DNA of 64,000 nt from Mycolicibacterium aubagnense. Lineage in GTDB: Bacteria; Actinomycetota; Actinomycetes; Mycobacteriales; Mycobacteriaceae. The position numbers and the translations under genes are program-made. Below the pieces are notes generated by a model that worked only from the letters and a program-made list of their open reading frames with translations, had not been told where the DNA came from and made no database searches. Position 1 is the first letter of the stretch. Each line of letters opens with the position of its first letter. Of this stretch, positions 1-64,000 are shown one piece after another. The DNA lies in assembly GCF_010730955.1 (NCBI RefSeq), contig NZ_AP022577.1, positions 186,001 through 250,000 on the forward strand, read 5' to 3'.

Positions 1-45
1 CCGAAGAGCGACAGCGGCGCAATCAGTAGCCGCAGTCGCGCCAAG

Positions 46-87
46 AACGGCCCGACCTCCCCTGCCCGTGGGGGAGATCGGGCCGTT
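46..87. terminator. Strong hairpin, probable bidirectional terminator
   Basis: Positions 46-62 pair with 71-87: a 17-position stem with one mismatch (56/77) and an 8-nt loop. The stem is nearly all G-C. It lies 12 bp past the stop of the minus-strand gene ending at 99 and may also serve a plus-strand gene entering from the left. There is no clear U-tract, as is common for mycobacterial terminators. Confidence 0.6.
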
Positions 88-98
88 CGGCACGAAAG

Positions 99-629
99 CT
101 ATTGTGGGGGAGAGAAATCGGTGTGGTCCGACTGCCGCATGACCAACGGTGCGATCACCCAGAAGGTGGTGAACCCGATGAGGGCGATGCCGCCGGCGAG
201 CCAACCGGTTGTGCGGTCAGCCACACTGCTGAAGATCAACGTGGTCACGCCGGCCAATGCAGTGCCGAGCAGGAGCAGGCCCAAGTATGCGCACCGGTGC
301 GCCGCGCTGACCAGGAGGGTAAGGCGTCGGCGTCGAAATAGTATGCGGTGCATGCCAACTGGTGCTATGAGTAGAACAGTGGACGCCACCGAAAGGGCGA
401 CCGTCCCCAAGTAGACCGTTCGGCTGTGCGCATCGAGTTCGGTGAACCGCTGCTGGAAGGGCAGGGTCAGCAGGAAGCCGGTGAGCAGCTGTACACCGGT
501 CTGTACGACGCGAAGTTCCTGGAGCAGATTCGACCAATTGCGGTCCAGCCGTTCGACCCGGGTTTCGTGGCGCGCCGCCCAGTCCCATCGCTGATCGCGT
601 TGGTCGATGCCACGCACATCGCCGTCCAT
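99..629 (-). CDS. DUF6328 family four-helix membrane protein
   Basis: The 176-residue protein has a charged amphipathic N-terminus (about 1-40) containing the QELRVVQTGVQLL stretch typical of DUF6328, then four predicted membrane helices near 42-60, 72-94, 113-134 and 142-164. The N-terminal part probably lies in the cytoplasm. The ATG at 629 follows an AGAGGG ribosome site. The function of the family is unknown. The gene stands at the edge of a group of small stress-type membrane proteins, but I found no SigF-like promoter directly in front of it. Confidence 0.8.
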   Translation of the reverse strand: MDGDVRGIDQRDQRWDWAARHETRVERLDRNWSNLLQELRVVQTGVQLLTGFLLTLPFQQRFTELDAHSRTVYLGTVALSVASTVLLIAPVGMHRILFRRRRLTLLVSAAHRCAYLGLLLLGTALAGVTTLIFSSVADRTTGWLAGGIALIGFTTFWVIAPLVMRQSDHTDFSPPQ

Positions 630-712
630 GGGTCACATCCCTCTGCGCCTTGGCTTTTGGACACCGCCGAGGGTGATGTGGTCGGTCGTCGACATGGGGA
701 CCCCGCTGCTCC

Positions 713-1072
713 TCACGGAGTCTCGAAAGTAAAGGTGAGCACCGCGAAGGCGGTCAGCAGCAGCACCCAGGCAGCGAGCGGCACCACGATGCCGTAACGA
801 GTGCGCGCCGTCACGAAGGACAGCCCGATGGCGAGCAGGGCAACCACTGGCGCGCCATATTCGATGAGCCCGAACACGAATGGACTCGGTCCCAGTTTGG
901 CGCACGCATTCTCCGAGCAACCCGCAGTCGCAAGGACTTGGAGGTACTGGTACACCACGATCACGACTGCGCCGGGCACAGTGAGCGCGACCAGCACCCA
1001 GTTGACGAGGCGCCTCCGGTGTGACGTTCGTTGGTCGTGCGTATCGCGTGCCGCGACCTGTACCTCAGACAT
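713..1072 (-). CDS. Small hypothetical membrane protein (SigF-type promoter)
   Basis: This 119-residue protein has three predicted membrane helices (about 24-43, 66-87, 93-116) and a Cys pair at 52 and 57 between helices 1 and 2, which could form a disulfide outside the membrane. I recognise no named family. The ATG at 1072 is chosen over the upstream in-frame start at 1210 because it has a strong GGGAGG site 5-9 nt upstream, and because the SigF-type promoter at 1122-1146 would start transcription inside the longer version. Confidence 0.7.
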   Translation of the reverse strand: MSEVQVAARDTHDQRTSHRRRLVNWVLVALTVPGAVVIVVYQYLQVLATAGCSENACAKLGPSPFVFGLIEYGAPVVALLAIGLSFVTARTRYGIVVPLAAWVLLLTAFAVLTFTFETP

Positions 1073-1121
1073 CGCCACCTCCCGGTAGTGGGCTGATTCG
1101 TTCGGCATGTATCTGGTTGTC

Positions 1122-1146
1122 GTACCCGGTGTGTGGCCAGCCAAAC
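1122..1146 (-). promoter_or_regulatory. SigF-type promoter for the 713-1072 gene
   Basis: On the minus strand GTTT (1146-1143), a 15-nt spacer and GGGTAC (1127-1122) match the mycobacterial SigF consensus GGTTT-N15-17-GGGTAY. Transcription would start near 1115, giving a leader of about 43 nt with the ribosome site. Confidence 0.65.
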
Positions 1147-1147
1147 G

Positions 1148-1586
1148 CAAGCAGGTGCCGTCGACTGATCCCGAGTGCCTGCCGTCTTCTCGCGGCGAAC
1201 CATCCTGCACACAAACACTATTGGGTCGGCGGTGGCGCTGTGCTCACCCTGCTGGGGCGGCGCGCGGCACCATCACGGTCCACCTATTCAGGTGGTGGCC
1301 ACGTGGGTGCGCGTGTAGTCTTGGAGTAACGACGCTGTTTACAGCGTGGCCGCTTAGCCAAAAGCGGAGTAGGTCGAGGGATTTCTGCTCGGCGCGTGAA
1401 TTCGGTCCAGACGCGGGCCTAAATTCTCGGGTTTCGCTGACCGAAATCAAGCTCGACATTGGCAAATCGCCATTCCGCCTGGGAGGCGGAGTTCAACACG
1501 TAACTGATAAACCTTTGTCCGCGGAATGCGTAGCGCTGCGGTGAGGTGATGCCATGCGCGTGTTGTGAGCCCCTGGAGGGTGCTGC
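1148..1586. other. Intergenic region with two dyads
   Basis: No credible gene lies here. It holds a perfect 16-bp dyad at 1332-1347 (ACGCTGT-TT-ACAGCGT) and, right after it, a 6-bp stem hairpin at 1350-1367 with loop AGCCAA. Both lie about 220-255 bp upstream of the sigma factor gene and could be an operator region. I found no SigF-type promoter pointing at the sigma gene. Base composition looks less GC-rich than the neighbouring genes. Confidence 0.4.
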
Positions 1587-2447
1587 ATGTCAATCCGTTT
1601 GGTGGAAGAAGATTCCCGTGAAGTCGGCGAACCGGCAGATGCCGGCGCATCGGAGGAATCGGGGCCGACGACTGGACGGCGCGAAAGTGAAGACGAGTAC
1701 GGAGACGTCATCACCATGATCGCGGTGCTGAGAAAGATGCCCACTGATTCGGACTCCTACGCCCGCCAGCATGAACGGATCGTCCTGAGATGTTGCCCGC
1801 TGGCGGACCGGGTGGCGAGGCATTTCGACCGCCGGGGCGAGAATCTCGAAGATCTGACGCAGGTCGCGCGCGTCGGACTGCTGCAGGCGATCAATCGGTT
1901 CGATCCTGATCGAGGGTCGAGATTTATCGCGTTCGCGCTGCCGACGATGATGGGTGAGTTGCGCCGGTACTTCCGAGACTATGGCTGGAAAGTTCACGTG
2001 CCCAGGAGGATTCGTGATCGACAGCATGACATCGCCTGCGCCACCGCATTTTTGACCAATGACCTCAGGAGAGCGCCAACCATCGAAGAACTGGCCGACG
2101 CGCTGGACATCGACCGTGGTCAGGTCGTGGAGAGCATCGTGGCAGCCAAGGCGTATCAGCCACAGTCGCTCGACGTGAATGTCAGCGATGACGACCCGCG
2201 ATCGCTGATGCTCGGCGACTTCCTCGGCGAGCTGGATGCCGGGTTCGATCGTGTCACCGATCGGGAGTCGGTGAAGTCCCTGCTGGCCGCCCTGCCTGCG
2301 CGGGAGCAGAAGGTGCTGTACCTGCGTTACTTCGGTGCCATGACACAGCGGCAGATTGCCGACTCGATCGGCGTTTCTCAGATGCACGTGTCCCGGATAT
2401 TGGACCGTACGTTGCGGGACTTGCGGGCTCAGGTCGGCTGTTGCTGA
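1587..2447 (+). CDS. RNA polymerase sigma factor, SigF/SigB/SigG family
   Basis: An alternative group 3 sigma factor of 286 residues. After an acidic N-terminal extension of about 45 residues, region 2 covers about 60-140 (ENLEDLTQVARVGLLQAINRF, then the FALPTMMGELRRYFRD segment for -10 recognition). Region 3 follows (PTIEELADAL), and region 4 is at about 230-280 with a clear helix-turn-helix (MTQRQIADSIGVSQMHVSRIL). The ATG at 1587 follows CTGGAGGG. In M. tuberculosis sigF sits with usfY and the anti-sigma rsbW; here neither anti-sigma nor anti-anti-sigma gene adjoins, so this is probably one of the extra SigF paralogues of fast growers. SigF-type promoters on both sides make local targets plausible. 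It ends with a 19-bp tail-to-tail overlap with the CDGSH gene. Confidence 0.93.
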   Translation: MSIRLVEEDSREVGEPADAGASEESGPTTGRRESEDEYGDVITMIAVLRKMPTDSDSYARQHERIVLRCCPLADRVARHFDRRGENLEDLTQVARVGLLQAINRFDPDRGSRFIAFALPTMMGELRRYFRDYGWKVHVPRRIRDRQHDIACATAFLTNDLRRAPTIEELADALDIDRGQVVESIVAAKAYQPQSLDVNVSDDDPRSLMLGDFLGELDAGFDRVTDRESVKSLLAALPAREQKVLYLRYFGAMTQRQIADSIGVSQMHVSRILDRTLRDLRAQVGCC

Positions 2448-2662
2448 TTTCGTGAGGCGCTGTCATCGGCGGTGGACCGGGTCTGCCGCCGATGACTTGC
2501 ATCGCACCACGGATATGCCTTGCTGCGCTGGCAGCAGCAGATGGCGACCATGAATCGGTCCGAACACACCTGGGTGCCATCCTCGAGTTCAACCTGGACC
2601 GGTCCCTGGATGAGCATGGGGCCGCGAGGCACGATGCGAACGACTCGCCTGGTGTTGCTCAT
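2429..2662 (-). CDS. CDGSH-type iron-sulfur protein
   Basis: A 77-residue protein with one CDGSH iron-sulfur motif: Cys42, Cys44, Ser47, Pro51, Cys53, Asp54, then Ser56-His57. The canonical Gly between Asp and Ser is Ala55, giving CDASH. Family members bind a redox-active 2Fe-2S cluster through three Cys and one His. Its start codon overlaps the stop of the upstream methyltransferase gene (ATGA), so the two are translationally coupled. The ATG at 2662 is preferred over upstream frames because of this coupling and because the N-terminus then matches small bacterial CDGSH proteins. Confidence 0.88.
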   Translation of the reverse strand: MSNTRRVVRIVPRGPMLIQGPVQVELEDGTQVCSDRFMVAICCCQRSKAYPWCDASHRRQTRSTADDSASRNQQQPT

Positions 2663-3336
2663 GGTCTGACAGCCTCGATGACGACCAGTCGCTCGGTCCG
2701 TTGTCCACGTGGCGACCGGCCGGTGTCCTCCAGCCAGCGGGCCCGCGCGTTCATCACGGGTCCGAAAGGGATTGTCCGGCGTGCGGCGACCCGGACTCGG
2801 AGGCCACCGGATCGCAAAGCGGAAATGCTGCTCGGCACGCCGGCGAACTCCGATTGGACGATGAGCATGGTGCCGCCCGGCTTGAGCAGGTCGGGTGCCG
2901 ACTTGCACAGTGGGTCGAGGACGAGCCGGCCGTCGGGACCCGCGTTGAATGACATCGGCGGGCCGCCCGCGTCCGGGACGACGGCATCGGCGTCCGGGGG
3001 CGTAGGCACGTAGGGCGGATTGCACAGCACCAGGTCGAACGGCTCCAGTTGGAGGGCGGCCGACCAGCAGCCCAGGCGGATGTCGATCACGCTGCTCGCG
3101 AGCCGGGCATTGACGCGGGCCGCCGAAATGGCCGCTGGCGAGGCATCGAAGGCGGTCACGCTGCTAGCCCCGGCATCGGACGCGACAATGGCCGCGACAC
3201 CGCTGCCGGTGCACAGATCGGCCACCCGCCTGCCCTCGGGCGGGCAGCAGCTTTGCATGGTTTCGATCAACAGTCTTGAATCAGATTGCGGCAGATAGAC
3301 TTCCGCGCAAGGGCGCGAGATGTCGGAGCTCAGCAT
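2659..3336 (-). CDS. HemK2-like N5-glutamine / class I methyltransferase
   Basis: A 225-residue SAM-dependent methyltransferase. Motif I is VADLCTGSGVAAI at about 38-50, the acidic loop is FDASP near 63-67, and the NPPY signature at 106-109 is the one used by amide-N methyltransferases. Its length and architecture resemble HemK2/PrmC-like enzymes without the PrmC N-terminal domain. The ATG at 3336 has an AGAGAGGAAG site; the upstream in-frame start at 3513 lacks support. It forms a coupled pair with the CDGSH gene. The substrate is not visible from sequence; it could be a small molecule rather than release factor. Confidence 0.82.
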   Translation of the reverse strand: MLSSDISRPCAEVYLPQSDSRLLIETMQSCCPPEGRRVADLCTGSGVAAIVASDAGASSVTAFDASPAAISAARVNARLASSVIDIRLGCWSAALQLEPFDLVLCNPPYVPTPPDADAVVPDAGGPPMSFNAGPDGRLVLDPLCKSAPDLLKPGGTMLIVQSEFAGVPSSISALRSGGLRVRVAARRTIPFGPVMNARARWLEDTGRSPRGQRTERLVVIEAVRP

Positions 3337-3367
3337 CGGGCTTCCTCTCTCATTCAACCCCTCCGAT

Positions 3368-3393
3368 ATAACCGCGATGTGCCGTCGGCAAAC
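3368..3393 (-). promoter_or_regulatory. SigF-type promoter (one mismatch) for methyltransferase-CDGSH pair
   Basis: The minus strand reads GTTT (3393-3390), 16 nt, GGTTAT (3373-3368), one base away from GGGTAT. It lies about 30 bp upstream of the methyltransferase start. It is weaker than the other sites here, but correctly placed and oriented. Confidence 0.45.
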
Positions 3394-3621
3394 GTGCCGA
3401 ACCGGAAGCGCATGCAGCGTGCGGGCCGGCCGACGCATCGGAGTCCCGGCGGCGAACATACTGGGGTGCAACGGGTTCGACATCGAGCGAACCCCTGAAG
3501 ACTGGTTGTTCAAAGCTCACCAAGGCGTCGTCGTCGGCGTTCTGCGCAGGATCAACGGCGTACCTGTGGATTTTCGGCGCTGCCCGCCGGTGCAGTCGGG
3601 CTGCCTTTTTCTTACGCGTTA

Positions 3622-3647
3622 GTTTGCCGTCATGTGCTCAGGGGTAC
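3622..3647 (+). promoter_or_regulatory. SigF-type promoter for the 3688-4085 gene pair
   Basis: GTTT (3622-3625), a 16-nt spacer and GGGTAC (3642-3647) fit the SigF consensus. The predicted start near 3654 leaves a 34-nt leader carrying AGGAGG before the ATG at 3688. The 351-bp gap 3337-3687 holds this site and the opposed one at 3368-3393, and nothing else that I can identify. Confidence 0.65.
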
Positions 3648-3687
3648 TCCGTCCCATGAGACCAGAGCGGTCTGTGTAGGAGGAGCC

Positions 3688-3900
3688 ATGTTGCGAGGAA
3701 GCGTGGGGGTCATCGTGGTGGTCTGGCTGCTGGTCGGTGTATTGGCGGCGTGGCAACGCGACTATTTCCGCGGCGGCGACACCAGCTGCGGCTCGGCGGG
3801 GCGTATCGCGCTGACCGTGGTAGCCGGCCCGTTGAACTACGCCGGTGTCAATCCGAAGGTCGTCGATTGCCGACTGCCACAACCAAGTTCGATGCGGTGA
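3688..3900 (+). CDS. Small single-helix membrane protein
   Basis: A 70-residue protein with one N-terminal hydrophobic helix (about 7-22, GVIVVVWLLVGVLAA), then a polar part with Cys34 and Cys60 that would lie outside the membrane and could pair. The start is the ATG at 3688 after a near-ideal AGGAGG; an in-frame ATG at 3634 would lie upstream of the mRNA start. I recognise no family. It is followed after 29 bp by the DUF6131 gene, and the two probably share the SigF-type promoter. Confidence 0.75.
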   Translation: MLRGSVGVIVVVWLLVGVLAAWQRDYFRGGDTSCGSAGRIALTVVAGPLNYAGVNPKVVDCRLPQPSSMR

Positions 3901-3929
3901 ACCGTGTGTGAGATAAGGAAACGAACATC

Positions 3930-4085
3930 ATGATTGCTTTGGGAGCAGTCCTGCTCATCCTGGGCTTCGTCTTCAACGTGTATCTGCTGTGGGTCTTGGG
4001 CATCGTGCTCCTCGTGGTGGGCGCGGTCTTCTGGCTCTTCGGCGCGGCCGGCCATGCCGTTGCCGGGCGGCGCTATTGGTATTGA
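3930..4085 (+). CDS. DUF6131-type 51-residue membrane protein
   Basis: A very short gene of 51 codons made of two hydrophobic stretches (IALGAVLLILGFVFNVYLL, then LGIVLLVVGAVFWLFG) and a short basic tail ending RRYWY. This pattern is that of actinobacterial DUF6131 proteins, which are often stress-induced. An AAGGAA site precedes the ATG at 3930. It is second in a two-gene unit behind the SigF-type promoter at 3622. The family has no known function. Confidence 0.75.
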   Translation: MIALGAVLLILGFVFNVYLLWVLGIVLLVVGAVFWLFGAAGHAVAGRRYWY

Positions 4086-4100
4086 CACATCGGCGGCCAC

Positions 4101-4146
4101 GACCGGTACGAGGGGGCAGGAGCGACCGGTACGAGGGGGCAGGAGC
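4101..4146. repeat. Two exact tandem copies of a 23-bp unit
   Basis: The unit (starts GACCGGTACGAGGGGG) occurs at 4101-4123 and 4124-4146 without a mismatch. It lies between convergent genes, and the second copy runs into the terminator stem. Confidence 0.85.
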
Positions 4147-4169
4147 CCGGGCCCAGCAGGCCCGGGCTC
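4143..4169. terminator. Perfect 11-bp stem hairpin between convergent genes
   Basis: GAGCCCGGGCC (4143-4153) pairs fully with GGCCCGGGCTC (4159-4169) around loop CAGCA. It lies downstream of both the DUF6131 gene and the minus-strand DoxX gene, so it can serve both. No U-tract is seen. Confidence 0.65.
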
Positions 4170-4196
4170 TCGCCTGCTAGGCCCGGGCTCTCGCCT
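4159..4196. repeat. 17-bp direct repeat reaching into the DoxX 3' end
   Basis: GGCCCGGGCTCTCGCCT occurs at 4159-4175 and 4180-4196. The second copy encodes the Ala/Arg-rich C-terminus of the DoxX protein and the first lies just past its stop, so the stop region seems to have arisen by local slippage or duplication. Confidence 0.7.
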
Positions 4197-4926
4197 TCTT
4201 TGCGTTACTGACTGCGGTACTGGCCAATTCGGTTGCCTGCTCTCGTGCGGTGTCGGCCAACTCTGAAGCACGTGCAGTGGCTTTCCGGTAGGCAGTCTCC
4301 GCATACGGGGCAGCTTTTTCGAGGCCCCCTTCCAGCTTGTCGAGCGCGACACCGGCGAGTTCGCGGCCGTGCTCGAAACCTGTCTGGACGCCGTGGCCGA
4401 CCTTCTCGCCCAACTCCGGCATGCGGGCGAGCGCGACTTCAGTCCGCGAAGGCACTGTGGATGAGAGGGCTTCTGCCGCCCGCTGAGCGGCCCGCCGTCC
4501 CCGCCAGCCGAGCGACGGTTTGCCGGCGGTGTCGGCCGAGGCGAGGATCAGACCGCCCAGCATGCTGAGGTCGGCAAGGAAGCCACGGCGTTTCGCGGCT
4601 TTGGCCTCGGGATCGTTCTCGGCCCAGAACATGTGATTACCCAGGTTGGCGGGAATGACTGTCGCCGCGAGCACCGCCGAGGCGACGCGCGGAATGCGGC
4701 CGGTCGCAAGCAGCAGGCCACCGCCGACCTGTGCGGCCGCGGTGGCCCGCGCCACGGCGACGGCGTTCGACGGCAAGTTGCGCGCCACCGGATCGGGCAT
4801 GTCCTTCAGGCCGTCGAGTGCGGGGCGTACGGCTTGCGCACCCGAGTCGATGTTCAACAGGGTTTCGACACCCTGTCCGATGAACGCAGTGGCCAGAAGC
4901 GGACGGGCGATCCTACGAATGATCAT
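4177..4926 (-). CDS. DoxX family membrane protein with helical tail
   Basis: A 249-residue protein. The N-terminal about 140 residues form a DoxX-type four-helix membrane domain (RRIARPLLATAFIGQGVETLL; AAAQVGGGLLLATGRIPRVASAVLAATVIPANLGNHMFW; LADLSMLGGLILASADTAG). Residues about 160-249 are a hydrophilic, Ala/Glu/Lys-rich helical tail that looks like a stress-protein coiled region. DoxX proteins act in membrane redox and thiol stress. The ATG at 4926 fits the family start MIIRRIARPLL; the ribosome site is poor. A weak SigF-like element (GTTT-N15-GGGAAA, 4961-4937) would leave almost no leader. Confidence 0.85.
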   Translation of the reverse strand: MIIRRIARPLLATAFIGQGVETLLNIDSGAQAVRPALDGLKDMPDPVARNLPSNAVAVARATAAAQVGGGLLLATGRIPRVASAVLAATVIPANLGNHMFWAENDPEAKAAKRRGFLADLSMLGGLILASADTAGKPSLGWRGRRAAQRAAEALSSTVPSRTEVALARMPELGEKVGHGVQTGFEHGRELAGVALDKLEGGLEKAAPYAETAYRKATARASELADTAREQATELASTAVSNAKKARARA

Positions 4927-5020
4927 GGGGCAGGGATTTCCCGTGCGGCCCTGGCCCAAACATCATCTGGCCGGCCGCTCGAATGGCGGTGTGCCCGGGA
5001 TAGGGGATGGGGCATCCATG

Positions 5021-5227
5021 TCAGGCATCTCGGCCGAGATCGTCTTCGTCAGGGTCGATGTCGACGACTTCCGTCTGTTCCTGCCAGTCGTGTGCCGTTG
5101 CATCCATCGGCGGGCCGGCCGGACCGCTCACCGCGGACTCGTCGTCGGGGGCCTGTTCGTGCACGTCTCGTGACTGCTCGACGGCATCGGCATCCGGAAC
5201 GGCGTCCCGAAACTGTTCTGGTGTCAT
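5021..5227 (-). CDS. Small acidic hypothetical protein (near-leaderless)
   Basis: A 68-residue, strongly acidic, soluble protein (MTPEQFRDAVPDADAVEQ..., ending DIDPDEDDLGRDA). I have the impression of similar short proteins in other mycobacteria but can name no family. There is no good ribosome site. However, a perfect SigF-type promoter (5263-5238) would start transcription about 4 nt before the ATG at 5227, fitting leaderless or near-leaderless expression. The promoter is the main reason to accept this ORF. Confidence 0.65.
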   Translation of the reverse strand: MTPEQFRDAVPDADAVEQSRDVHEQAPDDESAVSGPAGPPMDATAHDWQEQTEVVDIDPDEDDLGRDA

Positions 5228-5237
5228 GACGGTGCGG

Positions 5238-5263
5238 ATACCCGGGCACGGAGCCCGGAAAAC
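5238..5263 (-). promoter_or_regulatory. SigF-type promoter giving a near-leaderless mRNA
   Basis: Minus strand: GTTT (5263-5260), 16-nt spacer, GGGTAT (5243-5238). Both boxes are exact. The start codon at 5227 is 11 nt past the -10 box. Confidence 0.7.
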
Positions 5264-5338
5264 ACTCGCAAGTCTGAGGCGCCGGTCCCCAGTGCCAACG
5301 GCGGCCGACCACGGTATCTCGGCCGTGAGCCGGCTGGA

Positions 5339-5638
5339 TCAACTGGTCGGCGGCGTTCGTGGCGCACCGGGATGCGTATCGAGAAACTCGAGGTCGCGGT
5401 TCCGAACGCGCCGGTGCCGCAAGGCGAGCCACGTGCCACCCGCTGCGGCCAGGACCGCAGCGATCACCAGGGCCACGCCACCCGTAACCGGCTGCCCGGA
5501 GGCGAAGAAGTAGAGGCTGAGCACGAGGACGACCACGGCAACGGCGACAGCCAGCAGGCCGGGGGCGTTGGAGCCGTCCTTGAGCGACTCGCCGGCGTGC
5601 GGTCGGGTGGTGCGGGCATGGTCGACGGGATCTTTCAT
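5339..5638 (-). CDS. usfY: UsfY family membrane protein
   Basis: A 99-residue protein with the UsfY hallmark near its N-terminus (DPVDHARTTRPHAGESLKD), then two membrane helices (about 27-49 and 52-72) and a basic RHRRVRNRD segment. In M. tuberculosis usfY lies just upstream of rsbW-sigF and is part of the SigF-associated stress locus; its biochemical role is unknown. Here it stands alone, about 3 kb from the SigF-family gene. The ATG at 5638 follows CAGGAGG. I found no SigF-type promoter in the 100 bp upstream. Confidence 0.85.
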   Translation of the reverse strand: MKDPVDHARTTRPHAGESLKDGSNAPGLLAVAVAVVVLVLSLYFFASGQPVTGGVALVIAAVLAAAGGTWLALRHRRVRNRDLEFLDTHPGAPRTPPTS

Positions 5639-5944
5639 CGGATACCTCCTGGGGACAGTCCTCCGGTGTGCGTTACCTGTGTATTGCCCAGCGGAGGGCG
5701 GATCTACACCCGTGGTGCGGTGACGCAGACCGAATTCGGCTCAGCGGCAGCGGGTATGCGGCTCAGATTGGTTCATGGTCCCCAGGTCCTGCTCGTGAAG
5801 GCACGGACAACGTTCTCGCCCAACATGATCGACAGCAGCTCTGCGCGGGACTGCCCGCCTCCGTGTCCGAACGACCGGTGTGCACACGGGCGCCGGTTGC
5901 GACATGCGCACCGGTACGACCCCGATCCGGCCGGTCCAAACCCG
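5639..5944. other. Intergenic, no gene seen
   Basis: About 300 bp between the divergent usfY and iron redox enzyme genes. An open frame runs through it but lacks mycobacterial-like protein sequence and a start with a ribosome site. I see no strong repeats or hairpins; the only clear element is the promoter directly to its right. Confidence 0.5.
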
Positions 5945-5971
5945 GGTTTAGCGGCCCGCGCCTGCGGGTAT
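5945..5971 (+). promoter_or_regulatory. SigF-type promoter with start codon 12 nt past the -10
   Basis: GGTTT (5945-5949), 16-nt spacer, GGGTAT (5966-5971): a full match to the SigF consensus. Transcription from about 5978 would leave only about 5 nt before the ATG at 5984. Confidence 0.7.
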
Positions 5972-5983
5972 TGCGATTTTCCC

Positions 5984-7000
5984 ATGTGCACAGATGAATT
6001 ACTCCAGCCTTTGCTCCCGGATCCCCGTGGCCCCTTGTCGAGTGTGGTGATCGAGCTGCTCGGTGAGCGGTTGCCTTCGGCCTATCTGGCTCGCATCCAG
6101 CTACCGCTCGGCGACGTCGACCCCTTCGGTCTCGATCTGCAGTTGGCGCTCTATGTCTGCTACGAGCTGCACTATCGCGGTTTCGCCGGCACCGACGAGA
6201 AGTGGGAATGGAATCCCGCGCTGCTCGATGTCCGTCACCGCATCGAAGAGCGGTTTCTCGCCGGTGTCCGCCTGCTTGTCGGTGACATCCCGCTCGACGC
6301 GTCGGCGCAGGACGAACTCGATCGCTGCGAGTCGGCACCTGTCGACCGCACGAGTCTGTCTGTCTACCTGCGAGACCGGGCAACGTGGTCGCAGATGCAG
6401 GAGTACTTCGCCCATCGTTCGCTCTATCACCTCAAGGAAGCCGATCCGCAGTCGTGGATCATTCCGCGGTTGACCGGCCGTGCGAAAGCGGCATTCGTGG
6501 CGGTCGAATACGACGAGTACGGCGGCGGTGGCGGCTACCGGACCATGCATCAGCGGTTGTTCGCAGATCTGCTCGGTGCCGCGGGCATGTGCGACAAGTA
6601 CCTGCACTACCTGGGCAACGCCACGGGTGCCACGTTAGCGGTGGTGAACCTGATGTCGATGTTCGGACTGCACCGGCACCTACGGGGCGCGGCCGTCGGT
6701 CATTTCGCCGCGACCGAACTGACGTCATCACCGGCCTCGCAACGAATCGTGAAGGGACTCAACAGGCTTGGCGCGCCACAGGCGTGCGTCGAATTCTACC
6801 GTGAGCACGTCGAAGCGGACGCCGTCCATGAACAGGTGGTGCGCAAGGACGTGGTAGCCGACCTGCTAACCCGTGAGCCCGACCTCGATCGGGACGTGGT
6901 GTTCGGTATTCGCGCCTTCGATGCCGTCGAGGGGATGCTCGCGACTCATCTGCTGTCCAGTTGGGCGGCGGGATGTTCGTCGCTGCGGAATTGGCCGTGA
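5984..7000 (+). CDS. Iron-containing redox enzyme family protein (heme-oxygenase-like fold)
   Basis: A 338-residue, mainly helical protein resembling the diiron heme-oxygenase-like oxidase (HDO) family. Helices rich in Glu, Asp and His include LDVRHRIEERF, FAHRSLYHLKEADPQ and EFYREHVEADAVHEQVV; the last has the H-x6-H spacing expected for an iron-binding helix. Such enzymes bind two irons and do oxidative chemistry on small molecules. Homologues are common in mycobacteria without known substrate. The ATG at 5984 is chosen because the SigF-type promoter at 5945-5971 leaves no room for an upstream start; there is no ribosome site, so initiation would be leaderless or nearly so. Confidence 0.8.
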   Translation: MCTDELLQPLLPDPRGPLSSVVIELLGERLPSAYLARIQLPLGDVDPFGLDLQLALYVCYELHYRGFAGTDEKWEWNPALLDVRHRIEERFLAGVRLLVGDIPLDASAQDELDRCESAPVDRTSLSVYLRDRATWSQMQEYFAHRSLYHLKEADPQSWIIPRLTGRAKAAFVAVEYDEYGGGGGYRTMHQRLFADLLGAAGMCDKYLHYLGNATGATLAVVNLMSMFGLHRHLRGAAVGHFAATELTSSPASQRIVKGLNRLGAPQACVEFYREHVEADAVHEQVVRKDVVADLLTREPDLDRDVVFGIRAFDAVEGMLATHLLSSWAAGCSSLRNWP

Positions 7001-7149
7001 CGCCGGATGACGACCGAACTCCAGCCTGAGTAGCGCCACCAGCGCGGCCGTCAGATGCACCGGCGGCGCGAGGGCATACCGATGCTGTGTTGTGGGTGCT
7101 TTGAGAAATGTTCGGGAAATTGCGCAGACGCCGGCGAAACACGTTGCAC

Positions 7150-7292
7150 GCCAGACGTAAGGGGTTCTGGCCCTGTTCGTCGTTCCACGGGTGGAAGTGA
7201 TCAGACACCCAGAGCCCGTGGAAGCCGGCCTGCTCGGCTCGCCCGGCCTGTTAGATCAGGTCGTGGGACTCGTAACCCGGCAAACTGGAGGC
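7150..7292 (-). pseudogene. Degenerate fragment of an F420-dependent LLM-class oxidoreductase
   Basis: On the minus strand one frame reads LPGYESHDLI, stop (TAA), then QAGRAEQAGFHGLWVSDHF followed by HPWNDEQGQNP. The motif A-E-x-A-G-F-x-x-x-W-V-S-D-H-F-x-P-W-x-D-E-Q-G-x-x-P is the N-terminal signature of F420-dependent luciferase-like oxidoreductases. After NP the family sequence (YVW) continues in another frame, so a one-base insertion is also present. Only about 45 codons remain. The rest of the 348-bp gap 7001-7348 shows no other feature. Confidence 0.7.
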
Positions 7293-7348
7293 GGACAATC
7301 CCCGTACCGCGTTAGGATTGCTGCGACTACCTGTCACCCCACAATGAC

Positions 7349-8026
7349 ATGACTGAAACCAACGGCGAAATCGCCGAATCCGAGTCCTGGGACGTCGCTG
7401 CCGTCTTCAGCGGCGGCGATACTCAGCATGTCGGCAGTTTTCAGTTCAGTCTCGCTGAGCAGCGGTGGGTGTGGTCGGAAGAGGTCGCTCGCATGCACGG
7501 CTACACCCTGGGGGAAGTGGAGCCCACCACCGAGTTGCTGCTGAGCCACAAGCATCCCGACGACCGTGCCAAGGTTGCCGAGATCCTCGAACGGGTGAAG
7601 ACCGGCGGGTTGTACAGCAGTCGGCACCGCATCGTCGACTGCGACGGGAAGATCCACTGGGTCGTGGTGGTCAGTGACCGGATGACCGACGAGGATGGCG
7701 AAATCACCGGCACCCGCGGCTACTACATCGACGTGACCTCCGGCATTCAGTCCGATCTCACCGTGGCCATCGCCTCGGTAGTGGAATCGCGCGCCGTGAT
7801 CGATCAGGCCAAGGGCATCCTCATGGCGGCCTACGGTATCGACGCCGACCGCGCCTTCGAGATTCTGAAATGGCGTTCGCAGGCCACCCAGGTGAAGCTC
7901 CGAACCGTCGCGAGCCGGTTGGTGGAGGCCGTGATGCGCGAGGGTCTGGCGCCGGAGACGGTCATCGCGATCGACCATCTGTTGCTCGCCGACGGTCCTG
8001 CTGACGAGGACGATGACGAGGCTTGA
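7349..8026 (+). CDS. PAS-ANTAR domain protein (RNA-binding antiterminator)
   Basis: A 225-residue protein with a PAS_3-type sensor at about 25-130 (WSEEVARMHGYTLGEVEPTTELLLSH, then HPDDRAK) and an ANTAR domain at about 140-200 (VIDQAKGILMAAYGIDADRAFEILKWRSQ). ANTAR proteins bind paired hairpins in mRNA leaders and stop premature termination; PAS supplies the signal input. Mycobacteria carry several such proteins. The tail is acidic (PADEDDDEA). The ATG at 7349 lacks a clear ribosome site. The -35 element of the next gene overlaps its last codons. Confidence 0.88.
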   Translation: MTETNGEIAESESWDVAAVFSGGDTQHVGSFQFSLAEQRWVWSEEVARMHGYTLGEVEPTTELLLSHKHPDDRAKVAEILERVKTGGLYSSRHRIVDCDGKIHWVVVVSDRMTDEDGEITGTRGYYIDVTSGIQSDLTVAIASVVESRAVIDQAKGILMAAYGIDADRAFEILKWRSQATQVKLRTVASRLVEAVMREGLAPETVIAIDHLLLADGPADEDDDEA

Positions 8027-8051
8027 CATTTTGTCGAACAATTGTTCGAAT
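8023..8051 (+). promoter_or_regulatory. SOS promoter with perfect LexA box
   Basis: TTGACA (8023-8028), a 17-nt spacer and TCGAAT (8046-8051) form a sigma-A-type promoter. The spacer and -10 contain TCGAACAATTGTTCGA (8034-8049), a perfect mycobacterial LexA box (TCGAAC-N4-GTTCGA). LexA bound here would cover both polymerase contacts. The -10 ends 5 nt before the ATG at 8057, so the transcript should be leaderless. Confidence 0.9.
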
Positions 8052-8056
8052 GAAGT

Positions 8057-9082
8057 ATGCGGTGGGACGGGCAGGCGGTAGCGCAGGCCGAAGTGGATGG
8101 TGCGTTGCCCGGCCTGGAACGCCTCGGGCTGGTGCGCAGCATCCGGGTGCCGAAGTTCGATGGCATCACGTTCCATGAGGTGCTCTGTAAGTCGGCGTTG
8201 AACAAGGTGCCGGAGGCGTCGAATCTGCCGTTCCGCTACACCGTCAACGCCTACCGCGGCTGCTCGCACGCCTGCCGGTACTGCTTCGCGCGGCCCACCC
8301 ACGAGTATCTGGACTTCGACTCCGGCAACGACTTCGACCGCGAGCTGGTGGTGAAAACCAACGTCGCAGAAGTGTTGCGGCGCGAGCTTTTTCGGCGGTC
8401 GTGGACGCGCGATGCGGTCGCATTGGGTACTAACACCGATCCGTATCAGCGGGCCGAGGGCCGGTACGCGCTGATGCCCGGAATCATTGCGGCGCTGGCG
8501 GATTCGGGGACGCCCTTCTCGATCCTGACCAAGGGCACGCTGCTGCGTCGCGATCTTCCGCTGATCGTCGATGCCGGCGGGCGGGTCGGGGTCAGCGTCG
8601 CGGTGTCATTGGCGATGTTGGATCCAGACCTGCATCGTTCGGTCGAGCCTGGCACGCCGACGCCGGCGGCGCGGCTGGAGCTCATCTCGGCGATTGCGCA
8701 GGCGGGGCTCGGCTGCCATGTGATGGTGGCGCCGGTACTGCCGTATCTCACCGACTCCGTCGAGCAGCTGGATGCCTTGTTGTCGCGTGTTGCCGGCGCA
8801 GGCGCGACCGGCGTGACGGTGTTCGGATTGCACCTGCGCGGCGCGACCCGCGGCTGGTTCCTGGCCTGGCTGGGCTCCGCGTATCCGGAGCTCCTGCCCA
8901 GATATCGTGAATTGTATGGTCGCGGGGCATATCTCGGCCCGGAGTACCGCGAACGGTTGCGCACCCGGGTGGCCCCGCTGGTGGTTCGGTACGGCCTAGG
9001 TAACAGCGGACACAGACCTGACACCGTGCGTACCGCCCCGGCGGCAGTGCCCGCCGGGGCGGTGCAGCCTGCGTTGTTTTGA
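8057..9082 (+). CDS. Rv2578c-family radical SAM protein
   Basis: A 341-residue radical SAM enzyme with CSHACRYC (Cys69, Cys73, Cys76) binding the 4Fe-4S cluster that cleaves SAM, followed by the TNTDPYQRAEGRY and LTKGTLLRRDLPLI segments typical of SplB-like/Rv2578c proteins. The relation to spore photoproduct lyase-like enzymes plus SOS control suggests action on damaged nucleic acid, but the substrate is unknown. The promoter carries a perfect LexA box and the start at 8057 fits a leaderless mRNA. The last codons form a 13-bp hairpin shared with the convergent TetR gene 2 bp away. Confidence 0.9.
   Translation: MRWDGQAVAQAEVDGALPGLERLGLVRSIRVPKFDGITFHEVLCKSALNKVPEASNLPFRYTVNAYRGCSHACRYCFARPTHEYLDFDSGNDFDRELVVKTNVAEVLRRELFRRSWTRDAVALGTNTDPYQRAEGRYALMPGIIAALADSGTPFSILTKGTLLRRDLPLIVDAGGRVGVSVAVSLAMLDPDLHRSVEPGTPTPAARLELISAIAQAGLGCHVMVAPVLPYLTDSVEQLDALLSRVAGAGATGVTVFGLHLRGATRGWFLAWLGSAYPELLPRYRELYGRGAYLGPEYRERLRTRVAPLVVRYGLGNSGHRPDTVRTAPAAVPAGAVQPALF
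9032..9063. terminator. Perfect 13-bp stem inside the radical SAM 3' end
   Basis: ACCGCCCCGGCGG (9032-9044) pairs with CCGCCGGGGCGGT (9051-9063) around loop CAGTGC. It encodes the TAPAAVPAGAV tail and lies 22 bp past the convergent TetR stop. The gap between the genes is only 2 bp, so termination signals must sit inside coding sequence. Confidence 0.55.
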
Positions 9083-9084
9083 TG

Positions 9085-9702
9085 CTACTTGTCCAACGCA
9101 CGCAGGCAGAACGCGTAGATGCGGTCGCTGCCGATAGGGGTGAGACCGAGGCCGGGGCCGAGTGCGCGCAACCGGAGGGCGCCGAAGATGGTCTGCATGA
9201 CCAGTGCCGCTGTGGTTTCGACGTCGAGGCCGGGGCGAAAGGTGCCATCGGCAATGCCGCGTTCGACGATGTCGATGATGAGTGCGTGCAACGGGGTCAG
9301 CACTCGGCCGTAGTCGTCAGGCATGGTTTCGGCCAGTCGGTCGTGGTAGAAGGTGAGTCCACGGTTGATGCTGTCCTGGGTGCTCGACGCGGGCGGCACG
9401 CAGATGCGGTCGACCAGCGTACGCAGTGCCGCAGCCGGTTCCAGCTCCGCTGCCTCGGCCTGCCAGGTCGTGGTGAACTCGTTCAGCATCGCGTTGATCA
9501 GTGCCAAGACCAGCTCGTCCTTGGTGGCGAAATGCTGATAGAAGGCTCGCAGCGACGTCTTCGAACGTTCCACCACCTGGAGGACGGTGAACTCTGTCCG
9601 GCCGGTCTCGCCAAGGATGTCGAGGGCCGAGCGCATGAACTGTTGGGCGCGCGTCTGCGCTTCGGGACTGTTGTTTGCCACCCCGGCGGTCACCTTCGCC
9701 AT
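9085..9702 (-). CDS. TetR/AcrR family regulator
   Basis: A 205-residue regulator. The N-terminal helix-turn-helix spans about 20-65 (FTVLQVVERSKTSLRAFYQHFATKDELVLAL), followed by an all-helical ligand domain (about 75-200). The N-terminus MAKVTAGVANNSPEAQTRAQQFMRSALDIL is basic and flexible. It lies 19 bp downstream of the SDR gene on the same strand, so it may be the last gene of the TetR-monooxygenase-SDR unit and act as a second regulator of that pathway. Its ligand is unknown. Confidence 0.88.
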   Translation of the reverse strand: MAKVTAGVANNSPEAQTRAQQFMRSALDILGETGRTEFTVLQVVERSKTSLRAFYQHFATKDELVLALINAMLNEFTTTWQAEAAELEPAAALRTLVDRICVPPASSTQDSINRGLTFYHDRLAETMPDDYGRVLTPLHALIIDIVERGIADGTFRPGLDVETTAALVMQTIFGALRLRALGPGLGLTPIGSDRIYAFCLRALDK

Positions 9703-9721
9703 GGCGACTCACGTTACCCGG

Positions 9722-10543
9722 TCAAATCTTGAGATAGCCCTTGTCTGCCGGGATTTGCGCAGCCGTCACCAACGACGATGCGTCGCTGGCCAGCCACACC
9801 ACGATGTCGGAGATCTGGTCCGGCTTGATCAGCGAATCGGTCGGCAACGCGCCAGGGGAGAAGCTGTGGATGTACTGCGGATGATCCTGCAGGACCTGGT
9901 ACATCGACACGTCGTTGCCCATCGGGGTGTCGGTGCCGTACGGGTGAATGGAGTTCACCCGGATCCCGAACTCGCCGAGTTCGACAGCCAACGCGTTGAT
10001 CATGCCGACAACGCCGAACTTGGTGGCACAGTAGTGGCCGCAGCCCGGCACCGCCTTGATGCCGGCAGCCGAGCTGGTGGCGATGATCGAGCCGCCGTTG
10101 CCTGCCGCGATCATCGCCGGCACCACGGCCCGGATGGTGTTCCACATCCCGGTCAGGTTGATGTCGAGGGTGTCCTGCCACTGCTGCTGGGAGATCTCCC
10201 AGAGTCGCCCCCAGTTCAGCACGCCCGCATTGGCGACGACGATGTCCAGCCGGCCGAATTGCTCGATGGTTTCGGCGACCACACGCTGCTGGCCTTCGGC
10301 GTCCCGGACGTCGACCGCTTTGGCATAGATCTTGCGGCCCTCGCCTTCAACGAGATGCACCGTCTCGGCCAGGTCCGCAGGCGTGGCAGGCTCGTACCCG
10401 TTGGCCTCGGTGACCGGTGCGCAGGCGTCGATTGCGACGATGTCGGCGCCGGCCCGGGCCAACCGGACGCAGTGCGAACGGCCTTGCCCGCGTGCGGCTC
10501 CGGTGACGAAGGCGACCTTGCCGGCCAGTGGTTGATCGGTCAT
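9722..10543 (-). CDS. Mycofactocin-coupled SDR family oxidoreductase
   Basis: A 273-residue short-chain dehydrogenase. Nucleotide site TGAARGQG at 14-21, NAG at 105-107, catalytic Ser157/158, Tyr171 and Lys175 (YCATK). The AIDACAPVTEANGYEPATPADLAETV insert after strand 2 is typical of the mycofactocin-coupled group, whose nicotinamide stays bound and is reoxidised through the peptide-derived cofactor mycofactocin. Carveol- and other alcohol-dehydrogenase-like activities are known in the group. Its start overlaps the monooxygenase stop (ATGA), so it likely oxidises a hydroxylated or hydrolysed product in the same pathway. Confidence 0.9.
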   Translation of the reverse strand: MTDQPLAGKVAFVTGAARGQGRSHCVRLARAGADIVAIDACAPVTEANGYEPATPADLAETVHLVEGEGRKIYAKAVDVRDAEGQQRVVAETIEQFGRLDIVVANAGVLNWGRLWEISQQQWQDTLDINLTGMWNTIRAVVPAMIAAGNGGSIIATSSAAGIKAVPGCGHYCATKFGVVGMINALAVELGEFGIRVNSIHPYGTDTPMGNDVSMYQVLQDHPQYIHSFSPGALPTDSLIKPDQISDIVVWLASDASSLVTAAQIPADKGYLKI

Positions 10544-12102
10544 GCGCTGAGTTCCTCACTGATCGTGGCGGCCTGGACGGCGGTGAACTCGTAGTCCGTG
10601 AGTGGTGAGCGCCGCGCGAAAATCCTTGAACCCGTGATGGTTTGCGGTCGGTAGTAGGGCGTTTCGTGCTGTGAGTTGACGAAATAGGTGTTCAGCTCGG
10701 CGGCGCGGGTGTAGTAGGTGTGGGCGGTGCGGCCACGTCGATCCATCAAGGCGTTCCACCGGTTGAACGCCTCGTTGCTCACCGCCACGACGGGCGCGCC
10801 AGCGCGGCGTCTGGCTTCGTCGATCAGCCGAACAGCATGGGCCGCAACGGTTTCGACATAGTCCATCCAGGCGAAGCCGACGAATCCGAGCGGGCCGACG
10901 ATCTCCCAGCGGTTGGGCAGCCGGGGGTGGGCCGTGCCGGCGTAGGCGTGCAGGCCGTGGGCGTGATAGTACTGGGCAAGGTCGAAACCATTGGAGCCCA
11001 TGATGGTCCCGGGCCGATACGTCTCCGGGTCGGTCCACAGCTCGTAGCCCGTGGCGGTGACCAGCAGATCGGCAGGACGGTCCACGCCGTCGATGGTGCG
11101 AACACCGTCGCGGGTGATCCGCTCGATGGGCGTGGTGATCAGGTGCGTGTCGGGATGATTGAGCGCAGGCAGGAAATCACTCGAGATGACCGGACGTTTG
11201 GCCATGATCCCGTAGCGGGGCAGCAGCGCTTTGCGAGTGGCTGGGTCCTGCACCGTGGAGCGCAACAACAGGCGGTAGAGGTTGCGGCTGTGGCCGTCAT
11301 ACAAGGGCATGAGCTTGGTCAGCACCGTGCGGGGCAGCCGCGAGAAGACGTGAATGATCGGCGCGACCATCGCCGCGTCCATCAGGAGCCGTCCGAACGC
11401 GTTGACCACGCCGACAAAGCCCGGAACCTTGAGCAGGCGCCGTAGCCACAGCGGGATGTCGAAGTCGACCTTGGGTAGCACCCAGGCCGGAGTGCGTTGG
11501 TAGACATCGAGATTCGCGGCGACCCCGGACAGCGCCCCGGTGATCTGCACCCCGCTGGACCCCGTACCGATCACCGCGACGCGCTTACCGCGGACGTCGT
11601 AGTCGTCGTCCCAGGCGTTGGGCCGCATGATGGTGCCCTCGAAGTCCCCGATGCCGTCGATGTCGATCACGTTCTTGGCGTTTACGTAACCGCCGACCGA
11701 GCTGATCAGGAACCGGGCCGTCATGTCGGGCTGGTCGCGGATGGACAGCCGCCAGATGCCCTCGTCGTCGTCCCATTGCTGGCGGACGACTTCGGAATTG
11801 CCGCGCAGGTGCGGACGCAGCCCCAGTTTGTCAGCCGTGTCGCGGAGGTACGCGTAGATCTCCGGTCCTGGCGCGAAGAACCGGCTCCAGTTCGGGTTCG
11901 GCGCGAACGACAGTTGGTACCACAGCGACGGGATGTCGACGGCGAGGCCGGGGTAGTGGTTGTCGCGCCAGGTGCCGCCGAAGTCGTCACCCCGGTCGAC
12001 GATGACGAAGTCGTGAATACCCTTCTCTTGCAACAGATGAGCGGACGCGATACCGCCGGGACCCGCGCCGATGATGACCACTTCGTGGTCGGGTGTGGTC
12101 AT
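10540..12102 (-). CDS. Flavin-containing / Baeyer-Villiger-like monooxygenase
   Basis: A 520-residue class B flavoprotein monooxygenase. FAD site IIGAGPGGIASA (about 10-20) with FGGTWRDNHYPG; NADP site [12 protein letters not shown] (about 190). The Baeyer-Villiger fingerprint F-x-G-x3-H-x3-W is present only in degenerate form: FEGTIMRPNAW has Arg in the His position, so Baeyer-Villiger chemistry is uncertain and hydroxylation is possible. The ATG at 12102 follows GGAGAGG and overlaps the TetR stop; the SDR start overlaps its own stop. The three genes form one coupled operon. Confidence 0.88.
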   Translation of the reverse strand: MTTPDHEVVIIGAGPGGIASAHLLQEKGIHDFVIVDRGDDFGGTWRDNHYPGLAVDIPSLWYQLSFAPNPNWSRFFAPGPEIYAYLRDTADKLGLRPHLRGNSEVVRQQWDDDEGIWRLSIRDQPDMTARFLISSVGGYVNAKNVIDIDGIGDFEGTIMRPNAWDDDYDVRGKRVAVIGTGSSGVQITGALSGVAANLDVYQRTPAWVLPKVDFDIPLWLRRLLKVPGFVGVVNAFGRLLMDAAMVAPIIHVFSRLPRTVLTKLMPLYDGHSRNLYRLLLRSTVQDPATRKALLPRYGIMAKRPVISSDFLPALNHPDTHLITTPIERITRDGVRTIDGVDRPADLLVTATGYELWTDPETYRPGTIMGSNGFDLAQYYHAHGLHAYAGTAHPRLPNRWEIVGPLGFVGFAWMDYVETVAAHAVRLIDEARRRAGAPVVAVSNEAFNRWNALMDRRGRTAHTYYTRAAELNTYFVNSQHETPYYRPQTITGSRIFARRSPLTDYEFTAVQAATISEELSA

Positions 12103-12698
12103 GGTGCCTCTCCGGTGAGTCCGCTGATGATGTGATCGGTGACGAAGCGCCGGATGGCGCGGGGGTTGTCGAGGTTGACGCCGATGGGCGGGAGCAGTTC
12201 GAAGCTCAGCAGCACCCGGACGATCCATTCGCCGGCGCGGGCGGGGTCCACTCCGGCGCCGATTTCACCGTCGCGTTGCGCGGCTTTGACGCGCGGCTTC
12301 CAGAGTTCCACGGCGCGCTTCATCAGGTCCTCGCCGATGTTGCGCAACAGCAGGACGACGATGCCCTCGTTGATGCCCTTCTGCGGCGCCGAGGGAGAAC
12401 TCTGCCGGTGGGTGCAGATCAGGACCGCGGCGGCGGCAACCTGGTCCGCCAGGGTGGATTGTTTGTCGATCTCGGCCGCCATGCCGTCGACGAAGGCCGA
12501 GGCCAGGTGGTCCAGTGCGACGCTGATCGCGTGATCGCGACCGCCGAGTGCGTTGTACACGGTGCCGCGCGAGACACCGGCGGCTTCAGCAACGGCAGTG
12601 AGGCTGAATTGTCTTGGTCCCAAACGATGCAACGTATCCGCGGTGGCTTCGACCAGTGCCGGCGAGATGGTCCGGGGTGTCGGCGGCTTGGCAGGCAT
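12099..12698 (-). CDS. TetR family regulator of the monooxygenase-SDR operon
   Basis: A 199-residue TetR protein. The helix-turn-helix at about 28-60 reads FSLTAVAEAAGVSRGTVYNALGGRDHAISVAL; the C-terminal part has the VDPARAGEWIVRVLLSFELLPP segment often found in mycobacterial TetR proteins with lipid-like ligands. It is first in an operon with overlapping stops and starts (TetR, monooxygenase, SDR), so it probably autoregulates and controls them. The dyad at 12700-12733, directly upstream of its start codon, is the likely operator. Confidence 0.88.
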   Translation of the reverse strand: MPAKPPTPRTISPALVEATADTLHRLGPRQFSLTAVAEAAGVSRGTVYNALGGRDHAISVALDHLASAFVDGMAAEIDKQSTLADQVAAAAVLICTHRQSSPSAPQKGINEGIVVLLLRNIGEDLMKRAVELWKPRVKAAQRDGEIGAGVDPARAGEWIVRVLLSFELLPPIGVNLDNPRAIRRFVTDHIISGLTGEAP

Positions 12699-12699
12699 T

Positions 12700-12733
12700 T
12701 GAACACATTAACGAAATCTGTTCAATGTGGTCA
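12700..12733. promoter_or_regulatory. Inverted repeat, candidate TetR operator
   Basis: TGAACACATT (12700-12709) and AATGTGGTCA (12724-12733) are inverted copies matching at 9 of 10 positions around 14 nt; an inner TGAACA/TGTTCA pair (12700-12705, 12719-12724) is perfect. It abuts the TetR start codon at 12698. Confidence 0.55.
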
Positions 12734-12789
12734 ATGATTTGGAGAACTGATTCTTGGGGGTAGCGCCTTGTCGGTGGATGCGAGTAGTG

Positions 12790-12805
12790 TCGAACGTATG
12801 AGCGA
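12790..12805 (+). promoter_or_regulatory. Degenerate LexA box across the start codon of the HNH gene
   Basis: TCGAACGTATGAGCGA matches TCGAAC-N4-GTTCGA at 10 of 12 fixed positions; the ATG at 12798 sits in its centre. 13E12-type genes often have LexA boxes at this position. A -10-like TAGTGT (12785-12790) precedes it. Confidence 0.5.
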
Positions 12806-14068
12806 AAGCTCGGTGGTTGACCCGGACGCCGATGAGGGGGCGTTGCTGGGTCGGATCGCTGAGTTTGAGCGGGTGAAGGCGGCTGCGGCGGCGGGGCAGG
12901 CCCGGGCGGCGGCGGCACTTGAGGCGCGGCGGGTGGCGGTCGCGGCTGCAGGTGGGCTGCGGGTGTCGCGGGCGGCGTTGGGGTCGGAGGTGGGGTTGGC
13001 CCGGGGGGAGTCCCCGCACCGCGGTGAGCGGCTGGTGGCGATGGCCCGCATTCTGGTGGCTGATATGCCGTGCACGCTGGCCGCTCTGGAATCCGGCGTG
13101 CTGTCGGAGCATCGGGCTGAGCTGATCACCAAAGAGGCGGCGTGCCTGTCGGCATTGGATCGTCAACTTCTCGACGGTGAGCTCTGTGCGGACCCGGCCC
13201 CGTTGGAGGGGTTGGGGAACGCCGAGGTTTCGGCGGAAGCCGCGCGGATCGCCTATGAGTTGGATCAGCAGACCGTGTTGGAGAAGATGACGCGGGCGCG
13301 GGCCTCTCGGCACGTGCGGTTCCGGGTGGCCCGTGACGGCATGATGTCGATGACGGTGCTGCTGCCCGCTGCACAAGGTCAGCTGGTTCGGCAGACCGTC
13401 TCGCGCGAGGCAGCCACGGCCGTGGCTGCGGGGTCCGGGCGCAGCCGCCAGCAGGTCATGGCGGACGTCGTGGTGGAGCGAGTCACCGGACGCAATCCGG
13501 TCGAGACGCCGGTGCCGGTGACGGTCAACCTCGTGCTCTCCGATGAGACTCTGCTGACCGGGGGTGATGAGCCCGCGCAGTTGGACGGCTATGGGCCTAT
13601 TCCGGCGTCGCTGGCCCGCGACCTGGTGTTGGCCGCGGCGGCTGATGAGAAGGCGGGGGCCGCGTTACGGCGTTTGTATGCCCAGCCTGGGGCGAACAAG
13701 TTGGTGGCGATGGAGTCGAAGGCTCGGGCGTTTCCGAGGCGCTGGCTCGGTTCATCGCGCTGCGGGATCAGATGTGCCGGACCCCGTTCTGCAATGCCCG
13801 GATCCGGCACACCGACCACATCACCCCGCACCGCAGGACCGGGCCCACCAGTGCCCACAACGGCCAAGGGCTGTGTGAGCACTGCAATTACGTAAAAGAA
13901 CAACCCGGCTGGCACGCGGCCACGACCTATGACCGGCACGGCCGGCACACCGTCCAACTGACCACACCCACCGGTGCGGTCTACACCAGCACCGCACCAC
14001 CAGGGCCCGAAGCGCTACGCATCTTCACCCGCGATATCTACATCGCACGCGTCCACCCCGCGGCCTAA
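12798..14068 (+). pseudogene. DUF222/HNH endonuclease (13E12 type), frameshifted
   Basis: The DUF222 part reads in one frame from 12798 to about 13735 (MSESSVVDPDADEGALL to ESKARAFP). The expected continuation [12 protein letters not shown], then [20 protein letters not shown] with the HNH motif and tail, lies in a second frame to 14068. One missing base after CCG near 13736 explains this, most simply CCGGAG turned into CCGAG. Without the change the protein would be about 423 residues, normal for the family. These proteins are repeated in mycobacterial genomes and often SOS-controlled. The remaining 3' frame is intact, so the lesion is recent or a sequencing error. Confidence 0.85.
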
Positions 14069-14955
14069 CCCAGGTTCTGTGCGTTGTAGGTGTCGCACTG
14101 CTTGGGATCACCGGTCTGGTAGCCCGTTGTGAACCACTTCTGGCGCTCCGCTGACGATCCGTGTGTCCAGGACTCGGGGTTCACGCGGCCGGTGGCCTGC
14201 TTCTGAATATGGTCGTCACCGACGGAAGCGGCTGCGGACAGTGCATCGGCAATGTCCTTGTCGCTCAACGGCTGCAGGTACGGCACGCCCGTACTCTTCT
14301 GCTTGACCGTCGATGCGTAGTGGGCCCACACGCCGGCGTAGCAGTCGGCCTGCAGTTCGGTGCGCACGCCGTTGCCCTCGGCGCCGCCGCGGCCCGTCTG
14401 TGCCCGGCCGATGTCACCGAGCAAATCTTGCACATGGTGGCCGAACTCGTGCGCCACCACGTACTCCTGGGCCAAAGGTCCACCGCTGGAACCGAATCGG
14501 TCGACGAGGGTCTGGAAGAAGCTGGTGTCGAAATAGGCGGTCTTGTCGCCCGGGCAGTAGAACGGGCCGACCTCGGTGGTGGCCGGTCCGCACGCGGTGT
14601 TGACGCTCTGGCTGAACAACCGGATCTTCGGCGGGCGGTAACCCTTGAGCAGCTGGGACCATACGCCGTCCACCGAGTTGCCTGTCGCCACGATGCGGCA
14701 CTCCAGGTACTTGTTGGCGTCGGCGCCGGTCTTGCACTTGCTCAGGTCGTACGCGCTGGAGCCCTGGCTCGATTGGGGTGCCTGGTTCTGGTGGCCGAGG
14801 ATCGAACTCGGGTCCACCCCGAGGAACATGGCGACCACCACGATCACCAAACCGCCCATGCCGCCGCCGATCGCGATGCCACGGCCGCCGAAGCCGCCAC
14901 CCCCACTGGTCGACGTGTTGCTCGTGTCGATCTCCATACCTTCGTTGAAGGTCAT
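14065..14955 (-). CDS. YpfJ-like neutral zinc metallopeptidase
   Basis: A 296-residue membrane-anchored predicted metallopeptidase. A Gly-rich cytoplasmic N-terminus (about 15-35) leads into one membrane helix (about 31-46); the rest lies outside. The zinc motif HEFGH is at 169-173, followed by [13 protein letters not shown] with the third acidic ligand. Cys pairs (74/86, 122/134) suggest disulfides. Its position and type match Rv2575. Proteolytic activity is assumed from the motif. ATG 14955 is preferred over GTG 14958. Its stop overlaps the convergent HNH pseudogene by 4 bp. Confidence 0.9.
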
Positions 14956-15017
14956 CACCGCTCCGTCCGGGCCTCGAATACGACAGGTTGCCAGCTTTCC
15001 ACACTAGGATTTCCGGT

Positions 15018-16514
15018 GTGGCCGTCCAGCCCGAAACCATCGACCGTTCGACCATCGTTCACACCGTCGCGGGCGCCCTCCGGGGCACCACCGAAGGCAG
15101 CGTGCACGTATGGCGGGGCGTCGGCTACGCCGAGCAGCCCGTCGGCCCGTTGCGGTTCCGCGCTCCGCAGCCGCTGATCCCATGGATCGGCATTCGCGAC
15201 GCCATCGACCACGGACCCATCCCGCCGCAGGGCAAGTCGTTCGTCGGTGGCGGGCGCGACGACCCCAAGATGCGGGATGAAGCCTGCCTGACCGTGACGG
15301 TGTGGTCACCCGATGTCACGGGTTCGCTGCCGGTGATGGTGTGGATTCCCGGCGGTGCGTTCGTGTTCGGGGCCGGCCAGCTACAGCTGTACAACGGCTC
15401 CCGGCTGGCGGCCAACGGCGATGTGGTGGTCGTCAACGTCACCTACCGGCTCGGCGTGTTCGGCGGCTTCGAACTCGGCGATCTTGGTCCGGGATTCGAC
15501 GACAACCTGTGCTTGCGGGACCAGATCGCGGCGCTGCAATGGGTGCGCGACAACATTGCGGCATTCGGTGGGAATCCCGACCAGGTCACCGTGTTCGGCG
15601 AATCTGCGGGTGCCACGTCGGTGCTGGCGCTGCTGGCCAGTCCCGCCGCCGACGGGCTGTTCGGCCGGGCCATCGCGCAGAGCCCGGCGTTGCCGCTCAT
15701 CGCCGACCGCGAAACCCGGGCGCGGCAGGCTCACGAATTCGTGCGCCGTCTGGACGTCGGCGTCGATGAAATCATCGCGCTGCCGCAGCGCCAACTACGC
15801 CGCGCCGCCGGCCAGCTGCAGGGAGAAAGTGCCGCCAACAGCCCGAAGTTGGCCTACGGGCTGACCTACGGTGTCGACCTGCTGCCGGCACATCCGGTGA
15901 CGGCCGCCCGGGCCGGGGCGGTGGCGAAGGTGCCGTTGATCGTCGGCACCAACAGCCGCGAGGCGTCGATGTTCGCCTGGGGGAGGCCGCCGATGCTGCC
16001 CACCACGGTGCCGATGGTCGACGACTATTTCGCGCGTATCGTGCCGGAGTCCAAAGATGTTGTGCTGCAGGCCTATCCGAGCTATCCCCGCCGCCGGGCG
16101 CTGATCGCGATCGGCTCCGACGTCATGTTCGGCGCGCCGACGTGGGCCTTCGCGGACGCCTACAGCCGGCACGCGCCGACGCACGTCTACCGGTTCGACC
16201 ACACCACCTGGACGCTCAAAGTGCTGGGCCTCGGCGCGACGCACGGCAGCGAGATCGTGCACATTCAGCACAGCTACGGTTCGTATCTGGGCCGGATGCT
16301 GCACCCGCTGGGGCGTCAGGTGCAGCCGTCGGTGGGCCGGCGCATGCAGCGCACGTGGCTGGATTTCGCGACCCGCTCGGACGGCATGGCGGACTGGCCG
16401 GCATACGACACCGACCGCCGGGCCACCCGGGTCATCGGTTCGATGCGTGACGAGACCATTGACGACCCCGACCAGGTGCGACGTGCGGTCTGGGAAGGGC
16501 TCTACGCGCCGTAG
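15018..16514 (+). CDS. Type B carboxylesterase
   Basis: A 498-residue carboxylesterase/lipase of the type B (cholinesterase-like) family. The oxyanion segment PGGAFVFGAG starts at about 111, the nucleophile elbow is GESAG at 194-198 (Ser196), and the acid and His of the triad are expected in the NSREASMF region and near ATHGSEIVH. There is no signal peptide, so it likely acts inside the cell on esters or carbamates. GTG 15018 after AGGAT is chosen over the TTG at 14988. It overlaps the convergent SRPBCC gene by 13 bp at its 3' end. Confidence 0.87.
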   Translation: MAVQPETIDRSTIVHTVAGALRGTTEGSVHVWRGVGYAEQPVGPLRFRAPQPLIPWIGIRDAIDHGPIPPQGKSFVGGGRDDPKMRDEACLTVTVWSPDVTGSLPVMVWIPGGAFVFGAGQLQLYNGSRLAANGDVVVVNVTYRLGVFGGFELGDLGPGFDDNLCLRDQIAALQWVRDNIAAFGGNPDQVTVFGESAGATSVLALLASPAADGLFGRAIAQSPALPLIADRETRARQAHEFVRRLDVGVDEIIALPQRQLRRAAGQLQGESAANSPKLAYGLTYGVDLLPAHPVTAARAGAVAKVPLIVGTNSREASMFAWGRPPMLPTTVPMVDDYFARIVPESKDVVLQAYPSYPRRRALIAIGSDVMFGAPTWAFADAYSRHAPTHVYRFDHTTWTLKVLGLGATHGSEIVHIQHSYGSYLGRMLHPLGRQVQPSVGRRMQRTWLDFATRSDGMADWPAYDTDRRATRVIGSMRDETIDDPDQVRRAVWEGLYAP

Positions 16515-17017
16515 CGTTCGTCCCCGTAGCGTTCGCCACAGTAGCGGCGCAGGTTGTGCAGGAACCGCTGGAACAGCCACGCCATCACGGGCCGGCCGGC
16601 TCGCATGCCCAGCTCACCGGCGAGACCGTTCGGCTTCATGGCCATCACCCACGTCAGGTGGCAGCCATCCGCGGTCTCTTCGACGGTATAGCCCTCGGCG
16701 AAGGCCGAAAGCATGTTCGAGGTGCTGGTGTTGAATCGGAAAGCCATGTAGGAGAACGGTTCCCAGCCGATGAACTCCTCGTCGCCGACGATGTGGCCGC
16801 GCATGGTCACCGTGCGGGTGGTGCCCACGCCGTACGGCTTCGGGCTGGTCCATTCCACGTTGGTGATCAACGTCGCCCAGTGCGGCCAGGCTGTCTCATC
16901 CGCGAAGACCTCGAACAGCTGCTCCGGCTTGATCGCCAGATCGACTTTGCTGACGAAGCGGAACGGTGCGCTGTCGATGAAATCCACGCCGACGCGTTCG
17001 CACTGGTAGGTCCTCAT
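16502..17017 (-). CDS. SRPBCC family protein (polyketide cyclase/lipid-transfer-like)
   Basis: A 171-residue START-like protein. FVSKVDLAIKPEQLFEVFADETAWPHWATLITNVEWTSP is the usual N-terminal strand-helix start of SRPBCC domains, followed by alternating strands (GTTRTVTMRG, EPFSYMAFRF, GCHLTWVMAM) and a long C-terminal helix. Such folds bind hydrophobic ligands; no function is assigned. The start region is unusual: ATG 17017 has only a weak AGGGTG site, and this is buried in the 12-bp stem at 17019-17047. Confidence 0.85.
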   Translation of the reverse strand: MRTYQCERVGVDFIDSAPFRFVSKVDLAIKPEQLFEVFADETAWPHWATLITNVEWTSPKPYGVGTTRTVTMRGHIVGDEEFIGWEPFSYMAFRFNTSTSNMLSAFAEGYTVEETADGCHLTWVMAMKPNGLAGELGMRAGRPVMAWLFQRFLHNLRRYCGERYGDERYGA

Positions 17018-17018
17018 G

Positions 17019-17047
17019 AGTAGACACCCTAGAGCAGGGTGTCTACT
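17019..17047. terminator. Perfect 12-bp inverted repeat between MPT63-like and SRPBCC genes
   Basis: AGTAGACACCCT (17019-17030) pairs with AGGGTGTCTACT (17036-17047) around AGAGC. It begins 3 nt past the MPT63-like stop and ends 1 nt before the SRPBCC start codon. It could end transcription of the first gene, be a repressor operator, or block ribosome access to the second gene. The type is uncertain. Confidence 0.6.
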
Positions 17048-17050
17048 AAC

Positions 17051-17515
17051 TCACGGGGTCCAGACCATCAGGTCCTCCATGCCGTTGTTCATCGTTACCG
17101 TCGTGGGTGCGGGGCCTGTGACGTCGAAGTGGATCTTTCCGGTCGATTGCCCGCCCTGCGGGATGGTCGCGCCGCTGATGTTGACCGGGCTGGCCACCAT
17201 CCACAGCACGCGGTAGCTGGCCTGGTTGGGCGCGACAGCGTTGAACTGTGAAACACCGGGGGTCACCGGGCCGCTGAGCGCGCGGACGGTGGCCGTGGCC
17301 TCCCACAGCTTTCCGGCGACCGGATAGCCCGGCATGACATCGGAGCTCGGCTTGAGGTCCGAGACCCGCCAGCTCAGTTGAACCTGACCGACCGTATCGG
17401 TCATCGTCATGGTGCTGCCGAGCTTGCCGACGAGTGGATAGCCGGCCGACGCGATCGGCGCACCGGCGATGCCGATGACCGAGAGAACCGCAACAGCTGT
17501 TCCGGTGACTTTCAC
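17051..17515 (-). CDS. Secreted MPT63 family protein
   Basis: A 154-residue exported protein. The GTG at 17515 follows an excellent GAGGAGG site and gives a signal peptide (KVTGTAVAVLSVIGIAGAPIASA) with cleavage near residue 24; the longer frame starting at 17551 would spoil it. The mature part (YPLVGKLGSTMTMTDTVGQVQLSWRVSDLKPS...) matches the MPT63/DUF1942 immunoglobulin-like beta sandwich, repeating the YP-x-x-GKL element twice. MPT63 is a secreted antigen of unknown role. The perfect dyad at 17019-17047 lies right behind the stop. Confidence 0.88.
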   Translation of the reverse strand: MKVTGTAVAVLSVIGIAGAPIASAGYPLVGKLGSTMTMTDTVGQVQLSWRVSDLKPSSDVMPGYPVAGKLWEATATVRALSGPVTPGVSQFNAVAPNQASYRVLWMVASPVNISGATIPQGGQSTGKIHFDVTGPAPTTVTMNNGMEDLMVWTP

Positions 17516-17624
17516 TTCTGCCTCCTCGAACGTTTTTGTATGCCCTGTCAATTACGGATTACCACTGAAGAGCGCTGATGGGAATAGGATCCGGAACTAG
17601 ACCGACGTGAACGAGGCAGACCCA

Positions 17625-18278
17625 ATGTCTACGCGAAACCAGGTATCGAGGCGCATCTTTCGTAACCGCACGCAGGCGGGGCGCGTGCTGGCCGGTCTGC
17701 TGACGGCGTACCGCGGCAGACGCGATGTCGTCGTGCTCGGTCTGGCCCGCGGTGGCGTCCCCGTCGCGCGGGAAATCGCCGAAGCGCTCGGCGCGCCGCT
17801 GGACGCACTGATCATTCGCAAGCTGGGCGTCCCCGGTCACGAGGAGTACGCCATGGGCGCGCTCGGCGGCGGTGGTCACATCGTCGTCAATCAGGATGTG
17901 GTTGGGCCACTGCATATTTCGCGGCAGACGCTCACCGAGGTCGCGGAGGCCGAGGGTCGCGAATTGCGGCGGCGTGAAGCGGACTACCGCCGCGGCCGGC
18001 CACCACCGGACGTGATCGGGCGGACCGTGATCCTGGTCGACGACGGCATGGCCACCGGAGCCAGCATGCGGGTGGCGGCCGAGGTGGTGCGCGCGAGCGG
18101 CCCGCGGATGCTGGTGGTCGCGGTCCCGGTGGCTGCCGAGTCGGCGTGCCGGCAGCTCACCGGAATCGTCGACGAGATCGTCTGTGCCGACATGCCGACG
18201 CCGTTCGCGGCCGTCGGGGAGTCTTACCACGATTTCGGCCAGGTCAGCGACGCCGAGGTGCGCCGGCTGCTGCGTTAA
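17625..18278 (+). CDS. Phosphoribosyltransferase domain protein
   Basis: A 217-residue type I phosphoribosyltransferase fold. The PRPP motif [13 protein letters not shown] is at about 135-147; the N-terminal [12 protein letters not shown] and [23 protein letters not shown] segments are typical of the stand-alone PRTase group found in mycobacteria. No purine/pyrimidine specificity hood is recognisable, so the substrate is open; a predicted role in nucleotide salvage or stress is only inference. ATG 17625 with GAGG upstream is chosen; GTG 17607 in frame is possible. It overlaps the convergent reductase gene by 4 bp. Confidence 0.85.
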
Positions 18279-19165
18279 CCCGGGCCGTCACTCGCCGCGG
18301 CCAGCAGTGGCACCAGGATGTCGCTGATCGGGGTGGCGATGCCGTGCACGGCGGCCTTGCGCTGAATGACGCCGTTGCGGATGTCCCATTCCAGCGGACG
18401 GCCTGCTTCGCGATCGATCAGCATCGAGGTCGCCATGTCGGTGGGCGCCTGCGCGAGCATGTCGGCGATCTCATCGACCACGCTGTCGGGAAGCGTCGCG
18501 CCCTCGGCTCGCGCGACGGAAAGGCATTCGTCCAGATAACGACGGGCCACCGCGGCGACGTCGTCGCGCCGGAACATCCCCGAACGGCGCCCGGACAGGA
18601 CCATGAAACCCACCACCGCATTGACGAGCAGCTTGCGCCACGCGGCACTGAGGAAGTCCGCGTCCAATTCGATGTCGATCCCGCTGCCGTCCAGCGCCGC
18701 CGCCAGGCGGGTCGCGGCCGGAACATCGGGCAGGACCACCCGCGGTGCGGTGCGCACCTGCACCCAGCCGTCGGGTTGGGTTTCCGCGGCGATCCAGATC
18801 GCCGCAGGTACGACCGCGGATTCGGGACAGTAGGGCCGCAGGCGGTCGGCCTGCTCGACACCGTTCTGTAGTGCGCAGACGATGGTGTCTTTGCCGCACA
18901 AGCCGGCCAGCCACGGAGCGGCATCGGCGTACTGGGTGTCCTTGACCGCCAGCAGTACGACGTCGACCGGGCCGGTGACGGTTTGGGGATCGGTGTGTAC
19001 CGGGCCCGGTACGACGATCGGCTCGGCGCCGTCGACCCGGACCTCGATCTGCTCCCGGGCGGTCCGCCCGCACAGCACCACCTCGCGACCCGCTGCGTAC
19101 AGCAGTGCGGCGATGGTCGATCCGATGGCGCCTGGTCCTACGAGGGCAAAGCTCACTGTCGCCAA
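18275..19165 (-). CDS. 2-dehydropantoate 2-reductase-like oxidoreductase (ApbA/PanE family)
   Basis: A 296-residue NADPH-dependent reductase of the ketopantoate reductase family. Nucleotide motif GPGAIGS at 9-15; the substrate domain has [22 protein letters not shown] (catalytic Lys context) and [21 protein letters not shown] near the C-terminus. In coenzyme A synthesis PanE makes pantoate, but mycobacteria have several paralogues and this one sits next to aspS as Rv2573 does, not with pan genes, so the true substrate is uncertain. Confidence 0.85.
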
Positions 19166-19227
19166 AATACCGGTCGAGGCGCCCCTTTAGACTTAGCGAT
19201 CGAATCCAGACGTCTTGAGGAGATTTC

Positions 19228-21018
19228 GTGTTGCGCAGCCACGCCGCCGGTTCGTTGCGGTCCACCGACGCCGGCCAGACGGTGACCCTCGCCGGATGGG
19301 TGGCGCGCCGGCGCGACCACGGCGGCGTCATCTTCATCGACCTGCGCGACGCCTCCGGGGTCTCCCAGGTGGTGTTCCGTGACGCCGCGGTGCTGGAGCA
19401 GGCGCATCGGCTGCGCGCCGAGTTCTGCGTCCAGGTGACCGGCGTCGTCGAGGTGCGCCCGGAAGGCAATGCCAACAAGGACATCGCGACCGGTGACATC
19501 GAGGTGAATGCGGTGGCGCTCACTGTGTTGTCCGAGAGCGCCCCGCTGCCGTTCCAGCTCGACGAGACGCCGGGCGAGGAAGCCCGCCTGAAGTACCGCT
19601 ACCTGGACCTGCGCCGGGAAGGCCCGGGTAACGCGATTCGCTTGCGCGCCAAGGTCAACGCAGCGGCCCGCGCGGTGCTCGACAAGCAGGACTTCATCGA
19701 GATCGAGACGCCGACCATGACCCGGTCGACGCCTGAGGGCGCCCGTGACTTCCTGGTGCCCGCCCGCCTGCAGCCGGGCTCGTTCTACGCGCTGCCGCAG
19801 AGCCCGCAGCTGTTCAAGCAGCTGCTCATGGTGGCCGGCATGGAGCGCTACTACCAGATTGCCCGCTGCTACCGCGACGAGGATTTCCGCGCCGACCGCC
19901 AGCCCGAGTTCACCCAGCTGGACCTCGAGATGAGCTTCGTGGGCGCCGACGACGTCATGGGCGTCGCCGAAGCGGTGCTGGCGGCACTGTGGAAGTTGAT
20001 CGACGTCGACCTGCCGCTGCCGCTGCCGCGCATCAGCTACGACGAGGCCATGCGCCGCTTCGGTTCGGACAAGCCGGACCTGCGCTTCGCCGTCGAGCTG
20101 GTTGAGTGCACGGACTACTTCAAGGAGACCCCGTTCCGGGTGTTCCAGGCGCCCTACGTGGGCGCGGTCGTCATGCCGGGTGGTGCGTCACAGCCGCGCC
20201 GCACGCTCGACGGCTGGCAGGAGTTCGCCAAGCAGCGCGGCCACAAGGGCCTGGCCTACGTGCTCGTGGGCGAGGACGGCGAGCTGGGCGGCCCGGTGGC
20301 CAAGAACCTCACCGACGCCGAGCGAGCTGGTCTGGCCGAGCACGTCGGCGCGAAGGTGGGGGACTGCATCTTCTTCGCGGCCGGTCCGGCCAAGGGTGCC
20401 CGTGCCCTGCTCGGTGCCACCCGCATCGAGATCGCCAAGCGCCTCGACCTGATCGATCCCAACGCCTGGGCGTTCACCTGGGTGGTGGACTGGCCGATGT
20501 TCGAGTCCGCCGATGCGGCGACGGCCTCGGGCGACGTCGCCGTCGGTTCGGGTGCCTGGACTGCCATGCACCATGCCTTCACCGCGCCCACCCCCGAGTC
20601 GGAGGCGACCTTCGACACCGATCCCGGCGCTGCACTGTCCGACGCTTACGACATCGTCTGCAACGGCAACGAAATCGGCGGCGGCTCGATCCGCATCCAC
20701 CGCCGCGACGTCCAGGAGCGGGTGTTCGCGATGATGGGTATCGACCATGACGAGGCCCAGGAGAAATTCGGATTCCTGCTGGACGCCTTCGCCTTTGGCG
20801 CGCCGCCGCACGGTGGTCTGGCCTTCGGCTGGGACCGGATTGTAGCGCTGCTGGCTGGGATGGACTCGATTCGCGAGGTCATCGCGTTCCCGAAGTCCGG
20901 CGGCGGCGTCGACCCGCTGACCGAAGCCCCGGCGCCGATCACCGCGCAGCAGCGCAAGGAGTCGGGCATCGACTTCAAGCCCGAAGCCAAGTCAGAAGCC
21001 AAGGCCGAGGCTAAGTAG
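19228..21018 (+). CDS. aspS: Aspartyl-tRNA(Asp/Asn) synthetase
   Basis: A class II aminoacyl-tRNA synthetase, 596 residues, bacterial type. An N-terminal OB-fold anticodon domain ([23 protein letters not shown]) is followed by the catalytic core: motif 2 [27 protein letters not shown], the inserted GAD domain (about 300-420) and motif 3 [16 protein letters not shown] 19228 follows GAGGAG. Mycobacterial AspRS is generally non-discriminating and also charges tRNA-Asn for the transamidation route. The C-terminus carries an unusual short Lys/Glu tail ([12 protein letters not shown]). It overlaps the convergent fusion gene by 8 bp. Confidence 0.97.
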
Positions 21019-23563
21019 TCAAGAACCTCCGCAGCGCCGCGGCCATCTGGTCGCGGATGGGTTCTCCCGACACGACCATGCCGACCATCGTCGTCGACAG
21101 GTGCGTGTGGCCGCGGGCTTGCACGTGCTCGGTCGGCACCCCCGCTCCGGCCAGCGCGGCGGCGTAGGCGTTGCCTTCGTCTCGGAGCGGGTCGAACTCA
21201 CACGTCACCACCATCGACGGTGGCAGGCCGGCGAGGTCGCCGCGCAGCGGGGCCCGGCGCGGATCGTCGGCGGGGCCGCCGTAGTGCTCATCGAACCACT
21301 GCATGAGTGGTGTGGTGAGCCCGTAGCCGTCGGCGTTCTCCTCGTAGGACGGGTACGGCTGCGCGTCGGTCACCGGCGTCAGCAGAAGTTGCCCGCTGAG
21401 GTGCGGGCCGCCGTGATCGCGGGCCCACTGGCACACGCCGGCGGCGATGTTGCCGCCGGCGCTCCATCCGGCGACCGCCAACCGGTGGGGAAGTCCACCG
21501 AGGGCGCCGGCGTTGTCGGCGACCCACTGCAGGGCGGCGATACCGTCCTCGACGGCCGCGGGGAACGGATGCTCCGGGGCGTGCCGGTAGTTCATCGAGA
21601 TGACCAGGGCATCGGCCCGCACGCACAGGTCGCGGCACAGCGGATCGTCGGACGTCGCGTCACCCAGTACCCAGCCGCCGCCGTGGAAGTAGACGAGGAC
21701 CGGGTGTGGCCGGGGCGTCGCCGGACGGTACAGCCGGTAGTCGAGTTCGCCTGCGGCACCGGGGAATCGGCCGTCGATGAGCTCGCCGACGTCCGGACCC
21801 GGCGGCCGGGCGGCATTCGCCTCGACCATGGTGGCGCGCGCCACGTCGACCGGAAGTGATTCCAGTGGAGGCGGATTCATCGCCGCCACCATGTCCAGCA
21901 CCATCTGGACGTCGGGTTGCAGCCGCCGGACCACACCGTCGTGGCATTGCGAACCGTGGGGGCCGGTCAGCTGAAAACCGAGGTAGTCCTGGCTGACGAC
22001 GTCGGCGCAGGCGGCGGCATAGAAGTCGACGCCCGCGGCGTACGGCATGAAGACCCGAGCCTTGCCGGGGATGTTGGCGCCGACGTACCACGAATTCGCT
22101 TGCGGGAACATCGTGATGGCGCCCGCGTCGGCGACGTGCTGCATCCAGCCGGCTTCGGCGGTCGGCGTCGGTTCGATGGTGTCGAAACCATGCGCACGCA
22201 GATACGCCATCGCGCCGACGACGAGTTCGACGTGCTGCTCGATGGACACCGCCATGTTGGACAGCACCGACGGACTGCCCGGTCCGGTGATGAGGAACAG
22301 GTTCGGGAACCCGGTGGTGGTGAGGCCGAGGTAGGTCGACGGCCCTTGTGCCCATTTGTCTTTCAGTGCGAGTCCGTCGCGCCCGGCGATGTCGATGGCC
22401 GTCACCGCGCCGGTGATGGCGTCGAAGCCCGTGGCGAACACCAGCGCGTCGAGACCGAAGGACTCACCTACGGTCTTGACGCCGGTTTCGCTGACCCCGA
22501 CCAACGGCTGGGTCCGCAGGTCGACGAGGCGCACATGGGGCTCGTTGAACGTCGCATAGTAGTCGGTGTCGAGGCACAGGCGTTTCGCTCCGACCGGATA
22601 GTCATTGGGGCACAACAGTTCTGCGGTCCGCGGATCGTGCACGGCCGCGCGGATCTTGTCGCGGACGAAGTCGGCGAACGACTCGTTGGCTGCCGGGTTG
22701 CTCATCAGGTCCGAGAACACGTTGAGCGTTTCCAGTAGTTCGCCGATCTGCCAGGCCCGTTCGTAGCGCTGCTGGCGGTAGGCCGCGGGCACCGCGAACG
22801 TCGGGATCAGCGTGCGCTCCTGCGGTACCCCGCCGAACGAGGCCCGCGCCGCGGCCCGGTAGGCCGGCTCGTCGGCCAGTGCATGCAGCTTTTCCGCCGA
22901 CACCGGCCCGTTGTGGGCCGGGATGGAGAAGCACGGCGTGCGCTGGAAGACGGTCAGTTGTGCGGCCTGCGCGGCGATCAACGGAATCGATTGGATGCCA
23001 GACGATCCCGTGCCGATCACCCCGACCCGCTTGCCGGTGAAGTCGACCGGTTCGTGGGGCCAGCGGTGGGTGTGGAACGTTTCGCCTGTGAAGGTTTCGA
23101 TGCCGGGGATATCGGGTTCTTTGGGTATCGACAGGCAGCCCGTGGCCATCACCAGGTGACGGCACGTGACGTCGTCGCCGTAGTCGGTGCGCACGCGCCA
23201 GGTTCCGTCGGTCCAGTGCGCGCCGGTGACGCGGGTGCCGAGCGCAATGTCGCGGCGCAGGTCGAACTTGTCGGCGACGTGGCCCAGGTAGCGCAGAATC
23301 TCCGGCTGGGTGGCGTACTTCTCCGACCACTGCCAGTCCCGGTGCCAGTCGGGGTCGAAGCTGAACATGTAGTCAAGGCTGGGGATGTCGACCCGCGCGC
23401 CCGGATACCGATTCCAGTACCAGGTGCCGCCGATGTCGTTGCCGGCCTCGAAGACGCGAGCTGAGAAGCCGTGCTTGCGCAGTTCGTATATCAGGTACAG
23501 GCCGGCGAACCCGGCTCCGACCACGACGGCGTCGACGCCTGTGGTGTGGCCTTGTGGCGTCAT
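21011..23563 (-). CDS. Baeyer-Villiger-type monooxygenase fused to alpha/beta hydrolase
   Basis: An 850-residue two-domain protein. Residues 1 to about 545 are a class B flavin monooxygenase: FAD site [18 protein letters not shown] (about 13-30) with [15 protein letters not shown], an intact Baeyer-Villiger fingerprint [12 protein letters not shown], and NADP site [12 protein letters not shown]. Residues about 580-850 are an HSL-type hydrolase: oxyanion HGGGWVLGD and nucleophile GWSAGGN, with the Asp and His near FDPLRDEGN and GHTHLS. One chain could turn a ketone into an ester or lactone and hydrolyse it. The ATG at 23563 follows CGGAGG and is preferred to the upstream start at 23611. Confidence 0.92.
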
Positions 23564-23640
23564 CTGCACCTCCGTCAATACCACGCAAGTATCGCGCCGG
23601 GACGGGAACATTTGGGCCGCTTTAGGCGGTTGGGTCAGTC

Positions 23641-24072
23641 ATGACCGAATTCACGGACGCCGCGTCCTTCCACGCCTTCAACGCCGCCATCGTCGACGAG
23701 TTCCGCGCCAACGGCGGCAAGGTGGGTGGACAGTTCGAGGGCGGCAACCTGCTGCTGTTGCACACCACGGGTGCCAAGTCGGGGCAGCCGCGGATGTCGC
23801 CGCTGGCGTACCTGCCGGTCGACGGCAAGATCATCATCGTCGGCTCGAAGGCCGGCGCAGACACCCATCCCGACTGGGTCCACAACCTCCGCGCCAACCC
23901 GGCCGCGCACATCGAGATCGGCACCGATTCCTACGAGGTCGTCGCCCGCGAACTGCCCGATGACGAGCGCGAGGCCACGTATCCGCTCGTCACGGCCGTG
24001 GCCCCCGTCTTCGCCGACTACCAGGCGAAGACGGCGCGCGTCATTCCGCTGTTCGAGCTGGTTCGCGCCTGA
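23641..24072 (+). CDS. Deazaflavin (F420)-dependent nitroreductase family protein
   Basis: A 143-residue protein of the Ddn/FDOR-A type split beta-barrel family. Hallmarks are NLLLLHTTGAKSGQPRMSPLAY (strand plus the T-G-[AR]-K-S-G cofactor phosphate loop), GSKAGADTHPDWVHNLRANPAAHIEIG and a C-terminal VIPLFELVR. Family members bind F420H2 and reduce quinones, coumarin-like rings or nitro drugs such as PA-824; the physiological role is protection from oxidative stress. It starts with ATG 23641 and is divergent from the fusion gene, sharing a 77-bp intergenic region. Confidence 0.92.
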   Translation: MTEFTDAASFHAFNAAIVDEFRANGGKVGGQFEGGNLLLLHTTGAKSGQPRMSPLAYLPVDGKIIIVGSKAGADTHPDWVHNLRANPAAHIEIGTDSYEVVARELPDDEREATYPLVTAVAPVFADYQAKTARVIPLFELVRA

Positions 24073-24076
24073 GGCG

Positions 24077-25261
24077 CTACAGCCGCTCGATGATGGTGGC
24101 GTTCGCCATGCCGCCACCCTCGCACATCACCTGCAGCCCGTAGCGTCCGCCGCGCTGATCGAGGGCGTTGACCAGGGTGCTCATGATGCGCGCGCCGCTG
24201 GCGCCGAGTGGGTGGCCGATGGCGATGGCGCCGCCGTTGACGTTCGTCTTGGCGAGATCAGCACCGATATCGGCGGCCCACGCCAGCACGACGGGCGCGA
24301 ACGCCTCGTTCACCTCGAACAGGTCGATGTCGGACAGCGACAGGCCGGAGCGGGAGAGCACCTTCGCGGTCGCCGGGATGACGCCGGTCAGCATGTACAA
24401 CGGATCCGAGCCGACCGCGGTCATGGTGTGGATGCGGGCCAACGGCTCAAGGCCGTGGCTGCGGGCGAAGGCGCCGCTGGTGATCATGACCGCGGCGCTG
24501 CCGTCGGACAGCGGCGACGAGTTGCCGGGCGTGATCTCCCAACGGATTTGCGGGAAACGTGCGCCGTAGGCGTCGCTGTAAAACGCGGGCTTCAATCCGG
24601 ACAGTGACTCCACGGAAGTGCCGGGCCGGATGGTCTCGTCGGTGGTCAGGCCGGCCACCGGCACCAGTTCGTTGTCGAACAGCCCGTCCTTGGCGGCCCG
24701 CGCCGCCTTCTCGTGGCTGGCGGCGGAGAACTCATCGAGTTGGGCGCGCGAGAAGTTCCACCGCGCGGCGATCAACTCGGCGCTGATGCCCTGGGGGACA
24801 AGACCTTCGGGATAGCGCTCGGCCATGCCGACGCCGAACGGGTTGCTGCCGGGCAGCACGGCCGCGCCCATCGGGACCCGGGACATCGACTCGACGCCGG
24901 CGGCGATCACCGCGTCGTACGACCCGGCGAGCACGCCCTGTGCGGCAAACGAGATGGCCTGCTGCGAGCTGCCGCACTGCCGGTCCACGGTGGTGCCGGG
25001 CACGCTCTCGGGGAAACCCGCGCCCAGCACGGCGTTACGGGCGATGTTGGCCGCCTGATCGCCGGCTTGCGTGACCGCACCGGCGATGACGTCGTCGACC
25101 AGTGCGGGATCGACGCCCGTGCGGTCCACGACCGACCGCAGGCTGTGGGCCAGCAGATCGGCGGGAAGAACGTCGTGCAACGCGCCGCTCGCTTTGCCCT
25201 TGCCGACGGGCGTGCGTACGGCAGCCACGATGACGGCGTCGCGGTCTGTGTATCCGGACAT
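24077..25261 (-). CDS. Thiolase family protein (acetyl-CoA acyltransferase)
   Basis: A 394-residue thiolase. Nucleophile Cys96 in DRQCGSSQQA, the NEAFAPVVLAW segment with its catalytic His/Asn region, GGAIAIGHPLGASGAR, and the second catalytic Cys in CEGGG near the C-terminus: all residues needed for activity are present. It most likely cleaves 3-ketoacyl-CoA in beta-oxidation or a sterol/ketone pathway; the biosynthetic direction cannot be excluded. ATG 25261 follows CAGGAGG; longer upstream frames are shadows. The divergent HxlR gene is the likely regulator. Confidence 0.93.
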   Translation of the reverse strand: MSGYTDRDAVIVAAVRTPVGKGKASGALHDVLPADLLAHSLRSVVDRTGVDPALVDDVIAGAVTQAGDQAANIARNAVLGAGFPESVPGTTVDRQCGSSQQAISFAAQGVLAGSYDAVIAAGVESMSRVPMGAAVLPGSNPFGVGMAERYPEGLVPQGISAELIAARWNFSRAQLDEFSAASHEKAARAAKDGLFDNELVPVAGLTTDETIRPGTSVESLSGLKPAFYSDAYGARFPQIRWEITPGNSSPLSDGSAAVMITSGAFARSHGLEPLARIHTMTAVGSDPLYMLTGVIPATAKVLSRSGLSLSDIDLFEVNEAFAPVVLAWAADIGADLAKTNVNGGAIAIGHPLGASGARIMSTLVNALDQRGGRYGLQVMCEGGGMANATIIERL

Positions 25262-25284
25262 CAGAATCCTCCTGGAACTCCACG

Positions 25285-25328
25285 CTGAGTACTGCTTCCT
25301 ATACCCAGATGTAACACCTGAGTATGGC
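25285..25328. promoter_or_regulatory. Direct repeats in the thiolase/HxlR divergent promoter
   Basis: CTGAGTACTGC (25285-25295) and CTGAGTATGGC (25318-25328) are near-identical, offset by 33 bp, or about three helical turns, and centred in the 96-bp divergent region. Likely HxlR operator half-sites. Confidence 0.5.
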
Positions 25329-25357
25329 AAGAGCAACCCAGCGGTAGAGTGATTCGC

Positions 25358-25834
25358 ATGACAGCGCTCCAGGGTGTCCTCGCCGATCGCGACAAGTGGT
25401 CGGCCGTCGGCCAGTGCGCCATCGAGAAGACGATGTCGTTGGTCGGCACCACATCGGCGATGCTGCTCCTGCGCGAGGCCTACTACGGCACAACACGATT
25501 CGACGACTTCGCCCGACGGGTCGGCATCACCAAGGCGGCCACCTCGGCCCGGCTGGCGGAGCTGGTCGAGGCCGGGCTGCTCACCAAACAGCCGTACCAG
25601 GAGCCCGGCCAGCGCAGCCGCGACGAGTACGTGCTGACCCAGGCCGGCACGGACTTCATGCCGGTGGTGTGGGCGATGTTCGAGTGGGGCAGGCACCATC
25701 TGGGCGACACCGGCCTGCGGCTCACGCACCTGGGTTGCGGCGCCGACGCCACCGTGGAGATCCGCTGCGCGGAGGGACACGAGGTCCCACCGGAGGAGCT
25801 CGGAATGAAGCTGGCCCGCCGCCGCGGTCGGTAA
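25358..25834 (+). CDS. HxlR family winged-helix regulator
   Basis: A 158-residue transcription factor of the HxlR (MarR-like) type. The winged helix covers about 15-105: CAIEKTMSLVGTTSAMLLLREAYYGTTRFDDFARRVGITKAATSARLAELVEAGLLTKQ, then YVLTQAG. A C-terminal extension holds Cys residues (about 129 and 139) that could sense redox state or metal. The ATG at 25358 is chosen; a GTG at 25349 is in frame. It is transcribed away from the thiolase gene and probably controls it through the direct repeats between them. Confidence 0.88.
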   Translation: MTALQGVLADRDKWSAVGQCAIEKTMSLVGTTSAMLLLREAYYGTTRFDDFARRVGITKAATSARLAELVEAGLLTKQPYQEPGQRSRDEYVLTQAGTDFMPVVWAMFEWGRHHLGDTGLRLTHLGCGADATVEIRCAEGHEVPPEELGMKLARRRGR

Positions 25835-25843
25835 CCTTCGGCC

Positions 25844-26755
25844 GTGTTGCATCTACGCGTCATCACGCCACCGGAGCTGACCGAGTCGGTGCTCGACCTG
25901 TATCGGCATCACCGCGGGATCGCCAACGTGGTGGCGCATCGTGGTGCCGCGATCGATCCGCACGGTGACGTGGTCACCGCCGACATCGCCCGCGATGCCG
26001 CAGACGGCCTGATCAGCGGGCTGCGGGCACTGGGCATCGACCAGGACGGCGCGATCACGATGGAAGTGCTCGACACTGTGCTGTCCACCGCGGCCTACCG
26101 TGCCGAGGACGAGATCGACGGCGACGGCGAGGACGCCGTGATCTGGGACGAACTGGTGCTGCGCACGCGTGAGCAGAGCGGTCTCGGCCTCTCGTACCTG
26201 GCCTTCCTCTGCATCGCCTGTCTCCTGGCGGCGGTGGGCGTGGTCAGCGACTCGGCCATCACGGTGGTCGGAGCCATGGTGGTGGGGCCGGAATTCGGAC
26301 CGCTGGCCGCGTTGGCGGTCGCGGTCGTGCGGCGCAAGGGTTACCTCGCGCGGCGGGCCGCGCTGGCGCTGGTCATCGGATTCCCGGTGGCGATGGCCAT
26401 CACGGCAGTGGCCACCCTCGGCTTCGAGGCGCTGGGCTGGGTGACGGTCCGCACCATCCATCAACTGCAGAACGTCGACTTCATCTTCCAGGTCGGACCG
26501 TTCTCGTTCGTGGTGGCGCTGCTGGCCGGAGCAGCCGGCATGCTGTCCCTGGTGACCTCGAAATCGGCTGCGCTGGTTGGGGTTTTCATCTCGGTGACAA
26601 CGGTCCCGGCGGCCGGGATGTCTGTTGTCGCGGCCACCACCCGGGACTGGGACGTGGCCCTGGCTTCGGCCGGGCAGCTGGCGGTGAACATGATCGGCAT
26701 CACAGCGGCAGGCGTGCTGGTACTGGCCGGGTACAACCGGACGCGCCGCGCCTAG
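25844..26755 (+). CDS. DUF389 membrane protein
   Basis: A 303-residue protein with a soluble N-terminal domain (about 1-110, MLHLRVITPPELTESVLDLYRHHRGIANVVAHRGAA) and a membrane domain of about six helices beginning LSYLAFLCIACLLAAVGVVSDSAITVVGAMVVGPEFGPLAAL. The G-A-M-V-V-G-P motif is the DUF389 signature. Function is unknown for the family; an ion or small-molecule transport role is only guessed. It starts GTG 25844, 9 bp after the HxlR stop, so the two are probably cotranscribed. Confidence 0.87.
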   Translation: MLHLRVITPPELTESVLDLYRHHRGIANVVAHRGAAIDPHGDVVTADIARDAADGLISGLRALGIDQDGAITMEVLDTVLSTAAYRAEDEIDGDGEDAVIWDELVLRTREQSGLGLSYLAFLCIACLLAAVGVVSDSAITVVGAMVVGPEFGPLAALAVAVVRRKGYLARRAALALVIGFPVAMAITAVATLGFEALGWVTVRTIHQLQNVDFIFQVGPFSFVVALLAGAAGMLSLVTSKSAALVGVFISVTTVPAAGMSVVAATTRDWDVALASAGQLAVNMIGITAAGVLVLAGYNRTRRA

Positions 26756-26803
26756 CGTTCTCCACTCTGCGACCTGCCGGTTCTTGTGGTGGGATCGAGC
26801 GCT

Positions 26804-29800
26804 ATGGCAATCAAAGTGGCGCTGGAGCATCGCACCAGCTACACATTCGACCGGCTGGTCACGGTGCACCCGCACGTCGTGCGGTTGCGCCCTGCGCCGC
26901 ACTCGCGCACGCCGATCGAGGCCTACTCGCTGCAGGTCGAACCAGCCGACCACTTCATCAACTGGCAGCAGGACGCGTTCGGTAACTTCGTGGGGCGGTT
27001 GGTGTTTCCGAACCGAGCGAACCGGCTGAGCATCACGGTCGGACTGATCGCCGACCTCAAGGTGATCAACCCCTTCGACTTCTTCATCGAGGAATGGGCC
27101 GAAACCGTCCCGTTCGCCTACCCCGACAACCTGCTCGACGATCTCAAGCCCTACCTGCGTCCGGTCGAGGACTCCGATGACCTGACGGCGGCGTGGGTCC
27201 GCAACTTCGACGTCGCGTCGGGGACGGGCACCATCGACTTCCTGGTCGCGCTCAACCGGGCGGTCAACGCCGACGTCGCCTACAGCGTCCGGCTCGAAGC
27301 CGGGGTCCAGACACCGGATTTCACGCTGCGCACCGGCATCGGCTCCTGTCGTGACTCCGCCTGGCTCCTGGTGGCGATCCTGCGACAGATGGGCTTGGCG
27401 GCGCGCTTCGTGTCCGGCTACCTGGTGCAGTTGAGTGCCGACATCGAGGCGCTGGACGGGCCGTCGGGCCCGCCAGCGGACTTCACCGACCTGCACGCCT
27501 GGACCGAGGTGTACATCCCGGGCGCCGGCTGGGTAGGTCTGGACGCCACCTCGGGGCTGTTGGCGGGGGAGGGCCACATCCCGCTGTCGGCCACGCCGCA
27601 CCCGGAATCGGCCGCGCCGATCACCGGCGCCGTCGACCCCTGCGAAGCCACCTTGGAATTCGTCAATGTGGTCACGCGGGTGCACGAAGACCCGCGCGTC
27701 ACCCTGCCGTACTCCGAACAGGCGTGGGCGTCGATCAGGTCTCTCGGTGCCACCATCGATGAACGGTTGACGAAGCGCGACGTACGGCTGACCGTCGGCG
27801 GCGAACCCACCTTCGTCTCGATCGACAACCAGACCGACGAGGAATGGACCACGGCCGCCGACGGACCGCACAAGCGCGTCCTGGCCTCGGCCCTCACCGC
27901 GCAGCTCAAGGACGCCTGGGCCCCGGGTGGGCTGGTGCAGCACAGCCAGGGCAAGTGGTATCCGGGAGAACCGTTGCCGCGCTGGCAAATCGGGCTGATG
28001 TGGCGCACCGACGGGACACCGCTGTGGGCCGATCCGGCGTTGTTGGCTGATCCGTGGGCCGGCGAGCAGGCGGCGCCCGCGCCGGCCGCTGCCGGACAGT
28101 TGCTGCTCACCGAGATCGCCGCCGGGCTCGGGTTGCCGGACAGTCAGGTGCGCCCGGCGTACGAGGATGCGCTCGCGCGACTGGCCGACGCCGTGCGGCT
28201 GCCGGACGGCGACCCGGTCACCGACGATTTGACGGACGACGGTGCGGCACCGCGAGCAGCCCTGGTGGACAGGCTCGATGCGGCGGTGACCGAACCTGCC
28301 GCATTCGTACTGCCGCTACACCGCAGCGACGATGACACCGGGTGGGAGTCCGCGGATTGGCAACTGCGCCGGGGCCGTCTGGTGCTCACCGCCGGGGATT
28401 CGCCTGCGGGACTGCGCTTACCGCTGAACTCGATCAGCTGGCATCCGCCGCGGCCGGTGCCCGATGCCGACCCGTTGGCGGGGGACGGTGCCGATGTTCC
28501 GACCCGGCCCGCCGGCGTCGTCAGCGCGGACGGCGCACCCACCACCGCCGTGGTGGCGGAAGTGCGCGACGGCCTGCTGTACGTGTTTCTGCCGCCGACA
28601 ACGACATTCGGCGATTTTGCCGACCTCATCGGCCGGATCGAGCTGGCCACTGCCAACGTCGGTACGCCCATCGTGATCGAAGGCTACGGACCACCATCGG
28701 ACCCGCGGCTGCAGCAGATGACCGTCACCCCCGACCCGGGCGTCATCGAGGTCAACGTGGCGCCCACGGCCTCGTTCGCCGAGCAGGCGGCGCAACTGGA
28801 GACGCTGTACGAGGCGGCCCGGCAGGCCCGGCTCGGCACCGAGGCCTTCGACTTCGACGGCACGCATGGCGGCACCGGCGGCGGCAACCACATCACCCTC
28901 GGCGGCATCACGCCCGCAGACTCGCCGCTGCTGCGCCGGCCCGACCTCCTGGTGTCGATGCTGACCTACTGGCAGCGGCACCCCGCCCTGTCGTATCTGT
29001 TCTCCGGGCGGTTCATCGGCACGACATCGCAAGCGCCACGCGTCGACGAGGGGCGCCTCGAAGCGCTGTACGAGCTGGAGATCGCCTTCGCGGAGATCGC
29101 CCGGGTGGCTGATGACGGCGAAAACCGCGCCTGGGTCACCGACCGCGCCCTCCGCCACCTGCTCACCGACATCACCGGCAACACGCACCGCGCCGAGTTC
29201 TGCATCGACAAGCTGTACAACCCGGACAGCGCCCGCGGCCGCCTGGGACTGCTGGAACTGCGCGGCTTCGAGATGCCGCCACATTTCCAGATGGCCATGG
29301 TGCAGTCCCTACTGGTGCGGTCGCTGGTCGCCTGGTTCTGGGACGAGCCGCTACGGGCGCCGCTCATCCGGCACGGCGAGAACCTGCACGGCCGATACCT
29401 GTTGCCGCACTTCATCGTTCAAGACATTGCCGAGGTGGCAGCCGACCTGCGGGCACACGGCATCGCGTTCGACACCAGCTGGCTGGATCCATTCACCGAG
29501 TTCCGCTTCCCCCGCATCGGCAGTGTGAATTACGACGGCGTCGAGCTGGAGCTGCGCGGCGCCATCGAACCGTGGAACACCCTGGGCGAGGAATCCACGG
29601 GCACGGGGACCGCGCGCTACGTCGACTCGTCGGTCGAACGGCTGCAGGTCCGGTTGATCGGCGCCGACCGGCACCGCCATCTCGTCACGGTCAACGGACA
29701 TCCGGTACCGCTGCTGGCCACCGACAGCCCGGACATCCAGGTCGGTGGTGTCCGGTATCGGGCCTGGCAACCACCGAGTGCCCTGCACCCGACGATCACC

Positions 29801-30082
29801 GTCGACGGGCCGCTGCAGATCGAACTCATCGACGGGTTCACGGGTTTTTCTCGAGGCGGCTGCACTTACCACGTCTCGCATCCCGGCGGACGGGCGTACG
29901 ACACTCCGCCCGTCAACGCCGTCGAGGCCGAGTCGCGGCGCAGCCGGCGCTTCGAGGCCATGGGATTCACCCCGGGTGCCGTCGATCTGGCTGATCTCCG
30001 CGAGAAACAGGCCCGCCAATCCACCGATGGTGGAGCGTCGGGCATCCTCGATCTGCGCCGGGTGCGTACCGTTCTGCGGTAA
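26804..30082 (+). CDS. Transglutaminase-like protease with DUF2126 domain
   Basis: A 1092-residue protein, first of a four-gene operon. Residues about 1-100 are the N-terminal strand domain of bacterial transglutaminase-like proteins; the core has Cys182 (GSCRDSAWLLV), His231 (LHAWTEVY) and Asp247 (GLDATSG), a complete papain-like triad. From about 320 to the end is DUF2126 (VGGEPTFVSIDNQTDEEW, GTHGGTGGGNHITLGG, HRAEFCIDKLYNP), proposed to be an amidoligase-related domain. Homologue of Rv2566. ATG 26804 matches the family N-terminus MAIKVALEH. Its stop overlaps the next start (TAATG). Confidence 0.93.
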   Translation: MAIKVALEHRTSYTFDRLVTVHPHVVRLRPAPHSRTPIEAYSLQVEPADHFINWQQDAFGNFVGRLVFPNRANRLSITVGLIADLKVINPFDFFIEEWAETVPFAYPDNLLDDLKPYLRPVEDSDDLTAAWVRNFDVASGTGTIDFLVALNRAVNADVAYSVRLEAGVQTPDFTLRTGIGSCRDSAWLLVAILRQMGLAARFVSGYLVQLSADIEALDGPSGPPADFTDLHAWTEVYIPGAGWVGLDATSGLLAGEGHIPLSATPHPESAAPITGAVDPCEATLEFVNVVTRVHEDPRVTLPYSEQAWASIRSLGATIDERLTKRDVRLTVGGEPTFVSIDNQTDEEWTTAADGPHKRVLASALTAQLKDAWAPGGLVQHSQGKWYPGEPLPRWQIGLMWRTDGTPLWADPALLADPWAGEQAAPAPAAAGQLLLTEIAAGLGLPDSQVRPAYEDALARLADAVRLPDGDPVTDDLTDDGAAPRAALVDRLDAAVTEPAAFVLPLHRSDDDTGWESADWQLRRGRLVLTAGDSPAGLRLPLNSISWHPPRPVPDADPLAGDGADVPTRPAGVVSADGAPTTAVVAEVRDGLLYVFLPPTTTFGDFADLIGRIELATANVGTPIVIEGYGPPSDPRLQQMTVTPDPGVIEVNVAPTASFAEQAAQLETLYEAARQARLGTEAFDFDGTHGGTGGGNHITLGGITPADSPLLRRPDLLVSMLTYWQRHPALSYLFSGRFIGTTSQAPRVDEGRLEALYELEIAFAEIARVADDGENRAWVTDRALRHLLTDITGNTHRAEFCIDKLYNPDSARGRLGLLELRGFEMPPHFQMAMVQSLLVRSLVAWFWDEPLRAPLIRHGENLHGRYLLPHFIVQDIAEVAADLRAHGIAFDTSWLDPFTEFRFPRIGSVNYDGVELELRGAIEPWNTLGEESTGTGTARYVDSSVERLQVRLIGADRHRHLVTVNGHPVPLLATDSPDIQVGGVRYRAWQPPSALHPTITVDGPLQIELIDGFTGFSRGGCTYHVSHPGGRAYDTPPVNAVEAESRRSRRFEAMGFTPGAVDLADLREKQARQSTDGGASGILDLRRVRTVLR

Positions 30083-32694
30083 TGGTTCTCCGCGCCCGCA
30101 ATCTCGATGACCCCCTCGCCGGGTACCGCGCTGCGCGGGCCCAGGCGCCGCTGTTCGATGTCCGCGACGTGGCGACCGTCGGGTATGACGAACTGGTTTC
30201 CGAGTCCGGCGGGATCCGCCCGGCCTGGCAGGAACTGACCGACTGCGTTCGGGAACGGGGCGGCCCCGGTCTGGACCAGTTGCGCGGCGTCGTGCGCGAA
30301 CTCGTCGACAACGACGGCATCACCACCACGGACAGCGAGGCCGAGGTCGACGCCTGGCAGCTCGACGCGCTGCCGCTGCTGCTGTCCGCCGACGACTGGG
30401 CCACCCTGGAATCCGGTGTCGTGCAACGCTCCCGGCTCCTGGATGCGGTGCTGACCGATCTCTACGGCGAGCGCCGGTCCATCACCTCCGGTGTGCTGCC
30501 CGCGCCGTTGCTGTACGCCCATCCCGGCTACCTGCGGGCGGCCCGTGGCATCGCGGTACCGGGCCGGCACCAGCTGTTCCTGCACGGCTGCGACGTCAGC
30601 CGGCACCCGGACGGCGGTTTCGCCGTGAACGCGGACTGGACGCAGGCACCCTCGGGAGCGGGCTACGCACTGGCCGACCGCAGGGTCATCGCCCACGCGG
30701 TGCCGGACCTGTACGAGCGGGTGGCCCCCCGGCCCGCGTCGCCGTGGGCGCAGGCCCTGCGCCTGGCGCTGATCGACGCGGCGCCGGAGGCCGCGCAGGA
30801 GCCGGTGGTGGTCGTGCTGAGCCCCGGTATCCACTCCGAGACGGCCTTCGACCAGGCGTACCTGGCCAGCGTGCTGGGCTTTCCGCTGGTCGAGAGCGCC
30901 GACCTGGTGGTGCGCGAAGGCAAGCTGTGGATGCGCTCGCTCGGCACCCTCAAACGCGTCGACGTCGTGCTGCGCCGCGTGGACGCCGACTATGCCGACC
31001 CGCTCGATCTGCGGCCGGATTCCCGGTTGGGCGTGGTGGGTCTGGTCGAAGCACTGCGCCGCGGCGCAGTGACGGTGGTCAACACGTTGGGCAGCGGCAT
31101 CCTCGAGAGCCCCGGCATCATGCGATTCCTGCCCGAGCTGGCCCAACTGCTGACCGGCGAAACCCCGGAGCTGGCCGGCGCCCGATGTTTCTGGGGCGGC
31201 ATCGATGCCGAACGCTCGCACCTGCTGAGCAGACTGTCCACACTCCTGATCCGCCCGGTGACCGGCGGCCCGGCGATCGTCGGCCCGGCGCTGTCCGCGG
31301 CGCAGCGCGCCGATCTCGCGGCCCGGATCGAGGCCACCGGCTGGCAGTGGGTGGGCCAGGAACTGCCGAAGTTCTCCTCGGCGCCCATGGACGTACTGCC
31401 CGGCGGGCTGTCGGCCGGCAGCATCGGCATGCGGCTTTTCACCGTCGCCCAACGCGGCGGATACGCGCCGATGATCGGCGGCCTGGGCTACGTGCTGGCC
31501 CGCGGGCCCGCCGCGTATAGCATGAAAACTGTTGCGGCCAAAGATGTCTGGGTGCGTACCCCGGACCGGTCGACCGCTGTGTCGACGGCGCCCGTCGATC
31601 TGCCCGCCATCACCCCCAGCCCGACCCGGGCCGTCAGCTCGCCGCGCGTACTGTCGGATCTGTTCTGGCTGGGCCGGTACGCCGAACGCGCCGAGTTCAC
31701 CGCGCGACTGCTCACCGTGACCCGCGAGCGCTATCACGAGTTCCGGTACCGCCGTGATGTCCCCGGAAGCGACTGTGTGCCGGTGCTGCTCACGGCGCTG
31801 GGCGAGATCACCGGCAGTGATACGGGGGCCGACGGCGACGATGCCGAACAGGTGGCGATCGCGCCCACCACGCTGTGGGCGCTGACGGCGGACCGGCATC
31901 GCCCGGGATCGCTGGCCCAATCGGTCGAGCGGATCGGGCTGTCCGCGCGGGCGGTCCGTGACCAGATGTCGAACGACACGTGGATGGTGCTGGCGGCGGT
32001 GGAACGTGCGGTGTTGCATCCGGGTGACCGCGGCCGGCGGCGCGGCCCGCTGTCGCCGCCGGACTCGAAGACCGCGGGGGAGGCGTACCTGGCCACCGCA
32101 CACAGCCAGACCCTGTCCGGGATGCTGGCGCTGTCCGGCGTCGCCGCGGAATCGATGGTGCGTGACGTCGGCTGGACCGTGATGGACATCGGCAAGCGCA
32201 TCGAGCGGGGCCTGGGCCTGACCGCACTGTTGCGGGCCACCCTCGCCACGGCGCGCGGCGCCGAGACTGAGCGCACGGTCACCGAGTCTGCGCTCGTGGT
32301 GTGCGAGTCGGCGGTGATGTACCGCAGGCGCACCCTGGGAAAGGTCAGCGTGGTGGCGATCGCCGACCTCGTGCTGTTCGACGAGGAGAACCCGCGGTCG
32401 CTGGCCTTCCAGTTCGAGCGGTTGCGCGCCGACCTGCGCGCGCTGCCGTCGTCCACCGGATCCACCCGGCCGGAACGCATGATCGAGGAGATCGCGACCC
32501 GGTTGCGCCGTCAGGACCCCGCCGATCTCGAGCACCTCGATGAGGACGGTCGGCGTGATCAACTGACAGACCTGCTCGACACGCTGCACGCTGACCTGCG
32601 GGAGTTGTCCGAGCTGATCCGGGCCGCACACCTGGCCCTGCCGAGCGGCATGCAGCCGCTGTGGGGCCCCGACGAACGGCGGCAGATGCCATGA
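30082..32694 (+). CDS. Circularly permuted ATP-grasp plus alpha-E domain protein
   Basis: An 870-residue two-domain protein. Residues about 60-505 form a circularly permuted type 2 ATP-grasp domain (HGCDVSRHPDGGFAVNADWTQAPSGAGYALADRR; VVVVLSPGIHSETAFDQAYLASVLGFPLVE; RRVDADYADPLDLR; NTLGSGILESPGIMRFLPEL), a fold that makes amide bonds with ATP. Residues about 520-870 are the alpha-E helical domain (SDLFWLGRYAERAEFTARLL), which always accompanies this type of ligase. Homologue of Rv2567. Substrates are unknown; peptide or gamma-glutamyl tagging is the general proposal. Coupled to both neighbours by overlapping codons. Confidence 0.93.
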   Translation: MVLRARNLDDPLAGYRAARAQAPLFDVRDVATVGYDELVSESGGIRPAWQELTDCVRERGGPGLDQLRGVVRELVDNDGITTTDSEAEVDAWQLDALPLLLSADDWATLESGVVQRSRLLDAVLTDLYGERRSITSGVLPAPLLYAHPGYLRAARGIAVPGRHQLFLHGCDVSRHPDGGFAVNADWTQAPSGAGYALADRRVIAHAVPDLYERVAPRPASPWAQALRLALIDAAPEAAQEPVVVVLSPGIHSETAFDQAYLASVLGFPLVESADLVVREGKLWMRSLGTLKRVDVVLRRVDADYADPLDLRPDSRLGVVGLVEALRRGAVTVVNTLGSGILESPGIMRFLPELAQLLTGETPELAGARCFWGGIDAERSHLLSRLSTLLIRPVTGGPAIVGPALSAAQRADLAARIEATGWQWVGQELPKFSSAPMDVLPGGLSAGSIGMRLFTVAQRGGYAPMIGGLGYVLARGPAAYSMKTVAAKDVWVRTPDRSTAVSTAPVDLPAITPSPTRAVSSPRVLSDLFWLGRYAERAEFTARLLTVTRERYHEFRYRRDVPGSDCVPVLLTALGEITGSDTGADGDDAEQVAIAPTTLWALTADRHRPGSLAQSVERIGLSARAVRDQMSNDTWMVLAAVERAVLHPGDRGRRRGPLSPPDSKTAGEAYLATAHSQTLSGMLALSGVAAESMVRDVGWTVMDIGKRIERGLGLTALLRATLATARGAETERTVTESALVVCESAVMYRRRTLGKVSVVAIADLVLFDEENPRSLAFQFERLRADLRALPSSTGSTRPERMIEEIATRLRRQDPADLEHLDEDGRRDQLTDLLDTLHADLRELSELIRAAHLALPSGMQPLWGPDERRQMP

Positions 32695-33587
32695 CGCGCG
32701 AATACCAGATCACCCATCGCACGCAGTACCGCTACTCCGACGTTGTCACCAGCTCATACGGCCGCGGATTCCTCACCCCACGCAACAGTGGGCAGCAGCG
32801 CTGCCAGTCGTATCGGTTGAACATCGATCCCGAACCTGCCGACCGTTCCACGAGCCGGGATGCCTATGGCAACATCAGCTCGTATTTTCATGTGACACAA
32901 CCACATCACGAACTCGTCGTGACCGGCCGCAGCATTGTGGAGGTCGACCCGCCACCGGCCGAATGGTATGCGGCAGGAGCTGCTGTGGCGCCGTGGGAGG
33001 ACGCCCGGCCGGCCGGACCGGAAGGTGCGCTGGCCATCGAATTCGTGCTGGACCTGCAGCCCGCGGAGATCACAGACGCGGTAAGAGATTATGCCGCACC
33101 GAGTTTCGCTGCGGGTCGGCCGCTGATCGAGGTGCTGCGCGACCTCAACTCGCGCATCTTCACCGACTTCACCTACCGGTCCGGATCGACGACGGTATCG
33201 ACCAAGGTCGCGGAGGTGCTGGCCGCCCGCGAGGGGGTGTGCCAGGACTTCGCGCGCCTGGCCATCGCGTGCCTGCGCGCGAACGGCCTTGCTGCGAGCT
33301 ACGTTTCGGGCTATCTGGCCACCGACCCGCCGCCGGGGAAAGAACGGATGGTGGGCATCGACGCCACGCACGCCTGGGCATCGGTGTGGACGCCGCAGAA
33401 CGACTGGCTCGGGCTGGACCCGACCAACGACCAGCTGGTCGACGAGCGCTACATCGTGGTCGGGTTCGGCCGGGACTACGCCGATGTGCCGCCACTGCGC
33501 GGCATCATCTACACCGACTCCGAGAGCAGCATCATCGACGTCTCCGTGGACGTCGCACCAATTGCGGGAGGGCCACTGCGTGCGTGA
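32691..33587 (+). CDS. Second transglutaminase-like protease
   Basis: A 298-residue protein with the N-terminal strand domain (MTREYQITHRTQYRYSDVVTSSYGRGFLTPR) and a transglutaminase core holding Cys184 (GVCQDFARLAIA), His227 (ATHAWASVW) and Asp243 (LDPTNDQ). Such enzymes more often hydrolyse peptides than cross-link them. Starts ATG 32691 in an ATGA overlap with the ATP-grasp stop. Homologue of Rv2569c. With the ligase it may form a make-and-remove pair for a peptide modification. Confidence 0.93.
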   Translation: MTREYQITHRTQYRYSDVVTSSYGRGFLTPRNSGQQRCQSYRLNIDPEPADRSTSRDAYGNISSYFHVTQPHHELVVTGRSIVEVDPPPAEWYAAGAAVAPWEDARPAGPEGALAIEFVLDLQPAEITDAVRDYAAPSFAAGRPLIEVLRDLNSRIFTDFTYRSGSTTVSTKVAEVLAAREGVCQDFARLAIACLRANGLAASYVSGYLATDPPPGKERMVGIDATHAWASVWTPQNDWLGLDPTNDQLVDERYIVVGFGRDYADVPPLRGIIYTDSESSIIDVSVDVAPIAGGPLRA

Positions 33588-34629
33588 CTTCAACTGCCCG
33601 AACTGCGGTCAGCGGCTGGCCTTCGAGAACTCGGTGTGCCTGAGCTGTGGCAGCGCGCTCGGCTTCTCCCTGGAGAACATGGCGCTGCTGGTGATCGCGC
33701 CGCCGGACGGCACCGGCGACAGCGACCATGCCGGCGCGGTGGCCTCGACCGACTACCAGTTGTGCGCGAATCTACATGTGGCGCAATGCAATTGGTTGGT
33801 CCGGATCGAGCCGGTGCGGCGACTGTGCCCATCGTGCGAGTTGACCCGGACCCGCCCCGATGACGACGACACCAAGGCCATGGCAGCCTTCGCCATCGCC
33901 GAGCAGGCCAAGCGCCGACTCATCGTCGAACTGGCGGAACTGGGCCTGCCGATCATCGGGCGCGACCGCGACCCGGCGCAGGGCCTGGCGTTCGACCTGC
34001 TGTCCAGCGAGCGGCACCCAGCGGTCACCGGCCATCAGGACGGGGTCATCACCCTGGACCTCGCCGAGGGTGACGACGTGCACCGCGAACAGCTGCGCAT
34101 CGCCATGGCCGAGCCGTACCGAACCCTGTTGGGCCACTTCCGGCATGAGATCGGGCACTACTACTTCTACCGCCTGGTGCAGCCGTCGCAGGACGCCGTC
34201 GCGCGATTCACCGAATTGTTCGGGGACCCCGACACCGACTACCAGGCGGCGCTGGACCGGCACTACCGCGACGGGGCGCCCCCCGGGTGGGATGAGCGGT
34301 ACGTGTCGTCCTACGCCACGATGCATCCGGCCGAGGACTGGGCGGAGACGTTCGCGCACTATCTGCACATCCGGGATGCCCTGGACACCGCCGCGGCATT
34401 CGGATTCGCGCCCGCGGGCGCCACCTTTGAGCGGCGCGTGCTGGGCCCCAGCGGATTTGACACGCTGATCGAACTCTGGCTGCCGCTGGCCTGGGCATTG
34501 AACATGGTCAACCGGTCGATGGGCAAGGAGGATCTGTACCCGTTCGTCCTGCCCGCCCCGGTGCTGGAGAAGCTGCGGTTCATCCATTCGGCGGTGGACG
34601 AGGCCGGCGGCTCCCGCGCGGCGCGTTGA
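33580..34629 (+). CDS. Zinc-ribbon putative metallopeptidase
   Basis: A 349-residue protein. The N-terminus has a four-Cys zinc ribbon (CPNC at 6-9, CLSC at 20-23), and a further Cys pair lies in RLCPSCELTR. The catalytic region has HEIGH at 189-193 (HFRHEIGHYYFYRL) with a downstream acidic stretch PAEDWAETFAHYLH that supplies the third zinc ligand. It matches the family of putative zinc-binding metallopeptidases, Rv2568c-like. GTG 33580 after GGGAGGG overlaps the transglutaminase gene by 8 bp, making it the fourth gene of the operon. Confidence 0.9.
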   Translation: MRDFNCPNCGQRLAFENSVCLSCGSALGFSLENMALLVIAPPDGTGDSDHAGAVASTDYQLCANLHVAQCNWLVRIEPVRRLCPSCELTRTRPDDDDTKAMAAFAIAEQAKRRLIVELAELGLPIIGRDRDPAQGLAFDLLSSERHPAVTGHQDGVITLDLAEGDDVHREQLRIAMAEPYRTLLGHFRHEIGHYYFYRLVQPSQDAVARFTELFGDPDTDYQAALDRHYRDGAPPGWDERYVSSYATMHPAEDWAETFAHYLHIRDALDTAAAFGFAPAGATFERRVLGPSGFDTLIELWLPLAWALNMVNRSMGKEDLYPFVLPAPVLEKLRFIHSAVDEAGGSRAAR

Positions 34630-34661
34630 CGCGGCCCAGGCGATAGAGCACGATCGCGCCC

Positions 34662-34970
34662 ATGATGCGCGTAAGGGTGGGGGCAGCGGTACTAATGGGT
34701 CTGGCGGCCCTCTCGCCGGCTGCGTGTAGCTCGAAAACCACGGTCAAAGCCGATGACGCCGCCAAACAGGTGGTCAAGCTGGTGTCCGATCAGAACAAGT
34801 TCACCCCCACCGATGTCAAGTGCCCGTCCGACGTCGAGGCCACCAAGGGCAGTCAGTTCGACTGCCACTTCACCGGCCCGCGCAACGTGCCGTACGTCGC
34901 GCACATGAAGATCGTGAAAGTCGACGGCGAGCGCATCACCTGTGACATCAACGTCGAGAAGGCCCCGTAA
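34662..34970 (+). CDS. DUF4333 lipoprotein
   Basis: A 102-residue exported lipoprotein. Signal peptide MMRVRVGAAVLMGLAALSPAAC with the lipobox SPAAC (lipidated Cys22), then a DUF4333 domain (KADDAAKQVVKLVSDQNKFTPTDVKCPSDVEATKGSQFDCHFTG) with two conserved Cys likely forming a disulfide. DUF4333 proteins are common envelope lipoproteins of mycobacteria with unknown roles. The two adjacent ATGs (34662, 34665) are both usable. Confidence 0.87.
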   Translation: MMRVRVGAAVLMGLAALSPAACSSKTTVKADDAAKQVVKLVSDQNKFTPTDVKCPSDVEATKGSQFDCHFTGPRNVPYVAHMKIVKVDGERITCDINVEKAP

Positions 34971-35052
34971 TCCGTCATTCGTAATCGGGCCGTGACGAAA
35001 ACGCGGGTGGCGCAACCAGATCTGGCCGGCGTCGCTTCCTAGGATCGGAGCC

Positions 35053-35889
35053 GTGAGTGACCGATACGGATCCGATGTGCTCGCCCGCAACCCGAACGCC
35101 AAGAAACGTTCGACCGAGCAGTCCGCCGAGAAGGGTCTCGTGGTCGAATGCGCCACGACCGGCTTCGTGGGCGCCGTGGTGCAGGTCGAGTACGGCCGCA
35201 TGGTTCTCGAAGACTTCGACGGCTGCCGCAAGCCGTTCCCCATCGGTCCGGGCTACCTGATCGACGGCAATCCCGTCATCCTCACCGCACCCAAGCGGGC
35301 CGCACCTGCCGGCCCCACCCGCACCGCATCGGGTTCGGTTGCGGTGCAAGGACATCGGGCCCGCACCGCATTGGCCAGCCGCATCTACGTCGAAGGCCGC
35401 CACGACGCCGAACTCGTCGAACAGGTGTGGGGACACGATCTGCGGGTCGAGGGCGTGGTGGTCGAGTACCTCGGCGGTGTGGACGATCTGGCGGCCATCG
35501 TGCGGGAGTTCCAACCCGGTCCGGGCCGCCGGCTGGGCGTGCTCGTCGACCACCTGGTGTCGGGCTCGAAAGAAGCGCGCATCGCCGAGCAGGTGCGTCG
35601 CGGCCCGGGCGGAGAGCACACCCTGGTGGTGGGCCACCCGTTCATCGACATCTGGGAAGCCGTCAAACCCGCCCGCATCGGGCGCGAGGCCTGGCCGGTG
35701 ATCCCGCGCGGTATCGAGTGGAAGCACGGCGTCTGCGACGCGCTGGGCTGGCCGCACGCCGACCAGGCCGACATCGCCCAGGCGTGGCAGCGCATCCGCG
35801 GCCGCGTGCGGGACTGGAACGACCTGGAACCGGCGCTGATCGGACGGGTCGAGGAACTGATCGACTTCGTCACCGCACCTGCCGACTGA
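35053..35889 (+). CDS. DUF3097 protein
   Basis: A 278-residue soluble protein of the actinobacterial DUF3097 family: VVVECATTGFVGAVVQVE, IYVEGRHDAELVEQVWGHDLRVEGVVVEYLGGVDDL and VLVDHLVSGSKEARIAEQV. The last two segments (acidic E-G, then D-H at a strand end) resemble a Toprim-like metal site, which would fit nucleic-acid work, but that is my reading. It starts GTG 35053 and lies 34 bp upstream of rarA in the same direction. Confidence 0.87.
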   Translation: MSDRYGSDVLARNPNAKKRSTEQSAEKGLVVECATTGFVGAVVQVEYGRMVLEDFDGCRKPFPIGPGYLIDGNPVILTAPKRAAPAGPTRTASGSVAVQGHRARTALASRIYVEGRHDAELVEQVWGHDLRVEGVVVEYLGGVDDLAAIVREFQPGPGRRLGVLVDHLVSGSKEARIAEQVRRGPGGEHTLVVGHPFIDIWEAVKPARIGREAWPVIPRGIEWKHGVCDALGWPHADQADIAQAWQRIRGRVRDWNDLEPALIGRVEELIDFVTAPAD

Positions 35890-35923
35890 ACCTTCGGTCG
35901 GTGCGGCGTGGTAAGCCTGAACC

Positions 35924-37252
35924 GTGTCTGATGGGCTGTTCGACGTGGGAGGCGATGCCGAGCCGGCATCCAACTCTGTCGTGCGGGCGCCATTGGCCGT
36001 ACGGATGCGGCCGGCCGGGCTCGATGAGGTCGTCGGTCAGGACCATCTGCTCAAACCGGGGTCACCGCTGCGCCGGCTGGTCGAGGGCTCAGGCGCGGCC
36101 AGCGTCATCTTGTACGGCCCGCCCGGCACCGGAAAGACCACGCTGGCGTCACTGATCTCGGGTGCCACCGGCCGCCGGTTCGAAGCGCTGTCGGCGCTGT
36201 CGGCCGGCGTCAAGGACGTGCGTGCGGTGATCGACGAAGCGCGGCGCGCCGCCGCCCACGGCCGCCAGACGGTGCTGTTCATCGACGAGGTGCACCGCTT
36301 CTCCAAGACCCAGCAGGACGCCCTGCTGGCCGCGGTGGAGAACCGCGTGGTGCTCCTGGTGGCGGCGACCACCGAGAACCCGTCGTTCTCCGTGGTCGCG
36401 CCGCTGCTGTCGCGGTCACTGATCCTGCAGCTGCAACCGCTGACCAGCGACGCCGTGCGGACCGTCGTGCAGCGGGCGATTGCCGACCCGCGTGGCCTGG
36501 GCGGCGCCGCCGAGGTCGACGACGACGCGGTTGGGTTGCTGGTGACGCTGTCGGCCGGGGATGCCCGGCGAGCGCTGACAGCGCTCGAGGTCGCGGCGGA
36601 GACGGCCGGCGAAGAGCGCGTGACGGTCGAGGTCGTCGAACAGTCGCTTGATCAGGCCGCGGTGCGCTACGACCGCGACGGCGACCAGCACTACGACGTG
36701 GTCAGCGCGTTCATCAAATCGGTCCGCGGCTCCGACGTCGACGCGGCGCTGCACTACCTGGCCAGGATGCTGACCGCGGGGGAGGACCCGCGGTTCATCG
36801 CGCGCCGGCTGATGATCCTGGCCAGCGAGGACATCGGGATCGCCGACCCGACGGCGCTGCCGACCGCGGTGGCCGCCGCGCAGACCGTCCAGCTCATCGG
36901 GCTCCCGGAAGCCCAGCTGACGCTGGCCCACGCGACGGTGCACCTGGCGACGGCGCCGAAATCCAATGCGGTGACCGCGGCCCTGGGCGCGGCGATGGCC
37001 GATATCAAGGCCGGTAAGGCGGGCATGGTGCCGGCGCACCTGCGTGACGGGCACTACGCCGGTGCGGCCGCCCTCGGCCACGCCCAGGGCTACAGGTACG
37101 CACACGACCACCCGGGTGGTGTTGCGGCCCAACAGTATCCACCAGATGAGCTGGTGGGGGTCGACTACTACCGGCCCACCCCGTACGGGGCGGAACGGGA
37201 GATCGGTGGCCGCTTGGAGAAGTTGCGCGCCATCATCCGGCGGCGTCGTTGA
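35924..37252 (+). CDS. rarA: Replication-associated recombination protein A
   Basis: A 442-residue AAA+ ATPase of the RarA/MgsA/WRNIP1 group that acts at stalled replication forks. Walker [10 protein letters not shown] (about 65-73), Walker [11 protein letters not shown] (about 116-125), sensor 1 ATTENPSF, and the C-terminal helical tetramerisation part ([49 protein letters not shown]). Length and motifs are normal. GTG 35924 is used. Homologue of Rv2559c. Confidence 0.95.
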
Positions 37253-37262
37253 TGGCCCTGCG

Positions 37263-37880
37263 CTAGACCAATTCGGGCACCCGCAGTTGGGCGATGGCCA
37301 GATCGAACGCGCAGTCGGCGATCTCCGACGCGCCGGCGGCCTGTACCGATTCGACCTTCAGCGCAGTGGCCTGCTCCCAGTAGGCCTCCATCAATTCGCG
37401 GGTGCGGAACGATACGGACGACACCGCGTGACCCGAGCCGCGATCGACGAGCAGGCTGGCGCTGCAGAAGCCGGGCAGGTGCTCGACCTGGCGCAGCACG
37501 CTGTCGCGGAAGTAGTCGATGCCCGCCTCCATCAGGTCCGGCGGCACCGTGAGCCAGGTGGCGCGCACACACGCGCCGTTGCCGCGTTCGCGGTGCAGGA
37601 CGGCGATCTCCCACTCTTCGACCAACGGGGCTCCGTCGCCGAACCGTTCGGCAGCCAGGTTGCGCAGCCGCCGTGCCTCGCCGGCGCTGTAATGCAGGGC
37701 GTCCTCGGACTCCCACGAGCTGGTGGCGATGCACCGGCCCGACTCCCGGTCGACCATGAGAGACATGCCGATGGAGCCGGGAAGTTCTTGCAGCACAGGC
37801 ATGACCTGGTCGCGGATGTAGGCAATGCCGGCGTCGATCTGATCAGACCGCGCCATCATCGTGGTAGAACGTGCGAACAC
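37263..37880 (-). CDS. Rv2557/Rv2558-like protein, dimeric alpha-beta barrel type
   Basis: A 205-residue protein with two related halves: [41 protein letters not shown] and [41 protein letters not shown]. This internal repeat is that of ABM-like dimeric alpha-beta barrels. In M. tuberculosis the pair Rv2557/Rv2558, located at this point between rarA and alaS, is starvation-associated; here only one copy exists. GTG 37880 has a strong GAGGGGG site, better than the ATGs at 37859 and 37856. Confidence 0.82.
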
Positions 37881-38043
37881 GGTCCACCCCCTCTTTATTC
37901 AGGGCGGCGCTCCGGTGGCGCTACCGGATAGGGACAACTGTCCTCCACGGCGGTGCGACGCACAATGGTTCGTGGGCCGGGGCCAAAACCGCACCCGGTA
38001 CTGTTATGCGGGCAACTACCCGGTCGATGAAGGACAGCAGCAC

Positions 38044-40740
38044 GTGCAGACACACGAGATCAGGAAACGATTCCTCGATCATTTCGTGAAAGCGGGCCAC
38101 ACCGAGGTGCCCAGCGCATCGGTGATCCTGGACGATCCGAACCTGTTGTTCGTCAACGCCGGCATGGTGCAGTTCGTGCCCTACTTCCTGGGCGACCGCA
38201 CCCCGCCGTACGACAAGGCGACCAGCGTCCAGAAGTGCATCCGGACGCCGGACATCGACGAGGTGGGCATCACCACCCGGCACAACACCTTCTTCCAGAT
38301 GGCCGGCAACTTCTCGTTCGGCGACTACTTCAAGCGCGGCGCCATCGCGCTCGCCTGGGATCTGCTGACCAATTCGGTGTCCGAGGGCGGCTACGGATTC
38401 GACCCCGAAAAGCTCTGGGCCACCGTCTATCTCGATGATGACGAGGCCATCGGGCTCTGGGAGGAGATCGCCGGGCTGCCGCCGGAGCGCATCCAGCGCC
38501 GCGGCAAGGCCGACAACTACTGGTCCATGGGCATCCCCGGTCCCTGCGGCCCGTGTTCCGAGATCTACTACGACCGCGGCCCTGAATACGGCATCGACGG
38601 CGGCCCCGAAGCCAACGAGGACCGCTACATCGAAATCTGGAACCTCGTGTTCATGGAGAACGAGCGCGGCGAGGGCACCAGCAAGACCGACTTCGAAATC
38701 CTCGGCCCGCTGCCGCGCCAGAACATCGACACCGGCATGGGTGTCGAGCGCATCGCCTGCCTGCTGCAGGGTGTCGACAACGTCTACGAGACCGACCTGG
38801 TTCGTCCCGTCATCGACAAGGTGGCCGCGGTGGCGCCCCGCCACTACGGCGCGGGCAACCACACCGACGACGTGCGCTACCGCGTCATCGCCGACCACAG
38901 CCGCACCGCCGCGATCATCATCGGCGACGGCGTCACCCCGGGTAACGAGGGCCGCGGCTACGTGCTGCGCCGCCTGCTGCGCCGCATCATCCGCGCCGCC
39001 AAGCTGCTCGGTGTCGAGCAGCCGATCATGTCCGACCTGATGACCACCGTGCGCGACACGATGGGCCCGTCGTACCCGGAGCTGGTCACCGACTTCGAGC
39101 GCATCAACCGCATTGCGGTCGCCGAGGAGACCGCCTTCAACCGCACCCTCGCGTCGGGTTCGCGGCTGTTCGAGGACGCCGCGGCAGCCACCCGGGCCGC
39201 GGGCAAGACCGTCGTCTCCGGCAGTGATGCCTTCACATTGCACGACACCTACGGGTTCCCGGTCGAGCTGACGCTCGAGATGGCGGCCGAAGCCGGCCTG
39301 TCCGTCGACGAAGAGGGCTTCCGCAGCCTCATGGCCGAGCAGCGCGCCCGCGCCAAGGCCGACGCCGCCGCCCGCAAGCACGCGCACGCCGACCTGTCCG
39401 CCTACCGCGATCTGGTCGACGCCGGCCCGACCGAGTTCACCGGCTTCGACGAATTGACCTCGGAGGCAAGGATTCTCGGCATCTTCGTGGACGGCAAGCG
39501 GGTGCCGGTGGTGACGCACGGCGATGAAGCCGCGGTAGGGGCCGGCCGTATCGAGCTGGTCCTCGACCGCACCCCGCTGTACGCCGAGTCGGGCGGCCAG
39601 ATCGCCGACACCGGGTCCATCACGGGCACCGGATCGTCGGCCACCGCGAAGGCCGCGGTCACCGACGTCCAGAAGATCGCCAAGTCGCTGTGGGTGCACA
39701 CCGTCAACGTCGAGTCGGGCGAGTTCGTCGAGGGCGACACCGTGACGGCCGCTGTCGACCCGACCTGGCGCCGCGGCGCCACCCAGGGGCACTCGGGCAC
39801 GCACATGGTGCACGCCGCGCTGCGACAGGTGTTGGGCCCCAATGCCGTTCAGGCCGGTTCGCTCAACCGGCCGGGCTACCTGCGGTTCGACTTCAACTAC
39901 CAGGGCGCGCTCAGCGACGAGCAGCGCACCCAGGTCGAGGAAGTGACCAACGAGGCGGTGCAGGCCGACTTCGAGGTGCACACCTTCAACGAGAAGCTGG
40001 AGAAGGCCAAGGCCATGGGCGCCATGGCGATGTTCGGCGAGTCGTACCCCGACGAGGTCCGCGTCGTCGAGATCGGTGGACCGTTCTCCATGGAGCTGTG
40101 CGGTGGTACCCACGTCCAGCGCTCGGCCCAGATCGGTCCGGTGACCATTCTCGGCGAGTCGTCGGTGGGTTCGGGTGTGCGTCGCGTCGAGGCCTACGTC
40201 GGGCTGGACTCGTTCCGGCACCTGGCCAAGGAACGTGCGCTGATGGCCGGCCTGGCCTCGTCGCTGAAGGTGCCCTCGGAAGAGGTGCCGGCCCGCGTGG
40301 CCACCTTGGTCGAGAAGCTCAAGGCCGCCGAGAAGGAACTCGACAAGGTCCGGCTGGCCGGCGCCAAGGCCGCCGCCGCCAATGCCGCGGCAGGCGCCGA
40401 GGTGATCGGCAAGGTGCGCCTTGTCGCACAGCGGATGGCCGGTGGCTTCTCCGGTGGTGACCTTCGCACCCTGGTCGGCGACATCAAGGGCAAGCTGGGC
40501 TCGGACCCTGCGGTGATCGCACTCATCGCCGATTCGGGCGACTCGGTGCCGTACGTGGTGGCCGTCAACGCCGCCGCGCAGGACCTGGGATTGAAGGCCA
40601 ACGAACTGGTGCAGCAGCTGGGCACCGCCGTCGATGGTCGTGGTGGTGGAAAGGCCGATCTGGCACAGGGTTCCGGTAAGGGGGCAGCGGGTATCGACGC
40701 GGGTCTGGCCGCGCTACGCGCTGAACTGGGCCGGAGCTAG
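38044..40740 (+). CDS. alaS: Alanyl-tRNA synthetase
   Basis: An 898-residue class II synthetase. Catalytic domain 1 to about 360 ([53 protein letters not shown]), anticodon-independent tRNA recognition domain to about 455, editing domain with [16 protein letters not shown] and CGGTHV zinc motifs, and C-Ala domain to the end. The start is GTG 38044 after AAGGA, matching M. tuberculosis. First gene of a long unit with ruvX, mltG and aroE. Confidence 0.97.
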
Positions 40741-40742
40741 CT

Positions 40743-41249
40743 TTGGCCCATACCGACCGCATGCCCGACCGCCCCGGGGCCGACGACCCCGGACGCGGTC
40801 GTCGGCTCGGCATCGACGTCGGCACGGTGCGGATCGGTGTCGCCGTGTGCGACCCGGATGGAATCCTGGCGACACCGCTGGAGACGGTTCGTCGCGACAA
40901 GACCGACAAGCACCTGAGCCGGCTGGTGAAACTGGCCGGTGAGCAGGACGCTGTCGAGATCGTCGTCGGATTGCCCCGCACCCTGAAGGACCGGGCCAGC
41001 AGCTCGGCCCGCGATGCGATCGAGGTCGCCGACGCCCTGGCAGCCCGGGTGGCCCCGACTCCGGTGCGGATGGCAGACGAACGCCTGACAACGGTGACCG
41101 CGCAGCGCTCGCTGCGGGAGGCCGGAGTGCGTGCGAAGGGGCAACGTCAGATGATCGATCAGGTGGCAGCCGTCGGCATCCTCCAGAACTGGCTGGACCT
41201 GCGCCGCACAGTGCTGGCCGCGGCGCCGAACACTGAGGCCGACGAGTGA
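40743..41249 (+). CDS. ruvX: RuvX/YqgF Holliday junction resolvase-like protein
   Basis: A 168-residue RNase H-fold protein: [56 protein letters not shown], and the final acidic [14 protein letters not shown]. YqgF enzymes act in 16S rRNA 5' maturation; M. tuberculosis RuvX also cuts Holliday junctions. The start is TTG 40743, 2 bp past alaS with GGAGCT upstream; ATG 40761 is an alternative. Its stop overlaps mltG (GTGA). Confidence 0.93.
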
Positions 41250-42535
41250 CCCCGGCCGAGGACATGATTCCCGACGCGCCCGACGACGACGAAGAGTGGG
41301 GCAGCACCCGCATCAAGCCCGAATCGGTGGGCCGGCCCCGCCGCGGGATGAGCCGGGCCGAACGGGTCCGCGCCGAGCGGAACCGCAAGCGCCGCCGCCG
41401 CCGCAGCATCGTGGCGCTGACCGTCTTCATCGTCGTTGTGGTCACTGCGGTGTTCCTCGGTTCACGCCTGTGGCACGGGATCTTCGGTTCGGGCAACGAC
41501 TACTCCGGTGACGGCAACAACGACCTGGTCATCGAGGTGCATCAGGGCGACTCCACCACCGCCATCGGGCAGACCCTGCACGACCACGGCGTCGTGGCCA
41601 ACGTGAAGACGTTCGTCCAGGCCGCCGAGGGCAACAAGGCGATGACCGAGATTCAGCCGGGCTTCTACAAGCTGCGCACCGAGATCTCGGCAGCCAACGC
41701 GGTATCCCGGCTCACGGAGAAGGACAATCGCGTCGGCCGCCTGGTGATCCCGGAGGGCCGTCAGCTCGACGACACCACCGACGTCAAGACCAACAAGATC
41801 AATCAGGGCATCTTCAGCCTGATCTCGGCCGCTTCGTGCGTCGACCTGGACGGCAACCGCAAATGCGTGTCTGCCGCAGATCTGAAGCAGGCCGCCGGCG
41901 CCGCCGACGTCTCGGCGTTGATGGTGCCGAGCTGGGCGGCAGGGCCGGTGAAGGCGCTGGGCGCCGACCACCGCAGGCTCGAGGGCCTCATCGCGCCGGG
42001 CACCTGGAACGTCGACCCGGCCGGCACGCCGGAGTCGATTCTGGCGAGCCTGATCAGCTCGAGCGGTCACCAGTACGAAAAGGGTGGCCTGCTCGACGCC
42101 GGCGCGGCCGCCAACCTGAACCCGTACCAGATCCTGATCGTGGCGTCGCTGGTCCAGCGTGAGTCCAACCCGCAGGACTTCGCCAAGGTCGCCCGCGTCA
42201 TCTACAACCGGCTGGCGACCCCTGATCACCGCAGGTTGCAGTTCGACTCGACGGTGAACTACCCGCTGGATCGGCAGGAGGTGGCCACCACCGACGGCGA
42301 CCGCGAGCAGCCGACGCCGTGGAACACCTATGCGCGTGAAGGCCTTCCGGTCACGCCCATCTGTTCGCCCGGGCAGCCCGCGGTCGTCGCGGCGCAGGAT
42401 CCGGCGCCGGGGGACTGGCTGTACTTCGTGACCATCGACCTGCAGGGCACGACGGTGTTCACCCGGGACTACCAGCAGCACCTCGCCAGCATCGAGCTCG
42501 CCAAGCGCAACGGCGTGCTCGACAGCGCTCGATGA
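41246..42535 (+). CDS. mltG: Endolytic murein transglycosylase MltG
   Basis: A 429-residue inner-membrane enzyme that cuts nascent glycan chains and sets their length. Cytoplasmic basic stretch ([13 protein letters not shown]), one membrane helix (about 54-73, [22 protein letters not shown]), then YceG domain with LysM-like part ([22 protein letters not shown]), catalytic Glu in [24 protein letters not shown], and the [21 protein letters not shown] signature. GTG start overlaps ruvX; stop overlaps aroE. Confidence 0.95.
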
Positions 42536-43317
42536 CCGCGCGTCGGGCGGCGGTCCTGGGCTCGCCCATCGCGCATTCGCGGTCGCCGCAGTTGCACCTG
42601 GCGGCCTACCGGGAGCTCGGGCTCACCGACTGGACCTATGACCGTATCGAGTGCACCGAGGCCCAATTGCCCGGCCTGGTAGGCGGTTTCGGCCCGGAAT
42701 GGGTCGGCGTCTCGGTGACCATGCCCGGCAAGTTCGCCGCGCTGCGGTTCGCGACGGAACGCACCGAACGGGCCGAGCTGGTGGGCTCGGCCAACACGCT
42801 GGTGCGGGTGGACGGCGGCTGGCGGGCCGACAACACCGACGTCGACGGGGTTGTCGGCGCGCTCGGGGCGGTGTCGGGCCCGGCAGCGGTGCTGGGTTCC
42901 GGCGGCACGGCGCCCGCGGCGGTGGTGGCCTTGGCGTCGCTGGGGATTTCGGACATCTCGGTCGTCGCCCGTAACGCCGACAAGGCGGCGTCACTGGTCG
43001 AGCTGGGGGACAAGCTCGGCGTGCGCGCCCGGTGGGTCGACTTGGGTGAACCACTCGATTCCCTTGGTGTGGTGGTCAATACGCTGCCCGCCGACGTGGC
43101 CTCGCAGTTCTCTGCCACCGTGGCCGACGCTGCTGTGCTGCTCGACGCCATCTATGACCCATGGCCGACGCCGCTGGCGCAGACCGTGTCCGCGGCCGGC
43201 GGCCGCGTGGTGAGCGGCCTGCAGATGCTGCTGCACCAGGCCTTCGCCCAGGTGGAGCAGTTCACGGGGATGCCGGCGCCGCGCGAGGCGATGGCGGCGG
43301 CGCTCGCGGCGTCCTGA
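42532..43317 (+). CDS. aroE: Shikimate 5-dehydrogenase
   Basis: A 261-residue NADP-dependent enzyme of step 4 of the shikimate pathway. Substrate domain GSPIAHSRSPQLHLAAYRELGL with the conserved Ser pair; catalytic Lys in VTMPGKFAA (usually MPHK) and Asp in NTDVDGVVGAL; nucleotide loop GSGGTAPAAV. The family motif VTMPHK reads MPGK here, as in other mycobacterial AroE. ATGA overlap with mltG. Confidence 0.94.
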   Translation: MTARRAAVLGSPIAHSRSPQLHLAAYRELGLTDWTYDRIECTEAQLPGLVGGFGPEWVGVSVTMPGKFAALRFATERTERAELVGSANTLVRVDGGWRADNTDVDGVVGALGAVSGPAAVLGSGGTAPAAVVALASLGISDISVVARNADKAASLVELGDKLGVRARWVDLGEPLDSLGVVVNTLPADVASQFSATVADAAVLLDAIYDPWPTPLAQTVSAAGGRVVSGLQMLLHQAFAQVEQFTGMPAPREAMAAALAAS

Positions 43318-43373
43318 GCGCCGGTGCTCTCTCCCAGGCACCTTCGATCCAGAGCTGTCACAAATCCGGACAT

Positions 43374-43398
43374 TGTCAGCTGAGGCTGACAGCCTCAG
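43374..43398. other. Two mutually exclusive hairpins after aroE
   Basis: TGTCAGC (43374-43380) pairs with GCTGACA (43385-43391), and CTGAGGCT (43380-43387) pairs with AGCCTCAG (43391-43398). They share bases, so only one can form at a time. Located 57-81 nt past the aroE stop and 75 nt before the A24 peptidase gene: a terminator, or an attenuation-like switch. Confidence 0.45.
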
Positions 43399-43472
43399 AT
43401 CGCACACGTCGCACAGAGAGCCGACACGTTTTCGTGACGGTCGCCCTGTCGCGCCGGCCTTAGCCTCGAAAG

Positions 43473-43919
43473 ATGGGGGTGGGCAAGGTTTTTTGGTGCG
43501 GGGCCATCGGCGCTTGGATGATCGCGCTGTGCGTCTACGACCTGCGCGAACGACGGCTACCTAATCGGTTGACGTTGCCCGGCGCGGCGGCGCTCGTGGG
43601 CGCTGGTCTGATCACCGGCAAGGGGACCGCGGCGGCGCTGGGGGCGGCGGCCCTGTGCGGCGTGTATCTGGTTATCCATCTGCTGAGTCCGCGGGCGATG
43701 GGCGGCGGAGACGTCAAACTGGCCCTCGGCCTGGGCGCGCTGACGGGGATGTTCGGCGCCGACGTCTGGGCGCTGGCGGCCATCGGGGCGCCGCTGATCA
43801 CGGCGGGCTATGCGGTGGTGCTCCTGCTGCGGCGCAGCGGACGGACCGTGCCACACGGGCCGTCGATGTGCCTGGCCAGCGCCGCGGCGGTCGCGCTCGG
43901 TACCTTTGCCTCACCATGA
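43473..43919 (+). CDS. A24 family (prepilin peptidase-like) membrane protease
   Basis: A 148-residue small aspartic membrane protease. The first catalytic Asp is in ALCVYDLRERRLPNRLTLPG (D-x-R-x-x-x-x-P-N) and the second in the signature MGGGDVKLALGLGALTG; five hydrophobic helices surround them. There is no N-methylation domain. Such short forms process tad-type pilins; no pilin gene is in the window. Equivalent of Rv2551c. Its stop overlaps the GNAT start. Confidence 0.92.
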   Translation: MGVGKVFWCGAIGAWMIALCVYDLRERRLPNRLTLPGAAALVGAGLITGKGTAAALGAAALCGVYLVIHLLSPRAMGGGDVKLALGLGALTGMFGADVWALAAIGAPLITAGYAVVLLLRRSGRTVPHGPSMCLASAAAVALGTFASP

Positions 43920-44410
43920 GCACCCGCGCCGCCACCGCCGCTGACCTGCCTGCCATCGCTGACATCTACGCGCACTACGTGCGCAGCAGCGTGGCGTCGT
44001 TCGAGCTGGAGCCGCCGGCCGCCGACGAATGGCAGACCCGGTTCTCCAACGTCGCGGCCGCCGGCCTGCCCTTCGTGGTGGTCGAACGCGACGGCAAGGT
44101 CGCGGGGTACGCGTACTGCCTGCCCTGGAAGGCCCGGCCGGCCTATCAGGGCACCGTGGAGGACTCGATCTACCTGGCGCCGTGGGCCACCGGCCAGGGC
44201 GCCGGCTCCGAACTGCTCGGCGTGCTGCTGGACGCTGCCCGCGCCGCAGGGGTGCGCGAGGTGATCGCGGTGATCGCCGACAGCGGCGACCCGTCGTCCA
44301 TCGCATTGCACAAGAAGCTGGGTTTCGACGATGCCGGGCGGCTGCGGCAGGTCGGCCACAAGCACGGGCGGGACATCGACACCGTGCTACTGCAACGCAG
44401 CCTGCGCTGA
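43916..44410 (+). CDS. GNAT N-acetyltransferase (phosphinothricin acetyltransferase type)
   Basis: A 164-residue GNAT protein. N-terminus [31 protein letters not shown] is that of PAT/YncA-type enzymes; the acetyl-CoA loop is [12 protein letters not shown] and the C-terminal part [49 protein letters not shown] is conserved. These enzymes acetylate methionine sulfone/sulfoximine-like or herbicide-like amines. ATG 43916 overlaps the A24 stop. Confidence 0.92.
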
Positions 44411-44453
44411 GGAGATTTCAGCCGGTAAACCCCCTCATGGGACAATGGGACAC

Positions 44454-45647
44454 GTGTTGCGATGGACCACAGCAGGTGAATCCCACGGCCGCGCCCTCGT
44501 GGCCTTGATCGAAGGCATGGTGGCCGGACTTTCGGTGACCTCGGACGACATCGCCACGCAGTTGCAGCGGCGTCGTCTCGGCTACGGCCGCGGTGCCCGG
44601 ATGAAGTTCGAAAAGGACGAAGTCACGCTGCTCGGTGGCGTTCGGCACGGCCAGACGCTGGGCGGCCCGATCGCCATTCAGATCGGCAACACCGAATGGC
44701 CCAAGTGGGAGACCGTCATGGCCTCCGACCCGGTCGACCCGTCGGAGCTCGACGTGGCGCGCAACGCCCCGCTGACCCGGCCCCGTCCCGGCCACGCCGA
44801 CTACGCCGGCATGCTCAAGTACGGCTTCGACGACGCCCGCCCGGTGCTCGAGCGCGCCAGCGCCCGCGAGACCGCGGCCCGAGTCGCGGCCGGCACCATT
44901 GCCCGCGCCTTCCTGAAGCAGGCACTGGGTGTCGAGGTCATTTCGCACGTGGTGGCCATCGGCGCGTCCAAGCCCTACGACGGCCCGTCGCCGCAGCCCG
45001 AGGATCTGGCGGCCATCGACGACAGCCCGGTGCGTGCCTTCGACAAGGCCGCAGAAGAATTGATGATCACCGAGATCGAGGCCGCCAAGAAGGACGGCGA
45101 CACCCTCGGTGGTGTGGTCGAGGTCGTCGTCTCCGGCTTGCCGATCGGCCTCGGTTCGTTCACCAGCGGCGACAACCGGCTCGACAGCCAGTTGGCCGCG
45201 GCCGTGATGGGCATCCAGGCCATCAAGGGCGTCGAGATCGGTGACGGCTTCGAGACCGCACGACGCCGCGGCACCGTCGCGCACGACGAGATGTACCCCG
45301 GCCCCGACGGCGTGATGCGCTCCACCAACCGGGCCGGCGGCCTGGAAGGCGGCATGACCAACGGCCAGCCGCTGCGCGTCCGCGCGGCGATGAAGCCGAT
45401 CTCGACCGTGCCGCGCGCGCTGGCGACCGTCGACATGACCACCGGCGAAGAGGCCGTCGCCATCCACCAGCGGTCCGATGTCTGCGCCGTGCCCGCGGCC
45501 GGTGTGGTCGTCGAGGCCATGGTGGCGCTGGTGCTGGCCCGCGCCGCACTGGACAAGTTCGGCGGCGACTCGCTGGCCGAGACCCGCGCCAACATCGAGA
45601 ACTACCTGCGTGCGGTGCAAGAGCGCGAACCGCAGATGTCCGGATAA
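44454..45647 (+). CDS. aroC: Chorismate synthase
   Basis: A 397-residue FMN-dependent enzyme, last step of the shikimate pathway (EPSP to chorismate). Signatures: [63 protein letters not shown], and [14 protein letters not shown] with [17 protein letters not shown] 44454 gives the N-terminus [10 protein letters not shown] known from other mycobacteria; ATG 44445 three codons earlier is in frame. Starts the aroC-aroK-aroB unit (3-bp gap to aroK). Confidence 0.96.
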
Positions 45648-45650
45648 ATC

Positions 45651-47374
<1,724 letters not shown>

Positions 47375-47393
47375 GCCGAGGCAGACCCGAAGC

Positions 47394-47434
47394 AAAAAAA
47401 TCGCGGCCAGTCATCAGACTGGCCGCGATTCTTG
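47394..47434. terminator. Bidirectional intrinsic terminator aroB / B-4DMT gene
   Basis: A 14-bp perfect stem (47399-47412 with 47417-47430) and a 4-nt loop ATCA, flanked by seven A (47394-47400), which on the minus strand is a U-tract. It is the most classical intrinsic terminator in the window and lies between convergent genes. Confidence 0.9.
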
Positions 47435-47443
47435 TGTGGGTGC

Positions 47444-47965
47444 TCAGGACTGTGTCTCGGTCTTGTCGGTGCTGACGGCAGCGAAGACGTCAGTATCAGC
47501 GCGCTCGCCGCTGTCGCCGGCGTGGTCGTGCTTCGGGGGCGGCGGGGCTTGGCGGTCGATCAGCCAGCGGCCGAGCGTCACGCCGCAGATGCCGCCCACG
47601 AAGACGATCAGTGCCGTGAACGCGGCGAACGTGGTGACCTCGGCGGCCAGTGCGTCGACGTAGATGTTGTCGTAAATCTGTCCGATGAGCCAGGAGACGA
47701 GGCCGCTGACGACGCCGGCGAACAGGCCGGCGACCAGCCACGCCATGGCCAGGTCCTCGCGTCGGTCGGGGTCGGGCTGCGCCTTCGCGTCACTCTGTCC
47801 GTCGAGGACGCCCCAGGCAAATGCGGCGAGGATGTACAGCACGACCAGCGTGACACTGATGATCAGGGACTGTTTTTCCCACGCCCCGATCATCGCGCCT
47901 TGCAGCAATCGGACGATCACCATCAACGCCGCAAAGACGATTCCGCGCAGCAACCACTTACTCAT
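47444..47965 (-). CDS. B-4DMT family transporter / Rv2536-like membrane protein
   Basis: A 173-residue protein with four predicted membrane helices (LLRGIVFAALMVIVRLLQGAM; IISVTLVVLYILAAFAWGVL; AMAWLVAGLFAGVVSGLVSWLI; TTFAAFTALIVFVGGICGVTLGRWL) and a polar C-terminal tail (about 135-173). This size and topology match the mycobacterial B-4DMT group, represented by Rv2536 at the same place next to pepQ. No transported compound is known. ATG 47965; divergent from pepQ with 33 bp between. Confidence 0.85.
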   Translation of the reverse strand: MSKWLLRGIVFAALMVIVRLLQGAMIGAWEKQSLIISVTLVVLYILAAFAWGVLDGQSDAKAQPDPDRREDLAMAWLVAGLFAGVVSGLVSWLIGQIYDNIYVDALAAEVTTFAAFTALIVFVGGICGVTLGRWLIDRQAPPPPKHDHAGDSGERADTDVFAAVSTDKTETQS

Positions 47966-47998
47966 GAGCAGACAGCGTAGCGAGTAGCGTCACATATC

Positions 47999-49090
47999 GT
48001 GACAATTTCCCACCGGCGCCACACTCTGCGTCGCGATCTGGCGGCCGCCGAGCTGGATGCGATCCTGGTAACCGACCTGGTGAACGTGCGTTATCTGTCC
48101 GGATTCACCGGCTCCAACGCCGCATTGCTGATTCCCACTCACGGGGAGACCCCGGTGCTGGCCACCGACGGGCGGTACCGAACGCAGGCCGCACAGCAGG
48201 CCCCGGATGCGCAGATCCTCATCGAGCGGGCGTGTGCCCCGCAACTGGTGCGCGCCGCGGCAGCCGCCGGAGTCAAGCGACTCGGCTTCGAAAGCCACGT
48301 CATGACGGTCGACGCGCACGCGGCACTGCAGCGGGTCAGCGGGGACGTCGAACTGGTCCGGGCGCCCGGCATGGTCGAGACGTTGCGAGAGGTCAAGGAC
48401 GCCGGCGAGATCGCGATCCTGCGGCTGGCGTGCGAGGCCGCCGACGCGGCGTTGGCGGACCTCATCGAATCCGGCGGGCTGCGGGCCGGCCGCACCGAGA
48501 AAGAGGTCGGCCGCGAACTCGAGTCGCGGATGCTGGACCACGGCGCCGACGGGCCGTCGTTCGAGACCATCGTCGCCACCGGCGCCAACTCCGCCATCCC
48601 GCACCACCGGCCCACCGACGCGGTGCTGGCCGCCGGCGACTTCGTCAAGATCGACTTCGGCGCGCTCGTCGCGGGCTACCACTCGGACATGACCCGCACG
48701 TTCGTGCTGTCGCCTGTGGCGCAGTGGCAGCGCGACATCTACGACCTGGTCGCCGCGTCGCAGCGGGCGGGCCGCGAGGCGCTGGCGCCGGGCACCACGC
48801 TGTCCGCCGTGGATCGGGCGTCGCGGCAGGTCATCGTCAATGCCGGCTACGGCGATCAGTTCTCCCACGGGCTCGGGCACGGGGTCGGGCTGCAGATACA
48901 TGAAGCGCCGGGAATCAACTCCGCCGCCGCCGGTACACTGCTTGCTGGCTCCGTGGTGACCGTGGAGCCCGGTGTCTACCTGCCCGGCCGGGGCGGAGTC
49001 CGGATCGAGGACACGCTGGTCGTGGGTAGCGATACGACACACACACCTGAGTTGCTTACCCAGTTCCCCAAGGAACTGGCCATCCTCTGA
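47999..49090 (+). CDS. pepQ: Xaa-Pro aminopeptidase/dipeptidase
   Basis: A 363-residue M24B metallopeptidase, cytoplasmic. Creatinase N-domain (1 to about 125: [25 protein letters not shown]) and pita-bread domain with two-metal ligands: Asp in [11 protein letters not shown], Asp in YHSDMTRTF, His in HGLGHGVGL, Glu in [10 protein letters not shown] and Glu in [14 protein letters not shown] follows the His. GTG 47999. Cleaves N-terminal residues before proline. Followed by efp after 28 bp. Confidence 0.94.
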
Positions 49091-49118
49091 TGACAGAGAG
49101 CTAGGAGCAGTACCGACC

Positions 49119-49682
49119 GTGGCATCTACCGCCGACTTCAAGAATGGTCTTGTCCTCAACATCGAGGGCCAGCTGTGGCAGATCACCGAGTTCCAGCACG
49201 TCAAGCCTGGCAAGGGCCCGGCCTTCGTGCGCACCAAGCTCAAGAACGTGCTGACGGGCAAGGTCGTCGACAAGACCTTCAACGCCGGCGTGAAGGTGGA
49301 GACCGCGACCGTCGACCGTCGTGATGCCACCTACCTGTACCGCGATGGCAGCGACTTCGTCTTCATGGATGCCGAGGACTTCGAGCAGCACCCGCTGACC
49401 GAGGCCCTCGTCGGCGACGCCGCCGGCTTCCTGCTGGAGAACCTGCAGGTGCAGATCGCGTTCCACAACGGTGTGCCGCTGTACCTGGAACTTCCGGTCA
49501 GCATCGACATCGTCGTCGCGCACACCGAGCCCGGTCTGCAGGGCGACCGCTCCAACGCCGGCACCAAGCCGGCCACCCTGGAGACCGGCGCCGAGATTCA
49601 GGTGCCACTGTTCATCAACATCGGCGACAAGCTGAAGGTGGACACCCGCGACAGCAGCTACATCAGTCGGGTCAATGCCTGA
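49119..49682 (+). CDS. efp: Elongation factor P
   Basis: A 187-residue three-domain translation factor that relieves ribosome stalling at polyproline. KOW-like N-domain [45 protein letters not shown] with Lys in the PGKGPAF loop tip, the site modified in other bacteria, and C-terminal [14 protein letters not shown] 49119 follows AGGAG. The last codons are part of the 10-bp direct repeat at 49673-49713. Confidence 0.96.
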
Positions 49683-49713
49683 GCTGCGCGAGCGGAGCGA
49701 CGGCAATGCCTGA
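49673..49713 (+). repeat. MIRU-like intercistronic element with 12-codon minigene
   Basis: CAATGCCTGA occurs at 49673-49682 (efp stop) and 49703-49712 (nusB start), 30 bp apart. Between them ATG 49675 opens a 12-codon frame ([12 protein letters not shown]) that overlaps the efp stop at one end and ends with TGA 49711-49713 overlapping the nusB start region. This is the layout described for mycobacterial MIRU elements. Confidence 0.6.
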
Positions 49714-50194
49714 CAGACGTTCCGACAAGGGTCGGCACCAGGCACGCAAGCGCGCTGTCGACCTGCTGTTCGAGGCCGAGGCGCGCGGGATCACCGCGGC
49801 CGAGGGCGCGAAGCTGCGCAACACCATCGCCGACCGCGACCCCGAGGTCTCGACACTGAACCCGTACACGGTGACCGTCGCCAACGGCGTCACCGAGCAC
49901 GCCGCGCACATCGACGACCTGATCTCCGCGCACCTGCAGGGCTGGACGCTGGAGCGTCTGCCCGCGGTGGACCGGGCGATCCTGCGCGTCGCGGTATGGG
50001 AGCTGCTGCACGCGACGGACGTGCCGGAGCCGGTCGCCGTCGACGAGGCGGTCGAGCTGGCGAAGACGCTGTCCACCGACGAGTCGCCCGGTTTCGTCAA
50101 CGGTGTGCTCGGTCAGGTGATGCTGGTGACTCCGCAGATCCGGGCCGCCGCCGCAGCCGTACAGGGCGCGGCGCAGGGCAGCGCCGAACAGTAG
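49706..50194 (+). CDS. nusB: Transcription antitermination factor NusB
   Basis: A 162-residue all-helical protein that with NusE/S10 binds boxA in rRNA leaders. [21 protein letters not shown] (RNA-binding N-terminus), [54 protein letters not shown] (family core). ATG 49706 overlaps the minigene stop after efp. C-terminal Ala-rich tail is short and variable. Confidence 0.95.
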
Positions 50195-50206
50195 GGCCGC
50201 GCAGCC

Positions 50207-50746
50207 ATGGACGAACCGCAGGACTGGGCGCCCTACTCGAGTGTCGAGGATGCGGCCAAGGTCTATCTGCGCGATCCGGAGCTGGCGCTCGAACAGCTGC
50301 GCTCGGTGGTCGACTTCCGGTCGATCAAGTCCTTCATCATGTCGCGCGGCGCGTCCGAGGAGTCCTGGGGCGACGCCGTGTGGCAGGAGGTCGTCCTCAC
50401 CGACGGTGAGCGGCTGATCATGTGGCGGGCCGACGACGACGCGAGCGGCGAGGACGAACAGCTGCGCCGCACGTTGGACACCTCGGTGCGGACCATCCTG
50501 TTGTCGACCATCACCGACCACATCCTGACCACGCGGTTCGAGGTCCTGGCCGACGGCACCCGGCGCCTCGCCGAAGTCCGGCTGCGGATGTACACCCAGC
50601 TGATCACCCGCAGCCGCCAGAAGTCGGCGGTCGACAGCGACTTCTTCTGTGAGTCGTTCCGGTACACCAAGTCCGTCGACGACGGCGGCCTGGCCCAGAT
50701 GCAGCGGCTGCTGCAATTCGGCCGGGAGTTGTCGCACGCCCTGTAG
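50207..50746 (+). CDS. Rv2532c-like hypothetical protein
   Basis: A 179-residue soluble protein starting MDEPQDWAPYSSVEDAAKVYLRDPELALEQLRSVVDF; it lies right after nusB as Rv2532c does. No enzymatic motif is seen. The middle part (EVVLTDGERLIMWRADDDASGEDEQLRRTLDTSVRTILLSTITDH) is predicted as strands and a helix. ATG 50207, 12 bp after nusB, so probably cotranscribed with efp-nusB. Confidence 0.8.
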   Translation: MDEPQDWAPYSSVEDAAKVYLRDPELALEQLRSVVDFRSIKSFIMSRGASEESWGDAVWQEVVLTDGERLIMWRADDDASGEDEQLRRTLDTSVRTILLSTITDHILTTRFEVLADGTRRLAEVRLRMYTQLITRSRQKSAVDSDFFCESFRYTKSVDDGGLAQMQRLLQFGRELSHAL

Positions 50747-50821
50747 GTCTGGTCCATCCCGCCTCCCGGCCAACGGGACGAATCGTGACCTGCATCTCAG
50801 TAACGCCGTTACAGTCGCGGG

Positions 50822-53071
50822 ATGGGAACCGAGCCACGAGTGATCGCCGACGTCGGTGAAGACGGCCTGCATCTGCACGCCTGCTGTCTCTGTGAAGCCA
50901 TGTGCGGCTTGGAGATCCAGGTGGCCGACGGCAAGGTGGCGGGCATCCGGCCGAACAAGGCCGACGAGTGGAGCGCGGGCCACATCTGCCCGAAGGGCGC
51001 CTCGCTGGGTGCACTGCACGAGGACCCCGACCGGATCCGCCGGCCCATGATCAAGATCGACGGCGAGTGGCACGAGGTCGACTGGGACACCGCGTTCCGT
51101 CGCTGCACCGAACTGCTGGCACCCGTCATCGAGAAGCACGGCATCGGCGCGGTTACCGCGTACACCGGAAACCCACTGGCGCACTCGTTTTCGCTGTCGC
51201 GGTATGCGGCGATCCTGCTCGGCCTGTCCGGCATGCCGATCACGTATTCGCCGGGCACCATCGACCAGTGGCCCAAGAACCTGTCGTCGCACCTGATGTA
51301 CGGCAGCTGGTGGGCATTCCCGACACCCGACGTGCAGCGCACCGACCTGCTGGTGGTGATGGGCGCCAACCCCGCGGCGTCGCAGGGCTCGCTCCTCGCC
51401 GCGCCCGACATCATGGGCATCATCGGCGGAATCCGTAAGCGCGGCAAAGTGATCGTCATCGACCCGGTGCGAACCCAGACCGCAGCCAAGGCCGACGAGT
51501 GGCTGCCCATCACGCCAGGTACCGACGCGGCGCTGCTGCTGGGCGTCATCCACGTTGTGTTCGACGAAGGGCTCGTCAACCTCGGCCGGCTGGCGCGGCA
51601 TCTCGACGGAGTGCCCGAGCTGGAGCAGGCCGTCACCGACTGGTCGCCCGAAAGAGTCGCTGCCGCAACAGGTATCGGCGCCGAGCGGATTCGGCAACTG
51701 GCCCGCGAGCTGGCCGGCACGCCGCGCGCTGTCGTCTACGGCCGGATCGGCACCTGTAACCAGGAGTTCGGCAGCCTCGCCAGCTGGCTGATCGACGTCG
51801 TCAACATCGTCACCGGACACTTCGACGTGCCGGGCGGCGCGATGTTCGCGACCCCGACCGCCTGGACCGTCACCAGCCAGACCATCCCGGGCCTGGAGGA
51901 CGGGGCGCCCAACTTCGGCCGCTATCAGACCCGAGTCCGCGGGGCGAAAGAAGTGCTGGGTCAGGTACCCGTCTCCTGCATGCTCGAAGAGATCACCACG
52001 CCCGGCGAGGGCCAGCTCAAAGCACTGATCACGGTGGCGGGCAATCCCGTCCTGTCCACCCCGGGTGGCGACAAGCTGGACGAGGCGCTGGCGGGCCTGG
52101 ACGCGATGATCTCGGTGGACCTGTGGCTCAACGAGACCACTCGGCACGCCGACGTGATCCTGCCCGGCGCCTCGGCGCTCGAGCAGCCGCATTCGGCGGA
52201 CCTGCTGCTGGGCACGGCCATCAACAGCTTCGCCCGCTACTCGCCGCCGGTGTTCCACCGCGAGGACCCGGACGCGCCGGAAGAGTGGGAGATCCTCATC
52301 CGGCTGACCGGGCTGTGCACCGGCACCCCGGCCGAGGACGTCGACGTGGCCGCGCTCGATGACGGCTGGTTCGACTACCTGTGCTTCACCCAGGGGCTCG
52401 ACGGTGCTGAGATTCGGAAGAAGTACGACCACGGCGGCCCGGAGCGGATGCTCGACCTGACGCTGCGGACCGCCGCGTTCGGCGACCGGTATGGCGAGAA
52501 TCCCGACGGCCTGACGCTCGAGAAGCTCAAGGCCCACCCCGACGGCATCAACTACGGCCCGATGGTGCCACGCGTGCCGGAGATTCTGGCTACCTCGGAC
52601 CAGAAGATTCGTGTGGCCCCGCAGTATCTGCTCGACGACCTGCCGCGGTTGGCCTCGCGACTCGAGCGTCCCGATGACGAGCTGGTGCTGGTGAGCCGGC
52701 GGCATCTACGGTCCAACAACTCCTGGCTGCACAACGTCGGCGCGTTGATGAAGGGCCGCGACCGCTGCACGCTGCTGATGCACAGTCGCGACGCCGCCGC
52801 GCGGGGCATCGCGGACGGCGACACTGCCGAAGTCGCCTCGGGCGCAGGGAAGATCGTCGTCCCCGTCGAGGTGACCGACGCGATCAAGCCGGGCGTCGTG
52901 TCCATGCCGCACGGCTGGGGGCACGGGCAGTCCGGCACTCGGCTCGGGATCGCCAACGCGTCGCCCGGGGTGAATACCAACATCCTCTCGCTGCCGGACT
53001 TCATCGACGAGCCGTCCGGCAACGGGGCGCTCAACGGGATCCCGGTGACGGTGAGTGCGGTGGGGAGCTAG
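50822..53071 (+). CDS. Molybdopterin oxidoreductase, 4Fe-4S
   Basis: A 749-residue enzyme of the DMSO reductase/formate dehydrogenase family. N-terminal 4Fe-4S site with HACCLCEAMCGLE (Cys22-Cys30) and HICPKG near 60; then the two molybdopterin-guanine-dinucleotide domains (DLLVVMGANPAASQG; VIVIDPVRTQTAAKADEWLPITPGTDAALLLG; SVDLWLNETTRHADVILPGASALE) and the C-terminal molydopterin-binding barrel (LVLVSRRHLRSNNSWLHN). No Tat signal, so it is cytoplasmic. Substrate not predictable. It stands alone; no partner subunit is near. Confidence 0.92.
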   Translation: MGTEPRVIADVGEDGLHLHACCLCEAMCGLEIQVADGKVAGIRPNKADEWSAGHICPKGASLGALHEDPDRIRRPMIKIDGEWHEVDWDTAFRRCTELLAPVIEKHGIGAVTAYTGNPLAHSFSLSRYAAILLGLSGMPITYSPGTIDQWPKNLSSHLMYGSWWAFPTPDVQRTDLLVVMGANPAASQGSLLAAPDIMGIIGGIRKRGKVIVIDPVRTQTAAKADEWLPITPGTDAALLLGVIHVVFDEGLVNLGRLARHLDGVPELEQAVTDWSPERVAAATGIGAERIRQLARELAGTPRAVVYGRIGTCNQEFGSLASWLIDVVNIVTGHFDVPGGAMFATPTAWTVTSQTIPGLEDGAPNFGRYQTRVRGAKEVLGQVPVSCMLEEITTPGEGQLKALITVAGNPVLSTPGGDKLDEALAGLDAMISVDLWLNETTRHADVILPGASALEQPHSADLLLGTAINSFARYSPPVFHREDPDAPEEWEILIRLTGLCTGTPAEDVDVAALDDGWFDYLCFTQGLDGAEIRKKYDHGGPERMLDLTLRTAAFGDRYGENPDGLTLEKLKAHPDGINYGPMVPRVPEILATSDQKIRVAPQYLLDDLPRLASRLERPDDELVLVSRRHLRSNNSWLHNVGALMKGRDRCTLLMHSRDAAARGIADGDTAEVASGAGKIVVPVEVTDAIKPGVVSMPHGWGHGQSGTRLGIANASPGVNTNILSLPDFIDEPSGNGALNGIPVTVSAVGS

Positions 53072-53127
53072 CCGCACCGCAGGGGCGAACACTATTCAGT
53101 TGTCAAGGTGCACAACGTGTTAGGCGG

Positions 53128-54369
53128 CTATGCCGCGATGGTGTCGAGTCGCAGGGTGCGTCGGTTGTAGGTCGGGATGGGCCTGCGGTGTGGGTCGACG
53201 GTGGTTGGTGGGATGAGCCAGGGGTGTTTGTCCAGTCCCATGACGACGTCCCAGCCGTCGTGGTGGATGTTGGCGTGGCAGGCCGGGCACAGCAGGCACC
53301 CGTTGTTCAGGCTGGTTTCGCCGTCGTGGGTCCAGTGCACGATGTGGTGGGCATGGGTGCGCCCGGGCGGTGCACCGCATTTGATGCAGCATTGATCCCG
53401 CAGATACAGCGCTTTGCGTAGAGGCGCCGGGAACAGGCGTTTGTCCCGACCGACATCGAGTGGTACCTGCTCGCCGTCCACGATGACTGTCGTGACGGTG
53501 GTGTCGCAGGTCAGCCGGTCCAGGGTCAGGGTGCTGATTGATCCCATGAACGCTAACTCCGCCAGGTCCGGGGTGTCGGCGGGCACCGTTACCAACAGTT
53601 GGGTGCGCGGCGCGGACGCGATATCGCCGCCGCGGGCCGCGATATCCAACACCGCCTCCAGGGCGTCCGCGCGTCGCCTCCCCGCGGAGCGGGTGTCGGG
53701 GCTGCCGTCGGGTTCAGGGCGGGGTGCGGACAGCTCATCCATCGCGGCCGCGAGTTTGGCGCCCACTTCGGCGTCCAGATCCGCGCGTACATGTAGCCGG
53801 CCGTCGCTGGTCACTCGGTGGTCGACTGTGTTGATGGACCGGTCCTCGGCCGCGGGCAGACCCCCAGTCGCGGCGGCGTGCCGGTTGCCGAGCCGGCGGG
53901 CCCGAGCACCGATCTCCGCCGGGGTGGCCCCGGAGAAGAACTGTCCGAGAAGATCCGTGACCTGACCGAACCGGGCCTCCTCGTCCGGCGGGTCGGGGGA
54001 GCGTGCCGCGATGTGGTTGACGCCCTTGACGATCGCGTCGACATGTTCCCCCGAGATCGCGCCGTCGCCGGCATGTGCGGCCAGGGTGGGCAGTGCCGGC
54101 AACGCAGCAGCGACCCGTACCAGCCGCTCGGCGACCGCGGGTGCGCACCCCAGCGCGATCAGCAGCTCCCGCGGCGTCCGCCCCTGCGAGGCGGCCACCC
54201 CACGCCGATCCAGGGCGCCCGCCACTGTTGCCGCTAGATGATCAACCACGTTCTGCAGCACGGCAAGCATGCGCATCGACTCCAACGCGTCATCTCCAGC
54301 CAGGTCGTCGGGGACGTGCACGCCTCGGATGGCGTCGAGGCTGGTGGTGAGACGCTGCGTGATTCCCAT
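53128..54369 (-). CDS. DUF222/HNH endonuclease (13E12 type), SOS-controlled
   Basis: A 413-residue intact relative of the pseudogene at 12798. DUF222 helical part about 20-300 (LQNVVDHLAATVAGALDRRGVAAS; AGDGAISGEHVDAIVKGVNHIA) and C-terminal HNH nuclease: CIKCGAPPGRTHAHHIVHWTHDG, then ETSLNNGCLLCPACHANIHHDGW with zinc Cys and catalytic His-Asn-His. The start is ATG 54369, 5 nt after the -10 box, so the mRNA is leaderless; longer frames to 54594 would cross the promoter. Confidence 0.9.
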   Translation of the reverse strand: MGITQRLTTSLDAIRGVHVPDDLAGDDALESMRMLAVLQNVVDHLAATVAGALDRRGVAASQGRTPRELLIALGCAPAVAERLVRVAAALPALPTLAAHAGDGAISGEHVDAIVKGVNHIAARSPDPPDEEARFGQVTDLLGQFFSGATPAEIGARARRLGNRHAAATGGLPAAEDRSINTVDHRVTSDGRLHVRADLDAEVGAKLAAAMDELSAPRPEPDGSPDTRSAGRRRADALEAVLDIAARGGDIASAPRTQLLVTVPADTPDLAELAFMGSISTLTLDRLTCDTTVTTVIVDGEQVPLDVGRDKRLFPAPLRKALYLRDQCCIKCGAPPGRTHAHHIVHWTHDGETSLNNGCLLCPACHANIHHDGWDVVMGLDKHPWLIPPTTVDPHRRPIPTYNRRTLRLDTIAA

Positions 54370-54374
54370 ACCCC

Positions 54375-54403
54375 ATTTTATCGAACAAATGTTCGAACTG
54401 CAA
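54375..54403 (-). promoter_or_regulatory. SOS promoter whose spacer contains a perfect LexA box
   Basis: Minus strand: TTGCAG (54403-54398), a 17-nt spacer (54397-54381), TAAAAT (54380-54375), then 5 nt to ATG 54369. The spacer contains TCGAACATTTGTTCGA (54396-54381), a perfect LexA box. Repression and leaderless start are thus combined in 35 bp. Confidence 0.9.
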
Positions 54404-54505
54404 GAGGTGATGTCGAGGAGAAAGCAATCACCGAGATTTGAAATGTCGGGCGATTTCATGGTGGCGCAATAGCCCCTGAAGCCCCGGTTTGTGCAGGTCA
54501 CGCGC

Positions 54506-54531
54506 GTACCTGGGCGGCGCAATGCAGGTAC
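54506..54531. promoter_or_regulatory. Inverted repeat, candidate GntR operator
   Basis: GTACCTG (54506-54512) and CAGGTAC (54525-54531) are perfect inverted copies around 12 nt; a further CAGGTCA half-site lies at 54494-54500. It is 62 bp upstream of the GntR start at 54593. Confidence 0.5.
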
Positions 54532-54592
54532 TGTCGATTCGCCCGATTCGGGGGTGCGGACCTGACCCGCGCGGGTCCCTACGGTCAACCGC

Positions 54593-55333
54593 ATGTCCTC
54601 GACCGACCCGACCCCGCTGCGCCGGCGCGCCGACCGCGCCCGCCAGGTCGCCGACGTGTTGCGGCACCAGGTGCGCGACGGGGTCTACGCGGACGGCCTG
54701 CCTGGCGAGGCTACGTTGGTGGCGGAGTTCTCGGTGTCCCGCAATACCGTGCGCGAGGCCTTGACGATCCTCAAGGCCGAGGGGCTGATCGACCGCGGCC
54801 CGCGGGTCGGCACTCATGTGGCGCAGCGCAAGTACGACCACGGGTTGCACGCGCTGGTCGGGCTGAAGGAGACCTTCAAGGACTATGGCGAGGTCCGCAA
54901 CGAGGTCCGCGCCGCGACGCCAATCCCCGCGCCCGCGGCCGTGGCGCGCCGACTGCAGCTGAATCCCGGCGAGCCTGTCGTGTTCATCGAGCGGCTCCGT
55001 TACCTGGGTGACCTGCCGCTGAGCCTCGACCTGACCTACCTCGCGCCTGACATCGGCACCGCGGTGCTCGAGCACTCGCTGGAGACCAACGACGTGTTCG
55101 CGTTGATCGAGCAGGTCACCGCACAGCGGTTGGGTTCGGCGGATATTGCACTGGAAGCGGTTTCGGCCGATCCGCACACCGCGGCCACCCTGGACATCCC
55201 GGCCGGTGGAGCGATTCTGATGCTCGAACGCCTCACCACACTCGACGACGGGCGTCCCGTCGACCTCGAATACATCCGCCTGCGTGGTGACCGAATCACC
55301 ATGCGCGGCAACCTGTTACGGAGTGAATCATGA
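54593..55333 (+). CDS. GntR family regulator (HutC subfamily, UTRA domain)
   Basis: A 246-residue regulator. Winged helix at about 15-80 (VADVLRHQVRDGVYADGLPGEATLVAEFSVSRNTVREALTILKAEGLIDRGPRVGTHVA) and UTRA ligand domain at about 90-240 (LQLNPGEPVVFIERLRYLGDLPLSLDLTYL ... GGAILMLERLTTLDDGRPVDLEYIRLRGDR). It leads an operon of six genes all overlapping or nearly so (the ferredoxin start overlaps its stop), so it probably controls the transporter and redox enzyme according to a sulfur-containing or related small ligand. Confidence 0.92.
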   Translation: MSSTDPTPLRRRADRARQVADVLRHQVRDGVYADGLPGEATLVAEFSVSRNTVREALTILKAEGLIDRGPRVGTHVAQRKYDHGLHALVGLKETFKDYGEVRNEVRAATPIPAPAAVARRLQLNPGEPVVFIERLRYLGDLPLSLDLTYLAPDIGTAVLEHSLETNDVFALIEQVTAQRLGSADIALEAVSADPHTAATLDIPAGGAILMLERLTTLDDGRPVDLEYIRLRGDRITMRGNLLRSES

Positions 55334-55560
55334 CGCTGGTCAACAACCAACGCGCCGATGTGCCGGTCACGATCGACGAGTCGCTGTGTATCGAGGGCTG
55401 CACCCTGTGTGTCGACGTCTGCCCGCTGGACTCGCTGGCCATCAACCCCGACAACGGCAAGGCCTACATGCACGTCGACGAGTGTTGGTACTGCGGCCCG
55501 TGTGCCGTCCGCTGCCCAACCGGTGCCGTCTCCGTCAACATGCCGTACCTCATCCGCTAA
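55330..55560 (+). CDS. AprB-like 4Fe-4S dicluster ferredoxin
   Basis: A 76-residue protein with two cluster sites: CIEGCTLCVDVCP (Cys-x3-Cys-x2-Cys-x3-Cys-Pro, one residue longer than the usual first gap) and ECWYCGPCAVRCPTGAVSVNMPY. The second matches the C-terminal cluster site of adenylylsulfate reductase beta subunits (AprB). It would pass electrons to or from the flavoprotein encoded downstream. ATG overlaps the GntR stop. Confidence 0.88.
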   Translation: MTLVNNQRADVPVTIDESLCIEGCTLCVDVCPLDSLAINPDNGKAYMHVDECWYCGPCAVRCPTGAVSVNMPYLIR

Positions 55561-55568
55561 GGACTCTC

Positions 55569-57002
55569 ATGAAACTTGTCCGGTTCTCTACGCTGGCGGC
55601 CGCCGTCGTGCTGGCCGCCGCCGGCTGCTCGGTCGATTCGGCCGGCAAGGACGACAACGTCGTCAACGTGGTCGTCGGCTACCAGTCCAAGACCATCAAC
55701 ACCGTCACCGCCGGGACTTTGCTTCGTGCGCAGGGATATTTGGAACATCGGCTCAGCGACATAACTTCTAAGACCGGCAAGAAGTACCACGTCGAATGGC
55801 AGGACTACGACACCGGTGCGCCGATCACCGCTCAGATGGTCGCCGAGAAGATCGACATCGGTTCCATGGGTGACTACCCGATGCTGATCAACGGCTCCAA
55901 GACCCAGGGCAACGAACGTGCCAAGACCGAACTCGTGTCGGTCACCGGGTCGAGCCCCACGGGTTCGCTGAACATGGTTGTGGTGTCGCCGGATTCGCCG
56001 ATCCAGTCGCTGAGTCAACTCGCCGGGCAGAAGGTGTCGGCCAGCGTGGGGTCGGCCGGTCACGGCACGCTGGTCCGGGCGCTGTCGAAGAACGGCATCG
56101 ACCCGAAGACCGGCGTCGAGGTGCTCAACCAGCAACCGCAGATCGGTGCGTCGGCACTGGAATCCGGCCAGGTCAAGGCACTTTCGCAGTTCGTCGCCTG
56201 GCCGGGACTGCTGGTCTTCCAGAACAAGGCCCGACTGCTGTACGACGGAGCCGAGCTGAACTACCCGACATGGCACGGCGTCGTCGTACGACGGGCCTAC
56301 GCCGGGGCACATCCCGAGGTGCTCGACGCCTTCCTGCAGGCACAGCTCGATGCCACCGATTTCCTCAACACCAAACCACTGGAAGCGACCCGGATCGTTG
56401 CGGAGGGCAGCGGCCTGCCGCAGGAGGTCGTCTACCTGTACAACGGCCCCGGTGGTACCCGGTTCGACACCACGCTGAAGCCGTCGCTGGTCGATGCGCT
56501 GAAAGGTGATGTGCCGTACCTGAAGTCGATCGGCGACTTCGCCGACCTGGATGTCAACGCGTTCGTCCAGGACGAACCGCTGCGCAATGCGTTGGCCGAG
56601 CGGGGTCGCGACTACAACGCCGAGGTCGCCCGCACCGTCAATCCGTCGGTGGTGCACGGCACCGATCCGGTGTGCAACATCGCGGTCGACAACCCGGCGC
56701 TCGCCGGTGAATTGTGGCTGGACGGCTCGGACACCACGCAGCCGGCGGCCAACCCGACCTGCCTGCTCAAGGCGATCAGGGCCGCAGAGGACAAGGGCAC
56801 CAAGGTCCGTGCCGCCTACGTCCCGGACGCGGAGTTCGGAACCCGTTGGCTGGCAGACAAATCCGTGTGGGTCCAGTTGAACACAGGCGAGGGCACCAAG
56901 TTTTTCCCATTCGACACCGCGGCCGGCGCCCACCGGTACCAGGCGGCCCATCCCGGTTCGTCGGTGGTGACCTATCAGCAGGCTCTGGTGGGTGCGGCAT
57001 GA
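55569..57002 (+). CDS. ABC transporter substrate-binding lipoprotein with NosL-like C-terminal part
   Basis: A 477-residue lipoprotein. Signal peptide MKLVRFSTLAAAVVLAAAGC with lipobox LAAAGC (Cys20). Residues about 30-360 are a sulfonate/nitrate/taurine-type binding fold (VVGYQSKTINTVTAGTLLRAQGYLEHRL; KIDIGSMGDYPMLINGSK; SLSQLAGQKVSASVGSAGHGTLVRAL). The last about 113 residues are extra: DPVCNIAVDNPA then AYVPDAEFGTRWLADKSVWVQLNTGEGTKFFPFDTAAGAHRYQAAHPGSSVVTYQQAL, which looks like NosL copper-binding/accessory domains. ATG 55569. Followed by ATGA overlap with the permease. Confidence 0.88.
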   Translation: MKLVRFSTLAAAVVLAAAGCSVDSAGKDDNVVNVVVGYQSKTINTVTAGTLLRAQGYLEHRLSDITSKTGKKYHVEWQDYDTGAPITAQMVAEKIDIGSMGDYPMLINGSKTQGNERAKTELVSVTGSSPTGSLNMVVVSPDSPIQSLSQLAGQKVSASVGSAGHGTLVRALSKNGIDPKTGVEVLNQQPQIGASALESGQVKALSQFVAWPGLLVFQNKARLLYDGAELNYPTWHGVVVRRAYAGAHPEVLDAFLQAQLDATDFLNTKPLEATRIVAEGSGLPQEVVYLYNGPGGTRFDTTLKPSLVDALKGDVPYLKSIGDFADLDVNAFVQDEPLRNALAERGRDYNAEVARTVNPSVVHGTDPVCNIAVDNPALAGELWLDGSDTTQPAANPTCLLKAIRAAEDKGTKVRAAYVPDAEFGTRWLADKSVWVQLNTGEGTKFFPFDTAAGAHRYQAAHPGSSVVTYQQALVGAA

Positions 57003-57853
57003 CGGCCATAGCCGCGGTTGTGGCCGCACCCACCCGCACTGCCGCGGCCGAGGTGTCGCGGCGGCGTGGGCCGGCGAAATGGCGCAGTTACGCAATCAAG
57101 GCGCTGTCGGTCATTGCGGCCGTGGGCATCTGGCAGCTGCTGACCGCCAATCACATCCGGTTCTGGCTGCGGTTCGACAATCTGCCGACCGTGACCCAGA
57201 TCGCTGCGAAATTTGTCGAGCGGCTGGGCGCCACGCAGTACTGGCTGGACCTGACGCAGTCGGTGATCCGGATCGTCAGTGGTTTCGGAATTGCGGCGGT
57301 GATCGGTGCGGCCACCGGTATCGCGCTCGGCCGGTCACGGCTGTTCGCCGACATCGTCGGCCCGCTGACCGAGCTGGCTCGTCCGATCCCGGCCATCGCG
57401 CTGGTGCCGGTTGCCATCCTGCTGTTTCCGACCGACGAGGCCGGCATCGTGTTCATCACGTTCCTGGCGGCGTTCTTCCCGATCATGGTCAGCACCCGGC
57501 ACGCCGTGCGGGCTCTGCCGACGCTGTGGGAGGACTCGGTGCGGACCCTCGGCGGCAGTCGCTGGGATGTGTTGCGGCAGGTCGTGTTCCCGGGGGTGCT
57601 GCCCGGGCTGTTCGGCGGCCTGTCGGTCGGCATGGGGGTGGCCTGGATCTGTGTGGTGTCCGCGGAGATGATCTCGGGCAGGCTCGGCGTCGGCTACCGG
57701 ACCTGGCAGGCCTACACCGTGCTGGATTACCCGAGCGTCTTCGTCGGCATCATCACCATCGGCGCTTTGGGTTTCGGTACGTCGGCCGCGGTGGAGCTGA
57801 TCGGCCGGCGGCTGACGCGCTGGCTGCCGCGTGGTGAGGAGCATGGGCGATGA
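56999..57853 (+). CDS. ABC transporter permease (sulfonate/taurine type)
   Basis: A 284-residue permease of the SsuC/TauC type with six predicted helices and the EAA loop region WEDSVRTLGGSRWDVLRQVVFPGVLPGLFGGLSVGMGVAWICVVSAEMI. Start ATG 56999 overlaps the binding-protein stop. Its own stop TGA (57851-57853) overlaps the first ATG of the 32-bp tandem repeat, so the ATPase is translated through a chain of minigenes. Confidence 0.92.
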   Translation: MTAIAAVVAAPTRTAAAEVSRRRGPAKWRSYAIKALSVIAAVGIWQLLTANHIRFWLRFDNLPTVTQIAAKFVERLGATQYWLDLTQSVIRIVSGFGIAAVIGAATGIALGRSRLFADIVGPLTELARPIPAIALVPVAILLFPTDEAGIVFITFLAAFFPIMVSTRHAVRALPTLWEDSVRTLGGSRWDVLRQVVFPGVLPGLFGGLSVGMGVAWICVVSAEMISGRLGVGYRTWQAYTVLDYPSVFVGIITIGALGFGTSAAVELIGRRLTRWLPRGEEHGR

Positions 57854-57921
57854 GCGCTTGCGCGAAGAGCAGAGGGCACAGATGAGCGCTTGCGCGAAGA
57901 GCAGAGGGCACAGATGAGCGC
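57849..57921 (+). repeat. 32-bp tandem repeat forming two coupled 11-codon minigenes
   Basis: Exact units at 57849-57880 and 57881-57912 plus a 9-bp partial third (57913-57921). Each unit begins GATGAGCGCTTGCGCGAAG. ATG 57850 and ATG 57882 each open MSACAKSRGHR followed by TGA (57883-57885, 57915-57917), so permease, minigene 1, minigene 2 and ATPase are joined by three successive ATGA overlaps. This resembles MIRU elements. Confidence 0.85.
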
Positions 57922-58669
57922 AGTACAAGCAGAGCCCAAGATTGCCGGCCTGCGCCTGGAACTCGACCGAATCCGGTTGTCCTACACCGGTGAACCGGTC
58001 GTGGACGGACTGAGCCTGACGGTCCAGCCGGGAGAAATTCTGGTGCTGACGGGCCCTTCGGGCTGCGGCAAGTCGACGGTGCTACGGGCGCTGGCCGGGC
58101 TGCTCAAGCCCGACGCCGGCCGGGTCCTCGCCGACGGCACACTCGTGACCACCACGTCGCGTGACCGTGGCATGGTGTTCCAGGACAGTGCGTTGTTGCC
58201 CTGGCGCACAGTGCGATCCAACATCGAGCTGGCGCTGCAGTTGCGCGGTGTGCCGCGTGCCGGGCGCCGAGAACGCGCCGAACGGTGGATCGACGAGGTC
58301 GGGCTCACCGGGTTCGCCGACTTCCTGCCGAAGAGCCTGTCCGGCGGTATGCGCCAGCGGGTCCAGCTGGCGCGCGGCCTGGCCGGGGCGCCGCGGGCCG
58401 TCCTGATGGACGAGCCGTTCGGCGCGCTGGACGCCAAGATCCGAACCGCCATGCAGCACTTGCTGATCGGCACCTGGCAGGCCCATCCGACCACCGTCGT
58501 CTTTGTCACCCATGACGTCGACGAAGCCCTCGCCCTGGGTGACCGCGTGGCGGTCCTCGGCCGCGCCGGCCAGCCGCTGCGCGCCCTGCTGGATGTGCCG
58601 AGCCCCCGTGATGCTGATGTCTCCCGCACCGAGCTGCGGGCCGAAATCCTTGGAGCACTACACCAATGA
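57914..58669 (+). CDS. ABC transporter ATP-binding protein (sulfonate/taurine type)
   Basis: A 251-residue ATPase. Walker A LTGPSGCGKSTVLRALAG, Q-loop MVFQDSALLPWRTVRSNIELAL, signature SGGMRQRVQLARGLAG, Walker B AVLMDEPFGALDAKIR, H-loop VFVTHDVDEALALGD: all as in SsuB/TauB. ATG 57914 is the third ATG in the tandem repeat and is chosen because the protein then matches family length; the upstream in-frame start at 57890 would run through repeat sequence. ATGA overlap with the flavoprotein gene. Confidence 0.93.
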   Translation: MSAVQAEPKIAGLRLELDRIRLSYTGEPVVDGLSLTVQPGEILVLTGPSGCGKSTVLRALAGLLKPDAGRVLADGTLVTTTSRDRGMVFQDSALLPWRTVRSNIELALQLRGVPRAGRRERAERWIDEVGLTGFADFLPKSLSGGMRQRVQLARGLAGAPRAVLMDEPFGALDAKIRTAMQHLLIGTWQAHPTTVVFVTHDVDEALALGDRVAVLGRAGQPLRALLDVPSPRDADVSRTELRAEILGALHQ

Positions 58670-61377
58670 GCACCCTCGAGATCCCTGATCTCGTCAACCC
58701 CGTCCGCCTGGACTGTGACGTCCTGGTGATCGGCGGTGGTACCGCCGGCACCATGGCCGCCCTGACCGCCGCCGAGAACGGCGCCCAGGTACTTCTGCTC
58801 GAGAAGGCCCACGTGCGGCACTCCGGCGCGCTGGCCATGGGCATGGACGGCGTCAACAACGCCGTCGTCCCGGGCAAGGCCACCCCGGAGGACTACGTCG
58901 CCGAGATCACCCGGGCCAACGACGGAATCGTCAACCAGCGCACCATCTATCAGACCGCGACGCGCGGCTTCGCCATGGTGCAGCGGCTGGAACGGTACGG
59001 CGTCAAGTTCGAGAAGGACGAGCACGGCGAGTACGCGGTGCGCCGCGTGCACCGCTCCGGCTCGTATGTGCTGCCGATGCCCGAGGGCAAGGACGTCAAG
59101 AAGGCGCTGTACCGCGTGATGCGGCAGAAGTCCATCCGGGAGAAGCTGCGCATAGAGAACCGGCTGATGCCGGTACGTGTGCTGACAGAGAACGGGCGCG
59201 CGGTGGGCGCGGCCGCCTTCAACACGCGCACAGGAGAATTCGTCACGGTGGGTGCCAAGGCCGTCATCCTCGCCACCGGGGCCAGCGGCCGGCTCGGCCT
59301 GCCCGCATCGGGCTACCTGTACGGCACGTACGAGAATCCCTGCAACGCCGGCGACGGATACTCCATGGCCTACCACGCGGGGGCGGAACTGTCGGGCATC
59401 GAGTGCTTCCAGGTGAACCCGCTGATCAAGGACTACAACGGACCCGCGTGCGCCTACGTCGCCAATCCTTTCGGCGGATACCAGGTGAACGCGCTGGGGG
59501 AGCGGTTCGTCGACTCCGACTACTGGTCGGGCCAGATGATGTCTGAAGTGAAGAGCGAGATCGAATCGGCCCGCGGGCCGATCTACCTCAAGGTCACCCA
59601 TCTGCCGGACGAGACCATCACCGCGATGGAGAACATCCTGCACACCACCGAGCGGCCGACGCGCGGCACCTTCCACGCGAACCGCGGCCACGACTACCGG
59701 ACCCACGACATCGAGATGCACATCTCCGAGATCGGCTTGTGCAGTGGGCATTCCGCGTCCGGGGTGTGGGTGGACGAGCATGCCCGCACCACCGTGCCAG
59801 GCCTCTACGCGGCCGGCGACATGGCGTGCGTGCCGCACAACTACATGATCGGAGCGTTCGTCTACGGTGACCTCGCCGGCGAGCACGCCGCTTCGACTCT
59901 CGCCGATGTCGAAGCGCCCGTGGATCTTCCGCAGGATCAGCTGGCCGAGGCGCACGAGTTGATCTACCGTCCGCTGCGGCATCCAGACGGACCGCCGCAG
60001 CCGCAGGTCGAGTACAAGTTGCGCCGCTTCGTCAATGACTATGTGGCGCCGCCGAAGACGGCGACCAAACTGTCGATCGCGGTCCGCACCTTCGAGCGCA
60101 TGGCCGCGGAGATCGAGCAGATGGGCGCTCGTACGCCGCATGAGCTGATGCGGACGGTCGAGGTGTCGTTCATCCGGGACTGCGCGGAGATGGCGGCGCG
60201 GTCGTCGCTGACGCGGACCGAATCGCGGTGGGGGCTGTACCACGATCGCGCCGACATTCCCGAGCGAGATGACGAAGAGTGGCGCTATCACCTGAACCTG
60301 CGCAAGGACGCGAACGGGGAGATGGAGTTCCTGAAGCGGCCGGTGGCACCGTATTTCGTGCCGGTGCCCGATCTGGACCACCTGCCGTCGGACCACGCGG
60401 TGCAGCATGTACACCAGCCGGACCTCGTCGGTGGCAAGGCGCCGGCGACGGCGGGATCGCGCCTGCGTCCCACCGAGCCGACGACGCCGCCGTCGCCGCG
60501 GATCGCGGCCGTGGTGGCCCTGGAGGAGCCGACGCTCTCCGACCTGGCCGCGTACCTGCAGGACGCCGACGGCGGGGTCCGGCGAGCCGCTGTCGCGGTG
60601 CTGGTGGAGAACCTGCCGGACGGCTACCAGCCCGACCTGGTCGCTGCCCTCGGCGACGCGGACGGCGCGGTGCGGGGCGCGGCCGCCGACGCGCTTCGCG
60701 AGCTGGTCGAGGTGCTGCCCGATCCGGCGGCGGTCGCCCCGTACCTGACGTCCGCTGACCCGGTCGTGCGAGCGGTGACGGTGTACGTCCTCAGTTCGCG
60801 CCGCGCCGGTGCGGCCCCGGATTACCGTGCCGCGGTGACCGATTCCGACCACCGGGTGCGGATCGAGGCGGTGCGTGCGCTGGTATCCGTTGATGACGTC
60901 GACGGCGTGGCCGCAGCCGCGGCCGATGACAACCGTGAGGTGCGGATTGCTGCGGGCAACGGCCTGGCCACGCTGCAATCCGGTGCGGACACCGTGCGGC
61001 AGCTGTTGGCCGACCGGGACCCGCTGGTGCGGGCGGCCGCGTTGGCCGCGCTGGCTGCCGTCGGTTGCGCCGAGCAGGACGTGCCGGAAGTGCAACGCGC
61101 CCTTCGGGAATCAGCGTGGCAGATTCGGCAGGGCGCCGTGCGGGCACTGTCCGGCGCGGCTCCGGCGGTCGCCGTCGAACCGCTGTCGCAGGCGCTGCAC
61201 GACCCGCACCTGGACGTGCGTAAGGCCGCCGTGCTCAGCCTGACCCGGTGGGCCGATTCCGAGGAGTCCGCCCGCGCGGCGCTCGGGATCGCGCTGGAAG
61301 ACGGTGACGCCGACGTACGGGCCTATGCGCGTCACGCGCTCGGCGCCGCAGCCCGGCATGCGCTCGCGACCTCCTGA
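58666..61377 (+). CDS. AprA-like flavoprotein with C-terminal HEAT repeats
   Basis: A 903-residue protein. Residues 1 to about 590 are a fumarate reductase/AprA-type flavoprotein: FAD site DVLVIGGGTAGTMAALTAAENGAQVLLLEKA (about 19-48), RHSGALAMGMDGVNNAVVPG, ILATGASGRLGLP, GVWVDEHARTTVPGLYAAGDMACVPHNYMIGAFVYGDLAGEHA. Residues about 615-903 are a series of at least seven PBS-lyase-type HEAT repeats (A-D-x-x-V-R-x-A-A-x-x-A-L). With the AprB-like ferredoxin it suggests a sulfur-oxyanion oxidoreductase, but fumarate reductase-like activity on another substrate is possible. Its 3' end overlaps the convergent amidase by 46 bp. Confidence 0.9.
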   Translation: MSTLEIPDLVNPVRLDCDVLVIGGGTAGTMAALTAAENGAQVLLLEKAHVRHSGALAMGMDGVNNAVVPGKATPEDYVAEITRANDGIVNQRTIYQTATRGFAMVQRLERYGVKFEKDEHGEYAVRRVHRSGSYVLPMPEGKDVKKALYRVMRQKSIREKLRIENRLMPVRVLTENGRAVGAAAFNTRTGEFVTVGAKAVILATGASGRLGLPASGYLYGTYENPCNAGDGYSMAYHAGAELSGIECFQVNPLIKDYNGPACAYVANPFGGYQVNALGERFVDSDYWSGQMMSEVKSEIESARGPIYLKVTHLPDETITAMENILHTTERPTRGTFHANRGHDYRTHDIEMHISEIGLCSGHSASGVWVDEHARTTVPGLYAAGDMACVPHNYMIGAFVYGDLAGEHAASTLADVEAPVDLPQDQLAEAHELIYRPLRHPDGPPQPQVEYKLRRFVNDYVAPPKTATKLSIAVRTFERMAAEIEQMGARTPHELMRTVEVSFIRDCAEMAARSSLTRTESRWGLYHDRADIPERDDEEWRYHLNLRKDANGEMEFLKRPVAPYFVPVPDLDHLPSDHAVQHVHQPDLVGGKAPATAGSRLRPTEPTTPPSPRIAAVVALEEPTLSDLAAYLQDADGGVRRAAVAVLVENLPDGYQPDLVAALGDADGAVRGAAADALRELVEVLPDPAAVAPYLTSADPVVRAVTVYVLSSRRAGAAPDYRAAVTDSDHRVRIEAVRALVSVDDVDGVAAAAADDNREVRIAAGNGLATLQSGADTVRQLLADRDPLVRAAALAALAAVGCAEQDVPEVQRALRESAWQIRQGAVRALSGAAPAVAVEPLSQALHDPHLDVRKAAVLSLTRWADSEESARAALGIALEDGDADVRAYARHALGAAARHALATS

Positions 61378-62759
61378 ATCCTGGCGAACGGTCGCTCGGC
61401 CTCCAGCAGGAAGGCCAGTTCGAGCAGAGTGCGCTCGTCCCCGTAGGCGGCGGACAGTTGGACGCCCACGGGCAGGCCGTCCGGGGACCGGTGCAGCGGC
61501 AGTGAGATCGCCGGCGTGCCCGCGATGTTGTTGAGCGGGGTGTACGCGACATACCGGCGCAGGCGGTCGATGAGGACGGGGAAGTCGACCGTCGGCGAAA
61601 GGTGTCCGATGCGGGGCGTGGTGTGCGAAAGCACCGGGGAGAGCACGGCTTCGTGCCGTGCGAACATCCGCGCGTACTGCGCGGCGACGCCGCGCAGGCG
61701 CAGCAGCGCGCCCGGGGTTCGGTGCAGATTCCGGCGGTGATGCGCGCGCAGCCCCAGGCTGAGGCCGTCGGCCCTGCCGGCGTCGAACGACCGGTCCAGG
61801 ATCAACCGGCCGGTGCCGACCGCGAGGTCGGCGAGCAGCGCCCAGTATTGGACGAAGTCGTCGGCGAACTGGGATGTGACGGGCAGCGTGATGGGTTCGA
61901 CGACGTGACCGGCGGCCTCCAGCAGCGCCGCGGTGTCTTCGACGGCCGCCCGGGTGGCGTCGTCGACCGACTCACCGGTGACGCTGTCGAACAGCACGCC
62001 GATACGAAGGGTCCGCTGCGCCGGCCCGCACACCCGGCCGATGGGCACGAGTGTCGGATTGCGCCAATGGTTCTCGCACGCGGCGAGGTACGTCGCGGTG
62101 TCGCGGACGCTACGGGTCAGGACGCCCTCGGAGATCATGTTGATCGGCAGGTGGCTGACCTGCTCGCCGTCGCGGTGCCGGCCGCGGCTCGGTTTGAGCC
62201 CGACCAGGCCCGCGCAGGCGGCGGGGATCCGGATGGAGCCACCGCCGTCGTTGGCGTGCGCGATGGGCACGACGCCGGCCGCGACCAGCGCCGCCGATCC
62301 GCCGGACGAAGCACCGACGGAGTACTCGGTGTGCCAGGGGTTTCGGACCGGCTCCTCGGTCATGTACTCGGTGGTGGCGTTGAAACCGAATTCGGGCATC
62401 CGGGTCTTGCCGATCAGCGTCATGCCGGCACTGAGGAACTGCGTCGCGTAGACGCCGTCCTTCTTCGCGGGACCGGCTGTGAACGCCTCCGAACCGTGCG
62501 TGGTCGGCAAGCCTGCGACGTCGGTGTTGTCCTTGATGAACGTTGGGACGCCGAAGAATTCGGCGTCCGGATCGGTGCTGTGGCGCGGTGTCGTCTCGCA
62601 GGCCACCGCCCGCAGCGTGGGGTCGACGAGCTGTGCGCGGGCTGTCGCCGCAGCCGCCAGCTCGTCGGGGCTGACCTGCATGTCGCGAACCAACCGGGAG
62701 AGGCCGACGGCGTCGTGGTCGCCGAGCGCGTCATCGCCGAAGGCGTGGATGGTTGACAT
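61332..62759 (-). CDS. Amidase signature family hydrolase
   Basis: A 475-residue enzyme with the Ser-cisSer-Lys triad: Lys76 (FIKDNTDVAG), cis-Ser151/152 in GASSGGSAALVAAGVVP, and nucleophile Ser175 in DGGGSIRIPAACAGLVGLKPSRGR. Similar to 6-aminohexanoate-cyclic-dimer hydrolase-like and mycobacterial AmiA/AmiC enzymes; the amide substrate is unknown. ATG 62759, 8 bp after the lactone oxidase stop on the same strand, so the two probably share an mRNA. The 46-bp tail overlap with the HEAT-flavoprotein is the longest convergent overlap in the window. Confidence 0.9.
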   Translation of the reverse strand: MSTIHAFGDDALGDHDAVGLSRLVRDMQVSPDELAAAATARAQLVDPTLRAVACETTPRHSTDPDAEFFGVPTFIKDNTDVAGLPTTHGSEAFTAGPAKKDGVYATQFLSAGMTLIGKTRMPEFGFNATTEYMTEEPVRNPWHTEYSVGASSGGSAALVAAGVVPIAHANDGGGSIRIPAACAGLVGLKPSRGRHRDGEQVSHLPINMISEGVLTRSVRDTATYLAACENHWRNPTLVPIGRVCGPAQRTLRIGVLFDSVTGESVDDATRAAVEDTAALLEAAGHVVEPITLPVTSQFADDFVQYWALLADLAVGTGRLILDRSFDAGRADGLSLGLRAHHRRNLHRTPGALLRLRGVAAQYARMFARHEAVLSPVLSHTTPRIGHLSPTVDFPVLIDRLRRYVAYTPLNNIAGTPAISLPLHRSPDGLPVGVQLSAAYGDERTLLELAFLLEAERPFARIQEVASACRAAAPSA

Positions 62760-62767
62760 CTGGTTCC

Positions 62768-64000
62768 TCAATCTCCGAGCACTTGCTGTAGGTAGTCGTT
62801 GGCGAAAGTCCGCCTGGGATCGAGCTTTTCGCGGACCGCGAGGAAGTCGTCGAACCGGGGGTAGCTGTCCCGCAGGTCCGCGGCGGTGCGGCCATGCATC
62901 TTGCCCCAGTGCGGCCGCCCGTCGTAGCGTCGCATGATCTGCTCGACCGCGGCGAAGTACTCGGTCGGGTCGTCGCGCACGTAGCGGTGCACCGCTACGT
63001 AGGCGCTGCGGCGTCCGTACGCGGTGGACAACCAGTTCTCGTCCGCCGCGGCGGCCCGGACCTCGATGGGAAACCCGATGCGCCAACCACGTTCGGCGAT
63101 CAGGCTGCGCACCTCGTCGAAGGCGGCGCCGACCGACTCGTAGGGGACGGCGTATTCCATCTCGCGGAACCGCACGCGCCGCGGCGAGGTGAAGACGCGA
63201 TCGGAACGCTGGGTGTGCTCACGGTCGGACAGGAACCGGGTGACGATGCGGTTCAGCACCGGAACGGCGGTCGGCAGTGCGCTGCCCACCGCACAGATCG
63301 CGCCCAGCACACCGTTCTCCACCAGTTCCTCCTCGATCCATTGGGAGACGGGATTGGTGGACTCGAGCGGGGTGTAGGCGGGCAGCCGGATGTTGGCCTT
63401 GGTGAACGCGACGTCGGTGTGCGGGAACCAGAAGAACTCGAAATGGTCGGTGTGCGTGCAGCGTTCATCGAAGGTCGCGATGATCTCATCGACCGGCTCG
63501 ACGCGTTCAATGGCGTGGATCGCAAAACTGGGGACACATTGCAACGTCACCTCGACGATGATGCCCAGCGCACCCAGGCCGACGCGCGCCGCCGGCAGGA
63601 GTTCGCTGTTCTGCTCCTCGTCGATCCGGACCAGCTCGCCGTTGCCCGCGACCAGCGTCAGCCCGACCACCTGAGTTGCCAGTCCGCCGAACGTCACCCC
63701 GGTGCCGTGGGTGCCGGTGGAAATGGCCCCGGAGATGGTCTGCCGGTCGATGTCGCCCATGTTCTCGAGCGCCAGTCCCTGCGTGGCCAGCAGCGACGTG
63801 AGCTGCCACAGTGGTGTGCCGCCGCCGACGGTGACCCGCTTGCGGTCCCGGTCGACACCGAGCACACCGGCCAGTGCGCCCAGAACCACCTGAATGTCCG
63901 GTGCCACGGCAATGCCCGTGAAACTGTGCCCGGAGCCGACGACCTTGACCCGGCGGCCCGCCGCGGAGGCGCGGGCGACGACGTCGCAGACGTCCGCGGC
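62768..64000 (-). CDS. FAD-linked sugar-lactone oxidase (D-arabinono-1,4-lactone oxidase type), 5' end outside
   Basis: At least 410 residues, continuing past the right edge. VKVVGSGHSFTGIAVAPDIQVVLGALAGVLGVDRDRKRVTVGGGTPLWQLTSLLATQGLALENMGDIDRQTISGAISTGTHGTG is the FAD domain of the VAO/ALO family (His of GSGHS is the usual covalent flavin site). C-terminal ALO domain: FFWFPHTDV, RFREMEYAVPYE, and HWGKMHG (catalytic region), ending RRTFANDYLQQVLGD. Oxidises sugar lactones or similar. The open frame fills to position 64000 without a stop. Confidence 0.92.
   Translation of the reverse strand, partial: AADVCDVVARASAAGRRVKVVGSGHSFTGIAVAPDIQVVLGALAGVLGVDRDRKRVTVGGGTPLWQLTSLLATQGLALENMGDIDRQTISGAISTGTHGTGVTFGGLATQVVGLTLVAGNGELVRIDEEQNSELLPAARVGLGALGIIVEVTLQCVPSFAIHAIERVEPVDEIIATFDERCTHTDHFEFFWFPHTDVAFTKANIRLPAYTPLESTNPVSQWIEEELVENGVLGAICAVGSALPTAVPVLNRIVTRFLSDREHTQRSDRVFTSPRRVRFREMEYAVPYESVGAAFDEVRSLIAERGWRIGFPIEVRAAAADENWLSTAYGRRSAYVAVHRYVRDDPTEYFAAVEQIMRRYDGRPHWGKMHGRTAADLRDSYPRFDDFLAVREKLDPRRTFANDYLQQVLGD

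Follow-up and report, generated by a model that had tools for sequence, protein, structure and literature searches.

The window analysed here is a stretch of 64,000 nucleotides from Mycolicibacterium aubagnense, in which positions 54593-61377 hold six genes in one orientation (Table 1), running from a GntR/UTRA regulator through a ferredoxin, a binding protein, a permease and an ATPase to a flavoprotein, all of them where the initial annotation had placed them. That annotation had also described start/stop overlaps at almost every junction, which is slightly generous: a 4-bp overlap (ATGA) is present at three of the five, but the other two are gaps of 8 bp and 60 bp, the longer of which contains a 32-bp tandem repeat. 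Three features had been overlooked, namely the HEAT repeats of the flavoprotein, the NosL-like C-terminal part of the binding protein and a two-box element upstream.

Table 1. Features of the operon and its upstream region (window coordinates).
Feature	Position	Strand	Evidence
Box 1 of upstream element (GGTGGCGCAAT)	54460..54470	+	GGYGGCGCAAT pattern
Middle box (CAGGTC) of upstream element	54494..54499	+	Alignment of 58 loci chosen beforehand by boxes 1 and 2
Box 2 of upstream element (GGCGGCGCAAT), 53 bp from box 1	54513..54523	+	
GntR-type regulator with UTRA domain, 246 aa	54593..55333	+	UTRA 5.2e-33, GntR 2.1e-15
Two-[4Fe-4S] ferredoxin, AprB/PAPSR-beta-like, 76 aa, invariant Trp53	55330..55560	+	
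SsuA/TauA-like binding protein, 477 aa, lipoprotein-like N-terminus	55569..57002	+	
NosL-like C-terminal domain of binding protein	56673..56978	+	16.6 bits, E 0.01, cut-off 24
ABC permease (BPD_transp_1)	56999..57853	+	
ABC ATPase	57914..58669	+	Nearest NCBIfam model taurine ATP-binding subunit, 213.1 bits, cut-off 357
AprA-like FAD protein fused to HEAT repeats, 903 aa, NF010374/PRK13800	58666..61377	+	
HEAT-repeat domain of flavoprotein, residues about 611-902	60496..61371	+	HEAT_2 4.9e-27

The arrangement is not due to chance, since 74 of the 80 named actinobacterial loci share the full six-gene order; in 72 of these 74 every gap is below 300 bp. Genes are missing at the start of the stretch in five of the six incomplete loci, mostly at contig ends (L041, L048, L056, L069; L077 is without the GntR gene). 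The sixth, L061, a short MAG contig, carries ferredoxin and flavoprotein with the importer absent. The pairing of enzyme and importer is not restricted to mycobacteria: the core is also found on proteobacterial and cyanobacterial plasmids, where the HEAT repeats form a separate gene. Among the 18 annotated plasmid loci (three phyla), 15 have a sulfonate-type importer within the stretch and three show no complete one there. Relatives of the flavoprotein are numerous, with 6407 of 7997 scored candidates at E <= 1e-60.

The nearest solved relative of the flavoprotein is the alpha subunit of a methanogen PAPS reductase (8a8o_A, E 2.8e-63), followed by Archaeoglobus AprA (1jnr_A, 2.2e-33), with succinate dehydrogenase behind both. 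Among curated models, the protein exceeds the cut-offs of NF010374/PRK13800 (1706.3 bits vs 1196) and NF006131/PRK08275 (887 bits) and falls below those of PRK06854 and AprA (TIGR02061; 146.8 bits vs 641.75). In the tree its family is a separate clade (99/98), sister to AprA+PAPSR (100/99), and all of these split at 100/100 from one SdhA, one PRK07803-type and one NadB protein of the same genome, outgroups with checked labels that comprise no FrdA or TfrA; the tree program cautions about long branches coming together. The AprA kinship proposed initially thus stands as that of a sister clade, and the phylogeny did not give the outcome named against it, a position outside the AprA branch with conserved fumarate residues. 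PRK13800 and PRK08275 are NCBIfam families without an assigned role, and the name fumarate reductase/succinate dehydrogenase, which most of the relatives listed by name carry, is misleading because the flavoprotein groups with AprA/PAPSR and not with SdhA/NadB. The predicted structure is poor overall (mean pLDDT 63) and confident over the HEAT part.

The active-site residues N74, R265, R317 and H398 were numbered after A. fulgidus AprA, and R265 lies near the sulfonyl group. N74 and H398 are retained in 99 of 99 flavoproteins, while in the same 99 R265 is replaced by Leu and R317, at a position beside alignment gaps, by Met; arginine stands at both places in 10/10 PAPSR-like and 2/2 AprA rows. 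Additionally, W234 has become Tyr, G274 Cys and Q145 Arg or His. The enzyme is not AprAB: it lacks both arginines, stays far below the AprA cut-off and lies outside the AprA+PAPSR clade. An ordinary AprAB or PAPS reductase with APS or PAPS as its substrate, beside a sulfonate importer that has nothing to do with it, is scarcely credible given these replacements, the unreached AprA and PRK06854 cut-offs and an importer that accompanies the enzyme at most plasmid and actinobacterial loci, even though a PAPS reductase is the closest relative of solved structure.

A similar question arises for fumarate reductases, with which the flavoprotein has the FAD_binding_2/Succ_DH_flav_C fold in common. Since both AprA arginines are gone, and the fold of the binding protein also serves nitrate, bicarbonate, thiamine precursors and PQQ, the flavoprotein might reduce a C=C double bond, or a comparable group, of an imported sulfur-free anion. 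We regard this as unlikely, though it deserves to be taken seriously: the protein stands apart from the three SdhA/NadB-type rows, in a tree without FrdA and TfrA, and sulfur-related neighbours are enriched (see below). Moreover, the family has FQVNP and YWSGQMM where L002, an SDH/FRD-type protein of the same genome, has IQFHP and LPRDEVARAI, positions that we take to be substrate residues of such enzymes. With these residues different and the grouping away from SdhA (no FrdA row being included), it is very unlikely that the flavoprotein is a canonical fumarate reductase, and equally so that it is an APS/PAPS reductase; it is AprAB-like in fold and probably, together with the ferredoxin, in its electron path.

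The ferredoxin resembles AprB and PAPSR-beta, as had been proposed, and keeps its tryptophan, aligned with the CW motif of AprB, and its cluster cysteines in 12 of 12 rows. Its profile nevertheless best matches several polyferredoxins, which score better than AprB (TIGR02060; 30.7 bits, cut-off 135.65). In a study of PAPS reductase, a tryptophan is proposed to act in electron transfer (PMC10322725).

The binding protein is closest in fold to SsuA/TauA, with nitrate and bicarbonate proteins scoring almost equally, and lies below the family cut-offs (SsuA_fam 122.7 vs 163.5; TauA 68.5 vs 304.25). A report on X. citri SsuA lists Gln36, Gly68, Gly86 and Ser141 as sulfonate contacts (PMC3839906). 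The equivalents of Gln36 and Gly68 are invariant in 17/17 rows, that of Gly86 is Gly or Ala, and Ser141 is replaced by Ala in the window protein and by Ala or Thr in the other rows listed.

The NosL-like domain (PF05573, cut-off 24 bits) scores 16.6 in the window, 18.1 in Cupriavidus, 24.2 in Acinetobacter and 34.4 in Leptolyngbya, so that two of the three plasmid homologues scanned reach the cut-off. The domain is absent from the fold-comparison rows, which barely test that part, and a PF05573 search of the M. aubagnense genome gave no match, meaning that the window's copy falls below detection there. Conceivably the substrate is copper or some other metal complex; the NosL-like domain would then pass the metal on and the flavoprotein reduce it, and TonB-dependent receptors are indeed found close to two plasmid loci. 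We consider this highly improbable, as no Cys, Met or His of the domain is invariant across 17 rows, its window and Cupriavidus copies are under the cut-off, and the ligand cleft is SsuA-like.

Sulfur-related genes, recognised by product name with a keyword list drawn up after the loci were seen, flank 9 of the 18 annotated plasmid loci and are absent at the other nine, compared to 1 of about 24 control windows (taken out of one 50-kb stretch on each of 8 of the 18 plasmids, the stretches being placed by the analyst; Fisher p 0.0008); for matched plasmids the figures are 6 of 8 loci and 1 of 24 control windows (p 0.0002). In M. radiotolerans, fdxA and a ferredoxin-NADP reductase gene follow the transporter genes, and in A. 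caldus fdxA lies within the cluster, for which reason we infer a reductive direction. Mrp/NBP35-type genes join the cyanobacterial loci and point to Fe-S supply. Conversely, the enzyme might work oxidatively, for instance by converting a reduced sulfur anion, once imported, to a sulfonyl product for protection or energy: TSUP, TauE/SafE or sulfate-exporter-type genes adjoin four plasmid loci, and dissimilatory APS reductase is described as reversible in PMC10322725. The same source states that the reverse reaction of MtPAPSR could not be measured; importing a toxic anion is hardly sensible, and the M. radiotolerans neighbours suggest electron input, all of which make oxidation improbable. Actinobacterial flanks offered no conserved third-party neighbour: with simple gene calling, flanking families reach at most 31 of 81 loci, the window included, the widest clusters (named by eye) having a serine-hydrolase (31 loci) or GNAT look (18).

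Upstream of the operon, exact matches to GGYGGCGCAAT number two in the window where 0.15 are expected, and the resulting two-box element is linked to the operon. A genome-wide regulon was considered and rejected, the genome having one copy of the element, and none was found in a scan of viral contigs. We take the feature to be a DNA element in preference to a structured RNA because Rfam gives no hit up to E 10, the consensus fold shows no compensatory change, and a hairpin named by hand pairs in 38.3% of cells, with shuffles equally good.

Our reading, held tentatively and at slightly under an even chance, is that the operon imports a small sulfonate-type organosulfur anion and breaks it down reductively. 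The anion would be captured by the lipoprotein and imported via permease and ATPase; electrons from a cellular reductant in the cytosol would reach the FAD of the AprA-like subunit by way of the ferredoxin, using both of its clusters and the tryptophan. The flavin would then reduce the substrate, probably with its N5 attacking the sulfur, a step that has been proposed for AprA and for PAPS reductase, giving sulfite or another assimilable sulfur species. The HEAT repeats may hold the complex together or dock a donor, and the GntR/UTRA protein may control the operon via the two-box element. The kinship with AprA/PAPSR, the invariant ferredoxin tryptophan and the retained N74 and H398 speak for this reading. 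The SsuA-type ligand positions and the sulfur-related neighbours favour an organosulfur substrate, and both the binding protein and the neighbourhood make the imported organosulfur path suggested initially plausible. Against it stand the change of R265 to Leu, which leaves a sulfite-adduct mechanism not assured, the altered Ser141 equivalent, the unreached SsuA/TauA cut-offs, the nearly equal nitrate and bicarbonate fold scores, the nine plasmid loci with no sulfur-related neighbour, the three with no complete importer and the lack of a widely shared flanking family in actinobacteria, as well as two SsuD-like genes elsewhere in the genome (467 and 438 bits, under the 518-bit cut-off).

A more specific idea, which we find rather doubtful, is oxygen-independent desulfonation in aerobic bacteria, whereby the ferredoxin-fed flavoenzyme cleaves the imported sulfonate through a flavin-N5 adduct at sulfur. 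If true, it would be an alternative to SsuD/TauD oxygenases and glycyl-radical lyases in three phyla, often plasmid-borne. More generally, an organosulfur substrate would mean that a widespread route of sulfur acquisition is now annotated as fumarate reductase. A third group next to the APS and PAPS reductases can be defined in concrete, testable terms by the invariant Leu253, Cys262 and Met291 together with a fixed His362, and the operon-specific element is a potential reporter for the inducer and hence the substrate.

Among the papers listed by searches of the open PMC library, beyond which most subscription papers lie, none was recognised as describing the operon. A possible counterpart is an alkane sulfonate transporter operon, Bphy_7232-37, for which one study reports lower expression in a nifA mutant (PMC8305402); P. 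phymatum is absent from our 51 records of plasmid-borne relatives.

Among known systems, MtPAPSR of Methanothermococcus thermolithotrophicus (PDB 8a8o) likewise consists of an FAD subunit and a two-cluster ferredoxin subunit (PMC10322725). Both ferredoxins have the tryptophan, and N74, H398 and the K267-D268 pair all have their counterparts in the flavoprotein family, which differs in lacking the two AprA arginines that MtPAPSR-like rows keep and in having fused or partnered HEAT repeats and an importer. AprAB of the Archaeoglobus and Desulfovibrio types has the same fold and probably the same electron path; the operon enzyme belongs to its sister clade and, at about 147 bits, does not reach the AprA cut-off of 642 bits; it has changed APS-site positions and a paired importer. 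PRK13800 (NF010374) shares both the FAD domain and the HEAT repeats. SsuABC and TauABC are three-part importers too, and SsuA's Gln36 and Gly68 have invariant equivalents here, whereas the operon falls below their cut-offs, adds a NosL-like domain and has neither SsuD nor TauD in its core.

The six genes of the operon run in one orientation, with ATGA overlaps at three of the five junctions and gaps of 8 and 60 bp at the other two. The 60-bp gap, downstream of the permease, is created by a tandem repeat duplicating the ATPase start region; in L032, a locus that is 95% identical, the permease match overlaps that of the ATPase.

Features of the operon and of neighbouring or related loci
Feature	Position	Strand	Description	Basis
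Operon	54593-61377		six genes	
Regulator			GntR+UTRA	Pfam
Ferredoxin			two-cluster 4Fe-4S protein	Pfam
Binding protein			NMT1-type	Pfam
Permease			ABC permease	Pfam
ATPase			ABC ATPase	Pfam
Flavoprotein			FAD_binding_2 + Succ_DH_flav_C + HEAT repeats	Pfam
Tandem repeat	57849-57921		32 bp, 2.3 copies, 100% match	
Molybdopterin oxidoreductase	50822-53071		best match formate dehydrogenase alpha, 200 bits, below the 666-bit cut-off	NCBIfam
Gene adjoining operon	53131-54369	minus	presumably DUF222/HNH-type	
Similar-looking protein	12768-13895		resembles that at 53131-54369	
Amidase-like gene	61335-62759	minus	converges on operon	by eye
LysR regulator	L118:5310-7343		678 aa, cyanobacterial	
LysR regulator	L133:6679-8676	minus	666 aa, cyanobacterial	
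Oxidoreductase	L113:10574-14032		1153 aa, after the cluster on A. caldus plasmid pTcM1	Pfam (Pyr_redox_2, the one match)

The cassette, which combines a sulfonate-type importer with an AprAB-like ferredoxin-flavoprotein pair of divergent active site, is conserved and apparently undescribed so far. The 80 named actinobacterial loci analysed were the best of 581 confirmed ones; in 74 of them all six genes occur in the same order. The closest flavoproteins among these, 92-95% identical, come from Mycobacterium and Mycolicibacterium records. The flavoprotein is found in 14 of 61 relatives (E <= 1e-200) and 9 of 296 genomes sampled across the phylum (E <= 1e-150), with matches on 51 plasmid records (E <= 1e-60). 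Among irregular loci, about 2.4 kb separates binding protein from permease in L107 and about 1.5 kb permease from ATPase in L079; L077 has no GntR match and its ferredoxin at the edge, L061 lacks the importer genes while keeping ferredoxin and flavoprotein, and the flavoprotein match in one genome (G031) is without the N-terminal part. Genes similar to the molybdopterin oxidoreductase cluster in 5 of 81 loci, and annotated amidase and GNAT genes adjoin the system on Nostoc (L112) and Methylocystis (L117) plasmids.

Upstream of the GntR gene lie two direct copies of GGYGGCGCAAT 53 bp apart, with CAGGTC in between. Across 74 upstream regions, the window included, GGCGCA pairs number 39 at 53 or 54 bp (about five helical turns) versus 7 at every other spacing from 21 to 119 bp, though the 39 cannot be counted as independent, since the loci are related. 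Relaxing the search gave candidates in 65 loci, of which 58 were aligned and seven poorer ones left out, so that box conservation in this alignment partly reflects how the loci were chosen. Among the 61 genomes the relaxed element occurs as a single copy in 10 of 14 with the operon and 0 of 47 without, always 4.0-4.7 kb before the flavoprotein match by coordinates; no RNA-like covariation was seen in it. We take it as the operon's own putative operator, most likely for its GntR regulator. Direct repeats are unusual for operators of this family.

We inspected the neighbourhoods of 18 of the 51 plasmid loci. Ferredoxin and flavoprotein share one stretch in all 18, HEAT repeats form their own gene in 17/17 outside actinobacteria, and the SsuA-type importer is complete in 15, the exceptions being Nostoc, A. 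caldus and M. japonicum pMLa. Thirteen carry a DUF971/GBBH-like or Mrp-type gene. Sulfur-related genes beyond the core, by product names listed after the loci had been viewed, occur in nine: sulfonate-binding proteins, TSUP or TauE/SafE, sulfate exporter, TauA/SsuD, luciferase-type monooxygenases, mercaptopropionate dioxygenase and rhodanese. About 24 control windows, from one analyst-placed 50-kb stretch elsewhere on each of 8 of the 18 plasmids, held one sulfur cluster (hpsNO, Cupriavidus); annotation of the collection is incomplete. The two LysR regulators neighbouring the system in cyanobacteria carry a C-terminal NMT1-type binding-protein domain and perhaps sense the same ligand.

The ferredoxin's cluster cysteines and one tryptophan are invariant in 12/12 rows from three phyla, and its CW-x-C motif aligns with Desulfovibrio AprB; in PAPS reductase a tryptophan is proposed to act in electron transfer (PMC10322725). 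The family profile best matches several polyferredoxins, with AprB not among its six matches at E <= 1e-10, and the ferredoxin alone is thus no proof of AprB origin. Electron-supply genes adjoin 2 of the 18 plasmid loci: fdxA and ferredoxin-NADP reductase downstream of the transporter in Methylobacterium radiotolerans, and fdxA within the cluster in Acidithiobacillus caldus. The pTcM1 oxidoreductase is a possible electron donor.

The flavoprotein exceeds the cut-offs of NF010374/PRK13800 (1706 bits against 1196) and NF006131/PRK08275 (887 against 587), both named solely 'fumarate reductase/succinate dehydrogenase flavoprotein subunit'. With E 2.8e-63, the alpha subunit of Methanothermococcus thermolithotrophicus PAPS reductase (MtPAPSR) is its top solved-structure match, followed by AprA (2.2e-33) and SdhA (4.3e-27). 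In a 28-row tree its family (13 rows, 99/98) is sister to AprA plus PAPSR-like proteins (12 rows, 100/99), both separated 100/100 from three outgroup rows of the same genome that exceed their cut-offs, namely SdhA (995 bits), a PRK07803-type SDH/FRD (1245) and NadB (720). This position is good but not certain, because the program flagged long branches meeting at the family, AprA+PAPSR and outgroup joins. The scores of the MtPAPSR protein P0121 (PRK06854 888, AprA 397, PRK08275 312, SdhA/FrdA 130 bits) agree with it.

The alignment joined 10 PAPSR-like and 2 AprA rows to 99 family members, drawn from 80 actinobacterial loci, 18 plasmid loci and the window; residues follow A. fulgidus AprA numbering. 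N74, H398 and D268 are retained in 99/99 and K267 in 98/99. Leu replaces R265, Tyr W234 and Cys G274 throughout, as does Met at R317, a position that adjoins alignment gaps and in a smaller alignment fell within one, with YWSGQMM nearby lacking Arg in three family rows; at both 265 and 317 the 12 reference rows are uniformly Arg. At position 145, named as a conserved glutamine in the MtPAPSR study (PMC10322725), 85 members have Arg and 14 have His; the study describes MtPAPSR as keeping the proposed catalytic residues. Substrate-site stretches of SdhA type are likewise not retained. The initial annotation, an AprAB-like enzyme paired with an importer, was right in outline, but wrong in taking the enzyme for AprAB itself. 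With AprA-type positions replaced and SdhA-type stretches absent, its pocket, judged from the alignment, therefore looks unlike that of either APS/PAPS reductases or fumarate reductases.
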